Assembly (NCBI GenBank): GCA_002813105.2
Contig: CP017966.2
Coordinates: 62,001 to 126,000 of the forward strand
Length of the DNA stretch: 64,000 nucleotides
Origin: Methanosarcinales archaeon Met12
GTDB taxonomy: Archaea > Halobacteriota > UBA148 > JAJOKI01
Direction of reading: 5' to 3'
Shown here: piece by piece, positions 1 through 64,000 of the stretch
Layout of the letters: each line of letters begins with the position of its first letter
Numbering within the stretch: the first letter of the stretch is position 1
Translations under genes and position numbers: made by a program
Notes under the pieces: generated by a model
The model's input: the letters and a program-made list of their open reading frames with translations, nothing else
Databases searched by the model: none
Told to the model about the DNA's origin: nothing

Positions 1-387
1 TATAAAGCAAGCCAGAGTGAACTAAAAAAATGTAAATTAGGGTTCAGAGAGAGGTGGATCAGAGGCGTAGCTAAGAAAGTTTATGATGACAGGCTACAAT
101 TAAGTCAATTGAAAAATCTCGATTATCAGAGTGCCAAGAAGACGCTGATGGGAGTCGAGGGAGTAGGACATAAAGTCGCCGATTGTGTCCTCTTGTTTTC
201 ATTGGACAAGTTGGAGGCATTTCCAATTGATGTCCACATAAGAAGATTCATGCGACGCGAATATTTTCAAAACAAGGTGGTGTCCGATGAGAAAATCCGT
301 GAGTTGGCAAGAGGATATTTTGGAAAATACGCCGGGTATGCCCAGGAATACTTATTTTATTATGAGAGATCGGAGAGTAGAAAATGA
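1..387 (+). CDS. ogg: 8-oxoguanine DNA glycosylase (OGG1-type), 3' part
   Basis: Open from the first base of the window, so the N-terminus lies outside. The visible part holds the helix-hairpin-helix/GPD region: the HhH segment GVEGVGHKVADCVLLFSL carries the lysine expected to attack the glycosidic bond (GHKVADC), and the catalytic Asp follows in FPIDVHIRR. Upstream in-frame residues (KLGFRERWIRGVAKKV) also fit the OGG family. This is a base-excision repair enzyme that removes oxidised guanine and can nick by beta-elimination. It overlaps the next gene by four bases (ATGA), implying co-transcription. An internal TTG at 109 is not the start, because the frame and the homology extend upstream of it. 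Confidence 0.85.
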   Translation, partial: YKASQSELKKCKLGFRERWIRGVAKKVYDDRLQLSQLKNLDYQSAKKTLMGVEGVGHKVADCVLLFSLDKLEAFPIDVHIRRFMRREYFQNKVVSDEKIRELARGYFGKYAGYAQEYLFYYERSESRK

Positions 388-1025
388 AACATAAACGACC
401 ATTCGTCTTCATCAATGCAGCGATGAGCGCGGATGGAAAGATATCCACATATGAGCGCAGGCAAATAAGAATATCGAGCGATGCGGATATGAGGCGGGTT
501 GATGAACTTAGAGCAGGTGCTGACGCCATAATGGTCGGCATAGGCACCGTTCTGGCAGATAACCCTAGTTTAACTATGAAGTCAGGAGAGAAGAATCCAA
601 TTCGAATAGTTGTGGACAGCATGGCGAGGACGCCTGTAGATGCAGAGATTATCTCCAGAAAAGGCAGTCCAACAATTATCGCTGTGTCCAAGTCTGCACC
701 CCCCAAAAGAGTTGAGGCGCTGAGGGGAAAGGCAGAGATTATCACAGTTGGCGATAGGCAAGTTTCACTGCCAGAATTGCTCAGTGAATTGAAAAGTAGA
801 GGTATCAATCGGTTGATGGTTGAAGGAGGCGCAACGCTTAACTGGGGGTTGATTTCAGAAAGATTGGTCGATGAGATTTATGTTTATATCGGGAATATGA
901 TTATTGGTGGCAAGGATGCGCCAACGCTTGTAGATGGACTCGGCTTTACCAAACCAGTAAAATTGGATTTGTTAAGCATCGAAAAGCTGGATGATGGCGT
1001 TTTGGTGAAGTGGTGCGTGCTTTGA
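384..1025 (+). CDS. arfC: 2,5-diamino-6-ribosylamino-pyrimidinone 5'-phosphate reductase
   Basis: 213 aa, RibD C-terminal (dihydrofolate-reductase-like) fold. It reduces the ribosylamino-pyrimidine intermediate of archaeal riboflavin/deazaflavin biosynthesis with NAD(P)H. Recognisable blocks: N-terminal FVFINAAMSADGKIS, the substrate/nucleotide segment GADAIMVGIGTVLADNPSLT, and the C-terminal LMVEGGATLNWGLI. Length matches stand-alone archaeal/yeast Rib7-type enzymes, which lack the deaminase domain. It starts at an ATG overlapping the stop of the glycosylase gene. A second flavin gene, an archaeal FAD synthase, lies at 21164-21592. Confidence 0.9.
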   Translation: MKHKRPFVFINAAMSADGKISTYERRQIRISSDADMRRVDELRAGADAIMVGIGTVLADNPSLTMKSGEKNPIRIVVDSMARTPVDAEIISRKGSPTIIAVSKSAPPKRVEALRGKAEIITVGDRQVSLPELLSELKSRGINRLMVEGGATLNWGLISERLVDEIYVYIGNMIIGGKDAPTLVDGLGFTKPVKLDLLSIEKLDDGVLVKWCVL

Positions 1026-1123
1026 ACCTGAGCAAAAAGTGGTAGTAAATAGTTTGAATATATAAGGAGTTAGGCGACATTTTGCTTGGTCGTCGTTATG
1101 CTCTAAAAGGAAAGGTATTAAAG

Positions 1124-1351
1124 ATGAAGTGCTATCGGCTATCTGTGGTGACTGAAAAAGATGCAGACGGATACTTTGCTTTCTGTCCTGAGCTTCAGGG
1201 ATGTTATACTCAGGGTGATAGTTATGAGGAGGCTTTAGAAAACATTAAAGACGCAATTCGTCTTCTTCATATAGAGGATAGATTAGAAAATAAGGAGGAT
1301 ATTCCTCTCATTGAATCTATCAGCCTGACTTCTTTGGAAGTGGCGGTATGA
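1124..1351 (+). CDS. hicB: HicB-family antitoxin
   Basis: 75 aa partial-RNase-H-fold HicB: a beta strand YRLSVVTEKDADGYFAFCPELQGCYTQG, then SYEEALENIKDAIRLL, the standard HicB core. ATG 1124 is preferred to the upstream TTG at 1082 because the family begins at this point. HicB proteins neutralise the HicA mRNA interferase and often repress their own promoter. The stop overlaps an ATG (ATGA) that begins a HicA-like peptide truncated after 15 codons, so this antitoxin appears to lack a functional toxin. It may be a leftover, or may act on another HicA in the genome (intact ones lie at 20611 and 55800). Confidence 0.8.
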   Translation: MKCYRLSVVTEKDADGYFAFCPELQGCYTQGDSYEEALENIKDAIRLLHIEDRLENKEDIPLIESISLTSLEVAV

Positions 1352-1395
1352 GGGAGAAGCTTCCTCGAGTGCCTGCTGATGAGGTGGGTATATGA
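1348..1395 (+). pseudogene. hicA toxin stump
   Basis: ATG overlaps the hicB stop (ATGA) and encodes MREKLPRVPADEVGI before TGA. KLPRVPADEV is the normal beginning of HicA toxins (KLPR-x-x-x-x-EV followed by the ALEKAGF helix and the GSHH block), but the rest is missing. The sequence passes into the palindromic repeat region within about 50 bases. I read this as a toxin gene cut off by the recombination that brought in the downstream repeat. The short length makes it impossible to exclude coincidence, but position, overlap and residues all agree. Confidence 0.55.
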
Positions 1396-1445
1396 AAACG
1401 GCCAAGCAAAACGCTACGCCACTATCGTGGCTCGCCCTTCGGGTC

Positions 1446-1525
1446 GCCTAACAGCGGATAAAAGGAAAATCAAAGATTTCCCCAAATTGCCTTCGGCAAC
1501 TTCATATATCCACAATATGTTATAT
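1446..1525 (+). repeat. attC-like palindromic repeat, copy 1
   Basis: Outer boxes GCCTAAC (1446-1452) and GTTATAT (1519-1525) resemble integron R'' and R' simple sites. Inside them GCGGATA (1454-1460) pairs with TATCCAC (1507-1513) with one mismatch. The loop region carries a GGAAAATC/GATTTCC hairpin and TTGCC-TTC-GGCAA. It shares 15 bp (1451-1465) and 17 bp (1481-1497) identically with copy 2. Box spacing is asymmetric (1 nt left, 5 nt right), as in copies 2 and 4. The attC assignment is inference; membership in one repeat family is directly visible. Confidence 0.6.
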
Positions 1526-1596
1526 GATATTGGACTTGGTGGCTAAGGAAAGAAATCTTGGATAGAGGATTGTAAATAGTGTAATAAGGTGATCGC

Positions 1597-1776
1597 ATGA
1601 CGGAGGCAATGATGGAGAAGATAGATCATATCGAAAAACTGTTAATGGAAATAAATGCAAAAATAGATAATTTTCTTGGATTTGAAGAGTTAAGCGAGGA
1701 GGAATTAGAAGAAATAGAGAGACTCAGAGAAGAAGTTAAATCAGGGGAGTACGTGAGATTTGAGGAAATGTTTTAG
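1597..1776 (+). CDS. small antitoxin-like protein upstream of RelE
   Basis: 59 aa, highly acidic, starting MTEAMMEKIDHIEKLLMEIN and ending in a conserved-looking SGEYVRFEEMF tail; the SGE-Y-x-x-xEE motif is common in RelB/DUF-type antitoxins. Its helical N-terminus looks like a dimerisation or coiled-coil segment and the C-terminal tail is the usual toxin-binding part. It stops two bases before the RelE-type toxin start, the normal antitoxin-toxin order. A GAGGAT/AAGGTGATCG stretch precedes the ATG. Function is inferred from size, charge and position. Confidence 0.65.
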   Translation: MTEAMMEKIDHIEKLLMEINAKIDNFLGFEELSEEELEEIERLREEVKSGEYVRFEEMF

Positions 1777-1778
1777 GA

Positions 1779-2054
1779 TTGATTATCTATGAAATCATTT
1801 TTACCAAACAAGCAGCAGATTTTGTAGAGTCTTTAGATAAAGGTTACAAGAACAAAATAAGGGGCGTTTTCGAGAGACTGAAGGAAAATCCATTTTCGTA
1901 TCCGTACAGAAAAATCAGGGGCGAACAAGATCTATACAGAATTAGAATTGGCAGATATAGGATATTGTATAAGGTAGATCAACCAGAGAGCAGGATCATT
2001 ATATTAAAGGTCGATACAAGGAACAGGGTTTATAAAAGGTTAGAACGTGACTAG
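1779..2054 (+). CDS. relE: RelE/ParE-superfamily toxin
   Basis: 91 aa, starting at TTG 1779 directly after the antitoxin stop; the nearby ATG is out of frame. Core pattern of the RelE fold: IIFTKQAADFVESLD at the N-terminus, then helix FERLKENPF, then the strands LYRIRIGRYRILYKVD and IIILKVDTRNRVYKR. The Arg/Lys/Tyr-rich C-terminus is where RelE toxins bind and cut ribosome-bound mRNA. Length is full. With the preceding 59-aa gene it forms a compact type II TA cassette bounded by attC-like copies 1 and 2. Confidence 0.85.
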   Translation: MIIYEIIFTKQAADFVESLDKGYKNKIRGVFERLKENPFSYPYRKIRGEQDLYRIRIGRYRILYKVDQPESRIIILKVDTRNRVYKRLERD

Positions 2055-2094
2055 CGCTCTAAGCCCAACGCTGCGCCCCTTACGGGCTTCGGTC

Positions 2095-2165
2095 ATACAA
2101 CAGCGGATAAAAGGCTTCGCCCAAATTGCCTTCGGCGAACTTCGTATATCCGCAGAACGTTAAGT
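2095..2165 (+). repeat. attC-like palindromic repeat, copy 2
   Basis: GCGGATA (2103-2109) pairs perfectly with TATCCGC (2147-2153). Outside lie ATACAAC (2095-2101) and GTTAAGT (2159-2165); the latter fits the integron consensus GTTRRRY. It shares the 15-bp and 17-bp blocks with copy 1 (2100-2114, 2120-2136) and the same 1-nt/5-nt spacer asymmetry. An additional GCCCAAC (2063-2069) fitting RYYYAAC sits just upstream inside an AAGCCC/GGGCTT hairpin. It lies 40 bases after the relE stop, on the same strand, as an attC would. Confidence 0.6.
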
Positions 2166-2254
2166 GAAATCGTGGACTTCGGGCGAATTTAGCGGTCTTT
2201 CATCGGTAAATATAAATATGGTCGAGCTCATATTAAATAATAGTAAAATAATCG

Positions 2255-2278
2255 CTGTCGTTCCTTCGGGGATGACAG
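2255..2278. repeat. 10-bp hairpin with TTCG tetraloop
   Basis: CTGTCGTTCC, loop TTCG, GGGATGACAG: a ten-pair stem with two G-T pairs, about 25 bases upstream of the broken NYN gene. It could be a terminator for the upstream cassette or a small mobile palindrome. No run of T follows it, so a classical terminator is not clear. Confidence 0.5.
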
Positions 2279-2303
2279 TCAAAAATAAAATATTGTGATT
2301 TTG

Positions 2304-2785
2304 ATGGATCGCGTCGCAGTACTGATTGATGGTGGCTATTTTGCTAGGATTTTAGACACAGATTTTGGTCGTCCAAAAGAACGTATTATTATACTTGCAT
2401 GCCTTACCAAAGTAGTCCACCAACCGATGAGGAAAAACGAAGATTTTCCACGATGGACAAATTTATCTACACATTACGAAGACTCCCTCGGTTCGAGGTA
2501 AGATTAGGTAAATTAGGCTGGGCTGGGGGAGAATTAGTACAGAAACGAGTTGATATCTTACTTACGGTAGATCTCGTCAGAATGAGTTGGGGAAGATTAA
2601 TAGGTACCGCAATCCTTGTAACTGGAGATGGCGACTTCGTTCCTGCTGTTGAGGCAGCAAAAGATGCTGGTGTTCTGGTTCAATTATATTATTCTCGAAG
2701 TTCTATACATGATGAGCTCCTTTCCGCTGTAGATGAAAGTTTTGTGATTACTGAGGAGCTAATTGATTCTTGTAGAATGAAATGA
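2304..2785 (+). pseudogene. NYN-domain (PIN-like) nuclease, frameshifted with internal deletion
   Basis: The N-terminus (MDRVAVLIDGGYFARIL, with the metal-binding Asp of LIDGGYF) is read in one frame from ATG 2304. The rest is in another frame, where RTYYYTCMPYQSSPPT (from about 2378), QKRVDILLTVDLVR and VLVTGDGDFVPAVEAA carry the remaining acidic residues. In intact LabA/NYN proteins about 30 residues separate these blocks; here only a few remain, so a deletion that is not a multiple of three lies near 2340-2378. Family role: metal-dependent RNA cleavage, often in accessory loci. Reading it as one broken gene rather than two is supported by the order of conserved motifs. Confidence 0.75.
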
Positions 2786-2840
2786 TTTACCATTAAAAAC
2801 GCCCTTCGTCCACGACTCTACCAATCCTTTGGATTGCTCG

Positions 2841-2902
2841 ATGCTAACGCACTCGGACAACACGGTGTATGTGGTTCGCTTACGTCACGCAAAACGTTAA
2901 CA
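2841..2902 (+). repeat. possible degenerate attC-like repeat, copy 3
   Basis: Downstream of the NYN remnant is ATGCTAAC (2841-2848), GGACAACACGGTGTATG (2855-2871) and, on the right, CACGCAAAACGTTAACA (2886-2902). The AACACxGxxTAT run aligns with the left half of copy 4 (20465-20476), and AACGTTA is shared with copy 2. Pairing between the halves is weak, so this is only a candidate decayed member. It occupies most of the gap between the NYN remnant and the next gene. Confidence 0.3.
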
Positions 2903-2968
2903 AAGCCATCCAGCCAAACCTTTATAAACTATCGTAGCATCATAATGCTAACCATAGAGGTGTAAATT

Positions 2969-3169
2969 TTGTATAGAAGAGAGCCGAGTGCCCCCGTAAC
3001 AGAGGGGGAAACGTACGACGTAAAGATAGAAGACATAGCTAGAGAAGGAGACGGAATCGCCCGCATCGAGGGATTTGTCGTATTCGTCCCTAATACGAAA
3101 GTAGGCGATGAGGTCAAGATAAAAGTTAACAAGGTCATGCATAGATTCGCTATAGCTGAATTGGCATAA
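2969..3169 (+). CDS. TRAM-domain protein
   Basis: 66 aa consisting of a single TRAM (OB-fold) domain: [44 protein letters not shown]. Single-TRAM proteins of archaea bind RNA and act as cold-shock-type RNA chaperones. The TTG start at 2969 is chosen because the domain begins soon after and GAGGTG lies upstream; a TATA-like TTTATAAACT at 2930-2939 gives a sensible promoter spacing. It is the first ordinary gene after the accessory island. Confidence 0.85.
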
Positions 3170-3230
3170 TCATTCTCACTTCAGCGTTATTTCGTTCTTA
3201 CATATATTTAGAGGGGTATTAGAGGGGTCC

Positions 3231-4277
3231 CTAAAAGTAGCTGTCCACGTTCTCGATCGAATGTGCGACCAGCTTTGCACACATGTCGATGTCCTTCAAG
3301 TTGACCACTTCAACAGGTGAATGAATATATCGCACTGGTACGCTGACGGTGCCCGTTGGGATGCCAACCCTTGTTAATTGAATTGCTGTCGCATCGGTCG
3401 TTCCGCCATCAGAGACGTCCAGCTGGTATTGAATCTTGTTTCTCTCTGCGGTCTCTTTTAGCCATTTAAGGATTGTGTTCGGCGTGATGATGCCCCTTCC
3501 TGCCGCATCCATCACCGTAATAGAGGGACCCTTACCCATTTCGATCGCGGATTCCCGCTTCTTGATGTTCGGATGATCGCCGGCGATGGTAACTTCTGTT
3601 GCCAGTGCCACATCTGGATTTAATCCGAACGCAGAAGTCCTTGCGCCTTTTAGCCCGACCTCTTCTTGGACCGTACCGACGGCATATATGGTGGCATTCG
3701 ATTTTGTCCGCTTCAAAGCATCGAGCATGACTACCAGTCCCACCCTATCATCGAATGCCTTCCCAGTGACCTTGTCATTTGCAAGCGTTCTGAACTCTCT
3801 ATCGATGGTTATCGGCGTCCCTACCGTCGCGCCCAATTCCTCAGCATTTTTTATGCTGGTGGCGCCGATATCGATGAACATATCGTCTGCCTTGACCACC
3901 GTATCTTTCTCTTTTTCTTTCATTCTGTGCGGCGGTTTGGACCCAATCACTCCGGTTAGAGCCCCCTTTTCAGTATGTAAAATCACGCGCTGATTGAGCA
4001 ACGTCTGGTCAAACCAACCACCAACCTTTACGAAGCGAATAAATCCACCTTTATCCACATAGTTAGCCATCATGCCAATTTCATCCATATGTGCGGCGAG
4101 CATGACGGATGGCTTTTTGCCATTTTTTGTCGCGATGAGGTTTCCAAGTGAGTCAATTTTAATTTCGTCAACATATGATTCCAGTTCCATCTGGACTATC
4201 GCGCGAACGTCATTCTCATGTCCCGGAATTCCGTGTGCATTTGACAATTTTTCCAGCAAATTTCTTATTTTTTTCAT
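3231..4277 (-). CDS. M42-family metallo-aminopeptidase
   Basis: 348 aa, TET-type dinuclear metallopeptidase that trims peptides from the N-terminus in a large cytosolic complex. Metal and catalytic blocks are all present: AAHMDEIG (His, Asp), KAFDDRVG (bridging Asp), VQEEVGLKGA (catalytic Glu and ligand Glu), ATEVTIAGD and the final ligand His in VRYIHSPVE. Start at ATG 4277 (MKKIRNLLEKL); the frame extends 15 codons further but would overlap hxlB. It is the last gene of a minus-strand run with hxlB only four bases upstream. Confidence 0.9.
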   Translation of the reverse strand: MKKIRNLLEKLSNAHGIPGHENDVRAIVQMELESYVDEIKIDSLGNLIATKNGKKPSVMLAAHMDEIGMMANYVDKGGFIRFVKVGGWFDQTLLNQRVILHTEKGALTGVIGSKPPHRMKEKEKDTVVKADDMFIDIGATSIKNAEELGATVGTPITIDREFRTLANDKVTGKAFDDRVGLVVMLDALKRTKSNATIYAVGTVQEEVGLKGARTSAFGLNPDVALATEVTIAGDHPNIKKRESAIEMGKGPSITVMDAAGRGIITPNTILKWLKETAERNKIQYQLDVSDGGTTDATAIQLTRVGIPTGTVSVPVRYIHSPVEVVNLKDIDMCAKLVAHSIENVDSYF

Positions 4278-4281
4278 AAGT

Positions 4282-4890
4282 CTACTCCAAGCTCGCATGT
4301 CGGGATTGAAGATATTTCTCATCTCTTTTGGTGACGGTCATCAATTCAGATATCAGGCCATCCAAAAATACAAGGCTCGTCGTCTCGAAAATTGTTCCCA
4401 GCGGCACCAGTGGTTGATATTCTCCACGCACCTGGCGTTCGAAATAGTCGACGCTGTCCATTTTGCTTCGCCCTTTTACTTCAATTACTACGTCAGATTT
4501 CTTCGCCAATGGCGAGCTGATATTCGAAGTTATCGTCACCAGTTTGGCTCCACATTGTTTCCCAACAAGGGCGAGTTCGACGACCGATTTTGTCTCACCT
4601 GAGCCAGAAATTGTGATTAAAAGATCCCCCTTCTCCACCGCAGGGGTAACGCTCTCGCCCACCACATATACAGGCAAGTCCAAATGCATTAATCGCATGG
4701 CGAACGCTCTTCCGACCAGCCCTGACCTGCCAGCACCCATCACAAATATCTTCTTGGCGGCGAGAATATGACTTATCAGGGCATCTACCTGGTCATCATG
4801 AATCTCGCCTGCTATCTTGATAATATGCGCCCCTATCAAATTCATCGTTAACTTGGTATCCCGCTTTGTGGTATTTTTGTCATTGGACAC
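4282..4890 (-). CDS. hxlB: 6-phospho-3-hexuloisomerase
   Basis: 202 aa SIS-domain isomerase: KKIFVMGAGRSGLVGRAFAMRLMHL, then VGESVTPAVEKGDLLITISGSGETKSVV and the C-terminal GTIFETTSLVFLDGLI. It interconverts D-arabino-3-hexulose 6-phosphate and fructose 6-phosphate, the second step of the ribulose monophosphate pathway. In archaea the pathway runs in reverse to make ribulose 5-phosphate (or binds formaldehyde). The partner hexulose-phosphate synthase is not in the window. It overlaps the upstream gene by 11 bases. Confidence 0.9.
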   Translation of the reverse strand: MSNDKNTTKRDTKLTMNLIGAHIIKIAGEIHDDQVDALISHILAAKKIFVMGAGRSGLVGRAFAMRLMHLDLPVYVVGESVTPAVEKGDLLITISGSGETKSVVELALVGKQCGAKLVTITSNISSPLAKKSDVVIEVKGRSKMDSVDYFERQVRGEYQPLVPLGTIFETTSLVFLDGLISELMTVTKRDEKYLQSRHASLE

Positions 4891-5695
4891 TGGTGATAAT
4901 CTCCTTCATCTTCAATGCATCACTCTCTAATAAAGGTGATTCACATATCACGGTCGCATGATATTTTCGTTCGATTAATGCCTCTACTAAATGCTTAAAA
5001 TTTGGGTCATCGTTTATGGGAGTGTGCTTTATTTCATTCCCCTTCGCATATTTTACACCGGTAAAATGAATATGAAATTTATTCCCCTCAAATCTATCAA
5101 AGACCGCTTCATAGTCTTCTTTCTGGTTCAATGAACCGTTGCCCCTTGCATGAATGTGGGCAAAATCGAGCACTGGCACAGTGCCCTTTACCGTTGCCAC
5201 GAGCTTCGCTATTTCATCAACGGTGCCAAACTGCCGCTGCCTGCCAGCAGTTTCAAGCCCGATTTTTACATCATTATCGACCACACTTGACACCTCCTCG
5301 CAGGCTCTTCGAACAAGTTCGAAGGTATCGTTCGAGTAATAAGCAGGATGAACCACTACGATACCTGCACCTGCCTCTTTTGCACGCTTGGCTGATTTGA
5401 TGATATATTCCTTGCTTTTTTCGATCGTTGCAATTTCCGTTGAAGCGAGATTGATGTAATAGGGAGAATGGACTGATAATCTGATTTCCAATTTTTCAGC
5501 CAGACGACCGACCTTTTCGGCGGACTCGCTATTCATGAAGACCCCCCTGACAAATTGAATCTCCATTGCGTCCAATCCAATTTCAGAAAGATACCGAATT
5601 CCTTCTTCTATCCCCTTCCCCTTTCTATCCACAGGGATTCCGGCTATGCCTACTTGAATCAATCGATCACTCGCCTGGTTGGACGCTATACGCAT
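4880..5695 (-). CDS. endonuclease IV-like / xylose isomerase-like TIM barrel protein
   Basis: 271 aa AP endonuclease family 2 barrel. Metal-ligand positions typical of Nfo can be seen: VHSPYYINLAS, VVVHPAYYS, GLETAGR, PVLDFAHIHARGNG, HFTGVKYA and the late VICESPLL. It would cut abasic sites in DNA, although related barrels are sugar isomerases. Archaeal Nfo proteins are of this length. The start is uncertain: ATG 5695 overlaps the upstream gene by 29 bases, whereas a TTG at 5662 would abolish the overlap. Confidence 0.75.
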   Translation of the reverse strand: MRIASNQASDRLIQVGIAGIPVDRKGKGIEEGIRYLSEIGLDAMEIQFVRGVFMNSESAEKVGRLAEKLEIRLSVHSPYYINLASTEIATIEKSKEYIIKSAKRAKEAGAGIVVVHPAYYSNDTFELVRRACEEVSSVVDNDVKIGLETAGRQRQFGTVDEIAKLVATVKGTVPVLDFAHIHARGNGSLNQKEDYEAVFDRFEGNKFHIHFTGVKYAKGNEIKHTPINDDPNFKHLVEALIERKYHATVICESPLLESDALKMKEIITSVQ

Positions 5696-6209
5696 CTTTT
5701 TTGAAGTCTATCTTCTTGATGTGCCACCCAACCACATCGCGCAGCTCGTCAAAAAGCAGCATGATCTTTGCGACGCTTCCATCCCAGAACATAGTGTTCT
5801 TGACGTCTCCTTTTCGGAGCTGTGCGAAAATAGATAGCGCAAAATGTTCTAATGCCTCTCTTTTTGAGAATGGTATGTTAAATATCGCACGATATCCTTC
5901 CCTCGTCTTTGCATATGAAACCAGAGTGTATCCCCTCACCTGATAGTCCTGAATCCCCTCAAAGCTACAGATGACCTCTTTTTCACATTCCACTGAAGAA
6001 TCTATGCTGGAAACGCCAGTGATAATCCGTTTGATCAAATCGATGGTCGCCTTTTTTCCAAACCAAATTGTTATCTTCCCATGAGTACAGGAAATCGTAA
6101 CATCATCCCTGCCCATACCCATCAAAGATACAATGTGATCTGCTGTACTAATATCAAACTTCGCTATATCCGGATAGCCGTCATCAGCATCTATGGATAT
6201 GGATATCAT
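5667..6209 (-). CDS. conserved-looking hypothetical protein
   Basis: 180 aa, no family recognised. No signal peptide or transmembrane stretch. The N-terminal half is rich in beta-type residues (DDVTISCTHGKITIWFGKKATIDLI) and the C-terminal half is helical (SKREALEHFALSIFAQLRKG, VAKIMLLFDELRDVVG). It begins a minus-strand run with the endonuclease IV-like gene, hxlB and the M42 peptidase, with tight overlaps that argue it is translated. The upstream region is a 330-base gap holding a structured RNA candidate transcribed the other way. Confidence 0.6.
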   Translation of the reverse strand: MISISIDADDGYPDIAKFDISTADHIVSLMGMGRDDVTISCTHGKITIWFGKKATIDLIKRIITGVSSIDSSVECEKEVICSFEGIQDYQVRGYTLVSYAKTREGYRAIFNIPFSKREALEHFALSIFAQLRKGDVKNTMFWDGSVAKIMLLFDELRDVVGWHIKKIDFKKDAYSVQPGE

Positions 6210-6292
6210 ATAATCTCACAGCCAAATTATATGAGATGCATATATTTACCTTTTTATTATCAAATCATGTACCAGAATCTTTACCAAAATTT

Positions 6293-6305
6293 ATTTATAA
6301 CTATA
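6293..6305 (+). promoter_or_regulatory. TATA-box candidate for the structured RNA/tfx transcript
   Basis: TTTATAACTATA lies about 25 bases upstream of 6320, exactly where the closing stem of the structured RNA begins. This spacing is typical of archaeal promoters and suggests transcription starts at or next to the 5' side of that stem. Confidence 0.5.
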
Positions 6306-6320
6306 TAGAGTATTGATGTC

Positions 6321-6529
6321 TGGCAGGATGAAGTCTACGACGAAAGCTAAACTATTATCTACGGATGATAGTCGTTGTGTATAAGCCTGGGTTAAAAACC
6401 AGAGAATGACACAACTAAACACCTTAGCAGAAAGGTGTTGATGCGACACCCGTAGAAAAAAGGCCCAAAGGACGAAAAATCGGCAGATTCTATCTAGTCG
6501 ATAAGTACTTCGAGGGTCGAGTCCTGCCA
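6321..6529 (+). ncRNA. structured RNA candidate (free ncRNA or tfx leader)
   Basis: An 8-bp closing stem TGGCAGGA (6321-6328)/TCCTGCCA (6522-6529) encloses a multi-branched region. CTATTATC/GATGATAG has a TACG loop (6352-6371); ACGAC/GTCGT is at 6337/6371; GTTGTGT/ACACAAC (6374-6380/6409-6415) has an inner CTGG..CCAG hairpin; ACACCTT/AAGGTGT is at 6419-6438; CTACG/CGTAG is at 6335/6451. A TATA box sits 25 bases upstream, T-rich sequence follows, and the tfx ATG comes 10 bases later. I do not recognise the class: RNase P, SRP and tRNA consensus blocks are absent. It is either a stand-alone RNA or a leader controlling tfx. Confidence 0.55.
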
Positions 6530-6538
6530 CTTCATTTT

Positions 6539-6946
6539 ATGTCAGATAAATCGTTTTTAACCGCCCAACAAATTCGAGTTCTGAAGTTGCGTGAAAAAGG
6601 ACTAACCCAAAAAGAAGTGGCCCACCGATTGGGCACCACTCGCGCCAACATAAGCACCATCGAAAAAAGGGCCCATGCCAATATCGAACGTGCGAGAGAG
6701 ACGCTTAAAGAATGGAAAGAACTATTGGCACCGGTTCAAATCAACATCCCAGAGGGCACGGATGTGTTGGAAATACCAAAGAAGGTATTCCGTCAAGCGG
6801 ACGAGAATGGCATCAAGATACAAGCCGATACGCTGGAGTTAATCACGCAGATAGAAAAACAAAAGAAGGATAAAATAAAGAACCGAATGCTCATCGAAGG
6901 TCTTCAGATTTATATCAGCGTGACTGGAGAGATAATACTCGACTGA
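6539..6946 (+). CDS. tfx: Tfx-family DNA-binding regulator
   Basis: 135 aa. N-terminal sigma-like helix-turn-helix (LTAQQIRVLKLREKGLTQKEVAHRLGTTRANISTIEKRA), then the Tfx C-terminal domain with EIPKKVFRQADENGIKIQ and a final ITGEIILD-like strand. Tfx in Methanothermobacter binds the promoter of the molybdenum formylmethanofuran dehydrogenase operon. Here the gene is convergent with a tungstate ABC transporter, ending four bases from its last gene, so a molybdate/tungstate-responsive role is a reasonable inference. It is preceded by an unusual structured leader rather than a clear Shine-Dalgarno sequence. Confidence 0.88.
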   Translation: MSDKSFLTAQQIRVLKLREKGLTQKEVAHRLGTTRANISTIEKRAHANIERARETLKEWKELLAPVQINIPEGTDVLEIPKKVFRQADENGIKIQADTLELITQIEKQKKDKIKNRMLIEGLQIYISVTGEIILD

Positions 6947-6950
6947 TACA

Positions 6951-8021
6951 TCATCTGAGCCGTCCAAACACGTGCACACTCGGCGCCTTAAAAGATAAAA
7001 ATACTTCCGACCCAATGTCGAGATTCAGGTCCAAGAAGGACTGTCTCGTTATGAATACGACGAATGGCTCCCCCGCATTTACGACCAATCGCATAATTGA
7101 TCCACAGTCAAATATATCGATTATTCTGCCAGCTAAAACGTTCCTCGCGCTCGACATGATTTTCTTCTTCGATACGATGATGTCCTCTGGTCTGACAACT
7201 GCAAAGACCTCGCCAGTTCTCTTCGTACTGGAAATCAACTCAATGTTATCTGTAAATACTTTTGTAACGCCGCCCTCTTCTCTTGCCCTCCCAGCGAACA
7301 GATTCTCAACGCCAACGAAGTTTGCGACGAACTCGGATTCTGGCTTGCGGAATACCTCTTCCGGCGTATCGATTTGAACGAGTTTTCCCTCCATGAGTAC
7401 CCCCATCCTATCCGCAAGGCGTTGGCCCTGGGACATGTCATGAGTGGCCATTATTATGGTGACGTCGTGCTCATATCTGATGCGCGATATCATCCCCTCG
7501 ATTATATCTGCGCTTTTTGGGTCGAGATTCGCGGTTGGCTCATCCAGTAACAGCACATCGGGCTCGATTATAAGGTCTCGTGCTAATGCCACTCTTTGCA
7601 TCTCCCCTCCTGAAAGAGTCCGAGCATTTCTATTCTCAAAACCAGAAAGAGATACCATCTCTAATACATTTGCAACTTTTTCATCGATGCCATCCTCCCC
7701 CCTCACCTTCAAACCATACGCCACATTATCATACACACTTGCATTAAACGCTATTGGCTTTTGAAACACCATTGCCATTTTTCTGCGAATACTCAGTTTG
7801 ATTCCTTCAGGCTGATCTACGGTATCGATTCCATCAAAAAATATTTTTCCACTGGTGGGAGTATCAAGTAGATTTAATAAACGCAATATTGTGGTCTTGC
7901 CAGAGCCAGTGGGGCCTATCAGTGCAAGAGTCTCACCTTTTTTAACTTCAAAATTGATGTCTTTTAATATCTCTTTATTTCCAAAGCTCTTACATAAGCT
8001 CTTAACTTCTATCAGAGACAT
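6951..8021 (-). CDS. tupC: tungstate/molybdate ABC transporter ATP-binding protein
   Basis: 356 aa. ATPase domain with Walker A GPTGSGKTT, Q-loop VFQKPIAF, signature LSGGEMQR, Walker B VLLLDEPTANLD and H-loop MATHD, followed by a TOBE/Mop-type C-terminal domain of about 120 residues (VVRPEDIIVSKKK onward) expected to sense oxyanion. It powers uptake of tungstate through TupB and is the last gene of the tupABC operon; the tupB stop and the tupC start are adjacent. Specificity for tungstate over molybdate is inferred from the TupA sequence. Confidence 0.88.
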   Translation of the reverse strand: MSLIEVKSLCKSFGNKEILKDINFEVKKGETLALIGPTGSGKTTILRLLNLLDTPTSGKIFFDGIDTVDQPEGIKLSIRRKMAMVFQKPIAFNASVYDNVAYGLKVRGEDGIDEKVANVLEMVSLSGFENRNARTLSGGEMQRVALARDLIIEPDVLLLDEPTANLDPKSADIIEGMISRIRYEHDVTIIMATHDMSQGQRLADRMGVLMEGKLVQIDTPEEVFRKPESEFVANFVGVENLFAGRAREEGGVTKVFTDNIELISSTKRTGEVFAVVRPEDIIVSKKKIMSSARNVLAGRIIDIFDCGSIMRLVVNAGEPFVVFITRQSFLDLNLDIGSEVFLSFKAPSVHVFGRLR

Positions 8022-8714
8022 TTAATTACCTCTGTATTGTATTATGTTCATAACCAAATTGACCATCAATGCCAGTAACATAAGAATAATTCCGAGTGAT
8101 ATTGCAATTACAACCTCACCTTTTGCCGTTTCCATAGCAATGGCAGTAGTGAATACTCTTGTGAATTCTCTTATATTCCCGCCAATCATCAGGGCAACTC
8201 CAACTTCTGATATTGCCCTGCCAAAGCCAAGCACTATAGTGGATATAACAGCAAATCTTGCCTCTTTTATGATAGTAACGATGGTTTGAAATTTAGTTGC
8301 ACCGAGTGAGAGGGCAGTGTCCTTTATTTCTATGCCAACACCACTAAGAGATGAGATTGTAAAGCCAAGTATAATTGGAGATATCAATACCATCTGTCCT
8401 AATACCATGCCATAAGGTGTAAAAAGTAAACCAAATATGCCAAGCGGACCTGCTCTTGACAGCATTAAAAAGACAAAAAGGCCCACAATAACAGTTGGTA
8501 AACTGAAGAGTGTTTGAATAATGCCTATCAAACTTCTTTTGCCAGCAAAATCATGAAAATGTATGAGGCCACCAATTGGTATGCATATTAAAGCCGCAAA
8601 AAAAGTAGAAAGAGAGGAGATGAGTATACTCCTCTTTGCTATCCCCATAACCTCGGGGTCGAGTGTGATTATAAGCTCTATCGCTTGTATGAATGCTTCT
8701 ATAATTTCACTCAC
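8022..8714 (-). CDS. tupB: tungstate ABC transporter permease
   Basis: 230 aa inner-membrane permease with about five hydrophobic segments (around residues 28-48, 68-92, 100-125, 150-170, 195-222). It has the cytoplasmic EAA-like loop (DTALSLGATKFQTIVTIIKEARFAVISTIVLGFGRAISEVGVALMIGGN in order), which contacts the ATPase. The SEVGVALMIGGNIREFTRVFTTAI segment is typical of TupB. It sits between the binding protein and the ATPase genes. Confidence 0.88.
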   Translation of the reverse strand: MSEIIEAFIQAIELIITLDPEVMGIAKRSILISSLSTFFAALICIPIGGLIHFHDFAGKRSLIGIIQTLFSLPTVIVGLFVFLMLSRAGPLGIFGLLFTPYGMVLGQMVLISPIILGFTISSLSGVGIEIKDTALSLGATKFQTIVTIIKEARFAVISTIVLGFGRAISEVGVALMIGGNIREFTRVFTTAIAMETAKGEVVIAISLGIILMLLALMVNLVMNIIQYRGN

Positions 8715-8739
8715 ACCAATTCAGTCTCCTGAATTCCCT

Positions 8740-9648
8740 TTATGATGCTGATGTTTTGCATAATTCCCATGTTGGGCATCCTTTCCTCTGGCAGTCGCTG
8801 GCTAATGGGAAAAACAAGGGTCTTCCATCCACGACGCCAAATTCACCGATTTTTTGCTGGATCTCCGGCGACATGAGGAAGTTTATGAAGTTGTTTGCCA
8901 TCTCGAAGTTCACATGTGGGTGTAACTCCGGATTCACCGCAATCACTCCATAGGGATTGAACAAGAGCTCCCCCACCTCAACGAGTGGAACTAAATCCAC
9001 ATCGCCTGCAAATGCCAGAAATGTTCCGATGTCAACCAGTGTGTAGGCTGATTTCTCATTTGCCATCCTGAGTGTTGCTCCCATGCCTGCCCCAGCCTCT
9101 ACGTACCATGGTCCCGACATTCTGACCATTTCGTAGTCATGGCCAGCGCTTACCCATATCGCTATCTCTCGGGCATGTGTCCCTGAGTCATCTCCTCTGG
9201 AAACAAACCGGATTTGTGGGTCCTTTATGCCTGCTTCCATTATCCTTGTAACTGCATCTTCCGGGCTCATTCCTCGGATGCCTGCCGGGTCGTCTTTAGA
9301 CCCTATAATAAGGAAGTAGTTATAGGCTATGCATCTCCGATTAACTCCATATCCAGCCTCCACAAATGCATCTTCTCTTGCTCTATCATGAACAAGTAAC
9401 ACATCTACATCTCCATCCTCCCCATGTCGAATGGCTATGCCTGTTCCTGCGGAAATTATCTGTAAATCTACATTGTGTTTATCTTCAAATATGGGCTCAA
9501 GATGGACAAGCAGTCCTGTATCATAGAGACTCGTCGTCGTTGCCAATATCAAGACCTCTGGTTCTTCGGTCGGCATCTCTACACAGCCGGTTATGAGCAT
9601 ACCAGATAGCATGATCATTGCAACTAAAACTGTTAACTTTTTATTCAT
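8740..9648 (-). CDS. tupA: tungstate-binding lipoprotein
   Basis: 302 aa periplasmic-type binding protein. It has a signal peptide with lipobox-like LITGCVE after a hydrophobic stretch, so it is probably lipid-anchored at the outer face. Diagnostic TupA blocks: LATTTSLYDTGLL (the TTTS oxyanion loop), DVLLVHDRAREDAFV, FVSRGDDSGTHAREI, and YTLVDIGTFLAF. ATG 9648 (MNKKLTVLVAM) is chosen over a start eight codons upstream because the signal peptide begins there and GGTGACC precedes it. It is the first gene of the operon; TATA-like AT-rich sequence lies at about 9670-9720. Confidence 0.88.
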   Translation of the reverse strand: MNKKLTVLVAMIMLSGMLITGCVEMPTEEPEVLILATTTSLYDTGLLVHLEPIFEDKHNVDLQIISAGTGIAIRHGEDGDVDVLLVHDRAREDAFVEAGYGVNRRCIAYNYFLIIGSKDDPAGIRGMSPEDAVTRIMEAGIKDPQIRFVSRGDDSGTHAREIAIWVSAGHDYEMVRMSGPWYVEAGAGMGATLRMANEKSAYTLVDIGTFLAFAGDVDLVPLVEVGELLFNPYGVIAVNPELHPHVNFEMANNFINFLMSPEIQQKIGEFGVVDGRPLFFPLASDCQRKGCPTWELCKTSAS

Positions 9649-9769
9649 TTGGTCACCAAACTTAGTTACCACACTCCCTATAAAAACCTTTTTGTTTTTA
9701 TAATCATTATTATAAAAAGAGAAGAAATTACGTTTTTTCCCTATTTTTAAAAATTTATTTTACTTTTTT

Positions 9770-10315
9770 TTAAATCGAACAATAATCTTTCAGTTCTTCT
9801 TTCCATGTAGGATGCCTTATTCGACGTCCTTTCCATTTAATTTTTCTATCCTTAATCCATCTGATTGCATCTCTACTTTTTATCAAACTTCCCCATCGAT
9901 TAGAGCTAGCACGACCTAATGAAAATTCTCCACTTTGTACTGGACTACATATTTCTTCGACCCCATTGCTTCTAACTATAAGAAGACCAAAGCATCTTTT
10001 TCTACATTTCTTTTTTATTATTTCCATGTCGTAAGAGGAAGGAGGAGGTATTCCTAAATATTTTTGTGTTGCAGGGAATCCACCTAACTGAAATATGCCA
10101 TGTTTCTCATCACAATAAGCTTTATATCCGCTACTTTCTATTTCAACAACTATAGAACCTTCCTTCCAATCGAAAGGCTGAGTATATATAATAATTAAAT
10201 CGACTCTACCCTCTCCAAGTTCTGTTTCTTCATGGATCAAAATTTTTGATTTAAGGCTAAATTGATTACATAAGTGCCAAACGATAGGTTTCACGAGCTC
10301 TTTTTCCTTTATCAT
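9770..10315 (-). CDS. hypothetical protein with PD-(D/E)XK-like core
   Basis: 181 aa, family not recognised. An early segment EGRVDLIIIYTQ followed by GSIVVEIESSGYKAYCDEKHG has the spacing of a restriction-endonuclease-like D...ExE/K core, and the C-terminus is strongly basic (KSRDAIRWIKDRKIKWKGRRIRHPTWKEELKDY). There is no membrane segment. The gene stands alone between tupA and metG, with AT-richer composition than both neighbours, so horizontal acquisition is plausible. The nuclease idea is a guess from motif layout. Confidence 0.55.
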   Translation of the reverse strand: MIKEKELVKPIVWHLCNQFSLKSKILIHEETELGEGRVDLIIIYTQPFDWKEGSIVVEIESSGYKAYCDEKHGIFQLGGFPATQKYLGIPPPSSYDMEIIKKKCRKRCFGLLIVRSNGVEEICSPVQSGEFSLGRASSNRWGSLIKSRDAIRWIKDRKIKWKGRRIRHPTWKEELKDYCSI

Positions 10316-10406
10316 CTCATTCCCATAACATTACAAATTGTGCGTAAATAAACAGACATACTTTTAAAATGCCCGCATGTTTTTACAAATCCGTTTTTAT
10401 CCCAGG

Positions 10407-12071
10407 TCACATTTTGCCCAGTTTGGCTTTCCGTTCTCTAATGTCCCCCTCCTCAATGAGCTTAAACAGAGGCTTCACATCCCTTATGCGCTGGGATTTG
10501 ATGTTTCCTTTCGCAGACCTCCATTCCTGCTCATGCACCGAACTATCATATCCCAACATATTCCAGAGTTTTTGCGCCGAGAATGGCAAGAAGGGAGTTA
10601 TTAGAATGGACAGTGCCCGTGCAATACATGCGCTTACATAAAGCGTATTTCCACATGATTCCTTGTCCTTCCAGGGAGCTTTTTCGTTGAAGTATTGGTT
10701 GCCGAGCGATGCTAAATTCATTATCCTCGTCATCCCCCTTTTGAACTCGCACTTTTGAATATGGGTGCCGACCTCGTCCACTGCCATGTCAATATCAGCT
10801 AATACGGACATGTCCTGTTCATCAAGGTCAGCCGCCTCTGGTATGATGCCATCATAAAACTTATCGATGAACGTCAGAACGCGATGGGCAAAATTTCCGA
10901 AAGTGGCTACTAGTTCCTCGTTATTCCTGCGCCGAAATTCATCCCATGTGAAATCCGCATCCTTTGACTCCGGCATGTTGATGGACAAGTAATACCGCAG
11001 GGGGTCTGGATCAAAATGCTCCAGATATTCATCTAACCAGACCGCATAGCCCTTGCTGGTCGAAAATTTGCCCCCTTCGAGATTCAGAAACTCGTTTGCT
11101 GGCACATCGCTTGGGAGGTTCAAGCATTCGCCATAGCCCAACAACATCGCAGGCCATATGATGGTGTGGAAGGGGATGTTGTCCTTTCCGATGAAATAAT
11201 ATGTCTCCGTATTTGGGTCTTTCCACCAGTCCTTCCATGCGTAGGGCTTACCTCTTTCGGCAAAGTACTGTTTAGTCGCAGAAAGATAACCTATCACCGC
11301 CTCAAACCACACATAGATTACTTTACCTTCGGCCCCTTCGATTGGTATCGGAACTCCCCACTCAAGGTCGCGTGTGATAGGCCTATCCAGCAATCCTTCC
11401 TTTAACCAGTTGATCGTGAAATTATAGACGTTAGGTCTCCATTGGCCCTTTTTGGTCTCGATCCATGCTATAAGCTTGTCTTGAAATGCGGAAAGTTTTA
11501 AGAAGTAATGCTTACTTTCTCTCATCCCGGGCATAGTATGACAGTGCTTGCAGTATGGATCGATTAACTCAGTAGGGTCAAGTGTCCTGCCACATTCATC
11601 GCACTGGTCCCCTCTTGCCTCTTTTGCGCCGCATTTAGGACATGTCCCCTCTACATATCGATCTGGCAAGAACTTATTACACTTTGGACAGTAAGGCAAA
11701 CTCATGGTTTTCTCGTAAATAAAACCGTGGTCGAGCAGCGTCAGAAAGAAATCCCGTACGGTGTTGTGGTGATTCTCAGTCGTCGTTCTGGTAAACAGGT
11801 CATATGAACATCCAATATCCCCAAGAGAGCGTTTGATTATTCCGTGATATTTATCAGCTATATCCCTGGGCGCGCGGTTTTCCCTCTCTGCCTGCACAGA
11901 TATGGGCGTTCCATGCTCATCTGTCCCGGAAACCATCAGCGTCTCGTTTCCGACCATCCTGTTGTATCTGGCGAATATATCGGCAGGCAGATACGAGCCT
12001 GCAAGGTGTCCCAGATGCAGGGGACCATTGGCATATGGCCATGCCGTCGTTACGAGTATTTTTTTGGTCAT
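10407..12071 (-). CDS. metG: methionyl-tRNA synthetase
   Basis: 554 aa class I synthetase. N-terminal HIGH equivalent PLHLGHLAGSY, a double zinc knuckle (CPKCNKF...CPKCGAK...CDECGRT...CKHC) of the four-Cys-pair type, and the KMSKS equivalent KFSTSKG. The all-helical anticodon domain follows (WDEFRRRNNEELVATFGNF). There is no C-terminal EMAP/Trbp111 domain, which archaea often encode separately. ATG 12071 (MTKKILVTTAWPYANG) fits the family start better than the upstream in-frame ATG. It lies 53 bases downstream of hisB on the same strand. Confidence 0.93.
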   Translation of the reverse strand: MTKKILVTTAWPYANGPLHLGHLAGSYLPADIFARYNRMVGNETLMVSGTDEHGTPISVQAERENRAPRDIADKYHGIIKRSLGDIGCSYDLFTRTTTENHHNTVRDFFLTLLDHGFIYEKTMSLPYCPKCNKFLPDRYVEGTCPKCGAKEARGDQCDECGRTLDPTELIDPYCKHCHTMPGMRESKHYFLKLSAFQDKLIAWIETKKGQWRPNVYNFTINWLKEGLLDRPITRDLEWGVPIPIEGAEGKVIYVWFEAVIGYLSATKQYFAERGKPYAWKDWWKDPNTETYYFIGKDNIPFHTIIWPAMLLGYGECLNLPSDVPANEFLNLEGGKFSTSKGYAVWLDEYLEHFDPDPLRYYLSINMPESKDADFTWDEFRRRNNEELVATFGNFAHRVLTFIDKFYDGIIPEAADLDEQDMSVLADIDMAVDEVGTHIQKCEFKRGMTRIMNLASLGNQYFNEKAPWKDKESCGNTLYVSACIARALSILITPFLPFSAQKLWNMLGYDSSVHEQEWRSAKGNIKSQRIRDVKPLFKLIEEGDIRERKAKLGKM

Positions 12072-12124
12072 CTTATTCTTTAAGGACATGATGTGCGCCG
12101 ACATATAAGGCTATTTGAGGATGC

Positions 12125-12700
12125 TCACAACAATCCTTTCGTGCTCGGTACATCCTCTCTTCGGGTGTCGATCTTCGTAGCATCGTCCAGCGCCAGTGCC
12201 AGTGCCTTAAATAGCGCCTCGCTCTTGTGGTGGTCGTTCTTTCCATCCAAAAGTTTCGCATGAAGGTTTATCTTGAACTCTGAGACGAAAGTTTCGATAA
12301 AATGGGATATCATCTCGATGCTCATGCCCTCTATACTCTTCTTACTAAAGTTGACGTCAAAATTGCAGTGACTTCTGCCACTTATATCTACTGAAACTAA
12401 TAATAGGACATCGTCCATGGGAATTATGGCGGAACCGAAACGTCTTATACTTCTCTTCTCTTTCAAAGCATCCCTGAACGCCGCTCCAAGTGAAATTGCC
12501 ACATCTTCCACGATGTGATGCTCATTATCCCCGGACGCCCTGACATTCAGGTCAAATAACCCATGTTTAGCAAAACTCGAAAGCAGATGATCAAAGAATC
12601 GTATACCCGTGTTTATATCATAATTCCCTTTTCCATCTATGTTCAAGGAAATTTCGATGTCGGTTTCATTCGTCTTTCTTTTTGTTTTGGATATCCTCAT
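12125..12700 (-). CDS. hisB: imidazoleglycerol-phosphate dehydratase
   Basis: 191 aa, the full monofunctional enzyme (sixth step of histidine synthesis, removing water from IGP). The Mn-binding repeats FFDHLLSSFAKHG/DNEHHIVEDVAISLG and SHFIETFVSEF/GKNDHHKSEALFKALA carry the paired His/Glu ligands. It overlaps hisA by four bases, forming hisG-hisA-hisB in transcription order. Confidence 0.93.
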   Translation of the reverse strand: MRISKTKRKTNETDIEISLNIDGKGNYDINTGIRFFDHLLSSFAKHGLFDLNVRASGDNEHHIVEDVAISLGAAFRDALKEKRSIRRFGSAIIPMDDVLLLVSVDISGRSHCNFDVNFSKKSIEGMSIEMISHFIETFVSEFKINLHAKLLDGKNDHHKSEALFKALALALDDATKIDTRREDVPSTKGLL

Positions 12701-13419
12701 CGTACCACTCTCATCGCTTCTTTTAGCGTGAAGTTGCCTTTATATAGTGCAGTTCCAACCACTGCACCAGCAGCACCCACCCCTTTGATGGCGATCAGGT
12801 CGTCCAGAGATGCGACACCCCCGGATGCGATTACTGGGATGTCCACCGCATGAACCAACTCGTCAATCGGTTCTGGGTCCACTCCAGACAATAATCCCTC
12901 GACGTTTATGTTTGTAAAGAAGATGAAGCCTGCGCCCAATTTCTGGAACTTCATACCTATGTCAATCGGTTTGACTCCAGAACTCTTTTTCCATCCCTCC
13001 ACCATGACATCGCCATCCTTTACATCCAGAGAGACCATGATATGTTCACTTCCATACTCATCTGCCAGTTTTTTGACGAGCATGTGATTTTCTACTGCTG
13101 CGGTTCCCAAGATGATTCTGTCAACTCCCATATCGAGAAGGACCACAGCATCATCATAGGACCTGATGCCACCTCCAACTTGAATCGTCACAGGACATCT
13201 CTCTCTGACCTGACAAATTAGGTGGGTGTTTTTTCGCCTTCCTTCTATCGCACCATTTAGGTCCACTAAATGCAGGACGTTTGCACCCTCTTTGACCCAG
13301 CGCATGGCGACCCCGACAGGGTCGTCCAGCGAAATCGTCTCAGTGCCAGGCACGCCCTGCACGAGCTGGACGCATTTGCCGTCCTTGATGTCTACGGCAG
13401 GGATTATCTCAAAACTCAC
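12697..13419 (-). CDS. hisA: phosphoribosylformimino-5-aminoimidazole carboxamide ribotide isomerase
   Basis: 240 aa beta/alpha barrel that opens the ribose ring of ProFAR (Amadori rearrangement). The half-barrel phosphate-binding signatures are present: IPAVDIKDGKCVQL with catalytic Asp, TIQVGGGIRSYDDA, and IASGGVASLDDL near the C-terminus. It overlaps both hisG and hisB by four bases. Confidence 0.93.
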   Translation of the reverse strand: MSFEIIPAVDIKDGKCVQLVQGVPGTETISLDDPVGVAMRWVKEGANVLHLVDLNGAIEGRRKNTHLICQVRERCPVTIQVGGGIRSYDDAVVLLDMGVDRIILGTAAVENHMLVKKLADEYGSEHIMVSLDVKDGDVMVEGWKKSSGVKPIDIGMKFQKLGAGFIFFTNINVEGLLSGVDPEPIDELVHAVDIPVIASGGVASLDDLIAIKGVGAAGAVVGTALYKGNFTLKEAMRVVR

Positions 13420-14270
13420 AGTACCATCCTTTCAATCGGGACCACTAAAATATCCTTTGCACCCAGTCGCTTAAGCTCGTTTATGGTGGTGAATATGTCA
13501 TCCTCGTCGACAACAGCATGAACTGCCATCATGGGCGTGGCAGATTCTACGCGCAGTACAGTAGGACCAGATAATCCCGGTATCCTCTTCTTTACCCTCT
13601 CCAATGCCTCTTGAGGCACGTTCATCATAAGGTATCGCTTACCTTCGGCACGGACAACACTCTCCAGTGCAGTCTTAACTTCGTTTATCTTTTCCAAATT
13701 CTGCTTCAGGCTATTTTTATTTGCGATCAGCCTAGCAGATGTCGAGAGCACATGCCCTATCGCCTCCAATCGATTCATCACCAGACTCGTGCCAGAACTC
13801 GTTAAATCTACTATGGCATCGGCGATGCCGACATGTGGCGTCATCTCCGTGGCTCCAGACACTTCTATTATATCGACGTCGATTTTGCGTTCATCGAAGA
13901 ACCTGTTGGTGATATTTGGGAATTCGGTTGCGACTCGTTTACCTTTTAAGTCCATCACCGTTTTGATCTTGGAATCGTTTGGCACGGCCAACACTAGCTC
14001 CGCTTTTCCAAATTTCAGATCAAGCAGGACTTCAACATCTACGCCTGCTTCAGTAATCAAATCAAATCCAGTAACCCCAAGGTCTGCTGCACCATCTTGC
14101 ACATATTCCGGAATATCAGGAGCGCGTGCGAATAGCAAGTTAATATCAGGGTTTACTGTTTTCGCAAACAGTTTTCTCATCGACCCGTCGATGATGTGCA
14201 GCCCTGCACGCTCCAATAATCGAGTGCAAGGCTCGTACAACCGTCCTTTGTTTGGCAACGCGATTTTCAA
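13416..14270 (-). CDS. hisG: ATP phosphoribosyltransferase, long form
   Basis: 284 aa. First enzyme of histidine synthesis, condensing ATP and PRPP. Catalytic core: IALPNKGRLYEP at the start, GFDLITEAG, and the PRPP loop IVDLTSSGTSL. The C-terminal 75 residues (MMNVPQEALERVKKRIPGL to the end) form the regulatory ACT-like domain of long HisG, so no HisZ partner is needed and histidine feedback is expected. The start is TTG 14270: GGAGGT lies nine bases upstream (complement of 14280-14285), whereas the longer frame start lacks any such signal. Confidence 0.93.
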   Translation of the reverse strand: MKIALPNKGRLYEPCTRLLERAGLHIIDGSMRKLFAKTVNPDINLLFARAPDIPEYVQDGAADLGVTGFDLITEAGVDVEVLLDLKFGKAELVLAVPNDSKIKTVMDLKGKRVATEFPNITNRFFDERKIDVDIIEVSGATEMTPHVGIADAIVDLTSSGTSLVMNRLEAIGHVLSTSARLIANKNSLKQNLEKINEVKTALESVVRAEGKRYLMMNVPQEALERVKKRIPGLSGPTVLRVESATPMMAVHAVVDEDDIFTTINELKRLGAKDILVVPIERMVL

Positions 14271-14363
14271 GTTTATAGTACCTCCGTATTTTATGTACAC
14301 CATTAATTACATATGAAGTTTTGTTATATATAATCCTAAACCATAAACGAGTGTGGACTGTGT
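14271..14363. promoter_or_regulatory. divergent promoter region of the his genes and dadD
   Basis: The 93-base gap between divergent hisG and the amidohydrolase gene holds the hisG Shine-Dalgarno (complement of 14280-14285) and an AT-rich TTGTTATATATAATCC stretch (14322-14337). That stretch is self-complementary in its core and could serve as TATA element in both directions. Confidence 0.45.
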
Positions 14364-15641
14364 ATGACCGACATATTAATCAAAAATGGACTTGTCATGA
14401 CTCCGAAGGGATTTGTCAAGGAGCCCATATCCATTGAAAATGGGGTAATCGCAAATATCGGCAAGAGTGGCGTGGCAGACCAGGTGATAGATGCCAGTGG
14501 CGGAATCGTGATGCCAGGTCTGGTCAACACCCATACACATCTTGGCATGACTCTGTTCAGGGGCTATGCGGACGACCTTCCATTGAAGCAGTGGCTCACA
14601 GAGCACATATGGCCAATAGAAGCAAAGCTGACCGATGCTGATGTGCACATTGGTACCTTGCTCGGCTGCCTCGAGATGATCAGGTCCGGCACGACAACAT
14701 TCGCAGATATGTATATCAAGATGGATGGAACCGCCATGGCAGTAGAAGAGTCCGGACTCAGGGGTGTGCTGTCATACGGCATGATCGAACTCGGCGATGA
14801 AGAGAAGGGGGAAAGAGAGCTGGAAATCGGCAGAAAATTCATCAAAAAGTGGAATGGTGCGGCAGATGGACGAATTGTGGCTAGATATGGACCTCATGCG
14901 CCGAATACCTGCTCGCCAGATTTTTTGACACGTGTAAGGGAGCGAGCATATAAAGATGGTGTCTGCATTCACATCCATCTTGCAGAGACGAAGATGGAGA
15001 CGGATGAAATGATGGCCAAATATGGCATGTGCTCCGTACGACTGCTGGACAATATCGGTTTTCTCGGTCCAGATGTGCTGGCTGCGCACTGCGTCTGGCT
15101 TTCAGATGATGATATCAAAATCCTGAAGAAGAGCGATGTTAAAATAGCACACAATCCCACCAGCAACATGAAACTCGCATCGGGAATCGCCCCGATTCCA
15201 GAGTGTATCAACAATGGGATTGTAGTAGGAATAGGAACGGATGGGTGCGCCTCTAACAACACCCTTGATATGTTCCACGAGATGAAAATGGCTGCGCTGC
15301 TCCACAAGGTCCACAAACTCGACCCAACTGTGATTCCCGCACAGGAGGTGTTGAAAATGGCTACCATCAACGGCGCACATGCACTTGGTATTGACGGTGG
15401 AACCATTGCCAAGGGCAAGAAGGCGGATATCATCATCGTCGATATTCATAAGCCGCACCTGACGCCTAAGCATAGTCTCACGTCACATCTGGTTTACTGT
15501 GCAAAAGGCAGCGATGTCGGCACGACCATAGTGGACGGAAAGGTTTTGATGGAAAACTATGTAGTCAAGGCATTGGATGAAGAGGATATCATGGAAAAGG
15601 CTGAAAAGGCTGCAGAGAATTTAATCTCAAGTTGCGCGTAA
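14364..15641 (+). CDS. dadD: 5'-deoxyadenosine / S-adenosylhomocysteine deaminase
   Basis: 425 aa amidohydrolase of the MtaD/DadD group. Metal ligands: NTHTHLGM (His-x-His), the later IHIHLAET, VLAAHCVWL and the Asp of GIGTDGCASNN. It deaminates SAH, MTA and 5'-deoxyadenosine to inosyl products. In methanogens that lack direct SAH cleavage this feeds an S-inosylhomocysteine hydrolase, and a SAH-hydrolase homologue lies two genes downstream (17593). Between them a complete R-M system has been inserted, so the two may originally have been adjacent. Confidence 0.88.
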   Translation: MTDILIKNGLVMTPKGFVKEPISIENGVIANIGKSGVADQVIDASGGIVMPGLVNTHTHLGMTLFRGYADDLPLKQWLTEHIWPIEAKLTDADVHIGTLLGCLEMIRSGTTTFADMYIKMDGTAMAVEESGLRGVLSYGMIELGDEEKGERELEIGRKFIKKWNGAADGRIVARYGPHAPNTCSPDFLTRVRERAYKDGVCIHIHLAETKMETDEMMAKYGMCSVRLLDNIGFLGPDVLAAHCVWLSDDDIKILKKSDVKIAHNPTSNMKLASGIAPIPECINNGIVVGIGTDGCASNNTLDMFHEMKMAALLHKVHKLDPTVIPAQEVLKMATINGAHALGIDGGTIAKGKKADIIIVDIHKPHLTPKHSLTSHLVYCAKGSDVGTTIVDGKVLMENYVVKALDEEDIMEKAEKAAENLISSCA

Positions 15642-15681
15642 TATTAGTAACATCAAGGTGGATTAAGGATGAGATGATGGT

Positions 15682-16971
15682 ATGAAAACCCAGCAAAAAA
15701 TAATCATTGGTGATTCAAGATGTATGAAGGAGGTAGAGGACGAATCAGTCCATCTTATCATTACCTCTCCACCGTATTGGCAACTGAAGGATTATGGAAA
15801 TGGAAAACAGATAGGTTTCAATGATAGTTATGAAGAGTATATCAATAATCTCAATCTGGTCTGGAGTGAATGCCATAGGGTTTTGCATAAAGGCTGTCGT
15901 TTGTGTGTTAATATAGGCGACCAGTTTGCTCGCTCTGTCTATTATGGAAGGTATAAAGTTATCCCGATAAGGACCGAAATCATCAAGTTCTGCGAAAGTG
16001 CTGGCTTCGATTATATGGGAGCCATCATCTGGCAAAAGGTTACTACTTGCCATACGACTGGTGGGGCTACTGTAATGGGTTCTTTTCCCTATCCAAGAAA
16101 TGGTATTCTCAAACTGGATTACGAATTTATTTTAATTTTCAAAAAACATGGGAGTCCTCCTAAGGGTAGCAAAGAGATTAAAGAGGAATCGAGATTAACG
16201 CAAGAAGAATGGAATCAATACTTTACTGGACACTGGAATTTTCCAGGTGAAAAGCAGGATAAGCATCTTGCGATGTTTCCTGAAGAGCTACCGAAACGAC
16301 TTATTAAAATGTTTAGTTTTGTTGGTGATACAGTCCTTGACCCATTTCTTGGAAGCGGGACGACATCTTTGGCTGCTAAAAATCTGAACAGAAACTCCAT
16401 CGGATACGAAATAAATGAAGATTTTCTGCCAATCATAAAAGAAAAACTTGGAATAAACCAAAGCACTATTTTTCAAGATGTAACTTTTGAGATAATCAGG
16501 CAAGAGGAACCAAGAATAGACTTCAAAGAAAAGATTAAAGAACTCCCATATATTTTCAAGGACCCGATAAAGTTTGATAAGAAAATTGACCCGAGGAAAT
16601 TGAGATTTGGGTCAAAAATAGATAATTCTCATCCTGGAAGAGAAACATATTACGCTGTGAAAGATGTAATCAGTCCTGAGATATTGATACTGAATAATGG
16701 ATTAAAAGTCAGATTATTGGGGGTGAATGAGATACCAGAAAAAAATAGAGACGCAATACAGTTTTTACAGCAGAAAACGAAAGGGCAAAAAGTATTCTTG
16801 AAATTTGACGCCACCAAATACGATGAAAAAGATCATCTGTTATGCTATCTCTATCTAAGAAACAAGACATTTATCAATGCACACCTTATTAAAAATGATC
16901 TTGTTGATGTGGATACTACATTAGATTACAAATACAAGTCTCAATTTTTAACCTACAGGATGGTAAAATAA
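15682..16971 (+). CDS. N4-cytosine-type DNA methyltransferase fused to an SNase-like domain
   Basis: 429 aa. Residues about 20-255 form a beta-class methyltransferase: catalytic TSPPYWQLKDYG early, AdoMet motif DPFLGSGTTSLAA late. TSPPY is typical of N4-cytosine enzymes. The last 110 residues look like a thermonuclease/SNase (OB-fold) domain: VRLLGVNEIPEKN, AIQFLQQKTKGQKVFLKFD, LLCYLYLRNKTFINAHLIKNDL. The Arg and Glu of the VRLLGV..PE block remain, but the GR-L catalytic Arg is replaced in KDHLLCYLY, so it may bind rather than cut. Its stop overlaps the following endonuclease start. Confidence 0.85.
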   Translation: MKTQQKIIIGDSRCMKEVEDESVHLIITSPPYWQLKDYGNGKQIGFNDSYEEYINNLNLVWSECHRVLHKGCRLCVNIGDQFARSVYYGRYKVIPIRTEIIKFCESAGFDYMGAIIWQKVTTCHTTGGATVMGSFPYPRNGILKLDYEFILIFKKHGSPPKGSKEIKEESRLTQEEWNQYFTGHWNFPGEKQDKHLAMFPEELPKRLIKMFSFVGDTVLDPFLGSGTTSLAAKNLNRNSIGYEINEDFLPIIKEKLGINQSTIFQDVTFEIIRQEEPRIDFKEKIKELPYIFKDPIKFDKKIDPRKLRFGSKIDNSHPGRETYYAVKDVISPEILILNNGLKVRLLGVNEIPEKNRDAIQFLQQKTKGQKVFLKFDATKYDEKDHLLCYLYLRNKTFINAHLIKNDLVDVDTTLDYKYKSQFLTYRMVK

Positions 16972-17603
16972 TGGCAAAGGAATGGATTTTAAATAGTGCG
17001 ATGAATCGTTTTCAGTTGAATTTCAAACGCAACGTTGGAGCGGTTTCCGAGGAGATCAGAAAATGTTCTCCAAAGACCATCAAGGAGTGGAGCGAGTATT
17101 ATTTTCGAAATGTCAGAACCAAAGAACACATAGAAGAATTAGGTCGGAAATTATACATTAAAATTACCGAAGTGATCTCCGCCGAAGTTGAAGAAATCAC
17201 AGAGGAAGATTGTATTGAATATATGTTTAACATGGTAATAGACAGGACATTTGACGGATATATGACCGAGATTGATACCATCTATGGTCAATTGCAAAAG
17301 AAGTTGAATGTGAAGATTCAGCCTGCCCCCGATGAGTGGGACAGATTGTACAACGTAGATTTTTTCATCAAGATAGGAGACAAGTATATCGGACTTCAGA
17401 TTAAACCTGCTGGAGATGTTTCACACATACCTCAAATCTTTAAAGAACATTCGATTCAAGAAGCCACTCATAAGAAATTTACTGAAAAATACGGTGGCAA
17501 AGTGTTCTATGTTATATCTATAAAAGAGGGCGGAAAAAAGAAGATACATAACATAGACGTTATTTCGGAAATTGAAGAGGAGATCAAGAAGCATGAAAAG
17601 TAA
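16971..17603 (+). CDS. type II restriction endonuclease, MjaI-like
   Basis: 210 aa, resembling the MjaI family (recognition CTAG): N-terminal WILNSAMNRFQLNFKRNVGAVSEEIRKCSPKTIKEW in order, the ITEEDCIEYMFNMVIDRTFDGY helix, and the active-site block YNVDFFIKIGDKYIGLQIKP. In that block Asp and the Q-x-K tail give a PD-(D/E)XK variant. It is partnered with the preceding methyltransferase (one-base overlap), which should protect the same site. Specificity is inferred from family resemblance only. AT-rich composition compared with flanking dadD and ahcY suggests transfer. Confidence 0.75.
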   Translation: MAKEWILNSAMNRFQLNFKRNVGAVSEEIRKCSPKTIKEWSEYYFRNVRTKEHIEELGRKLYIKITEVISAEVEEITEEDCIEYMFNMVIDRTFDGYMTEIDTIYGQLQKKLNVKIQPAPDEWDRLYNVDFFIKIGDKYIGLQIKPAGDVSHIPQIFKEHSIQEATHKKFTEKYGGKVFYVISIKEGGKKKIHNIDVISEIEEEIKKHEK

Positions 17604-18837
17604 ATCTCCATCAGCAGAAGAGGGTCGCCTCAGAATCGAGTGGGCAAAAAAACATATGCCCGTCTTAGGGCGCATACGAAAACAGTTTGAAGCAGAGCTC
17701 CCGCTTGAGGGGCATACGATTGGAATGGCGCTTCATGTCGAAGCCAAAACCGCTGTGTTAGTAGAGACTCTGGCGGCAGGTGGCGCAGAGGTCGCAATCA
17801 CGGGTTGCAATCCATTAAGCACGCAGGATGATGTGGCACTTGCATTGCGTCAGAAGGATGTACCATGCTATGCAAAACACGACTGTAACACCAGAGAATA
17901 CTATCGGGCAATCGACGCTGTTCTGGATAATAAACCAGATATTACGATAGACGATGGCGCTGACCTGATATTCAGGCTCCATACTGACCGCAAGGAACTG
18001 CTCCCAGACATCATTGGGGCATGTGAGGAGACCACCACAGGCGTCCGTCGCTTAAAGGCTATGCAGGCTGATGATGCGCTTAAATTTCCAGTGATAGCTG
18101 TCAACGATGCTAAAACCAAGTTTCTTTTTGATAACCGATATGGCACCGGGCAATCGACATGGGACGGAATAATCAGGACGACGAACCTGCTGGTAGCTGG
18201 AAAGAATGTCGTGGTCGCAGGTTATGGGTGGTGCGGTAAAGGCGTTGCGATGAGAGCGGATGGCCATGGCGCAAACGTGATAATAACCGAGGTCGATCCG
18301 ATTCGAGCCTTGGAAGCAAAAATGGACGGCTATAGGGTAATGCCAATGATTCAAGCCGCGAAGATCGGTGACTTTTTCATCACTACCACCGGCAACAAAG
18401 ATGCCATCATAAAGGAGCATTTTAAGCTTATGAAGGATGGCACAATACTGGTAAACGCCGGTCATTTTAACGTGGAGATTGATATGGCTCAACTCAGCAA
18501 GATTGCAAAGAGCGTCAGAAGAGTTAGAGCCAATATTGAAGAGTATGATTTGGATGAGAAGAGACTTTATGTCCTGGGAGGGGGGCGGCTTGTTAATCTG
18601 GCAGCAGGTGATGGGCATCCTGTCGAGGTTATGGACATGAGCTTCGCAAACCAGGCTTTATGTGTCAGATATATCGTGGAGTATGGAAAAGACCTCCAAA
18701 ACAAGGTATACGGCGTCCCTGAAGACATCGATGAGCAGGTGGCGCACCTGAAATTGGAATCAATGGGGATTCAGATTGACCGAATGAGCGCCGAGCAAAT
18801 AGAATATATGTCTGGATGGAAACATGGAACTGAGTAA
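17593..18837 (+). CDS. ahcY: adenosylhomocysteinase / S-inosylhomocysteine hydrolase
   Basis: 414 aa, the shorter archaeal form. Substrate domain: IGMALHVEAKTAVL, ITGCNPLSTQDDVA, TIDDGADL, ACEETTTGVRRL. NAD domain: VVVAGYGWCGKGVAMRADG. Near the C-terminus: GGGRLVNLAAGDGHP. It cleaves SAH (or, after DadD, S-inosylhomocysteine) to homocysteine and a nucleoside, relieving inhibition of methyltransferases. ATG 17593 overlaps the endonuclease stop by 11 bases. Proximity of a SAH deaminase raises the possibility that the true substrate is the inosyl compound; sequence alone cannot decide. Confidence 0.88.
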   Translation: MKSKSPSAEEGRLRIEWAKKHMPVLGRIRKQFEAELPLEGHTIGMALHVEAKTAVLVETLAAGGAEVAITGCNPLSTQDDVALALRQKDVPCYAKHDCNTREYYRAIDAVLDNKPDITIDDGADLIFRLHTDRKELLPDIIGACEETTTGVRRLKAMQADDALKFPVIAVNDAKTKFLFDNRYGTGQSTWDGIIRTTNLLVAGKNVVVAGYGWCGKGVAMRADGHGANVIITEVDPIRALEAKMDGYRVMPMIQAAKIGDFFITTTGNKDAIIKEHFKLMKDGTILVNAGHFNVEIDMAQLSKIAKSVRRVRANIEEYDLDEKRLYVLGGGRLVNLAAGDGHPVEVMDMSFANQALCVRYIVEYGKDLQNKVYGVPEDIDEQVAHLKLESMGIQIDRMSAEQIEYMSGWKHGTE

Positions 18838-18916
18838 TGTGACCAAGATGGAATGATATGCGAACTTGAGTTCAGATATAAAGAGTTATCGGAAATTTTG
18901 CTTAAAGAGGTAAAAT

Positions 18917-19648
18917 ATGGATAAAACAGAACTTGGCTCAAAAATTGCAAAAGGCGGGTTTGCAAACGAAAAGGCAATTTGTAGAAAGTTTAATTCTTGG
19001 AGAAAAGATAAAGAGGCACAGGAATGGCTCAAAATAATGAATTACGATATTAAAAAACTTGATTCTGTAAAAGCAATTCAAGTTCCTACCAGAATAAAGA
19101 AGAATGATTTAAGTAAGTTTGAAGTTAATGAAAAAGAGTACGAGCAGTTTGTGAGATTTAAAAAGGCAGACGCTCAGATAAGAATTATTATAAAGATTGG
19201 GAATATACTTAAAATTGAAAATATGTCACTCAAGAAAGCAAATTCTGATGCTGATTATAATCAAATTGACAAAAGAACTGTTGCAGACTATCAAGAAATG
19301 TGGAAATTTGATGATGAGATTACATTTTGGCTTAAACTTTTTACAGGAGAAATAGCCCATAAAAAATACTCAGGGAAAATAAGTATTAAAAAATTTAGAG
19401 ATAAACGACGCCTGTTCTTGAACGAAATGCCAGAAAGAATTCAGGATAAAATTATTAAATTCTTTAAGAGAAATCAAATTATGATAATAAGCGATATAAT
19501 CAAGGGAAGAGGTGGGTTATCTGCTGATTGGATGTTAGTTACAAAACTTATTGGAAAAATCACAATGCAAAGAAAAGGTGGAACTCCAGACCCAACAAAA
19601 ATACAATTCAAGACAAAACCATGTCAGTTATTTAATCTTGGAGAATAA
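18917..19648 (+). CDS. probable type II restriction endonuclease
   Basis: 243 aa, lysine-rich and AT-rich. The N-terminus AKGGFANEKAICRKFNSWRKDKEAQEWL, the block KKADAQIRIIIKIGNILKIENMSLKKANSDADYNQIDKR (in order), and VADYQEMWKFDDEITFWLKLFTGE match a group of type II endonucleases I have seen paired with DPPF-type methyltransferases. A PD-(D/E)XK core is not obvious; Asp in KADAQ and Lys in SLKK are candidates. It ends two bases before a methyltransferase gene, which is the main evidence for its role. The recognition site is unknown. Confidence 0.65.
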   Translation: MDKTELGSKIAKGGFANEKAICRKFNSWRKDKEAQEWLKIMNYDIKKLDSVKAIQVPTRIKKNDLSKFEVNEKEYEQFVRFKKADAQIRIIIKIGNILKIENMSLKKANSDADYNQIDKRTVADYQEMWKFDDEITFWLKLFTGEIAHKKYSGKISIKKFRDKRRLFLNEMPERIQDKIIKFFKRNQIMIISDIIKGRGGLSADWMLVTKLIGKITMQRKGGTPDPTKIQFKTKPCQLFNLGE

Positions 19649-19650
19649 CA

Positions 19651-20445
19651 ATGGAAGTAAACAAAGTATATTTGGGCGATTGTATAGAAATTATGAGAAC
19701 ATTACCAGATAAGTCTATAGATTTAGTATTTGCAGATCCGCCTTTCAATATAGGGATAAAATACGATGTTCATAATGACAACATGTCTTATGAAGAGTAC
19801 TATAACTGGTCAGAAAAATGGATAAAAGAAACTTATAGATTACTTAAAAACAATGGGACAATATACATTGCAATTGGTGATGAATTCGCAGCAGAGATAA
19901 ATGTAATTTTAAAAAGGACAGGCTTCTATTTTAGAAATTGGATTATCTGGTACTACACTTTTGGGCAAAATCAGAGAAAAAAATTTAATCGTGCGCATAC
20001 TCATATTCTATATTTCACTAAAGACAAAGAACGATTTACATTTAATGATAAAAATATAAGAATTCCTTCTGCGAGGCAACTTATTTATAAAGATAGACGG
20101 GCAAATCCAATTGGAAAAATCCCTGATGATGTTTGGCAATTTTCAAGGGTTTGTGGCACTTTTAAAGAACGGATAGGAAAGCATCCCTGTCAGATGCCTG
20201 AAGATTTGTTAGAGCTAATAATAAAAACAAGTTCTAAAGAAGGCGATTTAGTTTTAGACCCTTTCGGTGGTACGGGAACAACTGCTGCAGTAGCCAAAAG
20301 ACTAAAACGAAATTTTATTACAATGGAAATATCAAAGGAATATTATAATGTTATATTAAAAAGATTAAGTGGTAAATTTGCAGAGATAAAAAGGAATAAA
20401 CAAGTTGAGCCAGAAAAACAAAAAACATTATTTGAAATTGTATGA
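19651..20445 (+). CDS. site-specific DNA methyltransferase (DPPF type)
   Basis: 264 aa beta-class methyltransferase: catalytic ADPPFNIGIKYD at residues 30-41 and AdoMet motif VLDPFGGTGTTAAVAKRL near 207, with a target-recognition region between. It modifies adenine N6 or cytosine N4; DPPF does not settle which. It forms an R-M pair with the gene just upstream. An attC-like repeat begins 16 bases after the stop, followed by HicAB, so this locus may belong to the same kind of cassette region as 1-3 kb. Confidence 0.85.
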   Translation: MEVNKVYLGDCIEIMRTLPDKSIDLVFADPPFNIGIKYDVHNDNMSYEEYYNWSEKWIKETYRLLKNNGTIYIAIGDEFAAEINVILKRTGFYFRNWIIWYYTFGQNQRKKFNRAHTHILYFTKDKERFTFNDKNIRIPSARQLIYKDRRANPIGKIPDDVWQFSRVCGTFKERIGKHPCQMPEDLLELIIKTSSKEGDLVLDPFGGTGTTAAVAKRLKRNFITMEISKEYYNVILKRLSGKFAEIKRNKQVEPEKQKTLFEIV

Positions 20446-20460
20446 TTGTCGCAAAACTTC

Positions 20461-20552
20461 CGATAACACAGCATATACGCTACAGGCTAACGCCCTTGCC
20501 CTTCGGGACATTTTGCTATCGCAAAACGTCGTATATGCTCGGAACGTTATAT
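20461..20552 (+). repeat. attC-like palindromic repeat, copy 4
   Basis: AGCATATACG (20470-20479) pairs perfectly with CGTATATGCT (20530-20539). Outside lie CGATAAC (20461-20467) and GTTATAT (20546-20552), with 2-nt and 6-nt spacers. That repeats the +4 asymmetry of copies 1 and 2, and the right box is identical to that of copy 1. Internal hairpins TTTTGC-TATC-GCAAAA (20511-20526) and CCCTTCGGG are present. It sits directly after a methyltransferase gene and before hicAB. Confidence 0.6.
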
Positions 20553-20610
20553 TCCATATGGCGAAAGGTTTTAAAAGTAATTATACAAGGAATATCTATG
20601 AGTAATCTCA

Positions 20611-20856
20611 ATGGACAAGAAAGGAATATACAAAGAGCTCAAAGAAAATCCAAAAAATGTCAGATTTGAGGAGCTTTGCAGGGCAGCAGAATTATTTGGC
20701 TTTAATTTTAAAGGTGGTAAAGGCAGCCACAGGATACTTGTAAGGAATGGAATAAGGGAGATGTTAAACCTTCAGAATGTTAAAGGGAGGGCAAAACCTT
20801 ATCAAGTCAGGCAATTCATAAAGATTATTGAGAAATATAACTTAGTAGAGGAATAG
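20611..20856 (+). CDS. hicA: HicA-family toxin
   Basis: 81 aa double-stranded-RNA-binding-fold toxin. Key block GFNFKGGKGSHRILVRNG includes the catalytic His (GSH), followed by MLNLQNVKGRAKPYQVRQFIKIIEKY, the C-terminal helix of HicA. It has a longer N-terminal helix (YKELKENPKNVRFEELCRAAE) than the minimal family. It would cleave mRNA unless bound by HicB, whose gene starts immediately after the stop. The order toxin-antitoxin is the usual hicAB order. Confidence 0.85.
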   Translation: MDKKGIYKELKENPKNVRFEELCRAAELFGFNFKGGKGSHRILVRNGIREMLNLQNVKGRAKPYQVRQFIKIIEKYNLVEE

Positions 20857-21111
20857 ATGGGGAGTCATAAATACACCATAGAGATATTTTATAGCGAGGA
20901 AGATGGAGGCCATATTGCAATAGCTCCAGAACTTCCCGGCTGTTCAGCTTTTGGAGAGACTGAAGAAGAAGCGTTAAAAGAAATTAGAGTAGCTATTGAT
21001 CTATGGTTGGAGACTGCTAAAAAAGAGAATAGAGAAATTCCAAAATCCATGGGAAAGGAATTTTTAAAGAGTATCGTTGATAAAGTATCTCAAGGGTTGC
21101 CAAGCAATTAA
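20857..21111 (+). CDS. hicB: HicB-family antitoxin
   Basis: 84 aa: TIEIFYSEEDGGHIAIAPELPGCSAFGETEEEALKEIRVAIDLWLETA covers the HicB core, with a short C-terminal helix (GKEFLKSIVDKVSQGL). It lacks an obvious separate DNA-binding domain. The start codon abuts the hicA stop, indicating translational coupling. It is the final gene of the plus-strand accessory run; the next genes are convergent. Confidence 0.88.
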   Translation: MGSHKYTIEIFYSEEDGGHIAIAPELPGCSAFGETEEEALKEIRVAIDLWLETAKKENREIPKSMGKEFLKSIVDKVSQGLPSN

Positions 21112-21163
21112 GGACATTATATAAAATCCAAATTAAAAAATACTCATTATTGGGAAGAATCCA

Positions 21164-21592
21164 TCAAGATTTATCCACAAATCTTCTACGGACCTCTTCC
21201 ATAATCCCGCCACTGCTGCATAGTTTGCACGAATTAAATTCCCCTATGCGCACCACTGCCGCCATTATACCTCTGTGGCGCAATTGTGTTACCAGCATAT
21301 CAACGTCAAAATGTTGATCATGTCCCAGCGCGATGATGTCAGGTTTTATATCCTTCAGTGGCGCGAAGATGTCGGTCTCACTGCCAAGAATTGCTTTATC
21401 AACCGGTTTGAGCGATTTCACCATCTCCAATCGCTGTTTCTCGGGGATCATTGGCTTTCGTTTATGTTTAATATTCGAGTCTCTGGCAACGATGACAATT
21501 AACTCATCCCCGAGTTCCTTTGCCTTTTTGAGATATGTAAGGTGGCCGGGGTGCAATATCTCAAAGGTTCCAGTTGCAAGCACTTTTATCAT
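21164..21592 (-). CDS. ribL: archaeal FAD synthase
   Basis: 142 aa nucleotidyltransferase of the RibL group: GTFEILHPGHLTYLKKAKELGD with the HPGH (HxGH) catalytic motif, VIVARDSN, and a C-terminal Cys pair in FNSCKLCSSGGIMEEV, known to matter in the methanogen enzyme. It adenylylates FMN to FAD and is air-sensitive in the characterised homologue. It is the last gene of the aIF5A operon, directly after the JAMM gene. Confidence 0.9.
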   Translation of the reverse strand: MIKVLATGTFEILHPGHLTYLKKAKELGDELIVIVARDSNIKHKRKPMIPEKQRLEMVKSLKPVDKAILGSETDIFAPLKDIKPDIIALGHDQHFDVDMLVTQLRHRGIMAAVVRIGEFNSCKLCSSGGIMEEVRRRFVDKS

Positions 21593-22018
21593 TCAATCCT
21601 CATCTAAAATCGATATGTCATCCTCGATTTCAATATCCAATACCGGCAATTCTATTCTTTTTCCAGCAGAGTTGTAGCATGCCCAGCTCTGTCCAGTGTA
21701 TGGGTGTCCTGCGATAATATTATAATTGTTCCCACGCTCGAACATCACCAGATCATCCGTTGAAGGGATTATGTTTGAAGATGGGTGGCTGTGAACAGAC
21801 CCCACACTATCTAGAGTTAAAGGCATCATGTATAGCATCATAACTGCGCTGACCTCTGATGAGATGGTGCCCGGTAATATGATCACATCAGTGATGATAT
21901 CTTCTCTTGCCTGCAGCAATCCGACAAATTCATTTGGGTGTGTGGACTTGCACGATTCAAGTATAAATTGCAGAGTGTCCTTTGCTATCCCCTTAATGCG
22001 TTTCTGAAATATCTTCAT
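21593..22018 (-). CDS. JAMM/Mov34-MPN metalloprotease-like protein
   Basis: 141 aa single JAB1/MPN domain. The zinc motif is complete: Glu in HPNEFVGLL, then GSVHSHPSSNIIPSTDDLVMF (HxHP...S..D). Archaeal homologues remove SAMP-type ubiquitin-like modifiers or act in sulfur-carrier cycling. It overlaps the deoxyhypusine synthase stop by four bases and abuts ribL. No partner ubiquitin-like gene is visible in the window. Confidence 0.85.
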   Translation of the reverse strand: MKIFQKRIKGIAKDTLQFILESCKSTHPNEFVGLLQAREDIITDVIILPGTISSEVSAVMMLYMMPLTLDSVGSVHSHPSSNIIPSTDDLVMFERGNNYNIIAGHPYTGQSWACYNSAGKRIELPVLDIEIEDDISILDED

Positions 22019-22950
22019 CTATTCAATCGCTCTTTTACAGCAGCTATGATGATGGGCAAAGCTATCGTTGCATCGGCATAAACTGTAACAGCACGAGCAT
22101 ATTCACCGATCTTGCCCCATGACTTTGCTTCGTCCAGCGTCGCCCCTGATAACCCACCCATCTCCGCGCGGTCCATGGTGAGCTGTATCGCATAATCAAA
22201 TCCCCCTCTCGGCGTGACGATCATGGACTGGAGTATGAAGTTCTTGGGAACGCCACCGCCAACGAACATCGCGCCCGTCTTCTTCGCGCTATAGCAGATG
22301 TCCATGAATTCGCGCATATCCTTGAATGTATCAACATCAAGTCTCTTGGTCTGGGTGTATAACCATGCCTGCAACCCTATGGCAGAATCCGCGATTGCGG
22401 GACAGAATATCGGGACATTTTTTTCTGCGGCCACACCTGTTATCGAATTGGGGTCATCGACTCTCAATCCTATCTCCGTCAGCAACTCCCTGATACTCAT
22501 GCCGTCCCTATCGATGTCTGCAAAAATATCCAAAAGCCTATCCTCAAAAACGGTAAAGTGACGTTCCGGAAGAAAAACGTCGAATATGCGATTGATATGC
22601 CTGCGTCTCAATTCAAGGTCATCTACCTGCTCCACTCCTTTGTAGTGGCGCCCTCCAAATGCTTCTATCAAATCGTGAACGATATTTGCGCCCGTAGTGA
22701 CGAGAACGTCTATCTGCCGCTCTTTTATCAAATCCACGACTATCTGCCGCATTCCTGCAGGCACCATTGCCCCTGCGAATCCTAAAAACTTCGTCCCGTC
22801 GTCGCATAGCATCGCTTCATAAATGTCAACGGCTTCTGCCAGTCTGCCCGCACCAAACGCAGCCCCCCTCATCTCTTCAATTAGTTGAGCTACCGTCATA
22901 CCCGAATCAAGTCGTATTTGTTTGATTGGCTTTTGCAACACCTTATTCAC
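22015..22950 (-). CDS. dys: deoxyhypusine synthase
   Basis: 311 aa. It transfers the aminobutyl group of spermidine to one lysine of aIF5A, whose gene is two genes upstream. NAD-binding and catalytic segments are visible: TTGANIVHDLIEAFGG, FCPAIADSAIGLQAW, and GGGVPKNFILQ with the lysine that forms the enzyme intermediate; the C-terminus has TLDEAKSWGKI. It overlaps agmatinase by eight bases. Substrate polyamine supply and target protein are thus encoded in one operon. Confidence 0.93.
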   Translation of the reverse strand: MNKVLQKPIKQIRLDSGMTVAQLIEEMRGAAFGAGRLAEAVDIYEAMLCDDGTKFLGFAGAMVPAGMRQIVVDLIKERQIDVLVTTGANIVHDLIEAFGGRHYKGVEQVDDLELRRRHINRIFDVFLPERHFTVFEDRLLDIFADIDRDGMSIRELLTEIGLRVDDPNSITGVAAEKNVPIFCPAIADSAIGLQAWLYTQTKRLDVDTFKDMREFMDICYSAKKTGAMFVGGGVPKNFILQSMIVTPRGGFDYAIQLTMDRAEMGGLSGATLDEAKSWGKIGEYARAVTVYADATIALPIIIAAVKERLNR

Positions 22951-23806
22951 CCCTCTTTTTTGCTACAATGAATTCCCGAATTAGTTTTGCACCCAGCAAG
23001 GCGGTTTGCCCGTGGTCATAAGCAGGTGCAATCTCAACCATATCAAATCCAACTGCGCGAGATGCTATGCTTTTAATGACGAATCTAACGTCAGAGGGCG
23101 TTAACCCAAAGGGTTCGGGCGTCCCAGCCGCCGGCGCGTATGCAGGATCGATGGCATCGATGTCTATTGAGAGATATATCCTATCTGTACTTAAATAATC
23201 GAGCGTCTCCTGTACCACCATATCGATGCCCTCCGATTGAACCTGTTCTGCTGTGTAAAATCTAACGCGATTTTGCCTGACGAAATCATATTCTTCCCTC
23301 GCTCCGCTTCGAATCCCAATGGAGACGTAGTTTTCTACGCCACATTCCTCAAGGATGCGCCGCGAGACACATGCATGGCTCTGTTTACTTCCGCTGTATT
23401 CATCTCTCTGGTCGAGATGCGCATCCAGTACCATGACCCCAACATCATCGATTGCCTGAATGCACGGATGTGTCAGTGTATGCTCACCGCCCATCATGAT
23501 AGGCACCTTATCATCTCCTATGATTTTTTCCACTGCCGACCGTACGAGTGCAAGCGTCTCGTCTATATTGGTGCTCACTTCAATATCGCCCAGGTCGCAG
23601 AATGGCACCTCGCATAGGTCCACGTCATGCTCTGAACTATATGTCTCAAAATTGTAAGATGCCGCTCGCATTGCTGCAGGCGCTGATCTGGCGCCAGGGC
23701 GAAAACATGATGTGCCATCGAAAGGTACCCCGAATATAACAAATTCCGAGTCGTCATAGCCAGCATTGGCATCTGCAAAAACAGGACAGGTAAACAATCG
23801 CATCAC
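22943..23806 (-). CDS. speB: agmatinase-type ureohydrolase
   Basis: 287 aa binuclear manganese enzyme: GGEHTLTHP, VLDAHLDQRDEY (DAHxD) and SIDIDAIDPAYAPAAGTPEPFG supply all ligands. It hydrolyses agmatine (or aminopropylagmatine) to the polyamine used for hypusination. Location between aIF5A and deoxyhypusine synthase, with overlaps on both sides, supports this role over arginase. The AGTPEPFG loop is normal for archaeal SpeB. Confidence 0.9.
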   Translation of the reverse strand: MMRLFTCPVFADANAGYDDSEFVIFGVPFDGTSCFRPGARSAPAAMRAASYNFETYSSEHDVDLCEVPFCDLGDIEVSTNIDETLALVRSAVEKIIGDDKVPIMMGGEHTLTHPCIQAIDDVGVMVLDAHLDQRDEYSGSKQSHACVSRRILEECGVENYVSIGIRSGAREEYDFVRQNRVRFYTAEQVQSEGIDMVVQETLDYLSTDRIYLSIDIDAIDPAYAPAAGTPEPFGLTPSDVRFVIKSIASRAVGFDMVEIAPAYDHGQTALLGAKLIREFIVAKKRGE

Positions 23807-24189
23807 CGCATATCTATTTTTCTGTTTCCCATGCTTTCAAGATATGTGATTTCCTGCCCCACACTCAATTTGCCCTGCAACTCCTCTTGGACCTTAAGCT
23901 CAAACGTGGAGTAGTCATCCATGCACATTAGCTGTGCGGAATCTTTTCCAGAAAAAGATAATATCTGTGCTTTCTTACGCTCAACTATAGGCACGTATAT
24001 CTTGGCACTGATTGGCTGTACTATCGACCTTTTTTGATTGTCGAATATGCCAACTGCATCTATTCGTGCCTTTGCAGACCCGTGTTTACCTGTCTTGGAA
24101 GTGGCGATGTTAAGGATTGTACACGGCTCATCATCTATAACGACATACCTCCCCTGTTTGAGCGTTCTGACCTCTGTTTGTTCTTTCAT
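23803..24189 (-). CDS. eif5A: translation factor aIF5A
   Basis: 128 aa. N-terminal SH3-like domain with the hypusine loop SKTGKHGSAKARIDAVGIF, whose TGKHG lysine is the modification site, and a C-terminal OB fold. It promotes peptide bond formation at stalled ribosomes. ATG 24189 (MKEQTEVRTLKQG) is supported by GGAGGGATACGTTA just upstream; the longer frame has no homology. It heads the operon aIF5A-agmatinase-deoxyhypusine synthase-JAMM-ribL. Confidence 0.95.
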   Translation of the reverse strand: MKEQTEVRTLKQGRYVVIDDEPCTILNIATSKTGKHGSAKARIDAVGIFDNQKRSIVQPISAKIYVPIVERKKAQILSFSGKDSAQLMCMDDYSTFELKVQEELQGKLSVGQEITYLESMGNRKIDMR

Positions 24190-24256
24190 TAACGTATCCC
24201 TCCTATTAAATCTAGGTAACATCTTAATATATATGCCACAATTTAAATGTATGTCA
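24190..24256. promoter_or_regulatory. divergent promoter between eif5A and the IMPase gene
   Basis: A 67-base gap containing the eif5A Shine-Dalgarno (complement near 24198-24204) and TTAATATATATGCC (24224-24237) in the middle. The AT run can serve as TATA box toward either gene. Confidence 0.5.
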
Positions 24257-25048
24257 ATGACATACAATAGCACCATGAAAAGATTATGCAGGGATATCGC
24301 AGATGCAGTTGGCGATGCTATCAAAGACCTTACCAATATTGCAGATGGAGGAGTCATACTTTACGAAGGGGCAAATGGCACGCCCACCGCCAGGATAGAC
24401 GACATCGCTGAGAAGGCGGCACTTTGCGTTTTAAAGGAAGATGGACGGTCGATCAGGCTGGTAAGCGAAGAGGTGGGAAGCATCGTCTTAGGTGAGCGTC
24501 CCGAGTTCACCATCATATTAGACCCGGTGGATGGGACATATAACGCCATTCATGGCATACCCTTCTATTCAATTTCCATAGCCGTTGGTGGCTCCGATCT
24601 CTCTCAGGTATATTATGGATATGTTAAGGACCTGGTGACAGGGGATGAATACAGCGCAGAAAGAGCCAAGGGAGCGTTCATGAATGGAAAAGAGCTCCGT
24701 GTAGCCGACAAGACCAATTTAGATGAATATTGCGTGTCGGTTAACGGGTGTACACCGTTGATGGATTTCATGAATAAAAATAATAAAAGGATTCGACTGA
24801 TGGGAAGCGCCTCGCTCGAATTATGTTATGTGGCATCCAATAGGTTGGACGGATTTGTCGACGTCAGAAGGCGCTTGCGCATCACAGATGTGGCAGCAGG
24901 AAAACTGATTATAGAAGAAGCGGGCGGAATCGTGACGGACGATAACGGCGCCATACTGAACTCGCCACTCGATGTCAAAAGAAGGGTTAATATCGTAGCT
25001 GCTAACGAGGGGATACACAAAGAGTTGATTACCAGATTACAGGGGTGA
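24257..25048 (+). CDS. suhB: inositol monophosphatase / fructose-1,6-bisphosphatase family protein
   Basis: 263 aa. Mg-dependent sugar phosphatase fold: SEEVGSIVLG (ligand Glu), ILDPVDGTYNAIHGIPFYSISIAV (DPxDGT motif), and LRITDVAAGKLIIEEAGG. Archaeal members often hydrolyse both inositol phosphate and fructose bisphosphate, so they may serve lipid synthesis or gluconeogenesis. The start is ATG 24257 or 24275 (MKRLCRDIADAVG); further upstream codons lie inside the divergent eif5A gene and are rejected. It is followed after five bases by NAD kinase, a pairing also known as a gene fusion in some archaea. Confidence 0.85.
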   Translation: MTYNSTMKRLCRDIADAVGDAIKDLTNIADGGVILYEGANGTPTARIDDIAEKAALCVLKEDGRSIRLVSEEVGSIVLGERPEFTIILDPVDGTYNAIHGIPFYSISIAVGGSDLSQVYYGYVKDLVTGDEYSAERAKGAFMNGKELRVADKTNLDEYCVSVNGCTPLMDFMNKNNKRIRLMGSASLELCYVASNRLDGFVDVRRRLRITDVAAGKLIIEEAGGIVTDDNGAILNSPLDVKRRVNIVAANEGIHKELITRLQG

Positions 25049-25053
25049 TGTAG

Positions 25054-25878
25054 GTGAAACCAAAGAAAATAGGCGTTGTTTCACGATGCGACACGGTGGA
25101 GGCGATTCAGATGGTCAATGCTATCGTGAACTCCTTCCAGGATTCGGTCAAGATAGTTCTGGAGCCGCGAGCTGCAGCCGAAATAGGCAAACGTGAATGT
25201 GCAGTTCCCCTATCCAAAATGGACGTAGATATGATTATCACGGTTGGGGGAGATGGAACCATACTGCGCACCATCCAGCTACTCCCCAGACCAACGCCCA
25301 TCCTCGGCATCAATATGGGAGACGTGGGATTTCTGGCCGATGTCGTTCCAGCAAGCGCCAAAGAAGTGATCGAACGGGTACTCGATGGATTCGAGATACA
25401 GAAGCGTGCGCGACTTGCCGTGCACGTGAATGATGAAAAGCTTCCTCCTGCGACCAATGAGGTGGCAGTTATCACTTCAAGACCTGCCAAAATACTGCAC
25501 TTCAGAGTTTTAATCGATGGGAAAGAGATCGAAACCACAAGAGCTGATGGTGTTGTAGTGGCAACACCCACTGGTTCGACTGCATATGCCATGAGCGCTG
25601 GCGGACCTATCATCGACCCGCGTGTAGATGCCTTTGTGATCGTGCCCCTCGCCCCCTATAAATTATCTGCCAGACCATGGGTCATCCCAGGAGATAGTGA
25701 AATAACACTTGAGTTGTTGCGCATAGACAAGAACGCCACGATCGTCATAGACGGACAGCATCGTCAAACCATCACAAAAGAGGACATCACCAGATTTATC
25801 AAGGCAAGAGAACCTGCACTATTCGTCAGGACGGATAGGGATTTTTATACAAAAGTGCGAGACACGTTGGTGGTCTGA
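25054..25878 (+). CDS. nadK: NAD kinase
   Basis: 274 aa. It phosphorylates NAD to NADP. ATP/polyphosphate loop TVGGDGTILRTIQLL, then the NAD-site blocks ILGINMGDVGFLADV, ATNEVAVI, and TRADGVVVATPTGSTAYAMSAGGPIIDP. GTG start at 25054, five bases after the phosphatase stop. Length and motif order are standard for archaeal enzymes. Confidence 0.93.
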   Translation: MKPKKIGVVSRCDTVEAIQMVNAIVNSFQDSVKIVLEPRAAAEIGKRECAVPLSKMDVDMIITVGGDGTILRTIQLLPRPTPILGINMGDVGFLADVVPASAKEVIERVLDGFEIQKRARLAVHVNDEKLPPATNEVAVITSRPAKILHFRVLIDGKEIETTRADGVVVATPTGSTAYAMSAGGPIIDPRVDAFVIVPLAPYKLSARPWVIPGDSEITLELLRIDKNATIVIDGQHRQTITKEDITRFIKAREPALFVRTDRDFYTKVRDTLVV

Positions 25879-26029
25879 ACGAGGGATAAAATAAAGTTCG
25901 TCGTTTGTCAAAAAGGAGAAATATTTGATGATATCAAATCTATATAGATATGCTTATATTTTAGTATATGTATAAGATATACGATTATATTCCACATAGC
26001 TATGAGTTAAAAAAAGTAAAGGTGCTCAA

Positions 26030-26338
26030 ATGATAGATAAATTCATTAGTATAATCAAGAAGATTATTGGTGCCGATAAGACTGGAGTAGTTACTGATAA
26101 GGATGAGACGGTCAGCGAGTTAATTCGGATGATTGATGGTTTGGCAGAGGAGAAGATTATTGACTGCCGAGGTTTTTCCAGACAGAGAACGATGTACAAG
26201 GGTGCCCTTAAAACCATATTGGAGAAGCAGGGAGAGAGTGAAGCAAGAGAGCTTTGTGCGTGGATCATGGCTCACATAAAAGAACATGGAAAAGCCCCGA
26301 AAAGCAAAAGCGTGAGAGAACAAGCTGGGCTTTTATAA
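26030..26338 (+). CDS. hypothetical helical protein
   Basis: 102 aa, unrecognised. Lysine-rich with predicted helices (DKFISIIKKIIGAD, ETVSELIRMIDGLAEEK, KTILEKQGESEARELCAWIMAHIKEHG) and no membrane segment. The ATG at 26030 follows an AT-rich upstream region including TATGTATAAGATATACG (25967-25983), a likely promoter. It ends two bases before the duplicated 3' end of the dCMP deaminase gene, so the insertion of the TA module next door stops just short of it. Confidence 0.55.
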   Translation: MIDKFISIIKKIIGADKTGVVTDKDETVSELIRMIDGLAEEKIIDCRGFSRQRTMYKGALKTILEKQGESEARELCAWIMAHIKEHGKAPKSKSVREQAGLL

Positions 26339-26340
26339 TA

Positions 26341-26397
26341 GCCTCGACCTAACCAAACTTCACGACTTCCACGTTGGCTTGCTTTAAAAACTCCAGC
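26341..26397 (-). pseudogene. duplicated 3' end of the dCMP deaminase gene
   Basis: 57 bases match 27044-27100 with five differences. Read on the minus strand both encode the enzyme's last residues: here [15 protein letters not shown] and stop, in the intact gene [15 protein letters not shown] and stop. Two of the differences are synonymous (GTT/GTG, AAA/AAG). There is no sign of the rest of the gene upstream. The fragment marks the far edge of an insertion carrying a toxin-antitoxin pair. Confidence 0.85.
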
Positions 26398-26437
26398 ACT
26401 GGTAAATAAAAACGATTTTTATGAATCTATCTACAAT

Positions 26438-26656
26438 TTACGCCTTTTCGATCACAATTTTATCATCGTCAAAAGAAGCGAACAGCTCGCCCTTTAGTTT
26501 ATTGGACACTCCTTTAGGCATGGTAATCGTAAGTTTGTCGCCCTTCTTGCTCACTTCATAATAAAATTTGGCATGTAATCCTTCGGGAACTTCTACCCAC
26601 TCCCCCTCTTGCAGTGCTTCTATGTTCTCCATGGATTTGATCTTAACTTTTCTCAT
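26438..26656 (-). CDS. putative antitoxin partner of the BrnT-like toxin
   Basis: 72 aa, family not recognised. Mixed beta/basic sequence (VKIKSMENIEALQEGEWVEVPEGLHAKFYYEVSKKGDKLTITMPKG in order) ending FASFDDDKIVIEKA. It begins six bases after the toxin stop on the same strand. Toxin-first order is that of brnTA. Antitoxin function is inferred from position and size. Confidence 0.6.
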   Translation of the reverse strand: MRKVKIKSMENIEALQEGEWVEVPEGLHAKFYYEVSKKGDKLTITMPKGVSNKLKGELFASFDDDKIVIEKA

Positions 26657-26662
26657 AGCACA

Positions 26663-26938
26663 TTACTTTCTCCTTTTCTTATATAACCTTTTTTCGCTGT
26701 CATTTGCGTCTCTTGCGGTCACGACTTTGTATCTATCTCCATGCAGTTTTAAAACGATGAACAACGTTCTTCCCTCTACCTGTCCCAGTATTTCCACCAA
26801 TGATACGCCCTTCCTCGATATTTTTCTCATCAAGATTTTGCCGTTTACGGCTTTATTAACCTCCTTATCGGTTACATTGTGTTTAGAAATGTGTTTTATC
26901 GAATTTCTATCCCATTGAATGACTATTTCTCTTCTCAC
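26663..26938 (-). CDS. BrnT-like toxin
   Basis: 91 aa. IQWDRNSIKHISKHNVTDKEVNKAV resembles the BrnT opening (F-x-WD-x-x-K-x-x-x-N-x-x-KHG-V), and the end VVTARDANDSEKRLYKKR matches the BrnT R-x-ISAR-x-A-x-x-x-E-x-x-x-Y tail. BrnT toxins are RelE-fold ribonucleases. With the following 72-aa gene it forms a two-gene module lying between the two copies of the dCMP deaminase 3' end. Confidence 0.7.
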   Translation of the reverse strand: MRREIVIQWDRNSIKHISKHNVTDKEVNKAVNGKILMRKISRKGVSLVEILGQVEGRTLFIVLKLHGDRYKVVTARDANDSEKRLYKKRRK

Positions 26939-27051
26939 CTATACCACTTCCCCAATATCGCTCCAACGGAGCTATCAATTGGTAATTTTATAATAAACAA
27001 TTGGACAACGACGATTCATGACACAAAAAAGATGTCGACAACAGCCTCGAC

Positions 27052-27492
27052 CTAACCAAATTTAACGACTTCCACGTTGGCTTGTCTTAGAAACTCCAGC
27101 GCTTCCGTATCAGGATAGTCTCCAAGGTATACAACCCTCCCAATCTTCGCATTGATGATCATTTTAGCGCAGAGTATGCACGGCTGATGTGTAGTATACA
27201 TTGTCGCGTTTTCCGTACTCACGCCATGGATGGCGGCTTGTATAATTGCATTTTGTTCAGCATGAACAGCCCGACAGAGTTCGTGCCGCTCTCCTGATGA
27301 GATGCCGTTTTGCTCCCTTATGCATCCAATATCCAAACAGTGCGCCAGGCCATGCGGAGCTCCATTATACCCTGTTGAGAGGATGCGGTTGTCCCTTACC
27401 ATTACGGCGCCCACCTGATTTCTCAGACACGTCGACCTCTTTGCCACTACCGATGATATCTCCATGAAATATTCGTCGACAGATTGCCTCAT
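27052..27492 (-). CDS. dcd: deoxycytidylate (dCMP) deaminase
   Basis: 146 aa zinc deaminase supplying dUMP for thymidylate synthesis. Zinc and catalytic motifs: [10 protein letters not shown] (HAE) and [12 protein letters not shown] (PCxxC), preceded by [14 protein letters not shown] 27492 ([17 protein letters not shown]) matches the family; the longer frame reaches into the divergent hisS promoter. The 3' end is duplicated at 26341-26397, with a TA module between the copies. Confidence 0.9.
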
Positions 27493-27582
27493 TTTTCTCC
27501 CATATGCTACCCAATATCTTTTTAGAAGAAGTATTAAATGATATATACATATGTATATGTTCATTCGGGATGGGGGCAAAAA

Positions 27583-28815
27583 ATGAAAATACAGAAACCG
27601 AGAGGCACGCGCGATTTTTTGCCAGAAGAGATGACAAAAAGGCGCTTTATCGAGAGTAAAATGCGCCAGACAGTAGAAAACTGGGGATATCGAGAGGTCC
27701 AAACGCCCACCTTTGAGCACCTGGAACTATTCACGATTAAATCAGGGGCAACCATCGTAGACGAAATATATGATTTCGAGGACAAGGGTGGACGGGCATT
27801 GGCCCTCAGACCAGAGCTGACCGCATCGGTCCTGCGGATGTATGTTGACAAGCTACAGGTGACGCCAAAACCCCTGAAACTCTATTATTTCGGAAACTGT
27901 TTTCGATATGAACGGCCGCAAAAAGGGCGCCTTAGAGAATTCTGGCATTTGGGGGCCGAATTAATCGGCAGTGACCGTCCTGAAGCAGACGCCGAGGTCA
28001 TCGCACTCGCATCCTCTGTGCTTGATGCGATCGATCTTAAGGGAGATTTGCGCATTGGACAACTAAGCGTACTTAGAGCACTCATGGGTTCACTGGATGC
28101 GGAAACGCGGAGTATGGTCATGAGGCATATCGACAAGAAAGATAGCCAAGGGCTTGTTGGACTCTTAGAACAGGTCGGCGCCCAGAATATAAAAGAGCCC
28201 ATTCTCAACCTGATCAGTTTAAAAGGAGGAGATGCAATCAGCAAGGCGCGCGAGATAGTCGGCGACCTTCCTGGCCTGGCTCATCTCGAAAGTGTTTTGG
28301 ACACGTTAAATGCACTTGGGATTGAGTACTCGATCGATTTCGGCATTGCACGAGGGCTGGACTATTACACGGATATGGTCTTTGAAATCTACGCGGAGAA
28401 CCTTGGTGCGCAGAACCAGATCTGCGGAGGAGGCACCTATCGACTGGCACATCTGTTCGGTGGCAGGGATACGCCGTCTACTGGCTTTGCCATAGGCTTT
28501 GACAGGGTCATCGAGGCGCTGGGCACTATACGGGTGCCCACTCAAAAGACAGTCGTAGTCATATCCACCGACAGGGCGAGCTCCGAAGCACAAAAAATTG
28601 CGCAACGATTGAGAGAACACATCCCCACGAACGTAGACCTGATGGGCAGGAATTTCACAGTCCAGTTATCCCACGCCGATGCCATTGGAGCCACCTATGC
28701 AGTCATAATTGGACCAAAAGAATTACGGGCCGGGAAGGTTACCCTTAAAAATATGGAGACTGCTGAACAGGAGATGCTGACGCTGGATGAGGTTATTCGG
28801 CGCATCGCATATTAA
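27583..28815 (+). CDS. hisS: histidyl-tRNA synthetase
   Basis: 410 aa class II synthetase. Motif 1 region [12 protein letters not shown], motif 2 [19 protein letters not shown], His-specific loop [14 protein letters not shown], motif 3 [10 protein letters not shown]-type block [15 protein letters not shown], and a C-terminal anticodon domain of about 90 residues. ATG 27583 is used; the upstream in-frame ATG overlaps the promoter. It ends overlapping acyP, which converges on it. Confidence 0.93.
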
Positions 28816-29090
28816 TACCTCGTGCCGAAAGTTGTGAACTCGCCCGTTGGAGTGCCCATCTTGACTTTTACATCTTGAACGTATGCACCAGGTGGTCCCC
28901 TTCGGAGCAATGCAATCAGTTCATTTACTCTGTCTTTTTCTCCCTCAACGACCACATGAACGCGACCATCCGATAAATTGCAGACGTATCCTGTCAGGCC
29001 AAGGATCGTTGCATGACGCACGGTGAATGCCCTGAAGCCGATCATTTGCACTCTTCCAGATACATATATCTCTGCACGCGTTTCCATCAT
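28812..29090 (-). CDS. acyP: acylphosphatase
   Basis: 92 aa, one complete acylphosphatase domain. VSGRVQMIGFRAFTVRHA holds the phosphate-binding loop and catalytic Arg, and GYVCNLSDGRVHVVVEG holds the catalytic Asn. It hydrolyses carboxyl-phosphate bonds in small molecules such as acetyl or 1,3-bisphosphoglycerate-type phosphates. It overlaps the next upstream gene by four bases and follows gap in the same run, which may be relevant because 1,3-BPG is a substrate. Confidence 0.9.
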   Translation of the reverse strand: MMETRAEIYVSGRVQMIGFRAFTVRHATILGLTGYVCNLSDGRVHVVVEGEKDRVNELIALLRRGPPGAYVQDVKVKMGTPTGEFTTFGTRY

Positions 29091-29521
29091 GGCTTTTGCA
29101 CATCCTTGAACGTGACCTTGACTCCTCTCTGCCTCAATTCCTGTTCAACTATCTCGAAGAATATGCCCTTGCCACTCACGTGTTCATGTCTGCATGATGC
29201 TATCTTGCCCCCACGATATCCCATGCTGGTCGTCTCTGCTCCGCAAGATGGACTCTTCGGCATCCCTATCATCTCGATCTCTGCACCTTTTTCAGCCAAT
29301 AATTGAATCATGTCTGCATATGGCTTAAATAAGCGGTGGCAAAATCTATGGTATTCAGGAAAGTCCAGCTGATTTTTAGTCACTTCCCAGCGCTTCAGTC
29401 CAAAATAAATGGTTTCAGGACACGGTAGCTGGATCACGGGCGCATCCAGCTCAAATTCGACGCCCTTGCTCACTCGCACCATTGGATTCAGCAAACAGTG
29501 TGCAACCACCTGTATTCTCAT
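29087..29521 (-). CDS. DUF523-like protein (possible desulfidase)
   Basis: 144 aa. Conserved cysteines sit in VAHCLLNPMVR, IQLPCPE and SPSCGAETTS, the pattern of DUF523/TudS-related proteins, some of which bind a [4Fe-4S] cluster and desulfurate thiouracil. A further Cys-His pair occurs in IASCRHEHVSG. Function here is inferred only from these motifs. It is linked by four-base overlaps to gap upstream and acyP downstream. Confidence 0.7.
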   Translation of the reverse strand: MRIQVVAHCLLNPMVRVSKGVEFELDAPVIQLPCPETIYFGLKRWEVTKNQLDFPEYHRFCHRLFKPYADMIQLLAEKGAEIEMIGMPKSPSCGAETTSMGYRGGKIASCRHEHVSGKGIFFEIVEQELRQRGVKVTFKDVQKP

Positions 29522-30531
29522 CCGAGACCCATCGCCGTATTAGTTTTCTGCATTGATTTCTCTGCACTCTTTTCCAGATTCGTCATCGCACGAATCGCAT
29601 CCACATTTTCCGGTATTACGGTTGACTCCTGGTGAATTGCCTGGAAAAAATAGAGCTCTCCCCCTTCGACATCAATGGAATCCTCCCAGATGCAGTTCTC
29701 CCATACATCATATCTGGGCCTGCCCATATCTCTCCCCATCTCGATGATGGAGGCAGTCGAAGTCAGTCCATCTGCCGCGCTTACAAATCGAATTCGCGGT
29801 CTTTTTTGCAACACCGCTTTTACGTCGTCTACCGCTGGAATGCTGTCGAACACGATATTCAACGTATGCAAGTGCATCAACGTCGTGGAGACTTTGATTG
29901 CCATCGTCGTGATGTCGATTTCAGGTAACACGGTGTTAACATCCGGTCCATGATGGGACGGCAGTTTTACAGGGTCAGGCATGATGGCGTTGATAGGTCC
30001 TTTTTTGACGTCTCCAGGGTCTGTAGCACGTCGAACCAAGACTGCTCGCACCTTTTTTATGCCGAACGCCTCATTTAGAGGATGAATGACCCTGCAGAGG
30101 CCGGTGGTGTTACACGAAACTACTCTGACGAAATCCCGCCCGATAGCGCCTGCATAATTACATTCGGCATTGAATGAAAATCCCGCAACATCGTGCTTCT
30201 CCCCTCCTTCGAAGATCGCTTTGATTTCTGCTTCCTCATACATTGGCTTGTTTTTGGCTCCCATCCCTTCGGGTGTGCAGTCGACGACAATATCTGCTTC
30301 ACCCAGCATATCGTAGATCGTTCCAACGATATCGATTCCTGCCATTTCGAAATCGTCGCACTTTTCTGGAATTGCCGCATACAAGTCATATCCCCTCTCG
30401 ATAGCCAGCTTGGCTTCAAAATTGGGTCGTGTCTTTGCGACGCCCACGACCTCCATGTCGTCTTGAGCTTTTACCGCATCTGCTATCCTTTTGCCAATCG
30501 TTCCATACCCATTTATCGCCACTTTAATCAT
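29518..30531 (-). CDS. gap: glyceraldehyde-3-phosphate dehydrogenase, archaeal type II
   Basis: 337 aa. N-terminal Rossmann motif VAINGYGTIGKRIADAV, catalytic Cys in VVSCNTTGLCR, and the archaeal RRATDPGDVKKGPINAI and LPSHHGPDVNTV blocks that bind phosphate. It works with phosphorylating glycolysis/gluconeogenesis using NAD(P). It is first of the run gap-DUF523-acyP. Its length is typical. Confidence 0.95.
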   Translation of the reverse strand: MIKVAINGYGTIGKRIADAVKAQDDMEVVGVAKTRPNFEAKLAIERGYDLYAAIPEKCDDFEMAGIDIVGTIYDMLGEADIVVDCTPEGMGAKNKPMYEEAEIKAIFEGGEKHDVAGFSFNAECNYAGAIGRDFVRVVSCNTTGLCRVIHPLNEAFGIKKVRAVLVRRATDPGDVKKGPINAIMPDPVKLPSHHGPDVNTVLPEIDITTMAIKVSTTLMHLHTLNIVFDSIPAVDDVKAVLQKRPRIRFVSAADGLTSTASIIEMGRDMGRPRYDVWENCIWEDSIDVEGGELYFFQAIHQESTVIPENVDAIRAMTNLEKSAEKSMQKTNTAMGLG

Positions 30532-30616
30532 TTACATCCCTCAACATGTTATCATAGGTCTTATCTCATTCTTAAAATAATAGCTTTATGTAATCCTGAT
30601 TAAAACTCAAAAATCC

Positions 30617-30847
30617 TCATATTCCTGTGGGAAATCTATGGCCATAAGAAGCGCCTATATATAATTTCACAGGCACCTTTTTTATGATATCTCTTTTTGT
30701 ACCATAAATTTCAATATCAGCTTCCACATACTTTTTATCTATAGGAATAATTGGATTATTCTCATCAAGTATCAGCAATTCTTTACTCTCTTCAGGCTCT
30801 AGTTTGAACGAGCTTATTGATTTTTCCTTTATGATATATCTAATATG
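30617..30847 (-). pseudogene. gene remnant without start codon
   Basis: The 490-base gap between gap and the next gene holds a 76-codon open stretch on the minus strand with protein-like composition: SISSFKLEPEESKELLILDE, PIDKKYVEADIEIYGTKRD, then VKLYIGASYGHRFPTG and stop. No ATG, GTG or TTG precedes it, and a stop lies at 30848-30850. I do not recognise the family. The rest of the gap (30850-31021) shows only the AT-rich promoter of the next gene (GTATTTATATATC near 30988). Confidence 0.4.
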
Positions 30848-31021
30848 CTATCGTATTTAGATGAATTAACAGCCGGATTCACAAGCAAAAAACTGGACTG
30901 GATCTACGTTACACAAAATTCAGCTCGGCAACATATTGGATTTATTTCCCGAAACATATCTATCGAAATATAACTGCCACCTTTGGTCACGTATTTATAT
31001 ATCTAAAATCAACTCATTTAC

Positions 31022-32365
31022 GTGCAAACGATTAAAGTGATATTATTCCTGCTGACCATATGCACGCTATTATCCGTAGCATCTGCCACAATTGTCGACG
31101 TCGATTCCCCTGCAGTCACAAGAGGCGCTGTTTTATTGATCGTCGATGGCATGGGCTCATCATACATCTATCCAGAATTCACCCCATATGCATTGGATGG
31201 AAGTGCCCTTAATCGGGCAAATGTAAGCAACATCATGCTGATCGCAGACGGTGGAGCGCGTGTCCTGGATATCAGAGCACCCCAGACCAGCACTGCCCCT
31301 GGACATTCCGTCCTCGTCACCGGCTACTCGCGCGCGGATACCGAGCTGGTCGGGCGCGGTTGGGCGACGATATTTGACGTTTTGCGCGTCCATGACTATC
31401 TCTGCCTTGCCGTGATGCAGAAGGGTGACTTCAAAGAGATGCGCGCTAAACAGGATGCCATCCTCTTTGATGCATCCGCCTCGATTCGAAATCCATCCAT
31501 AGACATGGAAGCCCGTCCACATGTGCCAGCTGGTTTGCATGAATTGATGCAAACATGGCAGAAAAGGCTCCCTAACTATCTGGATGGCAAAGAGGGAGTT
31601 GAGAGATACGCTGCATATAATGGGTGGGCCATCGATGCTTCGAATGCAATCATACGCTATATGGCTGAAAACCATCCCACTCAGAAGTTTCTGCTCACTG
31701 TGAACGTGGGTGCAGTGGACTTGGCAGGCCATTATCTCGGCTCAGAGCGATATGTGAAGGTGATCGAAGAGTTGGATAGGGACTTGTACGAGCTGTATCA
31801 AACATGTATCGAGAAGGATATTGTGCTCATCATAACCGCCGACCATGGAATGGCGTTTCCAAGACAGGGTGCACGTGGCGGACATGCCTCGGATAAATAT
31901 GCGGACACGCTCGAAGCTCAGCGGATTCCCTTGATAATATCTGGCCCAAATGTACGGGTGGGCGTAGTTGAGTCTGGCAGGCAGAGTGACATTGCACCAA
32001 CGTTGCTCAGCATATTAGACGTCATGGACACGTTACCGTACTCTGATGGCGGGGTCATTCTTATTAAAGAATATGCAAACCTGCGAGTCGTCACAGGGTC
32101 CCCGATGGATATAGTACTCCAGAAAGACGGTGTAGTCATATCATCGGTCACCAGCGATGACGTCACGTTCGTTGGATTGGCGTTCGGCAACTACACCATA
32201 TTTGCTGGACCTCACATCGAACGCATCGATATTCAACATGATACAATACTCGAAATAGACGTGCGTGCGGTAGGCAGCCATGACAGACTATTTATCGCGG
32301 TTGCGATGATATCGATCATCGTGGGTGGAGGGTTGGTAGCGATATGGAAAATTATGAAAGATTAA
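31022..32365 (+). CDS. membrane-anchored alkaline phosphatase-superfamily hydrolase
   Basis: 447 aa. N-terminal signal peptide (VILFLLTICTLLSVASA) and one C-terminal transmembrane helix (FIAVAMISIIVGGGLVAIW), so the body faces outside. Metal-ligand blocks of the phosphatase/phosphopentomutase fold: LLIVDGMGSS (Asp), QTSTAPGHSVLVTG (nucleophile Ser/Thr), VGAVDLAGHYLG (Asp, His), IITADHGMAF (Asp, His) and GGHASDK (His). Substrate unknown; phosphodiester, sulfate or phosphonate esters are possible. GTG start at 31022, 25-30 bases after a TATA-like run. Confidence 0.75.
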   Translation: MQTIKVILFLLTICTLLSVASATIVDVDSPAVTRGAVLLIVDGMGSSYIYPEFTPYALDGSALNRANVSNIMLIADGGARVLDIRAPQTSTAPGHSVLVTGYSRADTELVGRGWATIFDVLRVHDYLCLAVMQKGDFKEMRAKQDAILFDASASIRNPSIDMEARPHVPAGLHELMQTWQKRLPNYLDGKEGVERYAAYNGWAIDASNAIIRYMAENHPTQKFLLTVNVGAVDLAGHYLGSERYVKVIEELDRDLYELYQTCIEKDIVLIITADHGMAFPRQGARGGHASDKYADTLEAQRIPLIISGPNVRVGVVESGRQSDIAPTLLSILDVMDTLPYSDGGVILIKEYANLRVVTGSPMDIVLQKDGVVISSVTSDDVTFVGLAFGNYTIFAGPHIERIDIQHDTILEIDVRAVGSHDRLFIAVAMISIIVGGGLVAIWKIMKD

Positions 32366-32432
32366 ACGATTATATCGCCAAGCCATGATTTAGCAACCTT
32401 TTTAAGTATTGTGCAGGATACAATTAATCTAT

Positions 32433-32909
32433 ATGGCTGGCAATATAATATTTATATGTGGACCTGAGTATTCAGGAAAAACATATATGGCGCTCGGTTT
32501 GGCGGAGAGATTGGGTGACTTTGGCATATCACAAGTCATCTTCAACGTCGGGGAGCTCTTCAGGTTAGAAATGAAGCTATTGAACTCGGAGAAAACTACC
32601 ACGCTCGTAATAGATGAGCCAAAAAAAATGCCACATACAACGGTAAGCAAATATAAACTTGCCGAAACGATTATTCGCATGACATCTCGGGGTAATAATA
32701 TAATAATGACGGGACATCCAGGGGAAAGTATCTACGACACATTGGTCGAAACGGGGGCGAAATTCATAGCATCCCGCGATATCAACATAATTGGAATAGA
32801 ACTGTATAGCTACAATGACCCCAGTTATTTGAGTGTCATGAACATAACACCGAGTAAGGATATTCTAGAAAAGTACGATGCCAGACTCAAAGAAGCCATA
32901 AAATCATAA
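32433..32909 (+). CDS. P-loop NTPase, unknown role
   Basis: 158 aa. Walker A IFICGPEYSGKTYMALGLAERL at the N-terminus and a Walker B-like TTTLVIDEPKK; NNIIMTGHPGE may be a sensor region. Size and layout resemble small ATPases such as adenylate-kinase- or RecA-like single domains. ATG 32433 is chosen because the P-loop begins ten residues later; an upstream TTG adds eight residues. It precedes a prepilin peptidase gene by 31 bases, perhaps in one transcript. Confidence 0.6.
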   Translation: MAGNIIFICGPEYSGKTYMALGLAERLGDFGISQVIFNVGELFRLEMKLLNSEKTTTLVIDEPKKMPHTTVSKYKLAETIIRMTSRGNNIIMTGHPGESIYDTLVETGAKFIASRDINIIGIELYSYNDPSYLSVMNITPSKDILEKYDARLKEAIKS

Positions 32910-32940
32910 ATGAGCGAGAGACCTTTAATGGAGAATTTTA

Positions 32941-33720
32941 GTGAGTGGAATGTTGGATATCGGCGTGATGAGAATACTCGTGTGCATTCCCTTTCTGCTC
33001 TATGCTTGCTATTCTGATCTAAAGAATAGACGCGTCTCAAATTTAGTATGGCTTCCAATGATTGGAGTCGGAGCGGTTTTAGCACTTCTCGATTTCATCG
33101 ATCACGGCTTCATCTCGCTTCTCAATTTTGGGCTTTCTGTGATGCTGATTTCTGCATTCGCATACGTACTTTTTAAAATGGGCGCATTTGGTGGAGCGGA
33201 TGCCAAGGCCATCATCTCACTCGCGATAGTGGTCCCAACGTTCCATCCCATCAGATTGTTTGAACATTCAATTCCATTGGCTGGCATTCCGCCACTTAAT
33301 CTATTTGCGTTCAGCACTTTCGGGAACGCCCTCATACTGACGAGCGTAGTTCCATTCTTCGTATTCATCTACAATTTGGTTCACTTGAACCGTGATGAAA
33401 TGATGGAAAAGCCAGCATATCTATTCCTAGGATATAAATCCAAGATATCGGAATTGAAAAACCGACGACATATCAGGCTGATGGAAAATTACGTCGAAGA
33501 AGGGGGCAGAGTCATCCGTAAATTCAGTCGCAGAGGCATCGCGATAGACGAGGAGGTCGTGGAAACTCTCCAGCGATTTGCAAAGGAGGGCAAAATACCG
33601 GAAAGGATATGGATAACGCCGGGTCTGCCCTTCATGATTCCGCTGACATTAGGATTTATAACGGCAGTAGTCTACGGAGACTTCATCTATCTGATCATTA
33701 TCAGTATCCTCGGGACGTGA
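32941..33720 (+). CDS. A24-family prepilin/preflagellin peptidase
   Basis: 259 aa integral membrane aspartyl protease. The two catalytic aspartates are in CYSDLKNRRVSN (residues about 24-35) and GAFGGADAKAI (GxGD variant, about 82). Hydrophobic segments lie around residues 10-25, 38-55, 60-80, 95-105, 125-150 and 228-258, with a cytoplasmic charged loop between. It would cleave class III signal peptides of pilins or archaellins. GTG 32941 or ATG 32950 are both possible starts. No pilin gene is in the window. Confidence 0.85.
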   Translation: MSGMLDIGVMRILVCIPFLLYACYSDLKNRRVSNLVWLPMIGVGAVLALLDFIDHGFISLLNFGLSVMLISAFAYVLFKMGAFGGADAKAIISLAIVVPTFHPIRLFEHSIPLAGIPPLNLFAFSTFGNALILTSVVPFFVFIYNLVHLNRDEMMEKPAYLFLGYKSKISELKNRRHIRLMENYVEEGGRVIRKFSRRGIAIDEEVVETLQRFAKEGKIPERIWITPGLPFMIPLTLGFITAVVYGDFIYLIIISILGT

Positions 33721-33735
33721 AACCACCTAAACTCA

Positions 33736-34389
33736 CTACGCAACACTCTGAATCAGTGTGATAACTTCCTTAAACTCTGCCTCGCCATCTATTTTGACGA
33801 TAGGAATTCCCAAAAAGGTAATATCCTCCAATGGGACGACCGCTCCGGCCACAATAGTAGATTCTCCATCATTCCATATGGCCAAGATTCCCCTTATCCT
33901 CACAGAGCCACCCTCATAATGGACTGTGCCCTCGTATATTTTAGCGTATGCCACGTATCCTGCATCGATTTTAATCGTTTTAACCTCAGTTTGCTGCACA
34001 TCAGGGGCGTTCTCCCTCATGGACTCCAGGAATTGTCCCTCCATCGCATCAAGAACCATATCGGACGGCGGAACAATATCGAGGGGAAATACCACTCGCA
34101 CGGTCATCATATAAGACGTCGCATCTGATAATCCGGCCGTATGGCGTTCTATTCTATCTTGTAGCTCCTTGTCCTTATAAGTCAGCATCGCAGTGTTTAT
34201 CTCAAGCGTGAGAAAAGTTGTATTTAAAATTTCCATGGTCTGTTTCTGTACATCACCTTCCTGAATCCATTCAGCCCTTACAAGTGCGCCCTCATCCACT
34301 CTGGCAGCGCCCGCCTCTTTTGGTTCGATGCACCCCGCAGCAGTTGTGACGATAGCCAAAATAACCAGAGCCACCAATAATTTCTTCAT
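33736..34389 (-). CDS. lipoprotein of unknown function
   Basis: 217 aa. N-terminal hydrophobic stretch LLVALVILAIVTTAAGC with a lipobox-like cysteine, so probably exported and lipid-anchored. The remainder is acidic and beta-rich (VRAEWIQEGDVQKQTMEILNTTFLTLEINTAMLTYKDKELQDRIE in order). I recognise no domain. It is convergent with the prepilin peptidase gene and divergent from pepQ. Confidence 0.6.
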   Translation of the reverse strand: MKKLLVALVILAIVTTAAGCIEPKEAGAARVDEGALVRAEWIQEGDVQKQTMEILNTTFLTLEINTAMLTYKDKELQDRIERHTAGLSDATSYMMTVRVVFPLDIVPPSDMVLDAMEGQFLESMRENAPDVQQTEVKTIKIDAGYVAYAKIYEGTVHYEGGSVRIRGILAIWNDGESTIVAGAVVPLEDITFLGIPIVKIDGEAEFKEVITLIQSVA

Positions 34390-34464
34390 AATGTATTATC
34401 CTCCTCCACGAGCACATTAAACTTTTGCTAAACTTTCATAAGACAATAGGTACATTAAGCCTGA

Positions 34465-35577
34465 ATGATGGTCATGAGGAAGGCACTGCTGATTACCGGA
34501 AACAGCATTCATAACGCCAATATGTATTATTTTACAAAGTTTCTGACATCAAGTTCCATGGTCTATATAAAGGGCGATAAAAAGGAGTTCATCGTACTCT
34601 CCCAGATGGAAGTGGAACGGGCCAAGAAAGAGTCGAAAATCCTGGACATAAGGTCCACTGCTGATTATGGGTTTAAGGAGATGGTCAAAAAGTATGGTCC
34701 AAAAAAGGCGCGTTACGAACTGCTGTACAAAATCCTGCATGAAGAAGGCATTTCGAGTATAAACGTGCCGAACGATTTTTCATTTTATGTCGCTGGAGAA
34801 CTGAAAAAGAAAGGAGTTGGCATACATCTGGCCGAGGAGCTCGATAGAGACAGAGAAGTCAAGAGTGAAGTGGAAATCGAATGCATCACGCGCACACAGC
34901 GCGCGTGTGAAAAGGCGATGCGCGCTGCCTTGAACGTTATCAAGGGAGCAGATGTAACGTCTGATAAATTGAACATCACCTCTGAGCAGGTGAAAACCAT
35001 CATCGAACATGAACTGGTTGACAACCAATGCAGGATGGAGGACCCTATTGTATCATGCGGTGAGCAAAGCAGCAATCCCCACTGCGTCGGCTCGGGAGCA
35101 TTATTGCAAGATGCGCCAATTCTTATAGATATTTTTCCATATCATAAAAAAGAACGCTATTATGCGGACATGTCGCGTACATTCTTGAGAGGTACCCCTG
35201 CCCCAGAGATAAAAGAGATGTATCGAACTGTTTTGGATGCACAGGAAGTTGCGTTTAACACCATCAGGGCTGGCGTAACTGGAGAAGATGTTCACAATGC
35301 CGTGTGCGATTTGTTTGAGGAACGAGGGTATGGCACAGACAGAGCCAATGCGAAAATAGGATTTATTCATTCTACTGGCCATGGGATTGGCCTGGATATT
35401 CATGAAAATCCCTCTTTGAGCGAGGGTGGCTCTGAGCTGAGGGCGGGCAACGTAATCACAGTTGAGCCAGGACTATACGACCCAAAGTTCGGCGGGGTCA
35501 GGATAGAAGACCTGGTCGTCGTCACCAATAGGGGCCATCAGAACCTCACGAAATTTCCAAAACAACTGGTGATATGA
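34465..35577 (+). CDS. pepQ: Xaa-Pro dipeptidase (M24)
   Basis: 370 aa. N-terminal non-catalytic domain and C-terminal pita-bread domain with all ligands: [22 protein letters not shown] (two Asp), [13 protein letters not shown] (His), VITVEPGLY (Glu) and [11 protein letters not shown] (Glu). It releases N-terminal residues ahead of proline. Its stop overlaps the methionine aminopeptidase start (ATGA), pairing two M24 enzymes in one transcript. Confidence 0.9.
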
Positions 35578-36449
35578 TGGATGGTGAAATTTTGGACAAA
35601 TATAAGCAGGCAGGCAAAATCCTGGCAGAAGTGAGAAGTGCAGTAGTAAATAGGGTAAAGGTCGATGCATCCCTGCTGGAGGTGGCAGAATTCGTGGAGA
35701 ACTCCATCAGGGAACATGGCGGACGGCCTGCGTTTCCATGCAACATCTCGCGAAATGATGAAGCAGCGCATGCAACCCCATCATATAATGACAAATCCGT
35801 GTTTGGAGAGGATATGGTCAAGCTCGACATCGGCGTACATGTAGATGGCTATATCGCCGATACTGCCGTGACGGTCGACCTAAGTGATAATCCAGAGCTG
35901 GTAGAGGCGACTGAGGTCGCATTGAAAAATGCCATTCAAATGATTCGCGCAGGCGTCAGTACTGCAGAGATAGGCGCTGTGATCGAAGAGAGCATAAACG
36001 AATTTGGATACAAGCCGGTGGCGAATCTTGCCGGCCATAGACTTGATAGATATATGCAGCACATGCCTCCGTCAATTCCAAATAGGCGGGTTGAACATGG
36101 TATCGTCCTCCGAGAAGGAGATGTGATCGCAATCGAACCATTTGCGACAAATGGTGCCGGGCATGTGTCTGAAGGAGTGTCCACTGAGATATATCGCCTA
36201 AAAAAACTGAAATCCGTGCGATTGCCCGCTGCCAGAAAGCTATTGAAGGATATCGAAGAGTACAAAACACTTCCATTTGCAAAACGATGGTTGCCACAGA
36301 CGCGTCTGGACTTTATATTAAAACAACTGGAAGCAATGAGCATTGTACACCCATATCCAGTGCTCAAAGAAGACGCTGGTGGCTTGATTTCACAGGCAGA
36401 GCACACGATAATAGTAGAAGGGGATGGATGTCAGATAATTACGATATGA
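35574..36449 (+). CDS. map: methionine aminopeptidase, type II
   Basis: 291 aa. Ligands: VKLDIGVHVDGYIADTAVTV (Asp pair), LAGHRLDRYMQHM (His), VIAIEPFATNG (Glu) and ISQAEHTIIVEGDG (Glu). The helical insert typical of type II enzymes is present (IYRLKKLKSVRLPAARKLLKDIEEYKTLPF, in order). It removes initiator Met from nascent proteins. It is followed by 117 non-coding bases and then the tail of a decayed restriction gene on the other strand. Confidence 0.93.
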   Translation: MMDGEILDKYKQAGKILAEVRSAVVNRVKVDASLLEVAEFVENSIREHGGRPAFPCNISRNDEAAHATPSYNDKSVFGEDMVKLDIGVHVDGYIADTAVTVDLSDNPELVEATEVALKNAIQMIRAGVSTAEIGAVIEESINEFGYKPVANLAGHRLDRYMQHMPPSIPNRRVEHGIVLREGDVIAIEPFATNGAGHVSEGVSTEIYRLKKLKSVRLPAARKLLKDIEEYKTLPFAKRWLPQTRLDFILKQLEAMSIVHPYPVLKEDAGGLISQAEHTIIVEGDGCQIITI

Positions 36450-36566
36450 GATGTATTGTTAATTTAGAGTTTTTATGAGGGATTTAGAGAGAATTTACTG
36501 CAAAGTGGAAGTACCCCCCTCAAGGCTGTTGATGAATAATTATTTGAAAAAGCCATTATTGCACAT

Positions 36567-37332
36567 TTATACTTTCCCTTCTGCCAAAAGAATTGTTCCA
36601 TTTACTCCTGAATATAATCGCTTATTATCTGAATTGAATTCATATTTAACATCAAGTGATAAAGACTCTAACGAAAGAATTTTCCAATGTCTGCATTTGT
36701 AAATGTTTTTGTTACCTTCCCTACCTGCAATATACATCTCATATGAAACAATAAAATGGTGGGTATCATAAACAACTTTGAAATCCTCAGATGGAGAAAA
36801 ATAGAAACTCCTCTGAGTCGTCTCAACATTCTCTTGATTATATGTTTACACTCCAAATAATAGGGCTTATCCTTGTAATGGTGCTGTTAACTTAAGCAGA
36901 AATGACGATTTCAAAACGCATAGCACCTACCTGTTTTACGTTTCAGGTAGTCCTTAAGTTAACACTGCCCTTGTAATAGAAGATAATATCTGGATAACCC
37001 ATCGCTTTCTTCCTTCCGCTTGCACCTGAAGGGATATCAGGACTTAGATTATGACCTTCCATTGCTGATTTTATAAAACCTTCAATATCGTTCCCTACCT
37101 CGTTTGCCCTTGCCCTGATTATTCCACTCTCATTTATCTTTCTGCCGGCAATCAGAGTAACATCTTTCAAAATATCCAGAAGTTGATTGTCCTCCGGGTC
37201 ATTGGAATCGAAAGGAATTACTTTTTTACCTGTCAGTGATTCAATTACCAAATTAAACGGGATTTCTTTCAAGGGCACAAGCATTTGCTTGATTACATTT
37301 TCAAGTTTGGAAATGTATTTTTCGTCTTTCAT
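36567..37332 (-). pseudogene. type II restriction endonuclease, broken by MITE and frameshift
   Basis: The N-terminal part (from 37332) reads to GYPDIIFYYKG, then enters an inserted element and stops at 36943. Removing the element plus one 8-bp duplication restores YPDIIFYYKDKPYYLECK, a complete PD-(D/E)XK core. Just after, a T-run at 36845-36847 appears one base short; in the shifted frame an uninterrupted run continues through TYNQENVETTQRSFYFSPSED and HWKILSLESL to a stop at 36567-36569. So two separate lesions inactivate a nuclease of roughly 220 residues. It overlaps the partner methyltransferase by 32 bases. Confidence 0.85.
36880..36969. mobile_element. 90-bp IS1-like miniature element (MITE)
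   Basis: Terminal inverted repeats GGTGCTGTTAACTTAAG (36880-36896) and the complement of CTTAAGTTAACACTGCC (36953-36969) agree at 14 of 17 positions. They resemble IS1-family ends (GGTG..TGTTAACTTA-like). It is flanked by an 8-bp direct duplication CTTGTAAT (36872-36879, 36970-36977); the preceding base also matches on both sides. An inner CTACCTG/CAGGTAG hairpin lies at 36927-36950. No transposase: it would need one in trans. Confidence 0.8.
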
Positions 37333-38599
37333 GATTAATTTCTCCTGTTTTTTGAAAAATTAAAATATTTTCTCTCTTCATCACATTATATAGCCCAAAG
37401 ATAATTTTATTAATATTCCTGACTAGTTTAAATCCTATCTTTTCCATATAATCTATGGTAAACTCAACCGTTTTAACTTGTCTTCCTTGATAAGTCGCAT
37501 TCCCGATAACAATGACAGCAAATTTTTGGGGTTTTAATATCCTATACATCTCATTATAAGACTGCTTCATATCCTCATTATAAAGATTAACTTTGTCTTG
37601 TCCTTTTCCTCTGACACCGATAAACTCTTCCCTAATTTCAGGTAGATTATATCCCAATGATTTTAAGGCGTGGGCATCATTTACGACATAATCTAAAGCA
37701 ATAGAATAAGGGGGGGAGGTTATTATGCCATCAATACTTTCAGCATCTAAAGGTAATTTTCTAGAATCACCAACTTTTATATCCATTTCGCCTAATTTTA
37801 GGTCAAGCTCCTTTACTATCTGATGATAATCAGTAACTGAGGAAACCATCATTTCTAAATTTTTGAGGAAGGCGTTAGAAAAATTTCTTCCGCGTCTGGC
37901 ATTGTCACTTATAGCAACTAACCTTGCCATCCTATAAAAATTTCTTACTTTTTCCTCTGGAATAACCTCAATAGTTTCATCAAGGGTTTTATTTTCAGTA
38001 TTAAACAAAGGGGCTCCTATTTTGTCTCTTATTCTTTCTTTCCAATTTATAATATCTGCCAAAACATCTATAGATTCAACTTTAACTTTGCTTTGAAGCA
38101 CACAAAGAGGAGATATATCAATACCAACACAGTTTATACCCAAAAGTTGAGCCTCTAAGGCAGTTGTTCCACTTCCTATAAAGGGATCAAGGACCGTATC
38201 TCCTTGCTCAAGTCCAATAATGTTCAGGAGTGCTCTTATCATCTGAGGATGGAACTTGCCCTTATATGGATAAATCCAATGAGTCAAATATTGATTTACT
38301 GATCGTGTTCTATTCCTCTGTATTATTTGAAAATAATCAGTATACTTTTTATTGATAGATTTACAATAGGCAGTCCGTTTTCTTATTTTTTCTTCCAATT
38401 TAGCCGATTTATTAGCAATCTTAAACTCTCTTAGCCCATTTGTCGCCTCAAAATCAACGTCCAAAGATTTTAATTCTAGTTGAGCTAAAGACAATTCATA
38501 TATAAACTGGACATTATCTAACAATGTTATATCTGAGTTTGAAACCTGTCCTAAATCATAAGCCCAAAATTCCTGAATTTCCTCTGCTTTTTCCATCAT
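37301..38599 (-). CDS. DNA methyltransferase of the broken R-M system
   Basis: 432 aa. AdoMet motif first (VLDPFIGSGTTALEAQLLG, about residue 137) and catalytic TSPPYSIALDYV later (about residue 285), i.e. alpha/gamma-type motif order. N-terminal 120 residues are helical and probably specific to this subgroup. It looks intact and should still methylate (adenine N6 or cytosine N4) although its nuclease partner is destroyed, leaving a solitary methyltransferase. Upstream 38650-38690 has a TATA-like GTATATAAATAG on the minus strand. Confidence 0.82.
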   Translation of the reverse strand: MMEKAEEIQEFWAYDLGQVSNSDITLLDNVQFIYELSLAQLELKSLDVDFEATNGLREFKIANKSAKLEEKIRKRTAYCKSINKKYTDYFQIIQRNRTRSVNQYLTHWIYPYKGKFHPQMIRALLNIIGLEQGDTVLDPFIGSGTTALEAQLLGINCVGIDISPLCVLQSKVKVESIDVLADIINWKERIRDKIGAPLFNTENKTLDETIEVIPEEKVRNFYRMARLVAISDNARRGRNFSNAFLKNLEMMVSSVTDYHQIVKELDLKLGEMDIKVGDSRKLPLDAESIDGIITSPPYSIALDYVVNDAHALKSLGYNLPEIREEFIGVRGKGQDKVNLYNEDMKQSYNEMYRILKPQKFAVIVIGNATYQGRQVKTVEFTIDYMEKIGFKLVRNINKIIFGLYNVMKRENILIFQKTGEINHERRKIHFQT

Positions 38600-38712
38600 T
38601 TTTGTCCTTTACTCGTTTCTGTCATTGGTTTATCTCCTTATCCTTACAGTATAGGTCAAATTGTGTATAACTATTTATATACAAACCTCCTCATAAATAG
38701 ATTCTTACTATA

Positions 38713-38781
38713 GTTGGGGAATTTGACCTTCGGAACTACTGATAAGACCACAAGTTTTAAGTACAATATATTAGATAAGAG
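38713..38781 (+). repeat. direct repeat pair, left copy
   Basis: About 69 bp beginning GTTGG and running through AATTTGACCTTCGGAA, AAGACCACAAGTTTTAAGTA and ATATTAGATAA; matches 39253-39322 with a few substitutions and one indel. It may include a TATA element (TTTTAAGTACAATATATTAG). The two copies enclose the small membrane-protein gene at 38882. Confidence 0.85.
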
Positions 38782-38881
38782 GATTTTGTAGAAGTTAAGG
38801 TTGACGGAATATAAAAAAATCTCTGAAAAAATGGGTGTAAAATCTTCGGTTGATGAACACAAACTAAGACCGGGGAGGAAA

Positions 38882-39082
38882 ATGACAGACAAAAACACAA
38901 TTTATAGTTCAATTGAGGGGATTTTCAGTAAAGCGCGGAACTATCCCTTAGGTGCTCTTACAGGTGCTCTTATTATCATGATATTCACTCATTACATACT
39001 TAAGACCGAACTCATGGTTACATTATTGGCTGGGATGTTTTCCGCCTTGTTCGTGATGGGTGTTAGATGGGCATTAGATTAG
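38882..39082 (+). CDS. small two-helix membrane protein
   Basis: 66 aa with a short charged head (MTDKNTIYSSIEGIFSKARN) and two hydrophobic segments (LGALTGALIIMIFTHYIL and LMVTLLAGMFSALFVMGVRWAL). ATG 38882 is supported by GGGGAGGAAA directly upstream; the frame extends to a TTG at 38801. No family recognised; small two-TM proteins can be holin-like or toxins. It lies between two ~69-bp direct repeats, suggesting it arrived as inserted cargo. Confidence 0.55.
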   Translation: MTDKNTIYSSIEGIFSKARNYPLGALTGALIIMIFTHYILKTELMVTLLAGMFSALFVMGVRWALD

Positions 39083-39213
39083 ACACTGGGTTTGTAAGCC
39101 TTGAAACTACGTTCCTTGAAACCATGTTAAGAGAGTTACTTCCATCGAAAAAGGGCAATCCGAGCAGTGGAAAAGGAAAGAAAGAAGTGACTGGTACAGC
39201 TTTTGTGGCATGA
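39067..39213 (+). CDS. possible 48-aa ORF overlapping the membrane-protein gene
   Basis: ATG 39067 lies inside the end of the preceding gene in another frame and encodes a lysine-rich peptide (LETMLRELLPSKKGNPSSGK inside it). The overlap would allow translational coupling, but nothing else supports it. The remaining gap to the tRNA at 39480 holds only the right repeat copy. Confidence 0.2.
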   Translation: MGIRLDTGFVSLETTFLETMLRELLPSKKGNPSSGKGKKEVTGTAFVA

Positions 39214-39252
39214 ATGCTGGAGGGGTGTTGGGGCTTCCTTTTGGACGTGTTG

Positions 39253-39322
39253 GTTGGTGTAATTTGACCTTCGGAAGTACTGCATAAGACCACAAGTTTT
39301 AAGTATGACATATTAGATAAAA
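39253..39322 (+). repeat. direct repeat pair, right copy
   Basis: Counterpart of 38713-38781: GTTGG, AATTTGACCTTCGGAAGTACT, AAGACCACAAGTTTTAAGTATGACATATTAGATAA (in order). It is followed by no gene for 160 bases until tRNA-Lys. If one copy is the original, the other came with the insert between them. Confidence 0.85.
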
Positions 39323-39479
39323 GAAAGGCTTAAATGAGATAAATGCATTGCATAATCGAAGCGGCCAATTGGTTTCCATAATATAGTTGGTCAACAATGG
39401 TGATTGCCTGTCTGAAGTGATAAACTTAGTAACTTATGTTGGAATTACACGCCATCAATCGAACGTAAGTTCTACATTG

Positions 39480-39649
39480 GGGCTCGTAGCTCAGTTAGGC
39501 AGAGCGCCTGGCTTTTATCTACGTCAGATAAGACAGGTTAAAATCTCGGAGATATATGATTGCATCCCTCACCCTCACAAGAGAGGGGGATTTTCGATCT
39601 GAGACAGAAAGAAACCAGGTGGCCAAGGGTTCAAATCCCTTCGAGCCCG
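39480..39649 (+). tRNA. tRNA-Lys(TTT) with a 96-nt intron
   Basis: Acceptor GGGCTCG (39480-39486) pairs with CGAGCCC (39642-39648), followed by discriminator G. D-arm GCTC..GAGC, anticodon stem CCTGG (39507-39511)/CCAGG (39615-39619), anticodon TTT at 39514-39516, and T-arm AGGGTTCAAATCCCT complete it. The anticodon loop is interrupted after position 37 by 39518-39613, the canonical intron site. The intron is long and strongly structured (ATCCCTC/GAGGGGGAT hairpin). CCA is not encoded. Confidence 0.93.
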
Positions 39650-39659
39650 TCTAAATCTT

Positions 39660-39679
39660 TTGATTTAGTCGGTGTTGAA
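39660..39679. repeat. 20-bp exact repeat, copy A
   Basis: TTGATTTAGTCGGTGTTGAA occurs identically at 47762-47781, directly before the nusA start codon. Here it lies just after tRNA-Lys and before the rpoH leader. Chance identity of 20 bases in a window this size is unlikely. Confidence 0.8.
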
Positions 39680-39690
39680 CAACTCCACCA

Positions 39691-39761
39691 GATGTTCCAT
39701 CACCTGAAACTTCATAGGAATTGCAGGTCCACCACTTCTTTGAAGTGGTGCATGGTGCATC
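39691..39761 (+). promoter_or_regulatory. hairpin leader upstream of rpoH
   Basis: Outer stem GATGTTCCAT (39691-39700) pairs with ATGGTGCATC (39752-39761) with one mismatch, and inside it CACCACTTC-TTT-GAAGTGGTG (39730-39750) forms a perfect nine-pair hairpin. It lies 85 bases before rpoH and after the tRNA. It could be a tRNA-side terminator or an mRNA leader of the polymerase/ribosomal cluster. Confidence 0.4.
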
Positions 39762-39845
39762 TTTGAACTGTGACACGCCCAATCGCTGTACCAAAAGATC
39801 AAGGCAGAGTTAGAACATCCCACATGGATTGTGAGGCATTGTGAT

Positions 39846-40082
39846 ATGAAAAAAATCAGCGTAATTGACCATGAGATAGTCCCGGAACATATGGTGTTAT
39901 CAGAAAGAGACGTAAAGTCCCTCTTAGCAAAACATCATATATCTGTTGGGGAGCTACCAAAAATAAAAATCTCAGACACAGTCATTAAAGAGATAGGCGC
40001 AAGTGTGGGTGATGTCATAAAAATTATGAGGAACAGTCACACCGCTGGTAAGGCAATAGCATACCGATTGGTGATCGATTAA
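39846..40082 (+). CDS. rpoH: RNA polymerase subunit H (Rpb5-like)
   Basis: 78 aa, the archaeal H subunit equal to the C-terminal domain of Rpb5: [62 protein letters not shown]. It contacts DNA entering the polymerase jaw. ATG 39846 used; upstream codons have no homology. First gene of the rpoH-rpoB-rpoA1-rpoA2 run. Confidence 0.95.
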
Positions 40083-40096
40083 ATAGGAGAGCTAGC

Positions 40097-43000
40097 GTGT
40101 TAGACCGAAAAATTTTATCGAAGGCGTATTTCACAAGAGAGAAAATAGTTCAACACCATATTAATTCATTCAATAACTTCGTTGATAAAGGTCTGCAGAA
40201 GATCATCGATGAGCAGGGAGTAATAGAAACCGATATCGAGAAAGAAGACTCACGAGGCAGATACAAAGTATATATTAAACTCGGCAAAATCCGAGTCACG
40301 CATCCCATGGTCAAAGAGGCAGACGGTTCGCGTGAATTGCTATATCCAACCGAGGCAAGACTCAGAAATATCACATATGCCGCGCCAATTCATCTCAAAA
40401 TGTCCATCATCAAGGACTATTATGGGGCTGGAGAGCGTGAGGTGGTGGATGAAGTCGAAGAAGAGATCGGTTCTCTTCCCACAATGTTACGGTCAAGCAA
40501 ATGTAATCTGGAGGGACTCACACCCGAAGAGATGACCCAGGTTGGAGAAGACCCGTTAGACCCTGGTGGCTATTTTATCGTCCATGGTACTGAACGAGTT
40601 ATAATAAGCATGGAGGACCTTGCACCAAATAAGATTCTCGTGGAATACGATGATCGATACGGTGACAAGATCGAAGTGGCCAAAGTGTTCTCCCAACGAA
40701 GAGGATACAGAACACTGGTCATCGTAGAAAGGGGACGTAACTCCATACTTGAAATATCATTTCCATCAATATCAGGACGACTTAACTTCATCATGATGAT
40801 GAGGGCGCTTGGTTTAGAGACTGACCAAGAGATTGTGAACGCCGTGTCAAATGACCCAGAAATAACGAAATTTGTGCTGGAAAATCTGGAAGAGGCAGAA
40901 GCAAACAACACCGAAGACATTATGGAAATGCTCGGCAAACGGGTGGCACCAGGTCAGGCAAAGGAATATCGGAAAAAGCGAGCGAACTATGTGATCGATA
41001 GATATCTGCTTCCACATATAGGCAATGAAGAAAAAGATAGACTTGAAAAGGCACGTTTCCTCGGACGAATGGCAGAGGCGTGTTTTGAGCTGACTTTAAA
41101 ACGCAGGGGCGAGGATGACAAGGACCACTACTCCAACAAACGACTCAAACTTGCTGGGGATTTATTGGAGGATCTGTTTAGGGTTTCATTTAATCGATTA
41201 ACGAGGGACATCAAGTACCAATTAGAGCGATCGAGCATGAGGAGTCGAGAGTTGACTATTAAAACGGTGGTCAGGGCAGACGTCCTCTCAGAAAGGCTAA
41301 TGCACCCGCTAGCCACTGGTAATTGGGTTGGCGGGCGAACAGGAGTCTCACAACTTCTCGACCAGATAGACTACACGGCGATGATATCACACCTGCGAAG
41401 AGTTATATCACCACTGTCCAGGGCACAACCCCATTTTGAGGCGAGGGACCTGCATCCAACGCAGTGGGGCAGGATATGTCCTTCCGAGACGCCAGAAGGC
41501 CCTAATTGCGGTTTGGTCAAGAACTTCGCCCAGATGGTGGAATTATCGACTGGCGTGGATGACGAGGATAAATTACAGACATATCTATATGAGCTTGGAG
41601 TACTGCCACCAACAAGAAATTCCGATGAAAACCAGATGAGCATACAGAATGCCAATGTATCTATAGGGGGAGCACTTGTCGGAACTCATGACGACCCGGT
41701 TAAACTGATAAAAGATATAAGAACGAAACGACGAGAGGGGACTATTTCAAAACAGCTAAACGTTACGCATCACCAGAAAACCCATGAAGTGATAATAAGT
41801 ATAGACCGTGGACGGGCAAGACGTCCGCTTATTATCGTGGAAAATGGCAAACCATTATTGACGGATGACTCCATCCGCCAACTGGAAGAGGGGAGTCTAA
41901 TATTTGAAGATCTTGTCAATCAGGGTTTGATAGAATATCTGGATGCAGAAGAGGAAGAAAATACGCTTATCGCAATAAATGAAGAGGATCTCACAGAGAA
42001 ACACACACACCTTGAGATAGACCCTTCACTGATATTGGGCATCTGTACTGGAGTGATACCATATCCTGAGCATAACGCATCCCCGCGTAATACCATGGGT
42101 GCTGGAATGATAAAGCAAACACTCGGGGTGTCAGCCGCAAATATGAAGCTCCGACCGGATACAAGAGCGCATATGTTGCATTATCCACAATTATCAATAG
42201 TAACAACCCAAACAGCAGATATCATTGGTTTTGACGAGCGTCCTGGTGGTCAGAACTTCGTCGTCGCCGTACTTTCATACGAAGGATATAACATCGAGGA
42301 TGCACTCGTCATCAATAAAGGCTCAATAGAAAGAGGACTCGGAAGAAGTCACTTCTTTAGAACATATGAATGCGAGGAACGGCGTTATCCTGGTGGCCAT
42401 GAAGACAAATTCGAGGTTCCAGATGCAGAGATAAGGGGTGCCAGAGGCAGTGAAGTTTATGCCCATCTGGATGAAGACGGACTTGTAAACCCAGAAACCA
42501 TCGTGGGACCGAATGACGCTTTGATAGGAAAGACAAGCCCTCCCAGGTTTTTAGAGGAGGCGATGGACCTTGGAGGACTGACGCCACAAAAACGAAGAGA
42601 GGCATCCATAACAGTGCGCTCAAACGAGAGGGGTTGTGTGGATACCGTTATTCTTACCGAATCGGAAAATGGCGCTAAGCTGGCAAAGGTCCGCATCAGG
42701 GACCAGCGAATTCCAGAATTGGGAGATAAATTCGCCTCACGACACGGACAAAAAGGCGTTATTGGGCTCATCGTGCCACATGAAGACATGCCGTTTACCG
42801 AGCACGGAATCGTACCGGATCTGATCATCAATCCTCATGCCATACCCTCCAGAATGACCGTCGGTCATGTTCTTGAGATGCTTGGGGGGAAGGTCGGCTC
42901 CCTGGAAGGAAAACGCATCGATGCAACCGCTTTCTCAGGAGAACCAGAGGACAAATTGCGTGCAGCACTCAAGAAATTTAATTTCACTCACACTGGAAAG

Positions 43001-43459
43001 GAAGTCATGTACGATGGCACCACCGGGAAACAAATTCAAGCAGACATATTCATCGGCGTCATACAATATCAAAAACTATATCACATGGTCTCGGGTAAGC
43101 TGCATGCCAGATCAAGAGGACCCATACAGGTCCTTACCAGACAACCTACTGAGGGGCGAGCCAGAGAAGGAGGACTTAGATTCGGAGAAATGGAGAGAGA
43201 TGTCCTGATCGGTCACGGGGCTGCGATGGCCCTTAAGGAGCGATTACTCGATGAATCGGATAGAGTGGCCGAGTTGGTGTGCAACCACTGTGGAATGGTG
43301 GCAACATATGACAAGCGCCGAAATGTGGCGTACTGTGCAAGTTGTGGAGCGGACACCGATATATACTCTGTAGAGATGAGTTACGCGTTCAAATTGTTGC
43401 TCGACGAGATGAAGTCCCTTGGAATTGCTCCAAGACTGGAATTAGAGGATGCGGTTTAA
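40097..43459 (+). CDS. rpoB: RNA polymerase subunit B, unsplit
   Basis: 1120 aa, a single uninterrupted B subunit. Recognisable: fork/active-site region [33 protein letters not shown] (in order), [32 protein letters not shown], the basic [12 protein letters not shown] segment, and a C-terminal zinc site [22 protein letters not shown]. Most methanogens, haloarchaea and Archaeoglobi have B split into B'' and B'; here no stop or restart occurs. GTG start at 40097 with AGGAGAG upstream. Confidence 0.95.
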
Positions 43460-43470
43460 AAGAGGTAAAA

Positions 43471-47459
<3,989 letters not shown>

Positions 47460-47471
47460 AAGAGAGAAGAG

Positions 47472-47765
47472 ATGAAAATCGATCTAAACAGAGCATTACG
47501 AAGTGCTATAAAGACCGGAGAGGTCATCATAGGTGCAAACAGGACAATCGACGCCGCTAAAAATGGAAAGGCGCAGTTGATAATTCTCGCCTCTAACTCT
47601 CCACGCGAAGTTAGGATGAAAATAGAAGAGAGTGAGGTTCCGGTCCTTAATTATGCTGGAAAGAGTGTGGACCTCGGGCTCGCCTGCGGCAAGCCATATA
47701 TAATATCTGCCCTGGCAATAATAAATCCTGGCGAGTCGGATATCATATTAGCATATAACTCTTGA
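47472..47765 (+). CDS. rpl30e: ribosomal protein L30e
   Basis: 97 aa L7Ae-superfamily protein of the large subunit: LRSAIKTGEVIIGANRTIDAAKNGKAQLIILASNS, VPVLNYAGKSVDLGLACGKPY. The position after rpoA2 and before nusA is the normal archaeal order. It may also bind kink-turn RNA. Confidence 0.95.
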   Translation: MKIDLNRALRSAIKTGEVIIGANRTIDAAKNGKAQLIILASNSPREVRMKIEESEVPVLNYAGKSVDLGLACGKPYIISALAIINPGESDIILAYNS

Positions 47766-47781
47766 TTTAGTCGGTGTTGAA
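47762..47781. repeat. 20-bp exact repeat, copy B
   Basis: Identical to 39660-39679. It spans the L30e stop and ends at the base before the nusA ATG, so it contributes the GGTG ribosome-binding stretch of nusA. Confidence 0.8.
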
Positions 47782-48213
47782 ATGAGCAAAGTCAAACTCA
47801 CCAGTGAAGGAATGCGCTATATCGCACTATTGGAAAGCCTGACAGGCGCGGTAACACGAGATTGTGTAATTGATGAAGATAATACTCGGGTGATTTTTGT
47901 CATCAAAAAGGGTGAAATGGGAATTGCCATCGGTAAAAAAGGGTGCAATATAAATAGGGTAAAAAAGGCAATAGGAAAACACATCGAAATTGTCGAATAT
48001 TCAGAAGACGCCGATGAATTTATCAGGAATTCATTTCTACCCGCCACTATCCAGAAAATGAGCATAAGAAATGAAGATGGCAAGCGTTTGGCTTATGTAG
48101 AAATACTTCCCAATGATAAAGGGATAGTGATAGGACGAAATGGCAGGAATATACAAAAGGCGAGAATATTGGCAGAAAGACACCATGGCATAGATGATAT
48201 AGTGATTCAGTGA
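47782..48213 (+). CDS. nusA: NusA-like transcription/RNA-binding protein
   Basis: 143 aa with two KH domains and no S1 domain, the short archaeal NusA: first KH around [27 protein letters not shown], second around [34 protein letters not shown]. It overlaps the frame leading into S12 by four bases. The role in archaea is presumed to be in RNA binding at elongating polymerase or ribosome assembly. Confidence 0.93.
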
Positions 48214-48245
48214 GTAGACTAAGTAATTTAGTGAGGGATATATAT

Positions 48246-48674
48246 ATGGGCAAAGGAACATATGCGGCGCGTAAACTAAAAAATGAACGCAAAAAATACC
48301 GATGGAGCGACATATATTACAAACGGCAGGCACTTGACCTAAACAGAAAGGCAGACCCGTTGAAGGGGGCGCCACAGGCTAGAGGCATAGTGCTTGAAAA
48401 GGTTGGCGTGGAAGCTAAACAACCAAACTCCGCCATTCGAAAATGTGTGCGGATACAATTAATCAAAAATGGGCGACAAATAACTGCTTTTTGTCCAGGC
48501 GATGGTGCGATTAATTTCATCGACGAGCACGATGAGGTTACGGTCGATGGCATCGGCGGTCGGATGGGCGGTGCCATGGGGGACATTCCGGGGGTCAGGT
48601 GGAAAGTCACAGAGGTTAATAACGTATCCCTATCCGAAATGGTGCGCGGGCGCAAAGAAAAACCAATGAGGTGA
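48246..48674 (+). CDS. rps12: ribosomal protein S12
   Basis: 142 aa decoding-centre protein: [36 protein letters not shown] (in order) and the universal [21 protein letters not shown] 48246 ([17 protein letters not shown]) fits archaeal S12; the longer start would overlap nusA. Heads the S12-S7-EF2 str-type cluster. Confidence 0.95.
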
Positions 48675-48678
48675 GAGA

Positions 48679-49236
48679 TTGAGCAAGATATTCGAAAAAT
48701 GGGATGTCTCAGACATTAAAATTGACGACCCAGGGATACGAGAGTATGTGAATATCAAAGCAGTATCAGTCCATACTGGTGGCAAAATATCAAGTCAGCA
48801 AGGCAGTAAGTCAGAGATATCAATAATAGAACGACTGATAACCAAGATGATGCAAAAGGGACATAACACCGGGAAAAAACATAAAGCATATACCATAGTA
48901 AGGGATGCATTCGACATAATCCATGACAAGACCAAAGAGAGCCCAATTCAGTGGCTCGTAAGGGCTGTGGAAAACGCTGGACCGAAGGAAGAGACGATAA
49001 AATTAAGATATGGCGGGATGTCGGTCCCAAAAGCAGTAGACGCCTCCTCACAGCGAAGAGTTGATCAGGCGCTGAAGTTTATAGCTCGGGGCGCCCAAAA
49101 GGCGGCATTCAGGAGCAAAAGGAGTATAGAGGAGTGTCTTGCATCCGAGATTATAGCAGTGGCAAAGTATGACGTAAAGAGCTATGCAATCAGCAAGAAA
49201 GAAGAGAAAGAAAGAATTGCAAAAGCCGCACGGTAA
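48679..49236 (+). CDS. rps7: ribosomal protein S7
   Basis: 185 aa, archaeal-length S7 that nucleates 3' domain assembly of 16S r[72 protein letters not shown] (in order). Starts with TTG 48679 preceded by GAGGTGAGA. Confidence 0.95.
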
Positions 49237-49241
49237 GATAT

Positions 49242-51407
49242 ATGACTAGAAGCAAAAAGATGGTTGAGCAGGTCGTATCCCTGATGGACCAGCCAGAAAA
49301 AATAAGGAATATCGGCATTGTCGCTCACATTGACCATGGCAAGACGACCTTATCGGATAACCTTTTAGCCGGCGCAGGAATGATCTCGATGGAGTTGGCA
49401 GGCATACAATTATTCATGGATTTTGATGAACAAGAGCAGGCAAGAGGCATTACTATCAATGCCGCAAACGTCTCGATGGTCCATGAAGTAGGGGGGGAAG
49501 AATATCTCATCAATCTTATCGACACGCCAGGTCACGTTGACTTCGGCGGCGATGTTACCAGGGCGATGAGGGCAGTGGATGGCGCACTTGTGGTCGTAGA
49601 TGCAGTTGAAGGGACGATGCCCCAAACCGAAACGGTGCTGCGCCAAGCCCTCAAGGAGAACGTCAAACCGATTTTATTCATAAACAAAGTGGACCGGCTC
49701 ATCAACGAACTCAAAGTCGACAAACAGGAGATGCAGATTCGACTCGGCAATCTCATAACCCACGTCAATAAACTGATCAAAGGGATGAATCCAGAGCGAT
49801 ACAGTCAGGGATGGAGGGTCGACGTTACAGATGGAACGGTTGCATTTGGTTCTGCGCTGTATAATTGGGCGATTAGCGTCCACTATACGAAAAAGAGCGG
49901 GATAGGCTTTAATGAGATATACGAATATTGCCAATCAAATAAGATGAAGGAACTTGCAGAGAAATGTCCACTTCATAAGGTCGTCTTAGACATGGTCATT
50001 CATCACCTGCCCAACCCGCTCGTTGCGCAAAAATACAGAATAGCAGCGATATGGAAAGGCGATAAATCGAGCGAGATAGGATTGACAATGGAGAGATGCG
50101 ACCCAAACGGCCCTATCGCATTAATGGTCACAGATATCACTATAGACCCGCATGCAGGAGAAGTCGTGACTGGACGGTTGTTCAGCGGAACGCTAAAACG
50201 AGGACAGGAGCTACACATCTCGGGTACAACACGCACCAACAGGCTTTTACAGGTTGGAATATTCATGGGGGCTGAGCGCCAGGAAATAGAGCGCATTCCC
50301 GCAGGAAATATCGCTGCTGTTACTGGCTTGAAGGATGCGATAGTTGGGTCTACTGTGACGTCGATTAGGGGAATTATTCCATTTGAGAGCATCAAACATG
50401 CGAGTGAACCAGTAGTCACCGTCGCCGTCGAAGCGAAGCATATGAAGGACCTACCCAAACTGATCGAAGTGCTCCGTCAAGTTTCAAAAGAAGATCCCAC
50501 CCTCAAAGTCGAGATCGACGAAGAGACTGGAGAGCATCTCATATCTGGGATGGGTGAACTGCATCTGGAAATTATCGCCTATCGAATTGAGCGAGATTAC
50601 AACATACCAATTACAACATCTCCGCCGATTGTGGTTTATAGAGAGACTGTACAAAATCTTGCCGGTCCGGTAGAAGGCGTATCGCCCAACAGACACAATA
50701 GATTCTACCTCGAGGTCGAACCTCTGGAGGACGATGTCACCAACTTGATAAAAACTGGCGAAGTTTCCATGAAAATGCAGGAGCTTGAACGACGTCAATT
50801 GTTGATTGATGGGGGGATGCACAAAGACCAGGCCAAGAAGATCGTTGCAATCCATGGATCTAACATACTTATCGATATGACGAAAGGAATTCAATATTTA
50901 CGAGAAACCATGGAACTTATCATAGAGGGATTCGAAGAAGCTATGGCAAATGGTCCACTTACGAGAGAACCGTGCCAGGGGATAAAGGTCAAATTAGTAG
51001 ATGTGAAACTCCACGAGGATGCAATACACCGAGGACCTGCACAGGTTATCCCGGCTACCAGGCAGGCAATTCATGAAGCAATCAGGATGGCAAATCCATC
51101 GATCCTTGAGCCGATACAAGATGTGTACATACATGTCCCATCGGATTTGATGGGCAGCGCCACCAGAGAAATTCAGGGTCGGAGGGGACAGATTCTCGAC
51201 ATGCGGCAGGAAGGAGATACAACCGTGATTACCGGTAAGGCGCCAGTAGCAGAATTATTTGGGTTTGCAGGAGAGCTTCGATCTGCAACCGAAGGAAGGG
51301 CATTGTGGAACACGGAACATGCGGGTTTCCAGGTTCTTCCACAAAGCATACAAGAGGAGATAATTCGTCAAATACGCCAGAGAAAAGGACTAAAACCACG
51401 CGAATAA
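49242..51407 (+). CDS. fusA: translation elongation factor EF-2
   Basis: 721 aa translocase GTPase. G1 [14 protein letters not shown]3 [13 protein letters not shown]4 INKVDRL; domain IV ends with the diphthamide site [20 protein letters not shown], where the His of HRG is modified. Standard archaeal length, five bases after S7. Confidence 0.96.
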
Positions 51408-51454
51408 AAAAAGATAAAGTATCATCAGGTTGAACCGAGATAGAACCGAATTGT

Positions 51455-51523
51455 ATAAGTCAAAGAAAAACATATATAATCGCACAAAATAAGTGATAGC
51501 ACTATATTAGAGGAAAAAAGGAG
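51455..51523 (+). promoter_or_regulatory. duplicated EF-1 alpha promoter/leader, upstream copy
   Basis: 69 bp identical at every position to 51767-51835. It contains ACATATATAATCG (TATA element), the likely start region and AGGAAAAAAGGAG (ribosome-binding site). This copy drives a 50-codon ORF instead of a translation factor. Confidence 0.9.
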
Positions 51524-51536
51524 ATGAACTAAAGAG

Positions 51537-51689
51537 ATGGCAAAGGGTATAATAGAAACGATAATGGAAACGTTGAAGGATTTGATAGGCATTGGTGACG
51601 GCATTGATGAAGAAAATGAAAAACGAGGTAAGGAGACCAAAAAAGACAAAAAAAAGGGCGACAAAAATTATGAAAGAGATGAATTTTAA
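51537..51689 (+). CDS. 50-aa charged protein under a copied EF-1 alpha promoter
   Basis: An amphipathic N-terminal helix (MAKGIIETIMETLKDLIGIG) is followed by an extremely charged tail (KETKKDKKKGDKNYERDEF). The ribosome-binding site GGAG lies 13 bases upstream within the copied promoter. No family recognised; a membrane- or RNA-associated peptide is possible. Because the promoter copy is identical to that of one of the most expressed genes in the cell, strong expression is likely if it is translated. Confidence 0.6.
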   Translation: MAKGIIETIMETLKDLIGIGDGIDEENEKRGKETKKDKKKGDKNYERDEF

Positions 51690-51766
51690 AGACGATTCAA
51701 AACGATATCCTTTTGTTATATTATAGAAGGATACGAAAAAGTGTTGTAATAACGAGAACTGATAAC

Positions 51767-51835
51767 ATAAGTCAAAGAAAAACATATATAATCGCACAAA
51801 ATAAGTGATAGCACTATATTAGAGGAAAAAAGGAG
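51767..51835 (+). promoter_or_regulatory. EF-1 alpha promoter/leader, native copy
   Basis: Second copy of the 69-bp sequence, ending ten bases before the EF-1 alpha ATG. TATA element at about 51783-51791, ribosome-binding site AAAAGGAG at the end. Presumed original because it precedes the housekeeping gene. Confidence 0.85.
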
Positions 51836-51845
51836 CGATAAGAAG

Positions 51846-53111
51846 ATGGTAGATAAACCACACCTAAATTTAGCGGTCATCGGACACGTTGATCACGGGA
51901 AGTCAACCCTGGTCGGTCGATTGTTGTTCGAGACAGGCGCTGTACCAGCGCATGTAATTGAACAGTATAAAAAAGAAGCAGAATCAAAGGGAAAGGCAAC
52001 GTTCGAATTTGCATGGGTCATGGACTCATTAAAAGAAGAGAGAGAGAGAGGTATCACTATTGATATCGCTCACAAACGATTTGACACTGCCAAATATTAT
52101 TTTACCATCGTGGATTGTCCAGGTCACAGGGATTTTGTCAAGAATATGATCACCGGCGCATCACAGGCTGATGCAGCACTTCTGGTAGTCAGCGGTCCTG
52201 ATGGGGTCCAAGCTCAGACCAAAGAACACGTATTCTTGGCGCGAACGCTCGGGATCAACCAATTAATCATATCAATAAACAAGATAGATGGCGCCAACTA
52301 TGACGAAAACGTATATAAGCAGGTGAAAGACGACGTTTCAAAACTGCTTAGGCTGGTCGGGTACAAGCCCGAAGAGACCATATTCGTGCCAACCTCTGCG
52401 CTGAAAGGAGACAACATCTCCAAAAAGAGTAAAAATACGCCATGGTACAAAGAAAGCACGATATTAGAGGCGCTAGATACGTTGAAAATGCCAGAGAAAC
52501 CAACCAAGCTCCCATTACGTGTGCCTGTCCAGGATATCTACACTATCTCCGGTATCGGCACCGTGCCAGTAGGACGTGTTGAAACTGGCAAGATGAAGAA
52601 GGGAGATAAGGTGATTTTCCAGCCCGCAAACGTCAGTGGAGAGGTCAAATCGATCGAAATGCATCACGATGAGATTCCAGAAGCAGTTCCTGGAGATAAC
52701 ATTGGATTCAATGTAAGGGGCATCGACAAGGATAGTATCAGACGTGGTGACGTCTGCGGACACCCGGATAAACCTCCAACAGTGGCAAACGAGTTTACAG
52801 CACAAATAGTGATACTTCAACACCCGAGTGCAATTACCGTTGGTTATACGCCAGTATTCCACTGCCACACTGCACAAGTAGCCTGCACAATCATCGAACT
52901 CAAGAAGAAGCTCGACCCCAAGACAGGGCAGGTCAAGGAAGAGAACCCAGACTTCCTGAAAACAGGAGATGCTGCCATCGTGCAAATCAAGCCAACGCGT
53001 CCACTGGTTATAGAGAAGGTTAAGGAGATACCACAGTTAGGACGATTTGCAATACGGGACATGGGGATGACGGTCGCAGCTGGCATGTGCATCGACATCA
53101 AAGCGCGATAG
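51846..53111 (+). CDS. tuf: translation elongation factor EF-1 alpha
   Basis: 421 aa GTPase delivering aminoacyl-tRNA. G1 [15 protein letters not shown]3 [21 protein letters not shown]4 [13 protein letters not shown], and two beta-barrel domains. The normal archaeal order fusA-tuf-rps10 is kept, but a 0.3-kb insert with a duplicated promoter separates fusA and tuf. Confidence 0.96.
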
Positions 53112-53168
53112 CTCTTTCTCCCCCCTTTCTTTTTATAAAACAAAGTATATACTGTCAGGAGAAGTAAA

Positions 53169-53480
53169 ATGTCACAGAGAGCAAGGATACGATTATCAGG
53201 GACGAGTCCAGCCGAATTAGACGTGCTTTGTGATCAACTCAAGAATATCGCCGAACGAACCGGCGTGAACATTTCAGGTCCAATTCCGCTCCCGACAAAA
53301 AAATTAGTGGTGCCGTGTAGAAAGAGTCCTGATGGAGAGGGTAGTGCAACATGGGATCATTGGGAAATGAGGGTGCACAAGCGCCTGATAGATATAGACG
53401 CAGATGAAAGGGCATTGCGGCAATTGATGCGAATTCAGGTACCAAAAAACATTAACATCGAGATTGTATTAGAGGATTAA
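53169..53480 (+). CDS. rps10: ribosomal protein S10
   Basis: 103 aa: [29 protein letters not shown], the loop [40 protein letters not shown] (in order). Follows tuf by 57 bases with AGGAGAAGTAAA before the ATG. Last gene of the str-type cluster. Confidence 0.95.
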
Positions 53481-53530
53481 CGCCGAGGATTCACATATTT
53501 TTGCGATATATATGCTGTGAACTATCAGAA

Positions 53531-53604
53531 CGGACCCGCCGGGATTTGAACCCGGGTTAGAGGCTCCGGAGGCCCCTGTACTATCCAAGCTATACTACGA
53601 GCCC
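53531..53604 (-). tRNA. tRNA-Arg(CCG)
   Basis: Read on the minus strand: acceptor GGGCTCG..CGGGTCC with G-T pairs, D-arm GTAT..GTAC, anticodon stem GGGGC/GCCTC with loop CTCCGGA giving anticodon CCG, T-arm ACCCGGGTTCAAATCCCGG, discriminator G. No intron, CCA not encoded. Confidence 0.92.
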
Positions 53605-53714
53605 AGTACGTCATTCTCCTCATGCGATATGAGAATATCGATGATTTTTAGGATAATGCTTAATATGTGCTAAGTTCATTTCCTCTTGAAAAGGGAGTGA
53701 GACATAACCCTTCG

Positions 53715-53894
53715 GCCGAGGTAGCCAAGCCAGGTCAAATCCAAGATTTAACCTGCCTCGATTCGCAGGCGAATCTCAGAGAGGCCTAAGGCGCCGGTCT
53801 TGAACAACCCGACGAAAAAGTAACTTGAGATAGAAAGGTTAAAGCAAACCGGTGGCGCTTACGCGCCACGTGAGTTCAAATCTCGCCCTCGGCG
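53715..53894 (+). tRNA. tRNA-Ser(TGA) with two insertions (D-loop and anticodon loop)
   Basis: Acceptor GCCGAGG (53715-53721)/CCTCGGC (53887-53893), discriminator G. Anticodon stem CCGGT (53794-53798)/ACCGG (53848-53852), anticodon TGA at 53801-53803, long variable arm GGCGC-TTAC-GCGCC, T-arm GTGAGTTCAAATCTCGC. A canonical 37/38 intron occupies 53805-53846. A further ~50 nt (about 53735-53784) interrupts the D-loop after the GG pair; removing it restores GCCAAGCCAGGCCTAAGGC, a normal serine D-arm. The extra segment forms AGATT/AATCT and CCTGC/GCAGG stems. Its boundaries are ambiguous by three bases (AGG at both ends). Confidence 0.85.
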
Positions 53895-53914
53895 TCGACA
53901 TTCCAGGTGATGAT

Positions 53915-55366
53915 ATGGATTTTAAAAACAAATTGAAGAAGATTGACGAGTATCTGTTGGAACTGCCCCAGGACGCCATCGAAGGGATGAACGTACCAGC
54001 ATGGCTCTTTTTATCAAATACATTGCTAAACCTGGTCGAAGAGAGTGCAATAAAGCAGATCGCAAATGTCGCCTGCCTTCCAGGAATCCACAAACATTCC
54101 ATCGCATTGCCAGATATGCATTTTGGTTATGGATTTCCTATTGGAGGGGTCGCAGCCCTGGATTTCGAAACCGGTGGGCTTTCTCCAGGAGGAATCGGCT
54201 TTGATATCAACTGTGGTGTCAGGCTGTTGAGCTCGAATTTAGAGGCAGAGGATATAAGGCCGCACCTGGAGAATCTGGTGACGAAGATATTTCAAAACAT
54301 CCCCTCTGGTGTCGGCAAAGGAGGTAAAATCAGATTGACAACACAAGAACTCTGCGGGGCGTTAGAGAGGGGAGCACAATGGGCAGTTGAGCGCGGCTAT
54401 GGGACAAAAAAAGACTTGGAACATTTAGAGGAAAATGGCAGCATGAACTCTGCCAACTCAGAAAAGGTGTCATCGAAGGCTATGCAGAGGGGCGCTCCGC
54501 AATTGGGGTCACTGGGCGCAGGAAATCACTTTTTGGAGATTCAGAAAGTGGAAAAAATCTATTTACAAGAGATCGCAAAAACATTTGGCATAACACGCGA
54601 AGGACAGGTCTGTATCATGATTCACACCGGCTCCAGAGGATTTGGACATCAAGTCTGCACAGATTATCTGCAAATTCTGAATACCAAATTCAGGAATGAG
54701 ATTGCGAAATTGCCAGATCGTGAGTTGGTTTACGCCCCTGCTGGAACGAAGGAATGTGATGATTATTTTGCCGCTATGTCCTGCGCCGCCAATTTTGCAT
54801 GGTGCAACAGACAGATGATAAACCACTGGGTAAGGGAGAGCATGGCAAAGGTTCTCGGCATGAGTCAAGAGGACATGGACATAGAGGTCGTCTATGACGT
54901 GGCGCACAACATCGGCAAATTAGAGGAGCATGTAATAGATGGGAAGAAGACAAAAGTTTTCGTGCATCGCAAGGGCGGAACTCGGTGCCTGGGTCCTGAG
55001 GCAGATGACCTACCCAGGGATTATCGCGATGTTGGCCAGCCAGTGCTCGTTCCAGGAGATATGGGCTCAGCGAGCTATGTTCTGGTGGGAACGAAAAAGG
55101 CAGAGGAAGAGACGTTCTCCAGCGTGTGCCATGGTGCAGGGCGCCTCATGTCGAGGCACGGGGCGCTGAAACAATTCAGGGGCGAAAAGGTGAGGGCAAA
55201 TCTGGCAGAGAGGGGCATATATGTGAAATCATCCAGCTGGAAGGCGCTTGCAGAAGAGGCGCCTGGCGTGTATAAGGACATTCATGAGGTTGTCAGGGTT
55301 TGCGAAGTGGCAGGCATCAGCAAGACGGTGGCAAAATTAGTGCCGATGGGTGTTGTGAAGGGTTAA
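53915..55366 (+). CDS. rtcB: RNA-splicing ligase RtcB
   Basis: 483 aa GTP-dependent ligase joining tRNA exons after intron removal. Metal and guanylation motifs: LPDMHFGYGFPIGGVAA, GGIGFDINCGVRLL (Cys ligand), LGSLGAGNHFLEIQ, MIHTGSRGFGHQV, YDVAHNIGK, and HRKGGTRCLGPE / HGAGRLMSR (the catalytic His lies in the SVCHGAGR block). No intein. ATG 53915 lies 20 bases after the end of tRNA-Ser; longer starts would lie inside the tRNA. Its cofactor archease is encoded 0.8 kb downstream on the other strand. Confidence 0.95.
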   Translation: MDFKNKLKKIDEYLLELPQDAIEGMNVPAWLFLSNTLLNLVEESAIKQIANVACLPGIHKHSIALPDMHFGYGFPIGGVAALDFETGGLSPGGIGFDINCGVRLLSSNLEAEDIRPHLENLVTKIFQNIPSGVGKGGKIRLTTQELCGALERGAQWAVERGYGTKKDLEHLEENGSMNSANSEKVSSKAMQRGAPQLGSLGAGNHFLEIQKVEKIYLQEIAKTFGITREGQVCIMIHTGSRGFGHQVCTDYLQILNTKFRNEIAKLPDRELVYAPAGTKECDDYFAAMSCAANFAWCNRQMINHWVRESMAKVLGMSQEDMDIEVVYDVAHNIGKLEEHVIDGKKTKVFVHRKGGTRCLGPEADDLPRDYRDVGQPVLVPGDMGSASYVLVGTKKAEEETFSSVCHGAGRLMSRHGALKQFRGEKVRANLAERGIYVKSSSWKALAEEAPGVYKDIHEVVRVCEVAGISKTVAKLVPMGVVKG

Positions 55367-55509
55367 TATTCTGCCCTTTTTAACTATAATTTTGACAACG
55401 CCAATTTTGGACTGATATATTTTTTATTTGATTTTACTTGTCGATAATCTTTATAACAAACGCAACATATTGATATATGTCACATAATGTGGATCGGCCG
55501 GAGGAGAAG

Positions 55510-55719
55510 ATGGAATTTAAAGTCGTAATCAGAGAAGATAAGGAAGATGGAGGATACAACGTTAGTTGTCCTGCCCTGCCAGGTTGCCACTCACAGGGTG
55601 AGACGATAGAAGAGGCGTTGGAGAACATCAAAGAGGCAATTCAAGGCTGTATAGAAGTCTTAAATCAAAGAGCAAAAGCCGTTAGCATAAACGAGAACGT
55701 GGTAGAAGTAGCTGTTTGA
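55510..55719 (+). CDS. hicB: HicB-family antitoxin
   Basis: 69 aa: FKVVIREDKEDGGYNVSCPALPGCHSQGETIEEALENIKEAIQGCIEVL (in order) is a complete HicB core. ATG 55510 is supported by GGAGGAGAAG just before it; an upstream ATG at 55477 is possible. Here the antitoxin precedes the toxin, the reverse of the 20.6-kb locus. Confidence 0.88.
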   Translation: MEFKVVIREDKEDGGYNVSCPALPGCHSQGETIEEALENIKEAIQGCIEVLNQRAKAVSINENVVEVAV

Positions 55720-55799
55720 AGTTGTAAATAACCCCCCCAACATTGTCAACATAGTTTTATTTAACGTCAACCACATATGCCATCGATAGAATTGCTTTT

Positions 55800-56021
55800 A
55801 TGGTAAAATTAAATGTCATATCTGGGATGAAAGCAGTAAAAGCTTTCAGAAAAGCTGGCTGGAGCGTGGCCCGATATAAGAAAAACCATATTATTATGGA
55901 AAAAGCTGGCTCTATCGTTACTCTTTCTGTCCCAAAACACAAAGAGCTTAAGAGGGGCACCCTCAGAGATTTGGTCAAAGATTCTGGCTTAACTGTAGAA
56001 GAGTTTGTAGACCTTTTGTAA
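55800..56021 (+). CDS. hicA: HicA-family toxin
   Basis: 73 aa. KAVKAFRKAGWSVARYKKNHIIMEKAG, then LSVPKHKELKRGTLRDLVKDSGLTVEEFVDLL (in order). The fold and C-terminal half are HicA, and the His of KKNHIIM stands where the catalytic GSHH His normally lies. 80 bases separate it from hicB, more than usual. Confidence 0.85.
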   Translation: MVKLNVISGMKAVKAFRKAGWSVARYKKNHIIMEKAGSIVTLSVPKHKELKRGTLRDLVKDSGLTVEEFVDLL

Positions 56022-56150
56022 TTAATTATACTTACCTAAACGACTCCACCACTTCTCGAAGTGCCCCCTCGTGATATTCGCGCCCTATGTAAATCCACTC
56101 GTCAAGGATAAACTCCAGCTGGGGCATTTTTCTTTTTCGGTTGCGCCACA

Positions 56151-56573
56151 TCACACATCTAAAATCACCTGCGCCACCCATTTTCCATTGCGCTTCTCGA
56201 TAGTCATATCGTGATATGTGCATGCCTTTACATCGGTTTTCGTCTCGTGCCTTTGGAAATCTATCTGCTCGCCTGTGGCTTTTGCGCTGAGCGTCATCCG
56301 TCTTTCATCTACTTTGACGTTGAATCTGGAAAACACCAGACCCTCGGCATCGACGTAAAAGAGCAATTCGTTGAGCCAATTGAACATCAGCGATACTAAA
56401 TCTTCACCATTGACCTCGACATCTTTTGTAATCTTGGGCACAACGCCCTTGGTTTCCACCATCGTCTCGAACATCGCAAGGGCAGCATTGGCAAATACTT
56501 CATCGAGAGTTGCGCCATATGCTCTAAAGCAGACATCAGCTGTCGCAAAATCCAGAAATTCAAATTTTTTCAT
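56151..56573 (-). CDS. archease (RtcB activator)
   Basis: 140 aa. The archease pattern is followed throughout: FEFLDFATADVCFRAYGATLDEVFANAALAMFETMV (in order), LVSLMFNWLNELLFYVDAEG, VKACTYHDMTIEKRNGKWVAQVILDV. Archease speeds RtcB guanylation and broadens its nucleotide use, which explains its location near rtcB. The usual DHTAD block reads DFATAD here, so one commonly conserved His is absent. ATG 56573. A second partial copy of its first codons lies 0.65 kb upstream at 57220-57284. Confidence 0.88.
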   Translation of the reverse strand: MKKFEFLDFATADVCFRAYGATLDEVFANAALAMFETMVETKGVVPKITKDVEVNGEDLVSLMFNWLNELLFYVDAEGLVFSRFNVKVDERRMTLSAKATGEQIDFQRHETKTDVKACTYHDMTIEKRNGKWVAQVILDV

Positions 56574-56676
56574 ACTGACGCATCTTCTCATTTGTCACTT
56601 AATTAATAATAGTTATCGGAATGCCTTCTCGGAGTATGGTGAGCCATCATAACGTCCATGCTCACTGATGACCGAT

Positions 56677-56955
56677 CTAGATTCCTGTATAGCCTTTTTC
56701 CCGTCTAAAAACATCTGTAACCCAAACTATCTTTCCTTCTATGGAATAGATTGCCCTATATTCACCAATACGAAGTCTGAAAAGGTTCTGTCTTCCTTTT
56801 GTACCCCTCAACTTCTTGATATCGACCTTAGAGCGACTGCAAAAGGGATCTTCTTCAAGAAGGAATAGGGCATTTTTTATTCGTTGCTGAGCTTTTGAGT
56901 CCAATTTCCGGATAAACCTCGCTGCCTCGGGATGTACTCTTACTTCGAACACCAT
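56677..56955 (-). CDS. relE: RelE/ParE-superfamily toxin
   Basis: 92 aa: FEVRVHPEAARFIRKLDSKAQQRIKNALFLLEEDPF, KLRGTKGRQNLFRLRIGEYRAIYSIEGKIVWVTDVFRREKGY (in order). This is a full RelE-type fold with basic C-terminus. It overlaps the antitoxin stop by one base. It is only distantly similar to the RelE at 1779. It lies inside the archease duplication. Confidence 0.88.
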   Translation of the reverse strand: MVFEVRVHPEAARFIRKLDSKAQQRIKNALFLLEEDPFCSRSKVDIKKLRGTKGRQNLFRLRIGEYRAIYSIEGKIVWVTDVFRREKGYTGI

Positions 56956-57146
56956 TAGACCTCAGCCAGAGGAATGAACTTATCCTTCTCCTCAAGGCGT
57001 CTATACAGACGCTCCATGAATTTCTCGTACTCAATCTGCTCCATCATGCGATTGATTATGTCGTCGTAAGTCTCTCCCTTTAGCCCAAATGTTTTTAACC
57101 TATCTCGAGTCTCTTTATCAACGGGGATGGTAGTTAGTCCAGTCAT
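56955..57146 (-). CDS. ribbon-helix-helix-like antitoxin
   Basis: 63 aa: LTTIPVDKETRDRLKTFGLKGETYDDIINRMMEQI resembles the short VapB/RHH-type antitoxin family with a beta strand then two helices. The acidic C-terminal tail (FMERLYRRLEEKDKFIPLAEV) should bind the toxin. It is first of the TA pair, with promoter in the AT-rich 57147-57200 stretch on the minus strand. Confidence 0.8.
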   Translation of the reverse strand: MTGLTTIPVDKETRDRLKTFGLKGETYDDIINRMMEQIEYEKFMERLYRRLEEKDKFIPLAEV

Positions 57147-57219
57147 AGTATAACCACATAATCATTATTAATGCTATAAGTATTTATAAGATTCTCTAAT
57201 GCTCATACCATAAATTTGT

Positions 57220-57284
57220 TCTAAAGCAAACGTCAGCTGTCGCAAAATCCAGAAACTCAAATTTTTGCATACCAATACTTCTCA
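57220..57284 (-). pseudogene. duplicated 5' end of the archease gene
   Basis: About 65 bases match 56523-56590. On the minus strand it reads ATG, QKFEFLDFATADVCFR, then loses similarity; the intact gene has KKFEFLDFATADVCFR. Differences are mostly silent. With the intact archease it brackets the RelE module, mirroring the dCMP deaminase arrangement at 26-27 kb. No Shine-Dalgarno or further codons support expression. Confidence 0.85.
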
Positions 57285-57370
57285 ATTATATTAGATAACA
57301 TGATTAATATAGCATATCACCCCAATCTATGATATGATATTAAGTTAGATGGGCTCCTAAATTGAAACAA

Positions 57371-57417
57371 AAGCGAAATTCGCTTCAACACTTAAAAATT
57401 GATATATAAAGATAAAC
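57371..57417 (+). promoter_or_regulatory. ppcA promoter with palindromic operator candidate
   Basis: Perfect palindrome AAGCGAA-A-TTCGCTT at 57371-57385, then TATA-like TTGATATATAAAG (57399-57411), then the ppcA start at 57437. A symmetric site just upstream of the TATA box is a typical place for an activator or repressor. Confidence 0.5.
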
Positions 57418-57436
57418 CAATTAGGAAGTGATTCAG

Positions 57437-58897
57437 ATGACAAAAATACCAAAGTGCATGAGTACGCAACATCCCGATAATGTGAACTCCCCGTTTTTTG
57501 CAGAGCACACCCAGCTCGGCGGAGAAGATGAGATACAGGAAGCATACTATGCATTTTCCCATTTGGGCTGTGATGAACAGATGTGGGATTGTGAGGGCAA
57601 GGAAGTCGATAGTTTTGTAGTCAAAAAATTACTGACAAAATACGAGCCATTTTTTAGAGAAAAAAGATTGGGCAGGGATACGTTCATTACTCTAAGGGTT
57701 CCAAATCCGACCATAGAAAGGGGCGAGGCAAAAATTTTATTGGAAACATTGGAAAGCATACCCAGATCATTTGACGCTGCTAAATTATTTTACGGAGATG
57801 AGATGCCACCAGTATTCGAAGTCATCCTGCCAATGACGAGCTCATCTATGTGTATTGATAGAATTTATAGATATTATCACGATTTTGTCGTGGGAAAACA
57901 GAACAAGCCATTTAGAGATGGGGATATAACGATCGCCGAGTGGATTGGGAACTTCGAGCCTGAAAGAATAAATGTCATACCTCTTTTTGAGGACATGGTC
58001 CACATGCTTGACGCCCACAACATAGTTGGAGAATATTTGCAAGATAAGGATAGTGAATATCAAAGAGTCTTCCTGGCAAGGTCAGACCCAACGATGAACT
58101 ATGGGTTAGTTAGTGCTGTTCTTTTGAATAAAATTGCGCTTCAGAGATTGCAAGGATTATCAGAGGACATCGATGTCAAAATTTATCCAATTATAGGCGT
58201 TGGCTCGGCTCCTTTCAGGGGCAATCTCAAACCCCAGACAGTTGAAAGAGTTATGGAAGAATATCCAAGCGCTCATACGTTTACGATTCAATCGGCATTC
58301 AAATATGACAATCCCCCTCAAGAGGTTGAAGAGGCTGTAAAAAAACTGCGAGAGAGAAAAACACGTCTGCCTCAGGAAGTGGATGAGGAGAAGTGCCTGG
58401 AGATAATTGAAAAATATTCTCGAGAATACCAAAAACAGATCGTAGTACTGGCACCAATTATCAATAAGGTTGCGAGATATGTTCCGAGTAGGAGAAAAAG
58501 GAAGTTGCATATAGGGCTATTCGGTTATTCACGTGATGTAGGGGGAATTACATTGCCAAGGGCGATAACATTCACAGCCGCCCTTTATTCTATGGGCCTG
58601 CCACCAGAAATCCTGGGTTTGAATGCTCTGGATGAAGATGACATTCAATTCATCAGAGACGTTTATGTAAATTTCGAAGACGATTTGATGGATTCTCTTA
58701 AATATTTTAATCCGAATGCTGTTTTTTTGCCAAAAGGTATCGAAGCAAAGGTTAAAGATTTTCCATTAGATGTTCAAATAGATGAAGAGCATAGAGAACT
58801 GACAAACTACATTGCAAATTCATTAAAGAAGAATAAGATTGAAGATATAGGAGGGCATGTTTTAAGAGCAGCAAGTTTAAGAAAATTCCTGGGATGA
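57437..58897 (+). CDS. ppcA: phosphoenolpyruvate carboxylase, archaeal type
   Basis: 486 aa, half the size of bacterial PEPC, lacking the N-terminal allosteric part. KCMSTQHPDNV at the start, MTSSSMCIDRIYRYY, LARSDPTMNYGLVSAVL, IIGVGSAPFRGNLKP and GLFGYSRDVGGITLPRAITFTAALYSMGLPPEIL (in order) are diagnostic. It carboxylates PEP to oxaloacetate for the incomplete TCA route used in autotrophic and methane-metabolising archaea. ATG 57437 follows AGGAAGTGATTCAG. Confidence 0.93.
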   Translation: MTKIPKCMSTQHPDNVNSPFFAEHTQLGGEDEIQEAYYAFSHLGCDEQMWDCEGKEVDSFVVKKLLTKYEPFFREKRLGRDTFITLRVPNPTIERGEAKILLETLESIPRSFDAAKLFYGDEMPPVFEVILPMTSSSMCIDRIYRYYHDFVVGKQNKPFRDGDITIAEWIGNFEPERINVIPLFEDMVHMLDAHNIVGEYLQDKDSEYQRVFLARSDPTMNYGLVSAVLLNKIALQRLQGLSEDIDVKIYPIIGVGSAPFRGNLKPQTVERVMEEYPSAHTFTIQSAFKYDNPPQEVEEAVKKLRERKTRLPQEVDEEKCLEIIEKYSREYQKQIVVLAPIINKVARYVPSRRKRKLHIGLFGYSRDVGGITLPRAITFTAALYSMGLPPEILGLNALDEDDIQFIRDVYVNFEDDLMDSLKYFNPNAVFLPKGIEAKVKDFPLDVQIDEEHRELTNYIANSLKKNKIEDIGGHVLRAASLRKFLG

Positions 58898-59111
58898 AGC
58901 TTTGTAAAACAGCCTAAGACAAGATTTATATAACAATACTCCAATTTATGTGGAAATACGAGATGGACACAAGTATTTTGTGCCCGCCGTATTGAATCTG
59001 ACGATGACGCGTTGAATTGACATCAGAATCTTTTAGAGGGATTCGAGTTTTATGGTCTGTCTCGCTTTATTTTCAGATTGTCGATTGACATTAAAGTGGT
59101 GAGAAGTACAA
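58898..59111 (+). promoter_or_regulatory. promoter/leader of the ribosomal protein operon
   Basis: A 214-base gap before rpl3 with TATA-like GATTTATATAACAAT (58922-58936) and a long leader of about 150 bases. The length leaves room for autogenous control, but I see no clear rRNA-mimic structure. GTGAGAAG precedes the ATG. Confidence 0.5.
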
Positions 59112-60125
59112 ATGGCAAGAACACATCGCCCAAGACGTGGGTCTCTGGCATTCAGTCCAAGAAAGCGGGCAAAAAGCCAGGTACCCGTCTTCAGGTCATG
59201 GCCAGAAGCGGCAGGAGAGCCTAAAGCACAGGGCTTCGTCGGCTACAAGGCCGGGATGACCCACATAGTAATGATAGATGATCGGCCAAACAGCCTCACA
59301 GAAGGCATGCAAATCACGGTGCCGGTTACGATTATCGAAACCCCTGCCGTGAAAGTAGCGGCGATTAGAGTTTACGCCAATACGCCATATGGTGCCAAAT
59401 CCGTAACGGACGCATGGGCAAAAGACCTAGATGAAAATTTGAGCAGAGCATCACCATTACCAGAAAAGCATGATACAGATGCTGCATTAAAGCGCATCGA
59501 GAAACTGATTTCACAAGACATGATAGACGATGTTAGAATATTATATCACACGCATCCGTCAAAAGTGACAGGTATCCCCAAGAAGAAACCCGAGCTGATG
59601 GAGTGCCGCATAGGTGGCGGGGACATCATGGCTCGCTTTGAGTATGCAAAGAATATCCTTGGAAAAGATTTCAACATATCAGACATATTCAAAGAGGGCG
59701 AACTTGTAGATACATCTGCCGTCACAAAGGGAAAAGGCACCCAGGGACCTGTAAAGAGGTGGGGAATCAAAATGCGGAAACGTAAACATGCAAGAGCGGG
59801 AAAGACCAGACATTTGGGCACTCTAGGGCCATGGCATCCGGCTAGGGTAAGCTGGCGAGTGCCGCAACTCGGTCAAACTGGATATCATCAACGAACCGAA
59901 TTTAATAAGCGAATTCTAAAAATCGGATCCGACGCAAGCGAAATCGTGCCGGATGGCGGATTATTGAATTACGGCGTGGTTAGAAATGAGTTCATACTTC
60001 TCAAAGGAAGCATCCCAGGTCCTGTCAAGCGCTTGATTCGGATAAGACCATCCATCAGGTCAAGGATGGCACCAAAAGGAGGACCTGAAATCAACTACAT
60101 CAGCGTGAGGTCCAAACAAGGGTGA
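59112..60125 (+). CDS. rpl3: ribosomal protein L3
   Basis: 337 aa, archaeal-length L3 near the peptidyl transferase centre: [91 protein letters not shown] (in order). First gene of the operon. Confidence 0.96.
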
Positions 60126-60130
60126 TAGAT

Positions 60131-60898
60131 ATGTTATGGGCACAGGTCATGGATTTATCTGGAAAAATCAAAGAAAAAATCGAGCTCCCCTCGGTTTTCG
60201 AAGAAGTATACAGGCCTGACCTGATTAAAAGAGCCGTTATCGCTGCGCAGGCAAATAGATTACAACCATATGGAGCCGACCCATATGCTGGTATGAGGAC
60301 GTCTGCAGAAGGATGGGGTACCGGTAGAGGAGTTTCACGTGCGCCGCGAATAAAGGGCGGGAGTCGGGTCGCCAGAGTGCCTCAGGCTGTTGGAGGACGC
60401 AGGGCTCACCCCCCAAAAACAGATAAAATCCTCTCGGAGAAGGTCAACAAGAAAGAGAGAAGAAAGGCAATAAGGTCCGCTATTGCGGCAACGGCAGACC
60501 CAGATCTGGTCGCAAGCAGAGGACATAAATTCGATGCAAAACTGCCACTGGTCGTCGAGGATTCGATGGAGTCATTGTCCAGGACAAGTGAAGTGCGCGA
60601 ATTTTTACAGAACATCAATCTATGGGATGACGTGCTCAGAGCCAAAAATGGAAAATCGATACGGGCTGGCAAAGGAAAACGCCGAGGCAGAAAGTACAAA
60701 CATAGGAAGAGCATTTTGATTGTAACCTCTGAGAATAAAGAAGTGAGTAGGGCTGCACGCAATCTATCCGGCATAGATGTAACGACCGTAAAGGATTTGA
60801 ATGCAGAGCTGCTTGCCCCTGGCACGCATGCGGGTCGTTTGACGGTCTGGAGCAGGTCTGCACTTTCCAAATTAGAGGAGGCATTTAATGACCATTAA
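60131..60898 (+). CDS. rpl4: ribosomal protein L4
   Basis: 255 aa with the long extended loop [39 protein letters not shown] (in order) that threads into the exit tunnel. ATG 60131 is preferred to an upstream GTG that overlaps rpl3. Overlaps rpl23 by 11 bases. Confidence 0.95.
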
Positions 60899-61136
60899 AC
60901 ATCTCCATACAACGGAAAAAGCGACCATCCAGATAGATGCGAATAATAAGCTCCAATTCTTGGTCGACGTCGATGCGACGAAAGATCAAATAAAGAGAGA
61001 GATTGAAAATATGTACGAGGTCACAATTACCGATATAAAAACGATGATGACTCCGAAGGGGCAGAAAAAAGCCATAGTTACATTGTCCCATGAAGATTCT
61101 GCCGAAGAGATTTCAACACGACTGGGAGTGTTCTAA
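60888..61136 (+). CDS. rpl23: ribosomal protein L23
   Basis: 82 aa exit-tunnel protein that docks [43 protein letters not shown] (in order), [22 protein letters not shown]. Its first codons overlap the end of rpl4. Confidence 0.95.
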
Positions 61137-61137
61137 A

Positions 61138-61851
61138 ATGGGAAAGCGCATAATATCACAACAGAGGGGGAAGGGGACCCCAACATATCGGGCCCCATCT
61201 CACAAATACAAATCCGATCTCAAACACATAAAAATCGATGAGAATGAGATAGTAAAAGGAGTGGTGATCGACATAGAGCACGATCCAGCCAGAAGTGCTC
61301 CAATCGCCAGAATTAGGCTCGAAAACGATGAGGAACGGTATGTATTGATACCCGAAGGCATAGCGACAGGAGATGAAATATCATGCGGCATATCCGCAGA
61401 GATCAAACCCGGCAACACGTTGCCTTTGGCAGAGATTCCAGAGGGGAGCTTAGTCTGTAACATCGAATCCCGCCCAGGAGATGGAGGACACTTTGCAAGA
61501 TCATCTGGGACACATGGGACCTTGATAACACACGATGTGGGCAAAACAATTATTCAACTACCAAGCGGCAAGATGAAATGGCTGAACCCAAAATGCAGGG
61601 CAACTATCGGCGTCGTTGCAGGCGGAGGTCGAACCGATAAGCCGTTCGTCAAGGCCGGTAAAAAGTACCATAAGATGAAATCCAGAGCTGCCAAATATCC
61701 ACGGGTAAGAGGTGTTGCGATGAACGTCGTCGACCATCCATTTGGAGGAGGTGGGTGGCAGCATCCAGGAAGGCCGAAGACCGTGAGCAGGCGCGCTCCG
61801 CCTGGAAGAAAGGTAGGATCCATCGCGGCACGAAGGACAGGAAAACGATAG
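61138..61851 (+). CDS. rpl2: ribosomal protein L2
   Basis: 237 aa: [62 protein letters not shown] and [32 protein letters not shown] (in order), which includes the His important for peptidyl transfer. ATG 61138, one base after the rpl23 stop. Confidence 0.96.
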
Positions 61852-61861
61852 AGGTGGAAAG

Positions 61862-62275
61862 ATGGCAAAGGGCAAAACAAACAAATTACCGAGACGAAAG
61901 AAAGAATTCAAATATCGTGGATATACAATCGACGAGTTAAAAGAGATGGACCTGGAAGATGTTGCCAACCTGTTGCCAGCACGAGCGCGCAGAACCATCA
62001 AGCGAGGAATTTCTGAGGCGCATAAAAAATTATTAGAATCCATCAAAAAAGGAAAATCGCCAATCAGAACGCATCTGCGAGATACAATCATATTACCGAA
62101 GATGGTGGGCATGCAATTCGAATTACATGACGGAAAACAGTTTAACCGCGTGCAGATTCAACCAGAGATGATTGGACACTATCTCGGCGAGTTTGCGCTT
62201 ACTCGAAAACGGGTTATACACGGGAGTGCAGGTGTTGGTGCAACTCGATCAAGCAGATATGTGCCATTGAAGTGA
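61862..62275 (+). CDS. rps19: ribosomal protein S19
   Basis: 137 aa, archaeal form with an N-terminal extension of about 40 residues: [37 protein letters not shown] (in order), then [51 protein letters not shown] (in order). GAGGTGGAAAG precedes the ATG. Confidence 0.95.
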
Positions 62276-62287
62276 GAGGTTATTCAA

Positions 62288-62749
62288 GTGTCAAGAATCA
62301 AGTATTCAAAAGATGGATTGCCTGAAACAACGGCTAAGGCCATGTGTTATGAGGTGCACATATCTCCAAAACACGCAGTGGAGATATGCCGTGAGATAAA
62401 GGGGATGAGCGTATCCAGAGCCAAAGAGTATATGGGAGAGGTCGTCGCCCTGAAAAAAGCAGTTCCATTCAGGAGATACAAGAGGAACGTCGGGCACAAG
62501 AAAGGTCTGCATAAATGGGATGCTGGACGCTATCCCAAGAAAGCTGCCTCTGAAATTCTGCTGCTCATCGCCAGTGCAGAAAAGAATGCCGAGTATAAAG
62601 GTCTCGATACAAAACGGATGAGGATTTGGCATATAGCTGCCAAGAGAGGACGTGTGATAAAGGGGAATATGCCCAGGGCGATGGGAAGGGCAACTCCAAA
62701 GAATACCGAAACGGTCACAATTGAGCTTGTCTTAGAAGGGGTGCAGTAA
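62288..62749 (+). CDS. rpl22: ribosomal protein L22
   Basis: 153 aa: [70 protein letters not shown] (in order). GTG start at 62288 with GAGAGGTTATTCAA upstream. Its tunnel loop is present at [21 protein letters not shown]. Confidence 0.95.
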
Positions 62750-62750
62750 T

Positions 62751-63617
62751 TTGGCTATCGAAAGGAAGTTCGTCCAAGATGGACTTAAAAAAGTAAGAAT
62801 AAACGAATACTTCATACAACAGCTGGATAGGGCAGGCTATAGCGGGATGAAAATCAACAGAACCCCAATGGGGACGCAGATTACCATTTACGCAGAGAAA
62901 CCGGGGATGGTTATAGGAAAAGCCGGGAAGACCGTACGTATCTTCACTAAAAAATTAGATGAGGAATTTCAGTTAGATAATCCACAAATCGACGTACAGG
63001 AGGTTGTAAAACCAGAACTGAATGCGCAGATGATGGCAAACATGCTCGCAAACGCACTGGAGCGCGGATGGTATTTTAGAAAAGCAGGACACTCAACGCT
63101 ACAACGCATAATGAATGCTGGCGCGCTTGGCTGTGAAATCATAATATCTGGAAAGCTAACTGGTCCCCGAAAACGCAGAGAGAAATTTTTGGCCGGACGT
63201 ATCAAACACACAGGGATTCCTGCTGAAGAACTTGTGGACAAGGGATTCGCGAAAGCAATCAAGAAACTTGGCGTCCTCGGTGTCCAGGTTAGAATTGTTC
63301 AACCCGATGTCGTGATGCCGGATAACTTCACCATACTTAGTGGAGAGATGCCTGCAGAAGTAATCGAAGAGGAAGTCAAAGAAGAAGGTAAAGACGATAC
63401 AAGTGAGACAGGGACAAAAACACAATCTGTTGAAGAGCCTAAAACGAAGGTTGAGAAATCCACAGCAAAAGTTAAAGAAACACCTGATGAAAAATCAGCA
63501 GATATCAAACCAATAGATAAGAGTGAAACATACAAAGAAGAGATAAAATCTAAATCTCCTAAAAAGCCTAAAACGAAGGAAATTAAAGACGGAGAATCTA
63601 CAAAAGGGGATGAATAA
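62751..63617 (+). CDS. rps3: ribosomal protein S3 with long charged C-terminal tail
   Basis: 288 aa. KH domain [28 protein letters not shown] and the S3 C-terminal domain [39 protein letters not shown] (in order). After about residue 205 comes a low-complexity Glu/Lys/Thr/Ser tail of some 80 residues (e.g. [17 protein letters not shown]-like stretch, [16 protein letters not shown]). Archaeal S3 proteins often have shorter acidic tails. TTG start at 62751, two bases after the rpl22 stop. Confidence 0.93.
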
Positions 63618-63823
63618 TGGCGGTCTTGAAGCCAGAAGAAATTAGAAAAATGACGTCTGATGAACAGATGGAACAACTAGCCAAACTTACCAGCGAGCTC
63701 ATCAGAGAAAGGGCTATCGCATCTGCAGGTGGTGCGCCTGAAAATCCTGGTAGAATCGGGGGATTGCGGCGGACCATCGCCAGAATCAAGACCATCCAAC
63801 GCGAGCAAGGTGGTGCCGTATAA
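63617..63823 (+). CDS. rpl29: ribosomal protein L29
   Basis: 68 aa two-helix protein: [55 protein letters not shown] (in order). Its ATG overlaps the last base of the rps3 stop, and its own stop overlaps the next ATG (TAATG). Confidence 0.93.
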
Positions 63824-64000
63824 TGGATATCACTCCTAAAAATTTAATCCATCACGAATTAATTGGACTCACCACCAAGATTGTCGCGAGTACAGCTCCA
63901 AATCAGATAGGACTTAAAGGAAAAATCGTAGATGAGACGCGAAATATGTTCATGATTGAAAAAGAAGACCATCGGATAAAAAAGACTGCAAAAGAGGGAG
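63823..64000 (+). CDS. rnp1: ribonuclease P protein component 1 (Rpp29), 5' part
   Basis: 59 codons before the window ends. ITPKNLIHHELIGLTTKIVAS and NQIGLKGKIVDETRNMFMIE match the Sm-like Rpp29/Pop4 fold. It is one of the protein subunits of archaeal RNase P, which trims tRNA 5' ends. Position after rpl29 is the normal archaeal order. The 3' end lies outside the window. Confidence 0.9.
   Translation, partial: MDITPKNLIHHELIGLTTKIVASTAPNQIGLKGKIVDETRNMFMIEKEDHRIKKTAKEG

Follow-up and report, generated by a model that had tools for sequence, protein, structure and literature searches.

Gene cassettes in a Methanosarcinales genome point to an integron type distinct from, yet related to, IntI integrons

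Introduction

In integrons the right half of each recombination core belongs to the next cassette, so that a site's left box is expected to pair with the beginning of the cassette to which the site belongs. Cassette capture by IntI integrases is held to require the I2 insertion, and forms intermediate between Xer and IntI are said to be missing (PMC7790495). In the passages of Smyshlyaev et al. 2021 considered here, cassette arrays are not assigned to insertion-less members of the 'Integron-like' subgroup (PMC8138268), and the archaeal survey of Ghaly et al. 2022 demanded an IntI domain for integrases (PMC9668308). No description of cassette integrases lacking I2 was found in the open-access literature searched, which took in no preprints and few subscription papers, so the novelty of the system presented below is provisional.

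We analysed a window of 64,000 nucleotides, bases 62001-126000 of the single-contig genome of Methanosarcinales archaeon Met12 (1,067,436 bp). Genes in this window are very probably remnant cassettes of an integron of a new type, distinct from yet related to IntI integrons. With the latter (class 1, chromosomal and archaeal; Ghaly et al. 2022, PMC9668308) the system shares the succession of integrase, attI and array, short cassettes on one strand, AAC/GTT cores, the pairing of left box and own cassette start, better folding of the bottom strand, and toxin-antitoxin and defence-type cassettes. It differs from them in an integrase without the IntI-specific insertion and with a HARP-like N-terminal domain, in the co-directional arrangement of integrase and array, and in a right site arm that is longer by 3-4 nt. 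Archaeal XerA (NF040815) is alike in the family score over the cut-off and in a catalytic domain without the insertion, whereas the recombinase described here has an extra N-terminal domain and a link to attI and cassette arrays. It also departs from the 'Integron-like' subgroup of simple tyrosine recombinases, for which the insertion is called essential for integron function in the same passages of Smyshlyaev et al. 2021 (PMC8138268).

Results

Cassettes between the RibD and TRAM genes

The locus between the two chromosomal flanks holds the genes named in the preliminary description, a hicB gene with a hicA stump, a RelBE-type pair and a broken NYN gene; they all lie on the plus strand and were recovered as HicB with the start of HicA, a pair of antitoxin and ParE-family toxin, and an NYN gene with a frameshift (Table 1). 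Copies 1 and 2 of the palindromic element, here sites 1 and 2, share two identical blocks, AACAGCGGATAAAAGG of 16 bp, previously given as 15 bp, and CCCAAATTGCCTTCGGC of 17 bp (BLAST E ~2e-10). The AAC/GTT boxes, the GCGGATA/TATCCRC stem and the spacers of 1 nt versus 5 nt are all present as noted before. That a palindromic element follows each gene holds for sites 1 and 2, whereas site 3 is degenerate; its full-length counterpart at the same place in the related genome G007 scores 59.9 bits. An Rfam search of the RibD-TRAM locus matched no family. Contamination was rejected in view of the single-contig genome and the archaeal flanking genes.

Cassette A begins with GTTAGGCG, the exact complement of the left box of site 1, CGCCTAAC. 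For cassette B, the start GTTATATG agrees at 7 of 8 positions with the reverse complement of the left box of site 2, GTTGTATG, and cassette C is not assessable in this respect, as its terminal site is degenerate. The possible vestige in front of cassette A, ATATAAGGAGTTA, was compared with attI, ATATAAGTAGTTA, at an E value of 0.13 that indicates resemblance only. At the equivalent place in genome G008 lies a vestige of the recombinase 3' end (NLSRIKSPLDS), with 87.5% identity over 24 nt to an older remnant in the window genome.

Table 1. Positions of the features in the window (position 1 is base 62001 of the contig)
Feature	Position	Strand	Remarks
RibD C-terminal-domain gene	384..1025	+	left chromosomal flank; PF01872 193 bits; syntenic in relatives
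Possible vestige of recombinase 3' end and attI (weak)	1026..1068	+	resembles a remnant elsewhere in the genome
Cassette A	1069..1518	+	HicB-like antitoxin (1082-1351, PF15919) and HicA start; site 1 at end
attC-like site 1 (copy 1)	1445..1530	+	covariance models R1 74.7 bits, R2 73.7 bits
Cassette B	1519..2158	+	antitoxin-like ORF (1597-1776) and ParE-family toxin (1779-2054, PF05016); site 2 at end
attC-like site 2 (copy 2)	2094..2170	+	R1 72.0 bits
Cassette C	2159..2895	+	frameshifted NYN-domain gene (2295-2785), PF01936 43 bits; two overlapping frames
Degenerate attC-like site 3 (copy 3)	2854..2907	+	R1 18.1 bits, E 0.32; internal deletion relative to G007
TRAM-domain gene	2969..3169	+	right chromosomal flank; PF01938 65.6 bits; syntenic in relatives
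attI-like element, second array	18800..18896	+	core GTTATCGG; R3 37.5 bits, E 4e-4
HinP1I-type restriction endonuclease, cassette gene	18917..19648	+	PF11463 116.9 bits
DNA methyltransferase, same cassette as HinP1I-type enzyme	19651..20445	+	PF01555 212 bits
attC-like site 4	20460..20557	+	left box CCGATAAC; R1 57.4 bits

A family of attC-like sites

The covariance model R1 was built from ten sites of the window genome and two related genomes, sites 1 and 2 included; it gives these two 72-75 bits, and equal scores to sites in other genomes outside the model. A scan for structure only (AAC-stem-GTT) returned 109 matches against 84-109 in shuffles, no excess over chance, so that significance rests on sequence together with structure and not on the palindrome alone. 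The search of the genome and its relatives envisaged in the preliminary description yielded 18 dispersed sites in the window genome (E < 0.001, 1.07 Mb) and sites in 59 of the 197 sampled genomes of its phylum (~30%). In total, 109 sites were collected.

The spacer asymmetry first noticed in copies 1 and 2 proved to be a genuine trait of the site class, with spacer pairs mostly of 1/5, 2/6, 3/7 and 4/8. Of 82 sites, 47 have a right arm that is 4 nt longer than the left and 17 have one that is 3 nt longer (together 64/82), compared with an asymmetry of 0 or -1 in class 1 attC, a weak comparison based on five sites read by eye and one scored by script. The bottom strand folds more stably in 98 of 106 sites, by 2.13 kcal/mol on average; an advantage of the same size has been published for mobile-integron attC (PMC5371416). 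Hairpins are present in the loop of the site stems. The canonical attC traits of AAC and GTT core boxes and a more stable folded bottom strand are present in the sites, but the left-arm extrahelical bases and the near-symmetric central spacer are not. Compared with the GTTRRRY/RYYYAAC consensus, GTTAGGC and GTTAAGT fit, but the common GTTATAY does not. Neither an Escherichia coli class 1 array nor the surroundings of four insertion-bearing IntIs gave a match to the site model.

Exchange at the core boxes and at attI

Over the five variable bases, the left box agreed perfectly with the start of its own cassette in 26 of 49 consecutive pairs and with its counterpart in place in 1 of 49. Mean agreement was 4.16 with the own start and 2.82 in place, compared with a mean of 3.04 and a maximum of 3.51 in 20000 shuffles (sign test 1.8e-8). 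Because left boxes pair with the starts of the cassettes that carry them, cassettes have evidently swapped neighbours by exchange at the AAC/GTT core, to which the exchange is localised without the exact base within it being fixable from sequence. The longest ORF lies on the strand of the site in 58 of 64 units, with a median unit of 974 nt.

An attI-like dyad with a GTT core, ending CG-ATAT-AACGA-GTT, stands ~18 to 150 nt past the stop of the recombinase. In 10 of the 13 defining loci the attI core is the exact complement of the left box of the first cassette (5000 shuffles, mean 1.2, maximum 7). A model of attI found further array heads, and the seven whose first site is readable, none of them used in building the model, all match at 8/8. 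As the attI core matches the first cassette, attI can be read from the sequences to have participated in the exchange. Box pairing, attI heads and one-strand units together bear out the integron-type cassettes with attC-like sites proposed in the preliminary description.

Since the attI model found a head in the window at 18800, with a core that complements the left box of site 4 exactly (8/8), we read the segment 18800-20557 as a second array of attI, restriction-modification cassette and site 4. An intact HicA/HicB pair is located directly 3' of this site (window 20611-21111).

A recombinase without the IntI-specific insertion

Searching the window genome with the integron-integrase family identified pieces at 1,063,851-1,064,641 that make up one frameshifted gene. 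This broken platform begins with the frameshifted recombinase and an attI-like element; an HNH-like gene and a site come next, then genes for rubrerythrin and superoxide dismutase, a second site and a membrane-protein gene. The platform lies near 1.0637-1.0674 Mb, and the contig resumes at position 1 with another site. The cassettes had been described as lacking an integrase, which is correct locally, but the same genome has this frameshifted recombinase with attI and array, and relatives have intact platforms. In genome G003 the recombinase and attI are followed by three cassettes, each ended by a site; one encodes a 322-aa protein that belongs to no known family, one combines an acetyl-CoA synthetase-like gene and a small ORF, and one has a methyltransferase-like gene. 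As the recombinase of the window genome is frameshifted, the arrays there are probably immobile at present unless helped in trans.

Immediately upstream of the newer broken recombinase lies the 3' remnant of an older one, accompanied by a separate attI-like element (L010:8440-8660), which may, as a side reading, reflect successive integrons at one place. Genomes with sites commonly carry isolated short pieces of only the C-terminus of the recombinase (G001, G002, G004, G008, G010, G015, G024).

The recombinase scores 247-253 bits with NF040815 (recomb_XerA_Arch), over the cut-off of 220, and 230-237 bits with the NCBIfam integron integrase TIGR02249, below the cut-off of 265, the G003 enzyme reaching 247 and 230 bits respectively. 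The preliminary description proposed to look for a tyrosine recombinase with the IntI patch; the one found lacks it. The I2 insertion around patch III is replaced by a clean gap in comparison with the insertion-bearing IntI of Syntrophus, the patch III region measuring ~28 aa versus 50 or more in IntI-type proteins. Among solved structures, IntI4 and archaeal Xer match the recombinase best. The XerA-like chromosomal proteins of the phylum share just ~30-38% identity with it and are present in genomes without sites.

The N-terminal part appears HARP-like. When the sequence of the N-terminal 75 residues was compared with those of solved structures, nothing meaningful emerged, so that this relation rests on Pfam hits under the cut-off and a motif. 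The predicted structure is sound locally and not overall (pLDDT 81, pTM 0.52), and a fold search with it matched the catalytic part (IntI4, XerA). In a quick tree most of the recombinase family falls together, and IntI1 with four insertion-bearing HARP-like IntIs forms a nearby separate clade with full support, the branching order around this clade being weak. Insertion-bearing IntI-type integrases with a HARP-like N-terminal motif occur at L106, L111, L114 and L116 (Syntrophus, Armatimonadota, Nitrospinae and Methylomirabilota) and are possible links between the two integrase types.

Distribution and turnover

By a manual count that took in fragments and set a minimum of 50% identity, members of the recombinase family are present in 20 of the 197 genomes, and all 20 are among the 59 that bear sites; the hypergeometric probability of 2.4e-12 overstates independence, as the genomes are related. 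Recombinase and sites hence evidently co-occur. A family recombinase above the threshold is absent from 39 of the 59 site-bearing genomes, many of which are incomplete, and short remnants fall below the threshold.

A scan of named genomes, which used motifs of the HARP region and is therefore biased toward that domain, identified 36 recombinase loci in archaea and bacteria. The site model, made beforehand without these loci, matches at many of the recombinases, including those of Caldisericum, WOR-3, Dehalococcoidia, Geoglobus, Archaeoglobi, Methanolliviera and Nitrospirae, and the layout of integrase, attI and array can be traced in sequence through several lineages. A scan of IMG/VR with the recombinase returned only recombinases of at most 49% identity, with the N-terminal domain mostly unmatched. 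Canonical IntI over the cut-off was found in 0 of 60 relatives and in 1 of 12 bearer genomes. This genome, L115 (Nitrospirae CG02), has two canonical IntI matches over the cut-off and lower-scoring sites of the same class as those in the window.

The interval between RibD and TRAM has no site and a length of ~160 bp in G005. In G007, of the same genus, it is ~1.66 kb long and holds one cassette and a site, and in G008 it is 267 bp long, with a partial site besides the 3' vestige of the recombinase. Its length is ~2.8 kb in G004, where it has a site, 4.2 kb in G002 and 1.9 kb in the window genome. Its contents thus differ among related genomes. The preliminary description had counted copies throughout the genome, in the case of no cassette turnover between strains, against cassettes; the copies are indeed dispersed, but they close one-strand cassettes, attI elements head the arrays and the boxes pair by the cassette rule.

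Discussion

The functional traits of an integron that can be read in sequence are present: one-site cassettes mostly on one strand, attI beside the integrase gene, and a right half-core that belongs to the next cassette. In the most probable mechanism, a tyrosine recombinase of the Xer/IntI family without I2 and with a HARP-like N-terminal domain, encoded upstream of attI in the same direction, would be the enzyme that moves the cassettes. Cassettes in circular form, consisting of one gene or a small operon and a single attC-like site, would insert at attI and could excise and reinsert. The folded bottom strand would be the substrate of recombination, and the one-sided bulge of 3-4 nt and the HARP-like domain may stand in for the extrahelical bases and I2. 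The absence of I2 counts against this explanation, since the insertion is held necessary for cassette capture (PMC7790495).

As to origin, the system could be a lineage sister to IntI integrons in which I2 was never present and which recombines folded single-stranded sites by means of the HARP-like domain and the asymmetric bulge. The recombinase would then be of an intermediate type between Xer and IntI, and the IntIs that combine I2 with a HARP-like domain (Syntrophus, Methylomirabilota and others) would descend from this lineage or be cousins of it. We put this forward tentatively, at slightly less than even chances.

Alternatively, the recombinase could act like Xer on double-stranded attI and attC-like sites, with no folded single strands involved. 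The missing I2, which the literature links to the use of single-stranded attC, and a score that exceeds the cut-off for archaeal Xer proteins (NF040815) would suit such a double-strand cassette system, which we nevertheless consider unlikely, as the bias toward bottom-strand folding, the loop hairpins and the constant one-sided bulge resemble a folded-strand substrate and the cassettes have a single orientation.

It is considerably less probable that the sites are ordinary attC of canonical integrons, served in trans by IntI from other hosts, with the Xer-like recombinase a bystander. Archaeal IntI integrons exist, class 1 IntI1 accepted archaeal attCs in a published assay (PMC9668308), and one bearer genome (L115) has canonical IntI. 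However, IntI over the cut-off is missing from the 60 relatives and from 11 of the 12 bearer genomes, and the recombinase directly precedes attI in many lineages, with an attI core that matches the first cassette. The blank result of the site model on the E. coli class 1 array and beside the four insertion-bearing IntIs, and an arm asymmetry unlike that of class 1 attC (five class 1 sites by eye), likewise speak against IntI acting in trans. That the sites are REP/MITE-like repeats or terminators uninvolved in recombination was rejected as hardly credible, although they are palindromic, located after genes and dispersed in 18 copies over the 1.07-Mb genome, because the outer boxes follow the cassette rule and pair across the cassette with its start, not within the copy, attI heads arrays and matches their first cassettes, the sites end one-strand cassettes and are exactly associated with the recombinase, and no Rfam family was matched.

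If the window genes are cassettes of an integron of a new type, the claim that I2 is necessary becomes directly testable in an I2-less lineage that has an attI and an attC class of its own and in which cassette shuffling is visible, and the system bears on how integrons arose. Surveys that demand an IntI domain would miss the integrase of these systems, despite the sites in about 30% of the sampled genomes of the phylum and several bacterial recombinase loci. The arrays would also offer uncultured archaea and bacteria a route for the spread of toxin-antitoxin, restriction-modification and metabolic genes.

Defence-like cassette ORFs, TIR-like and DUF262-like by eye, were observed at L185:3556-4844, on the minus strand of L191 and at L183:5967-7718. 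A Chryseobacterium plasmid (L214, NZ_CP041688) carries, at ~3959-7300, a related recombinase and an attI-like stretch ending AAACAAGTTGGG; site-like elements lie at ~6359-6496 and 7070-7200, and their boxes seem to obey the cassette rule. This plasmid suggests that the cassette system is also present on plasmids of Bacteroidota.
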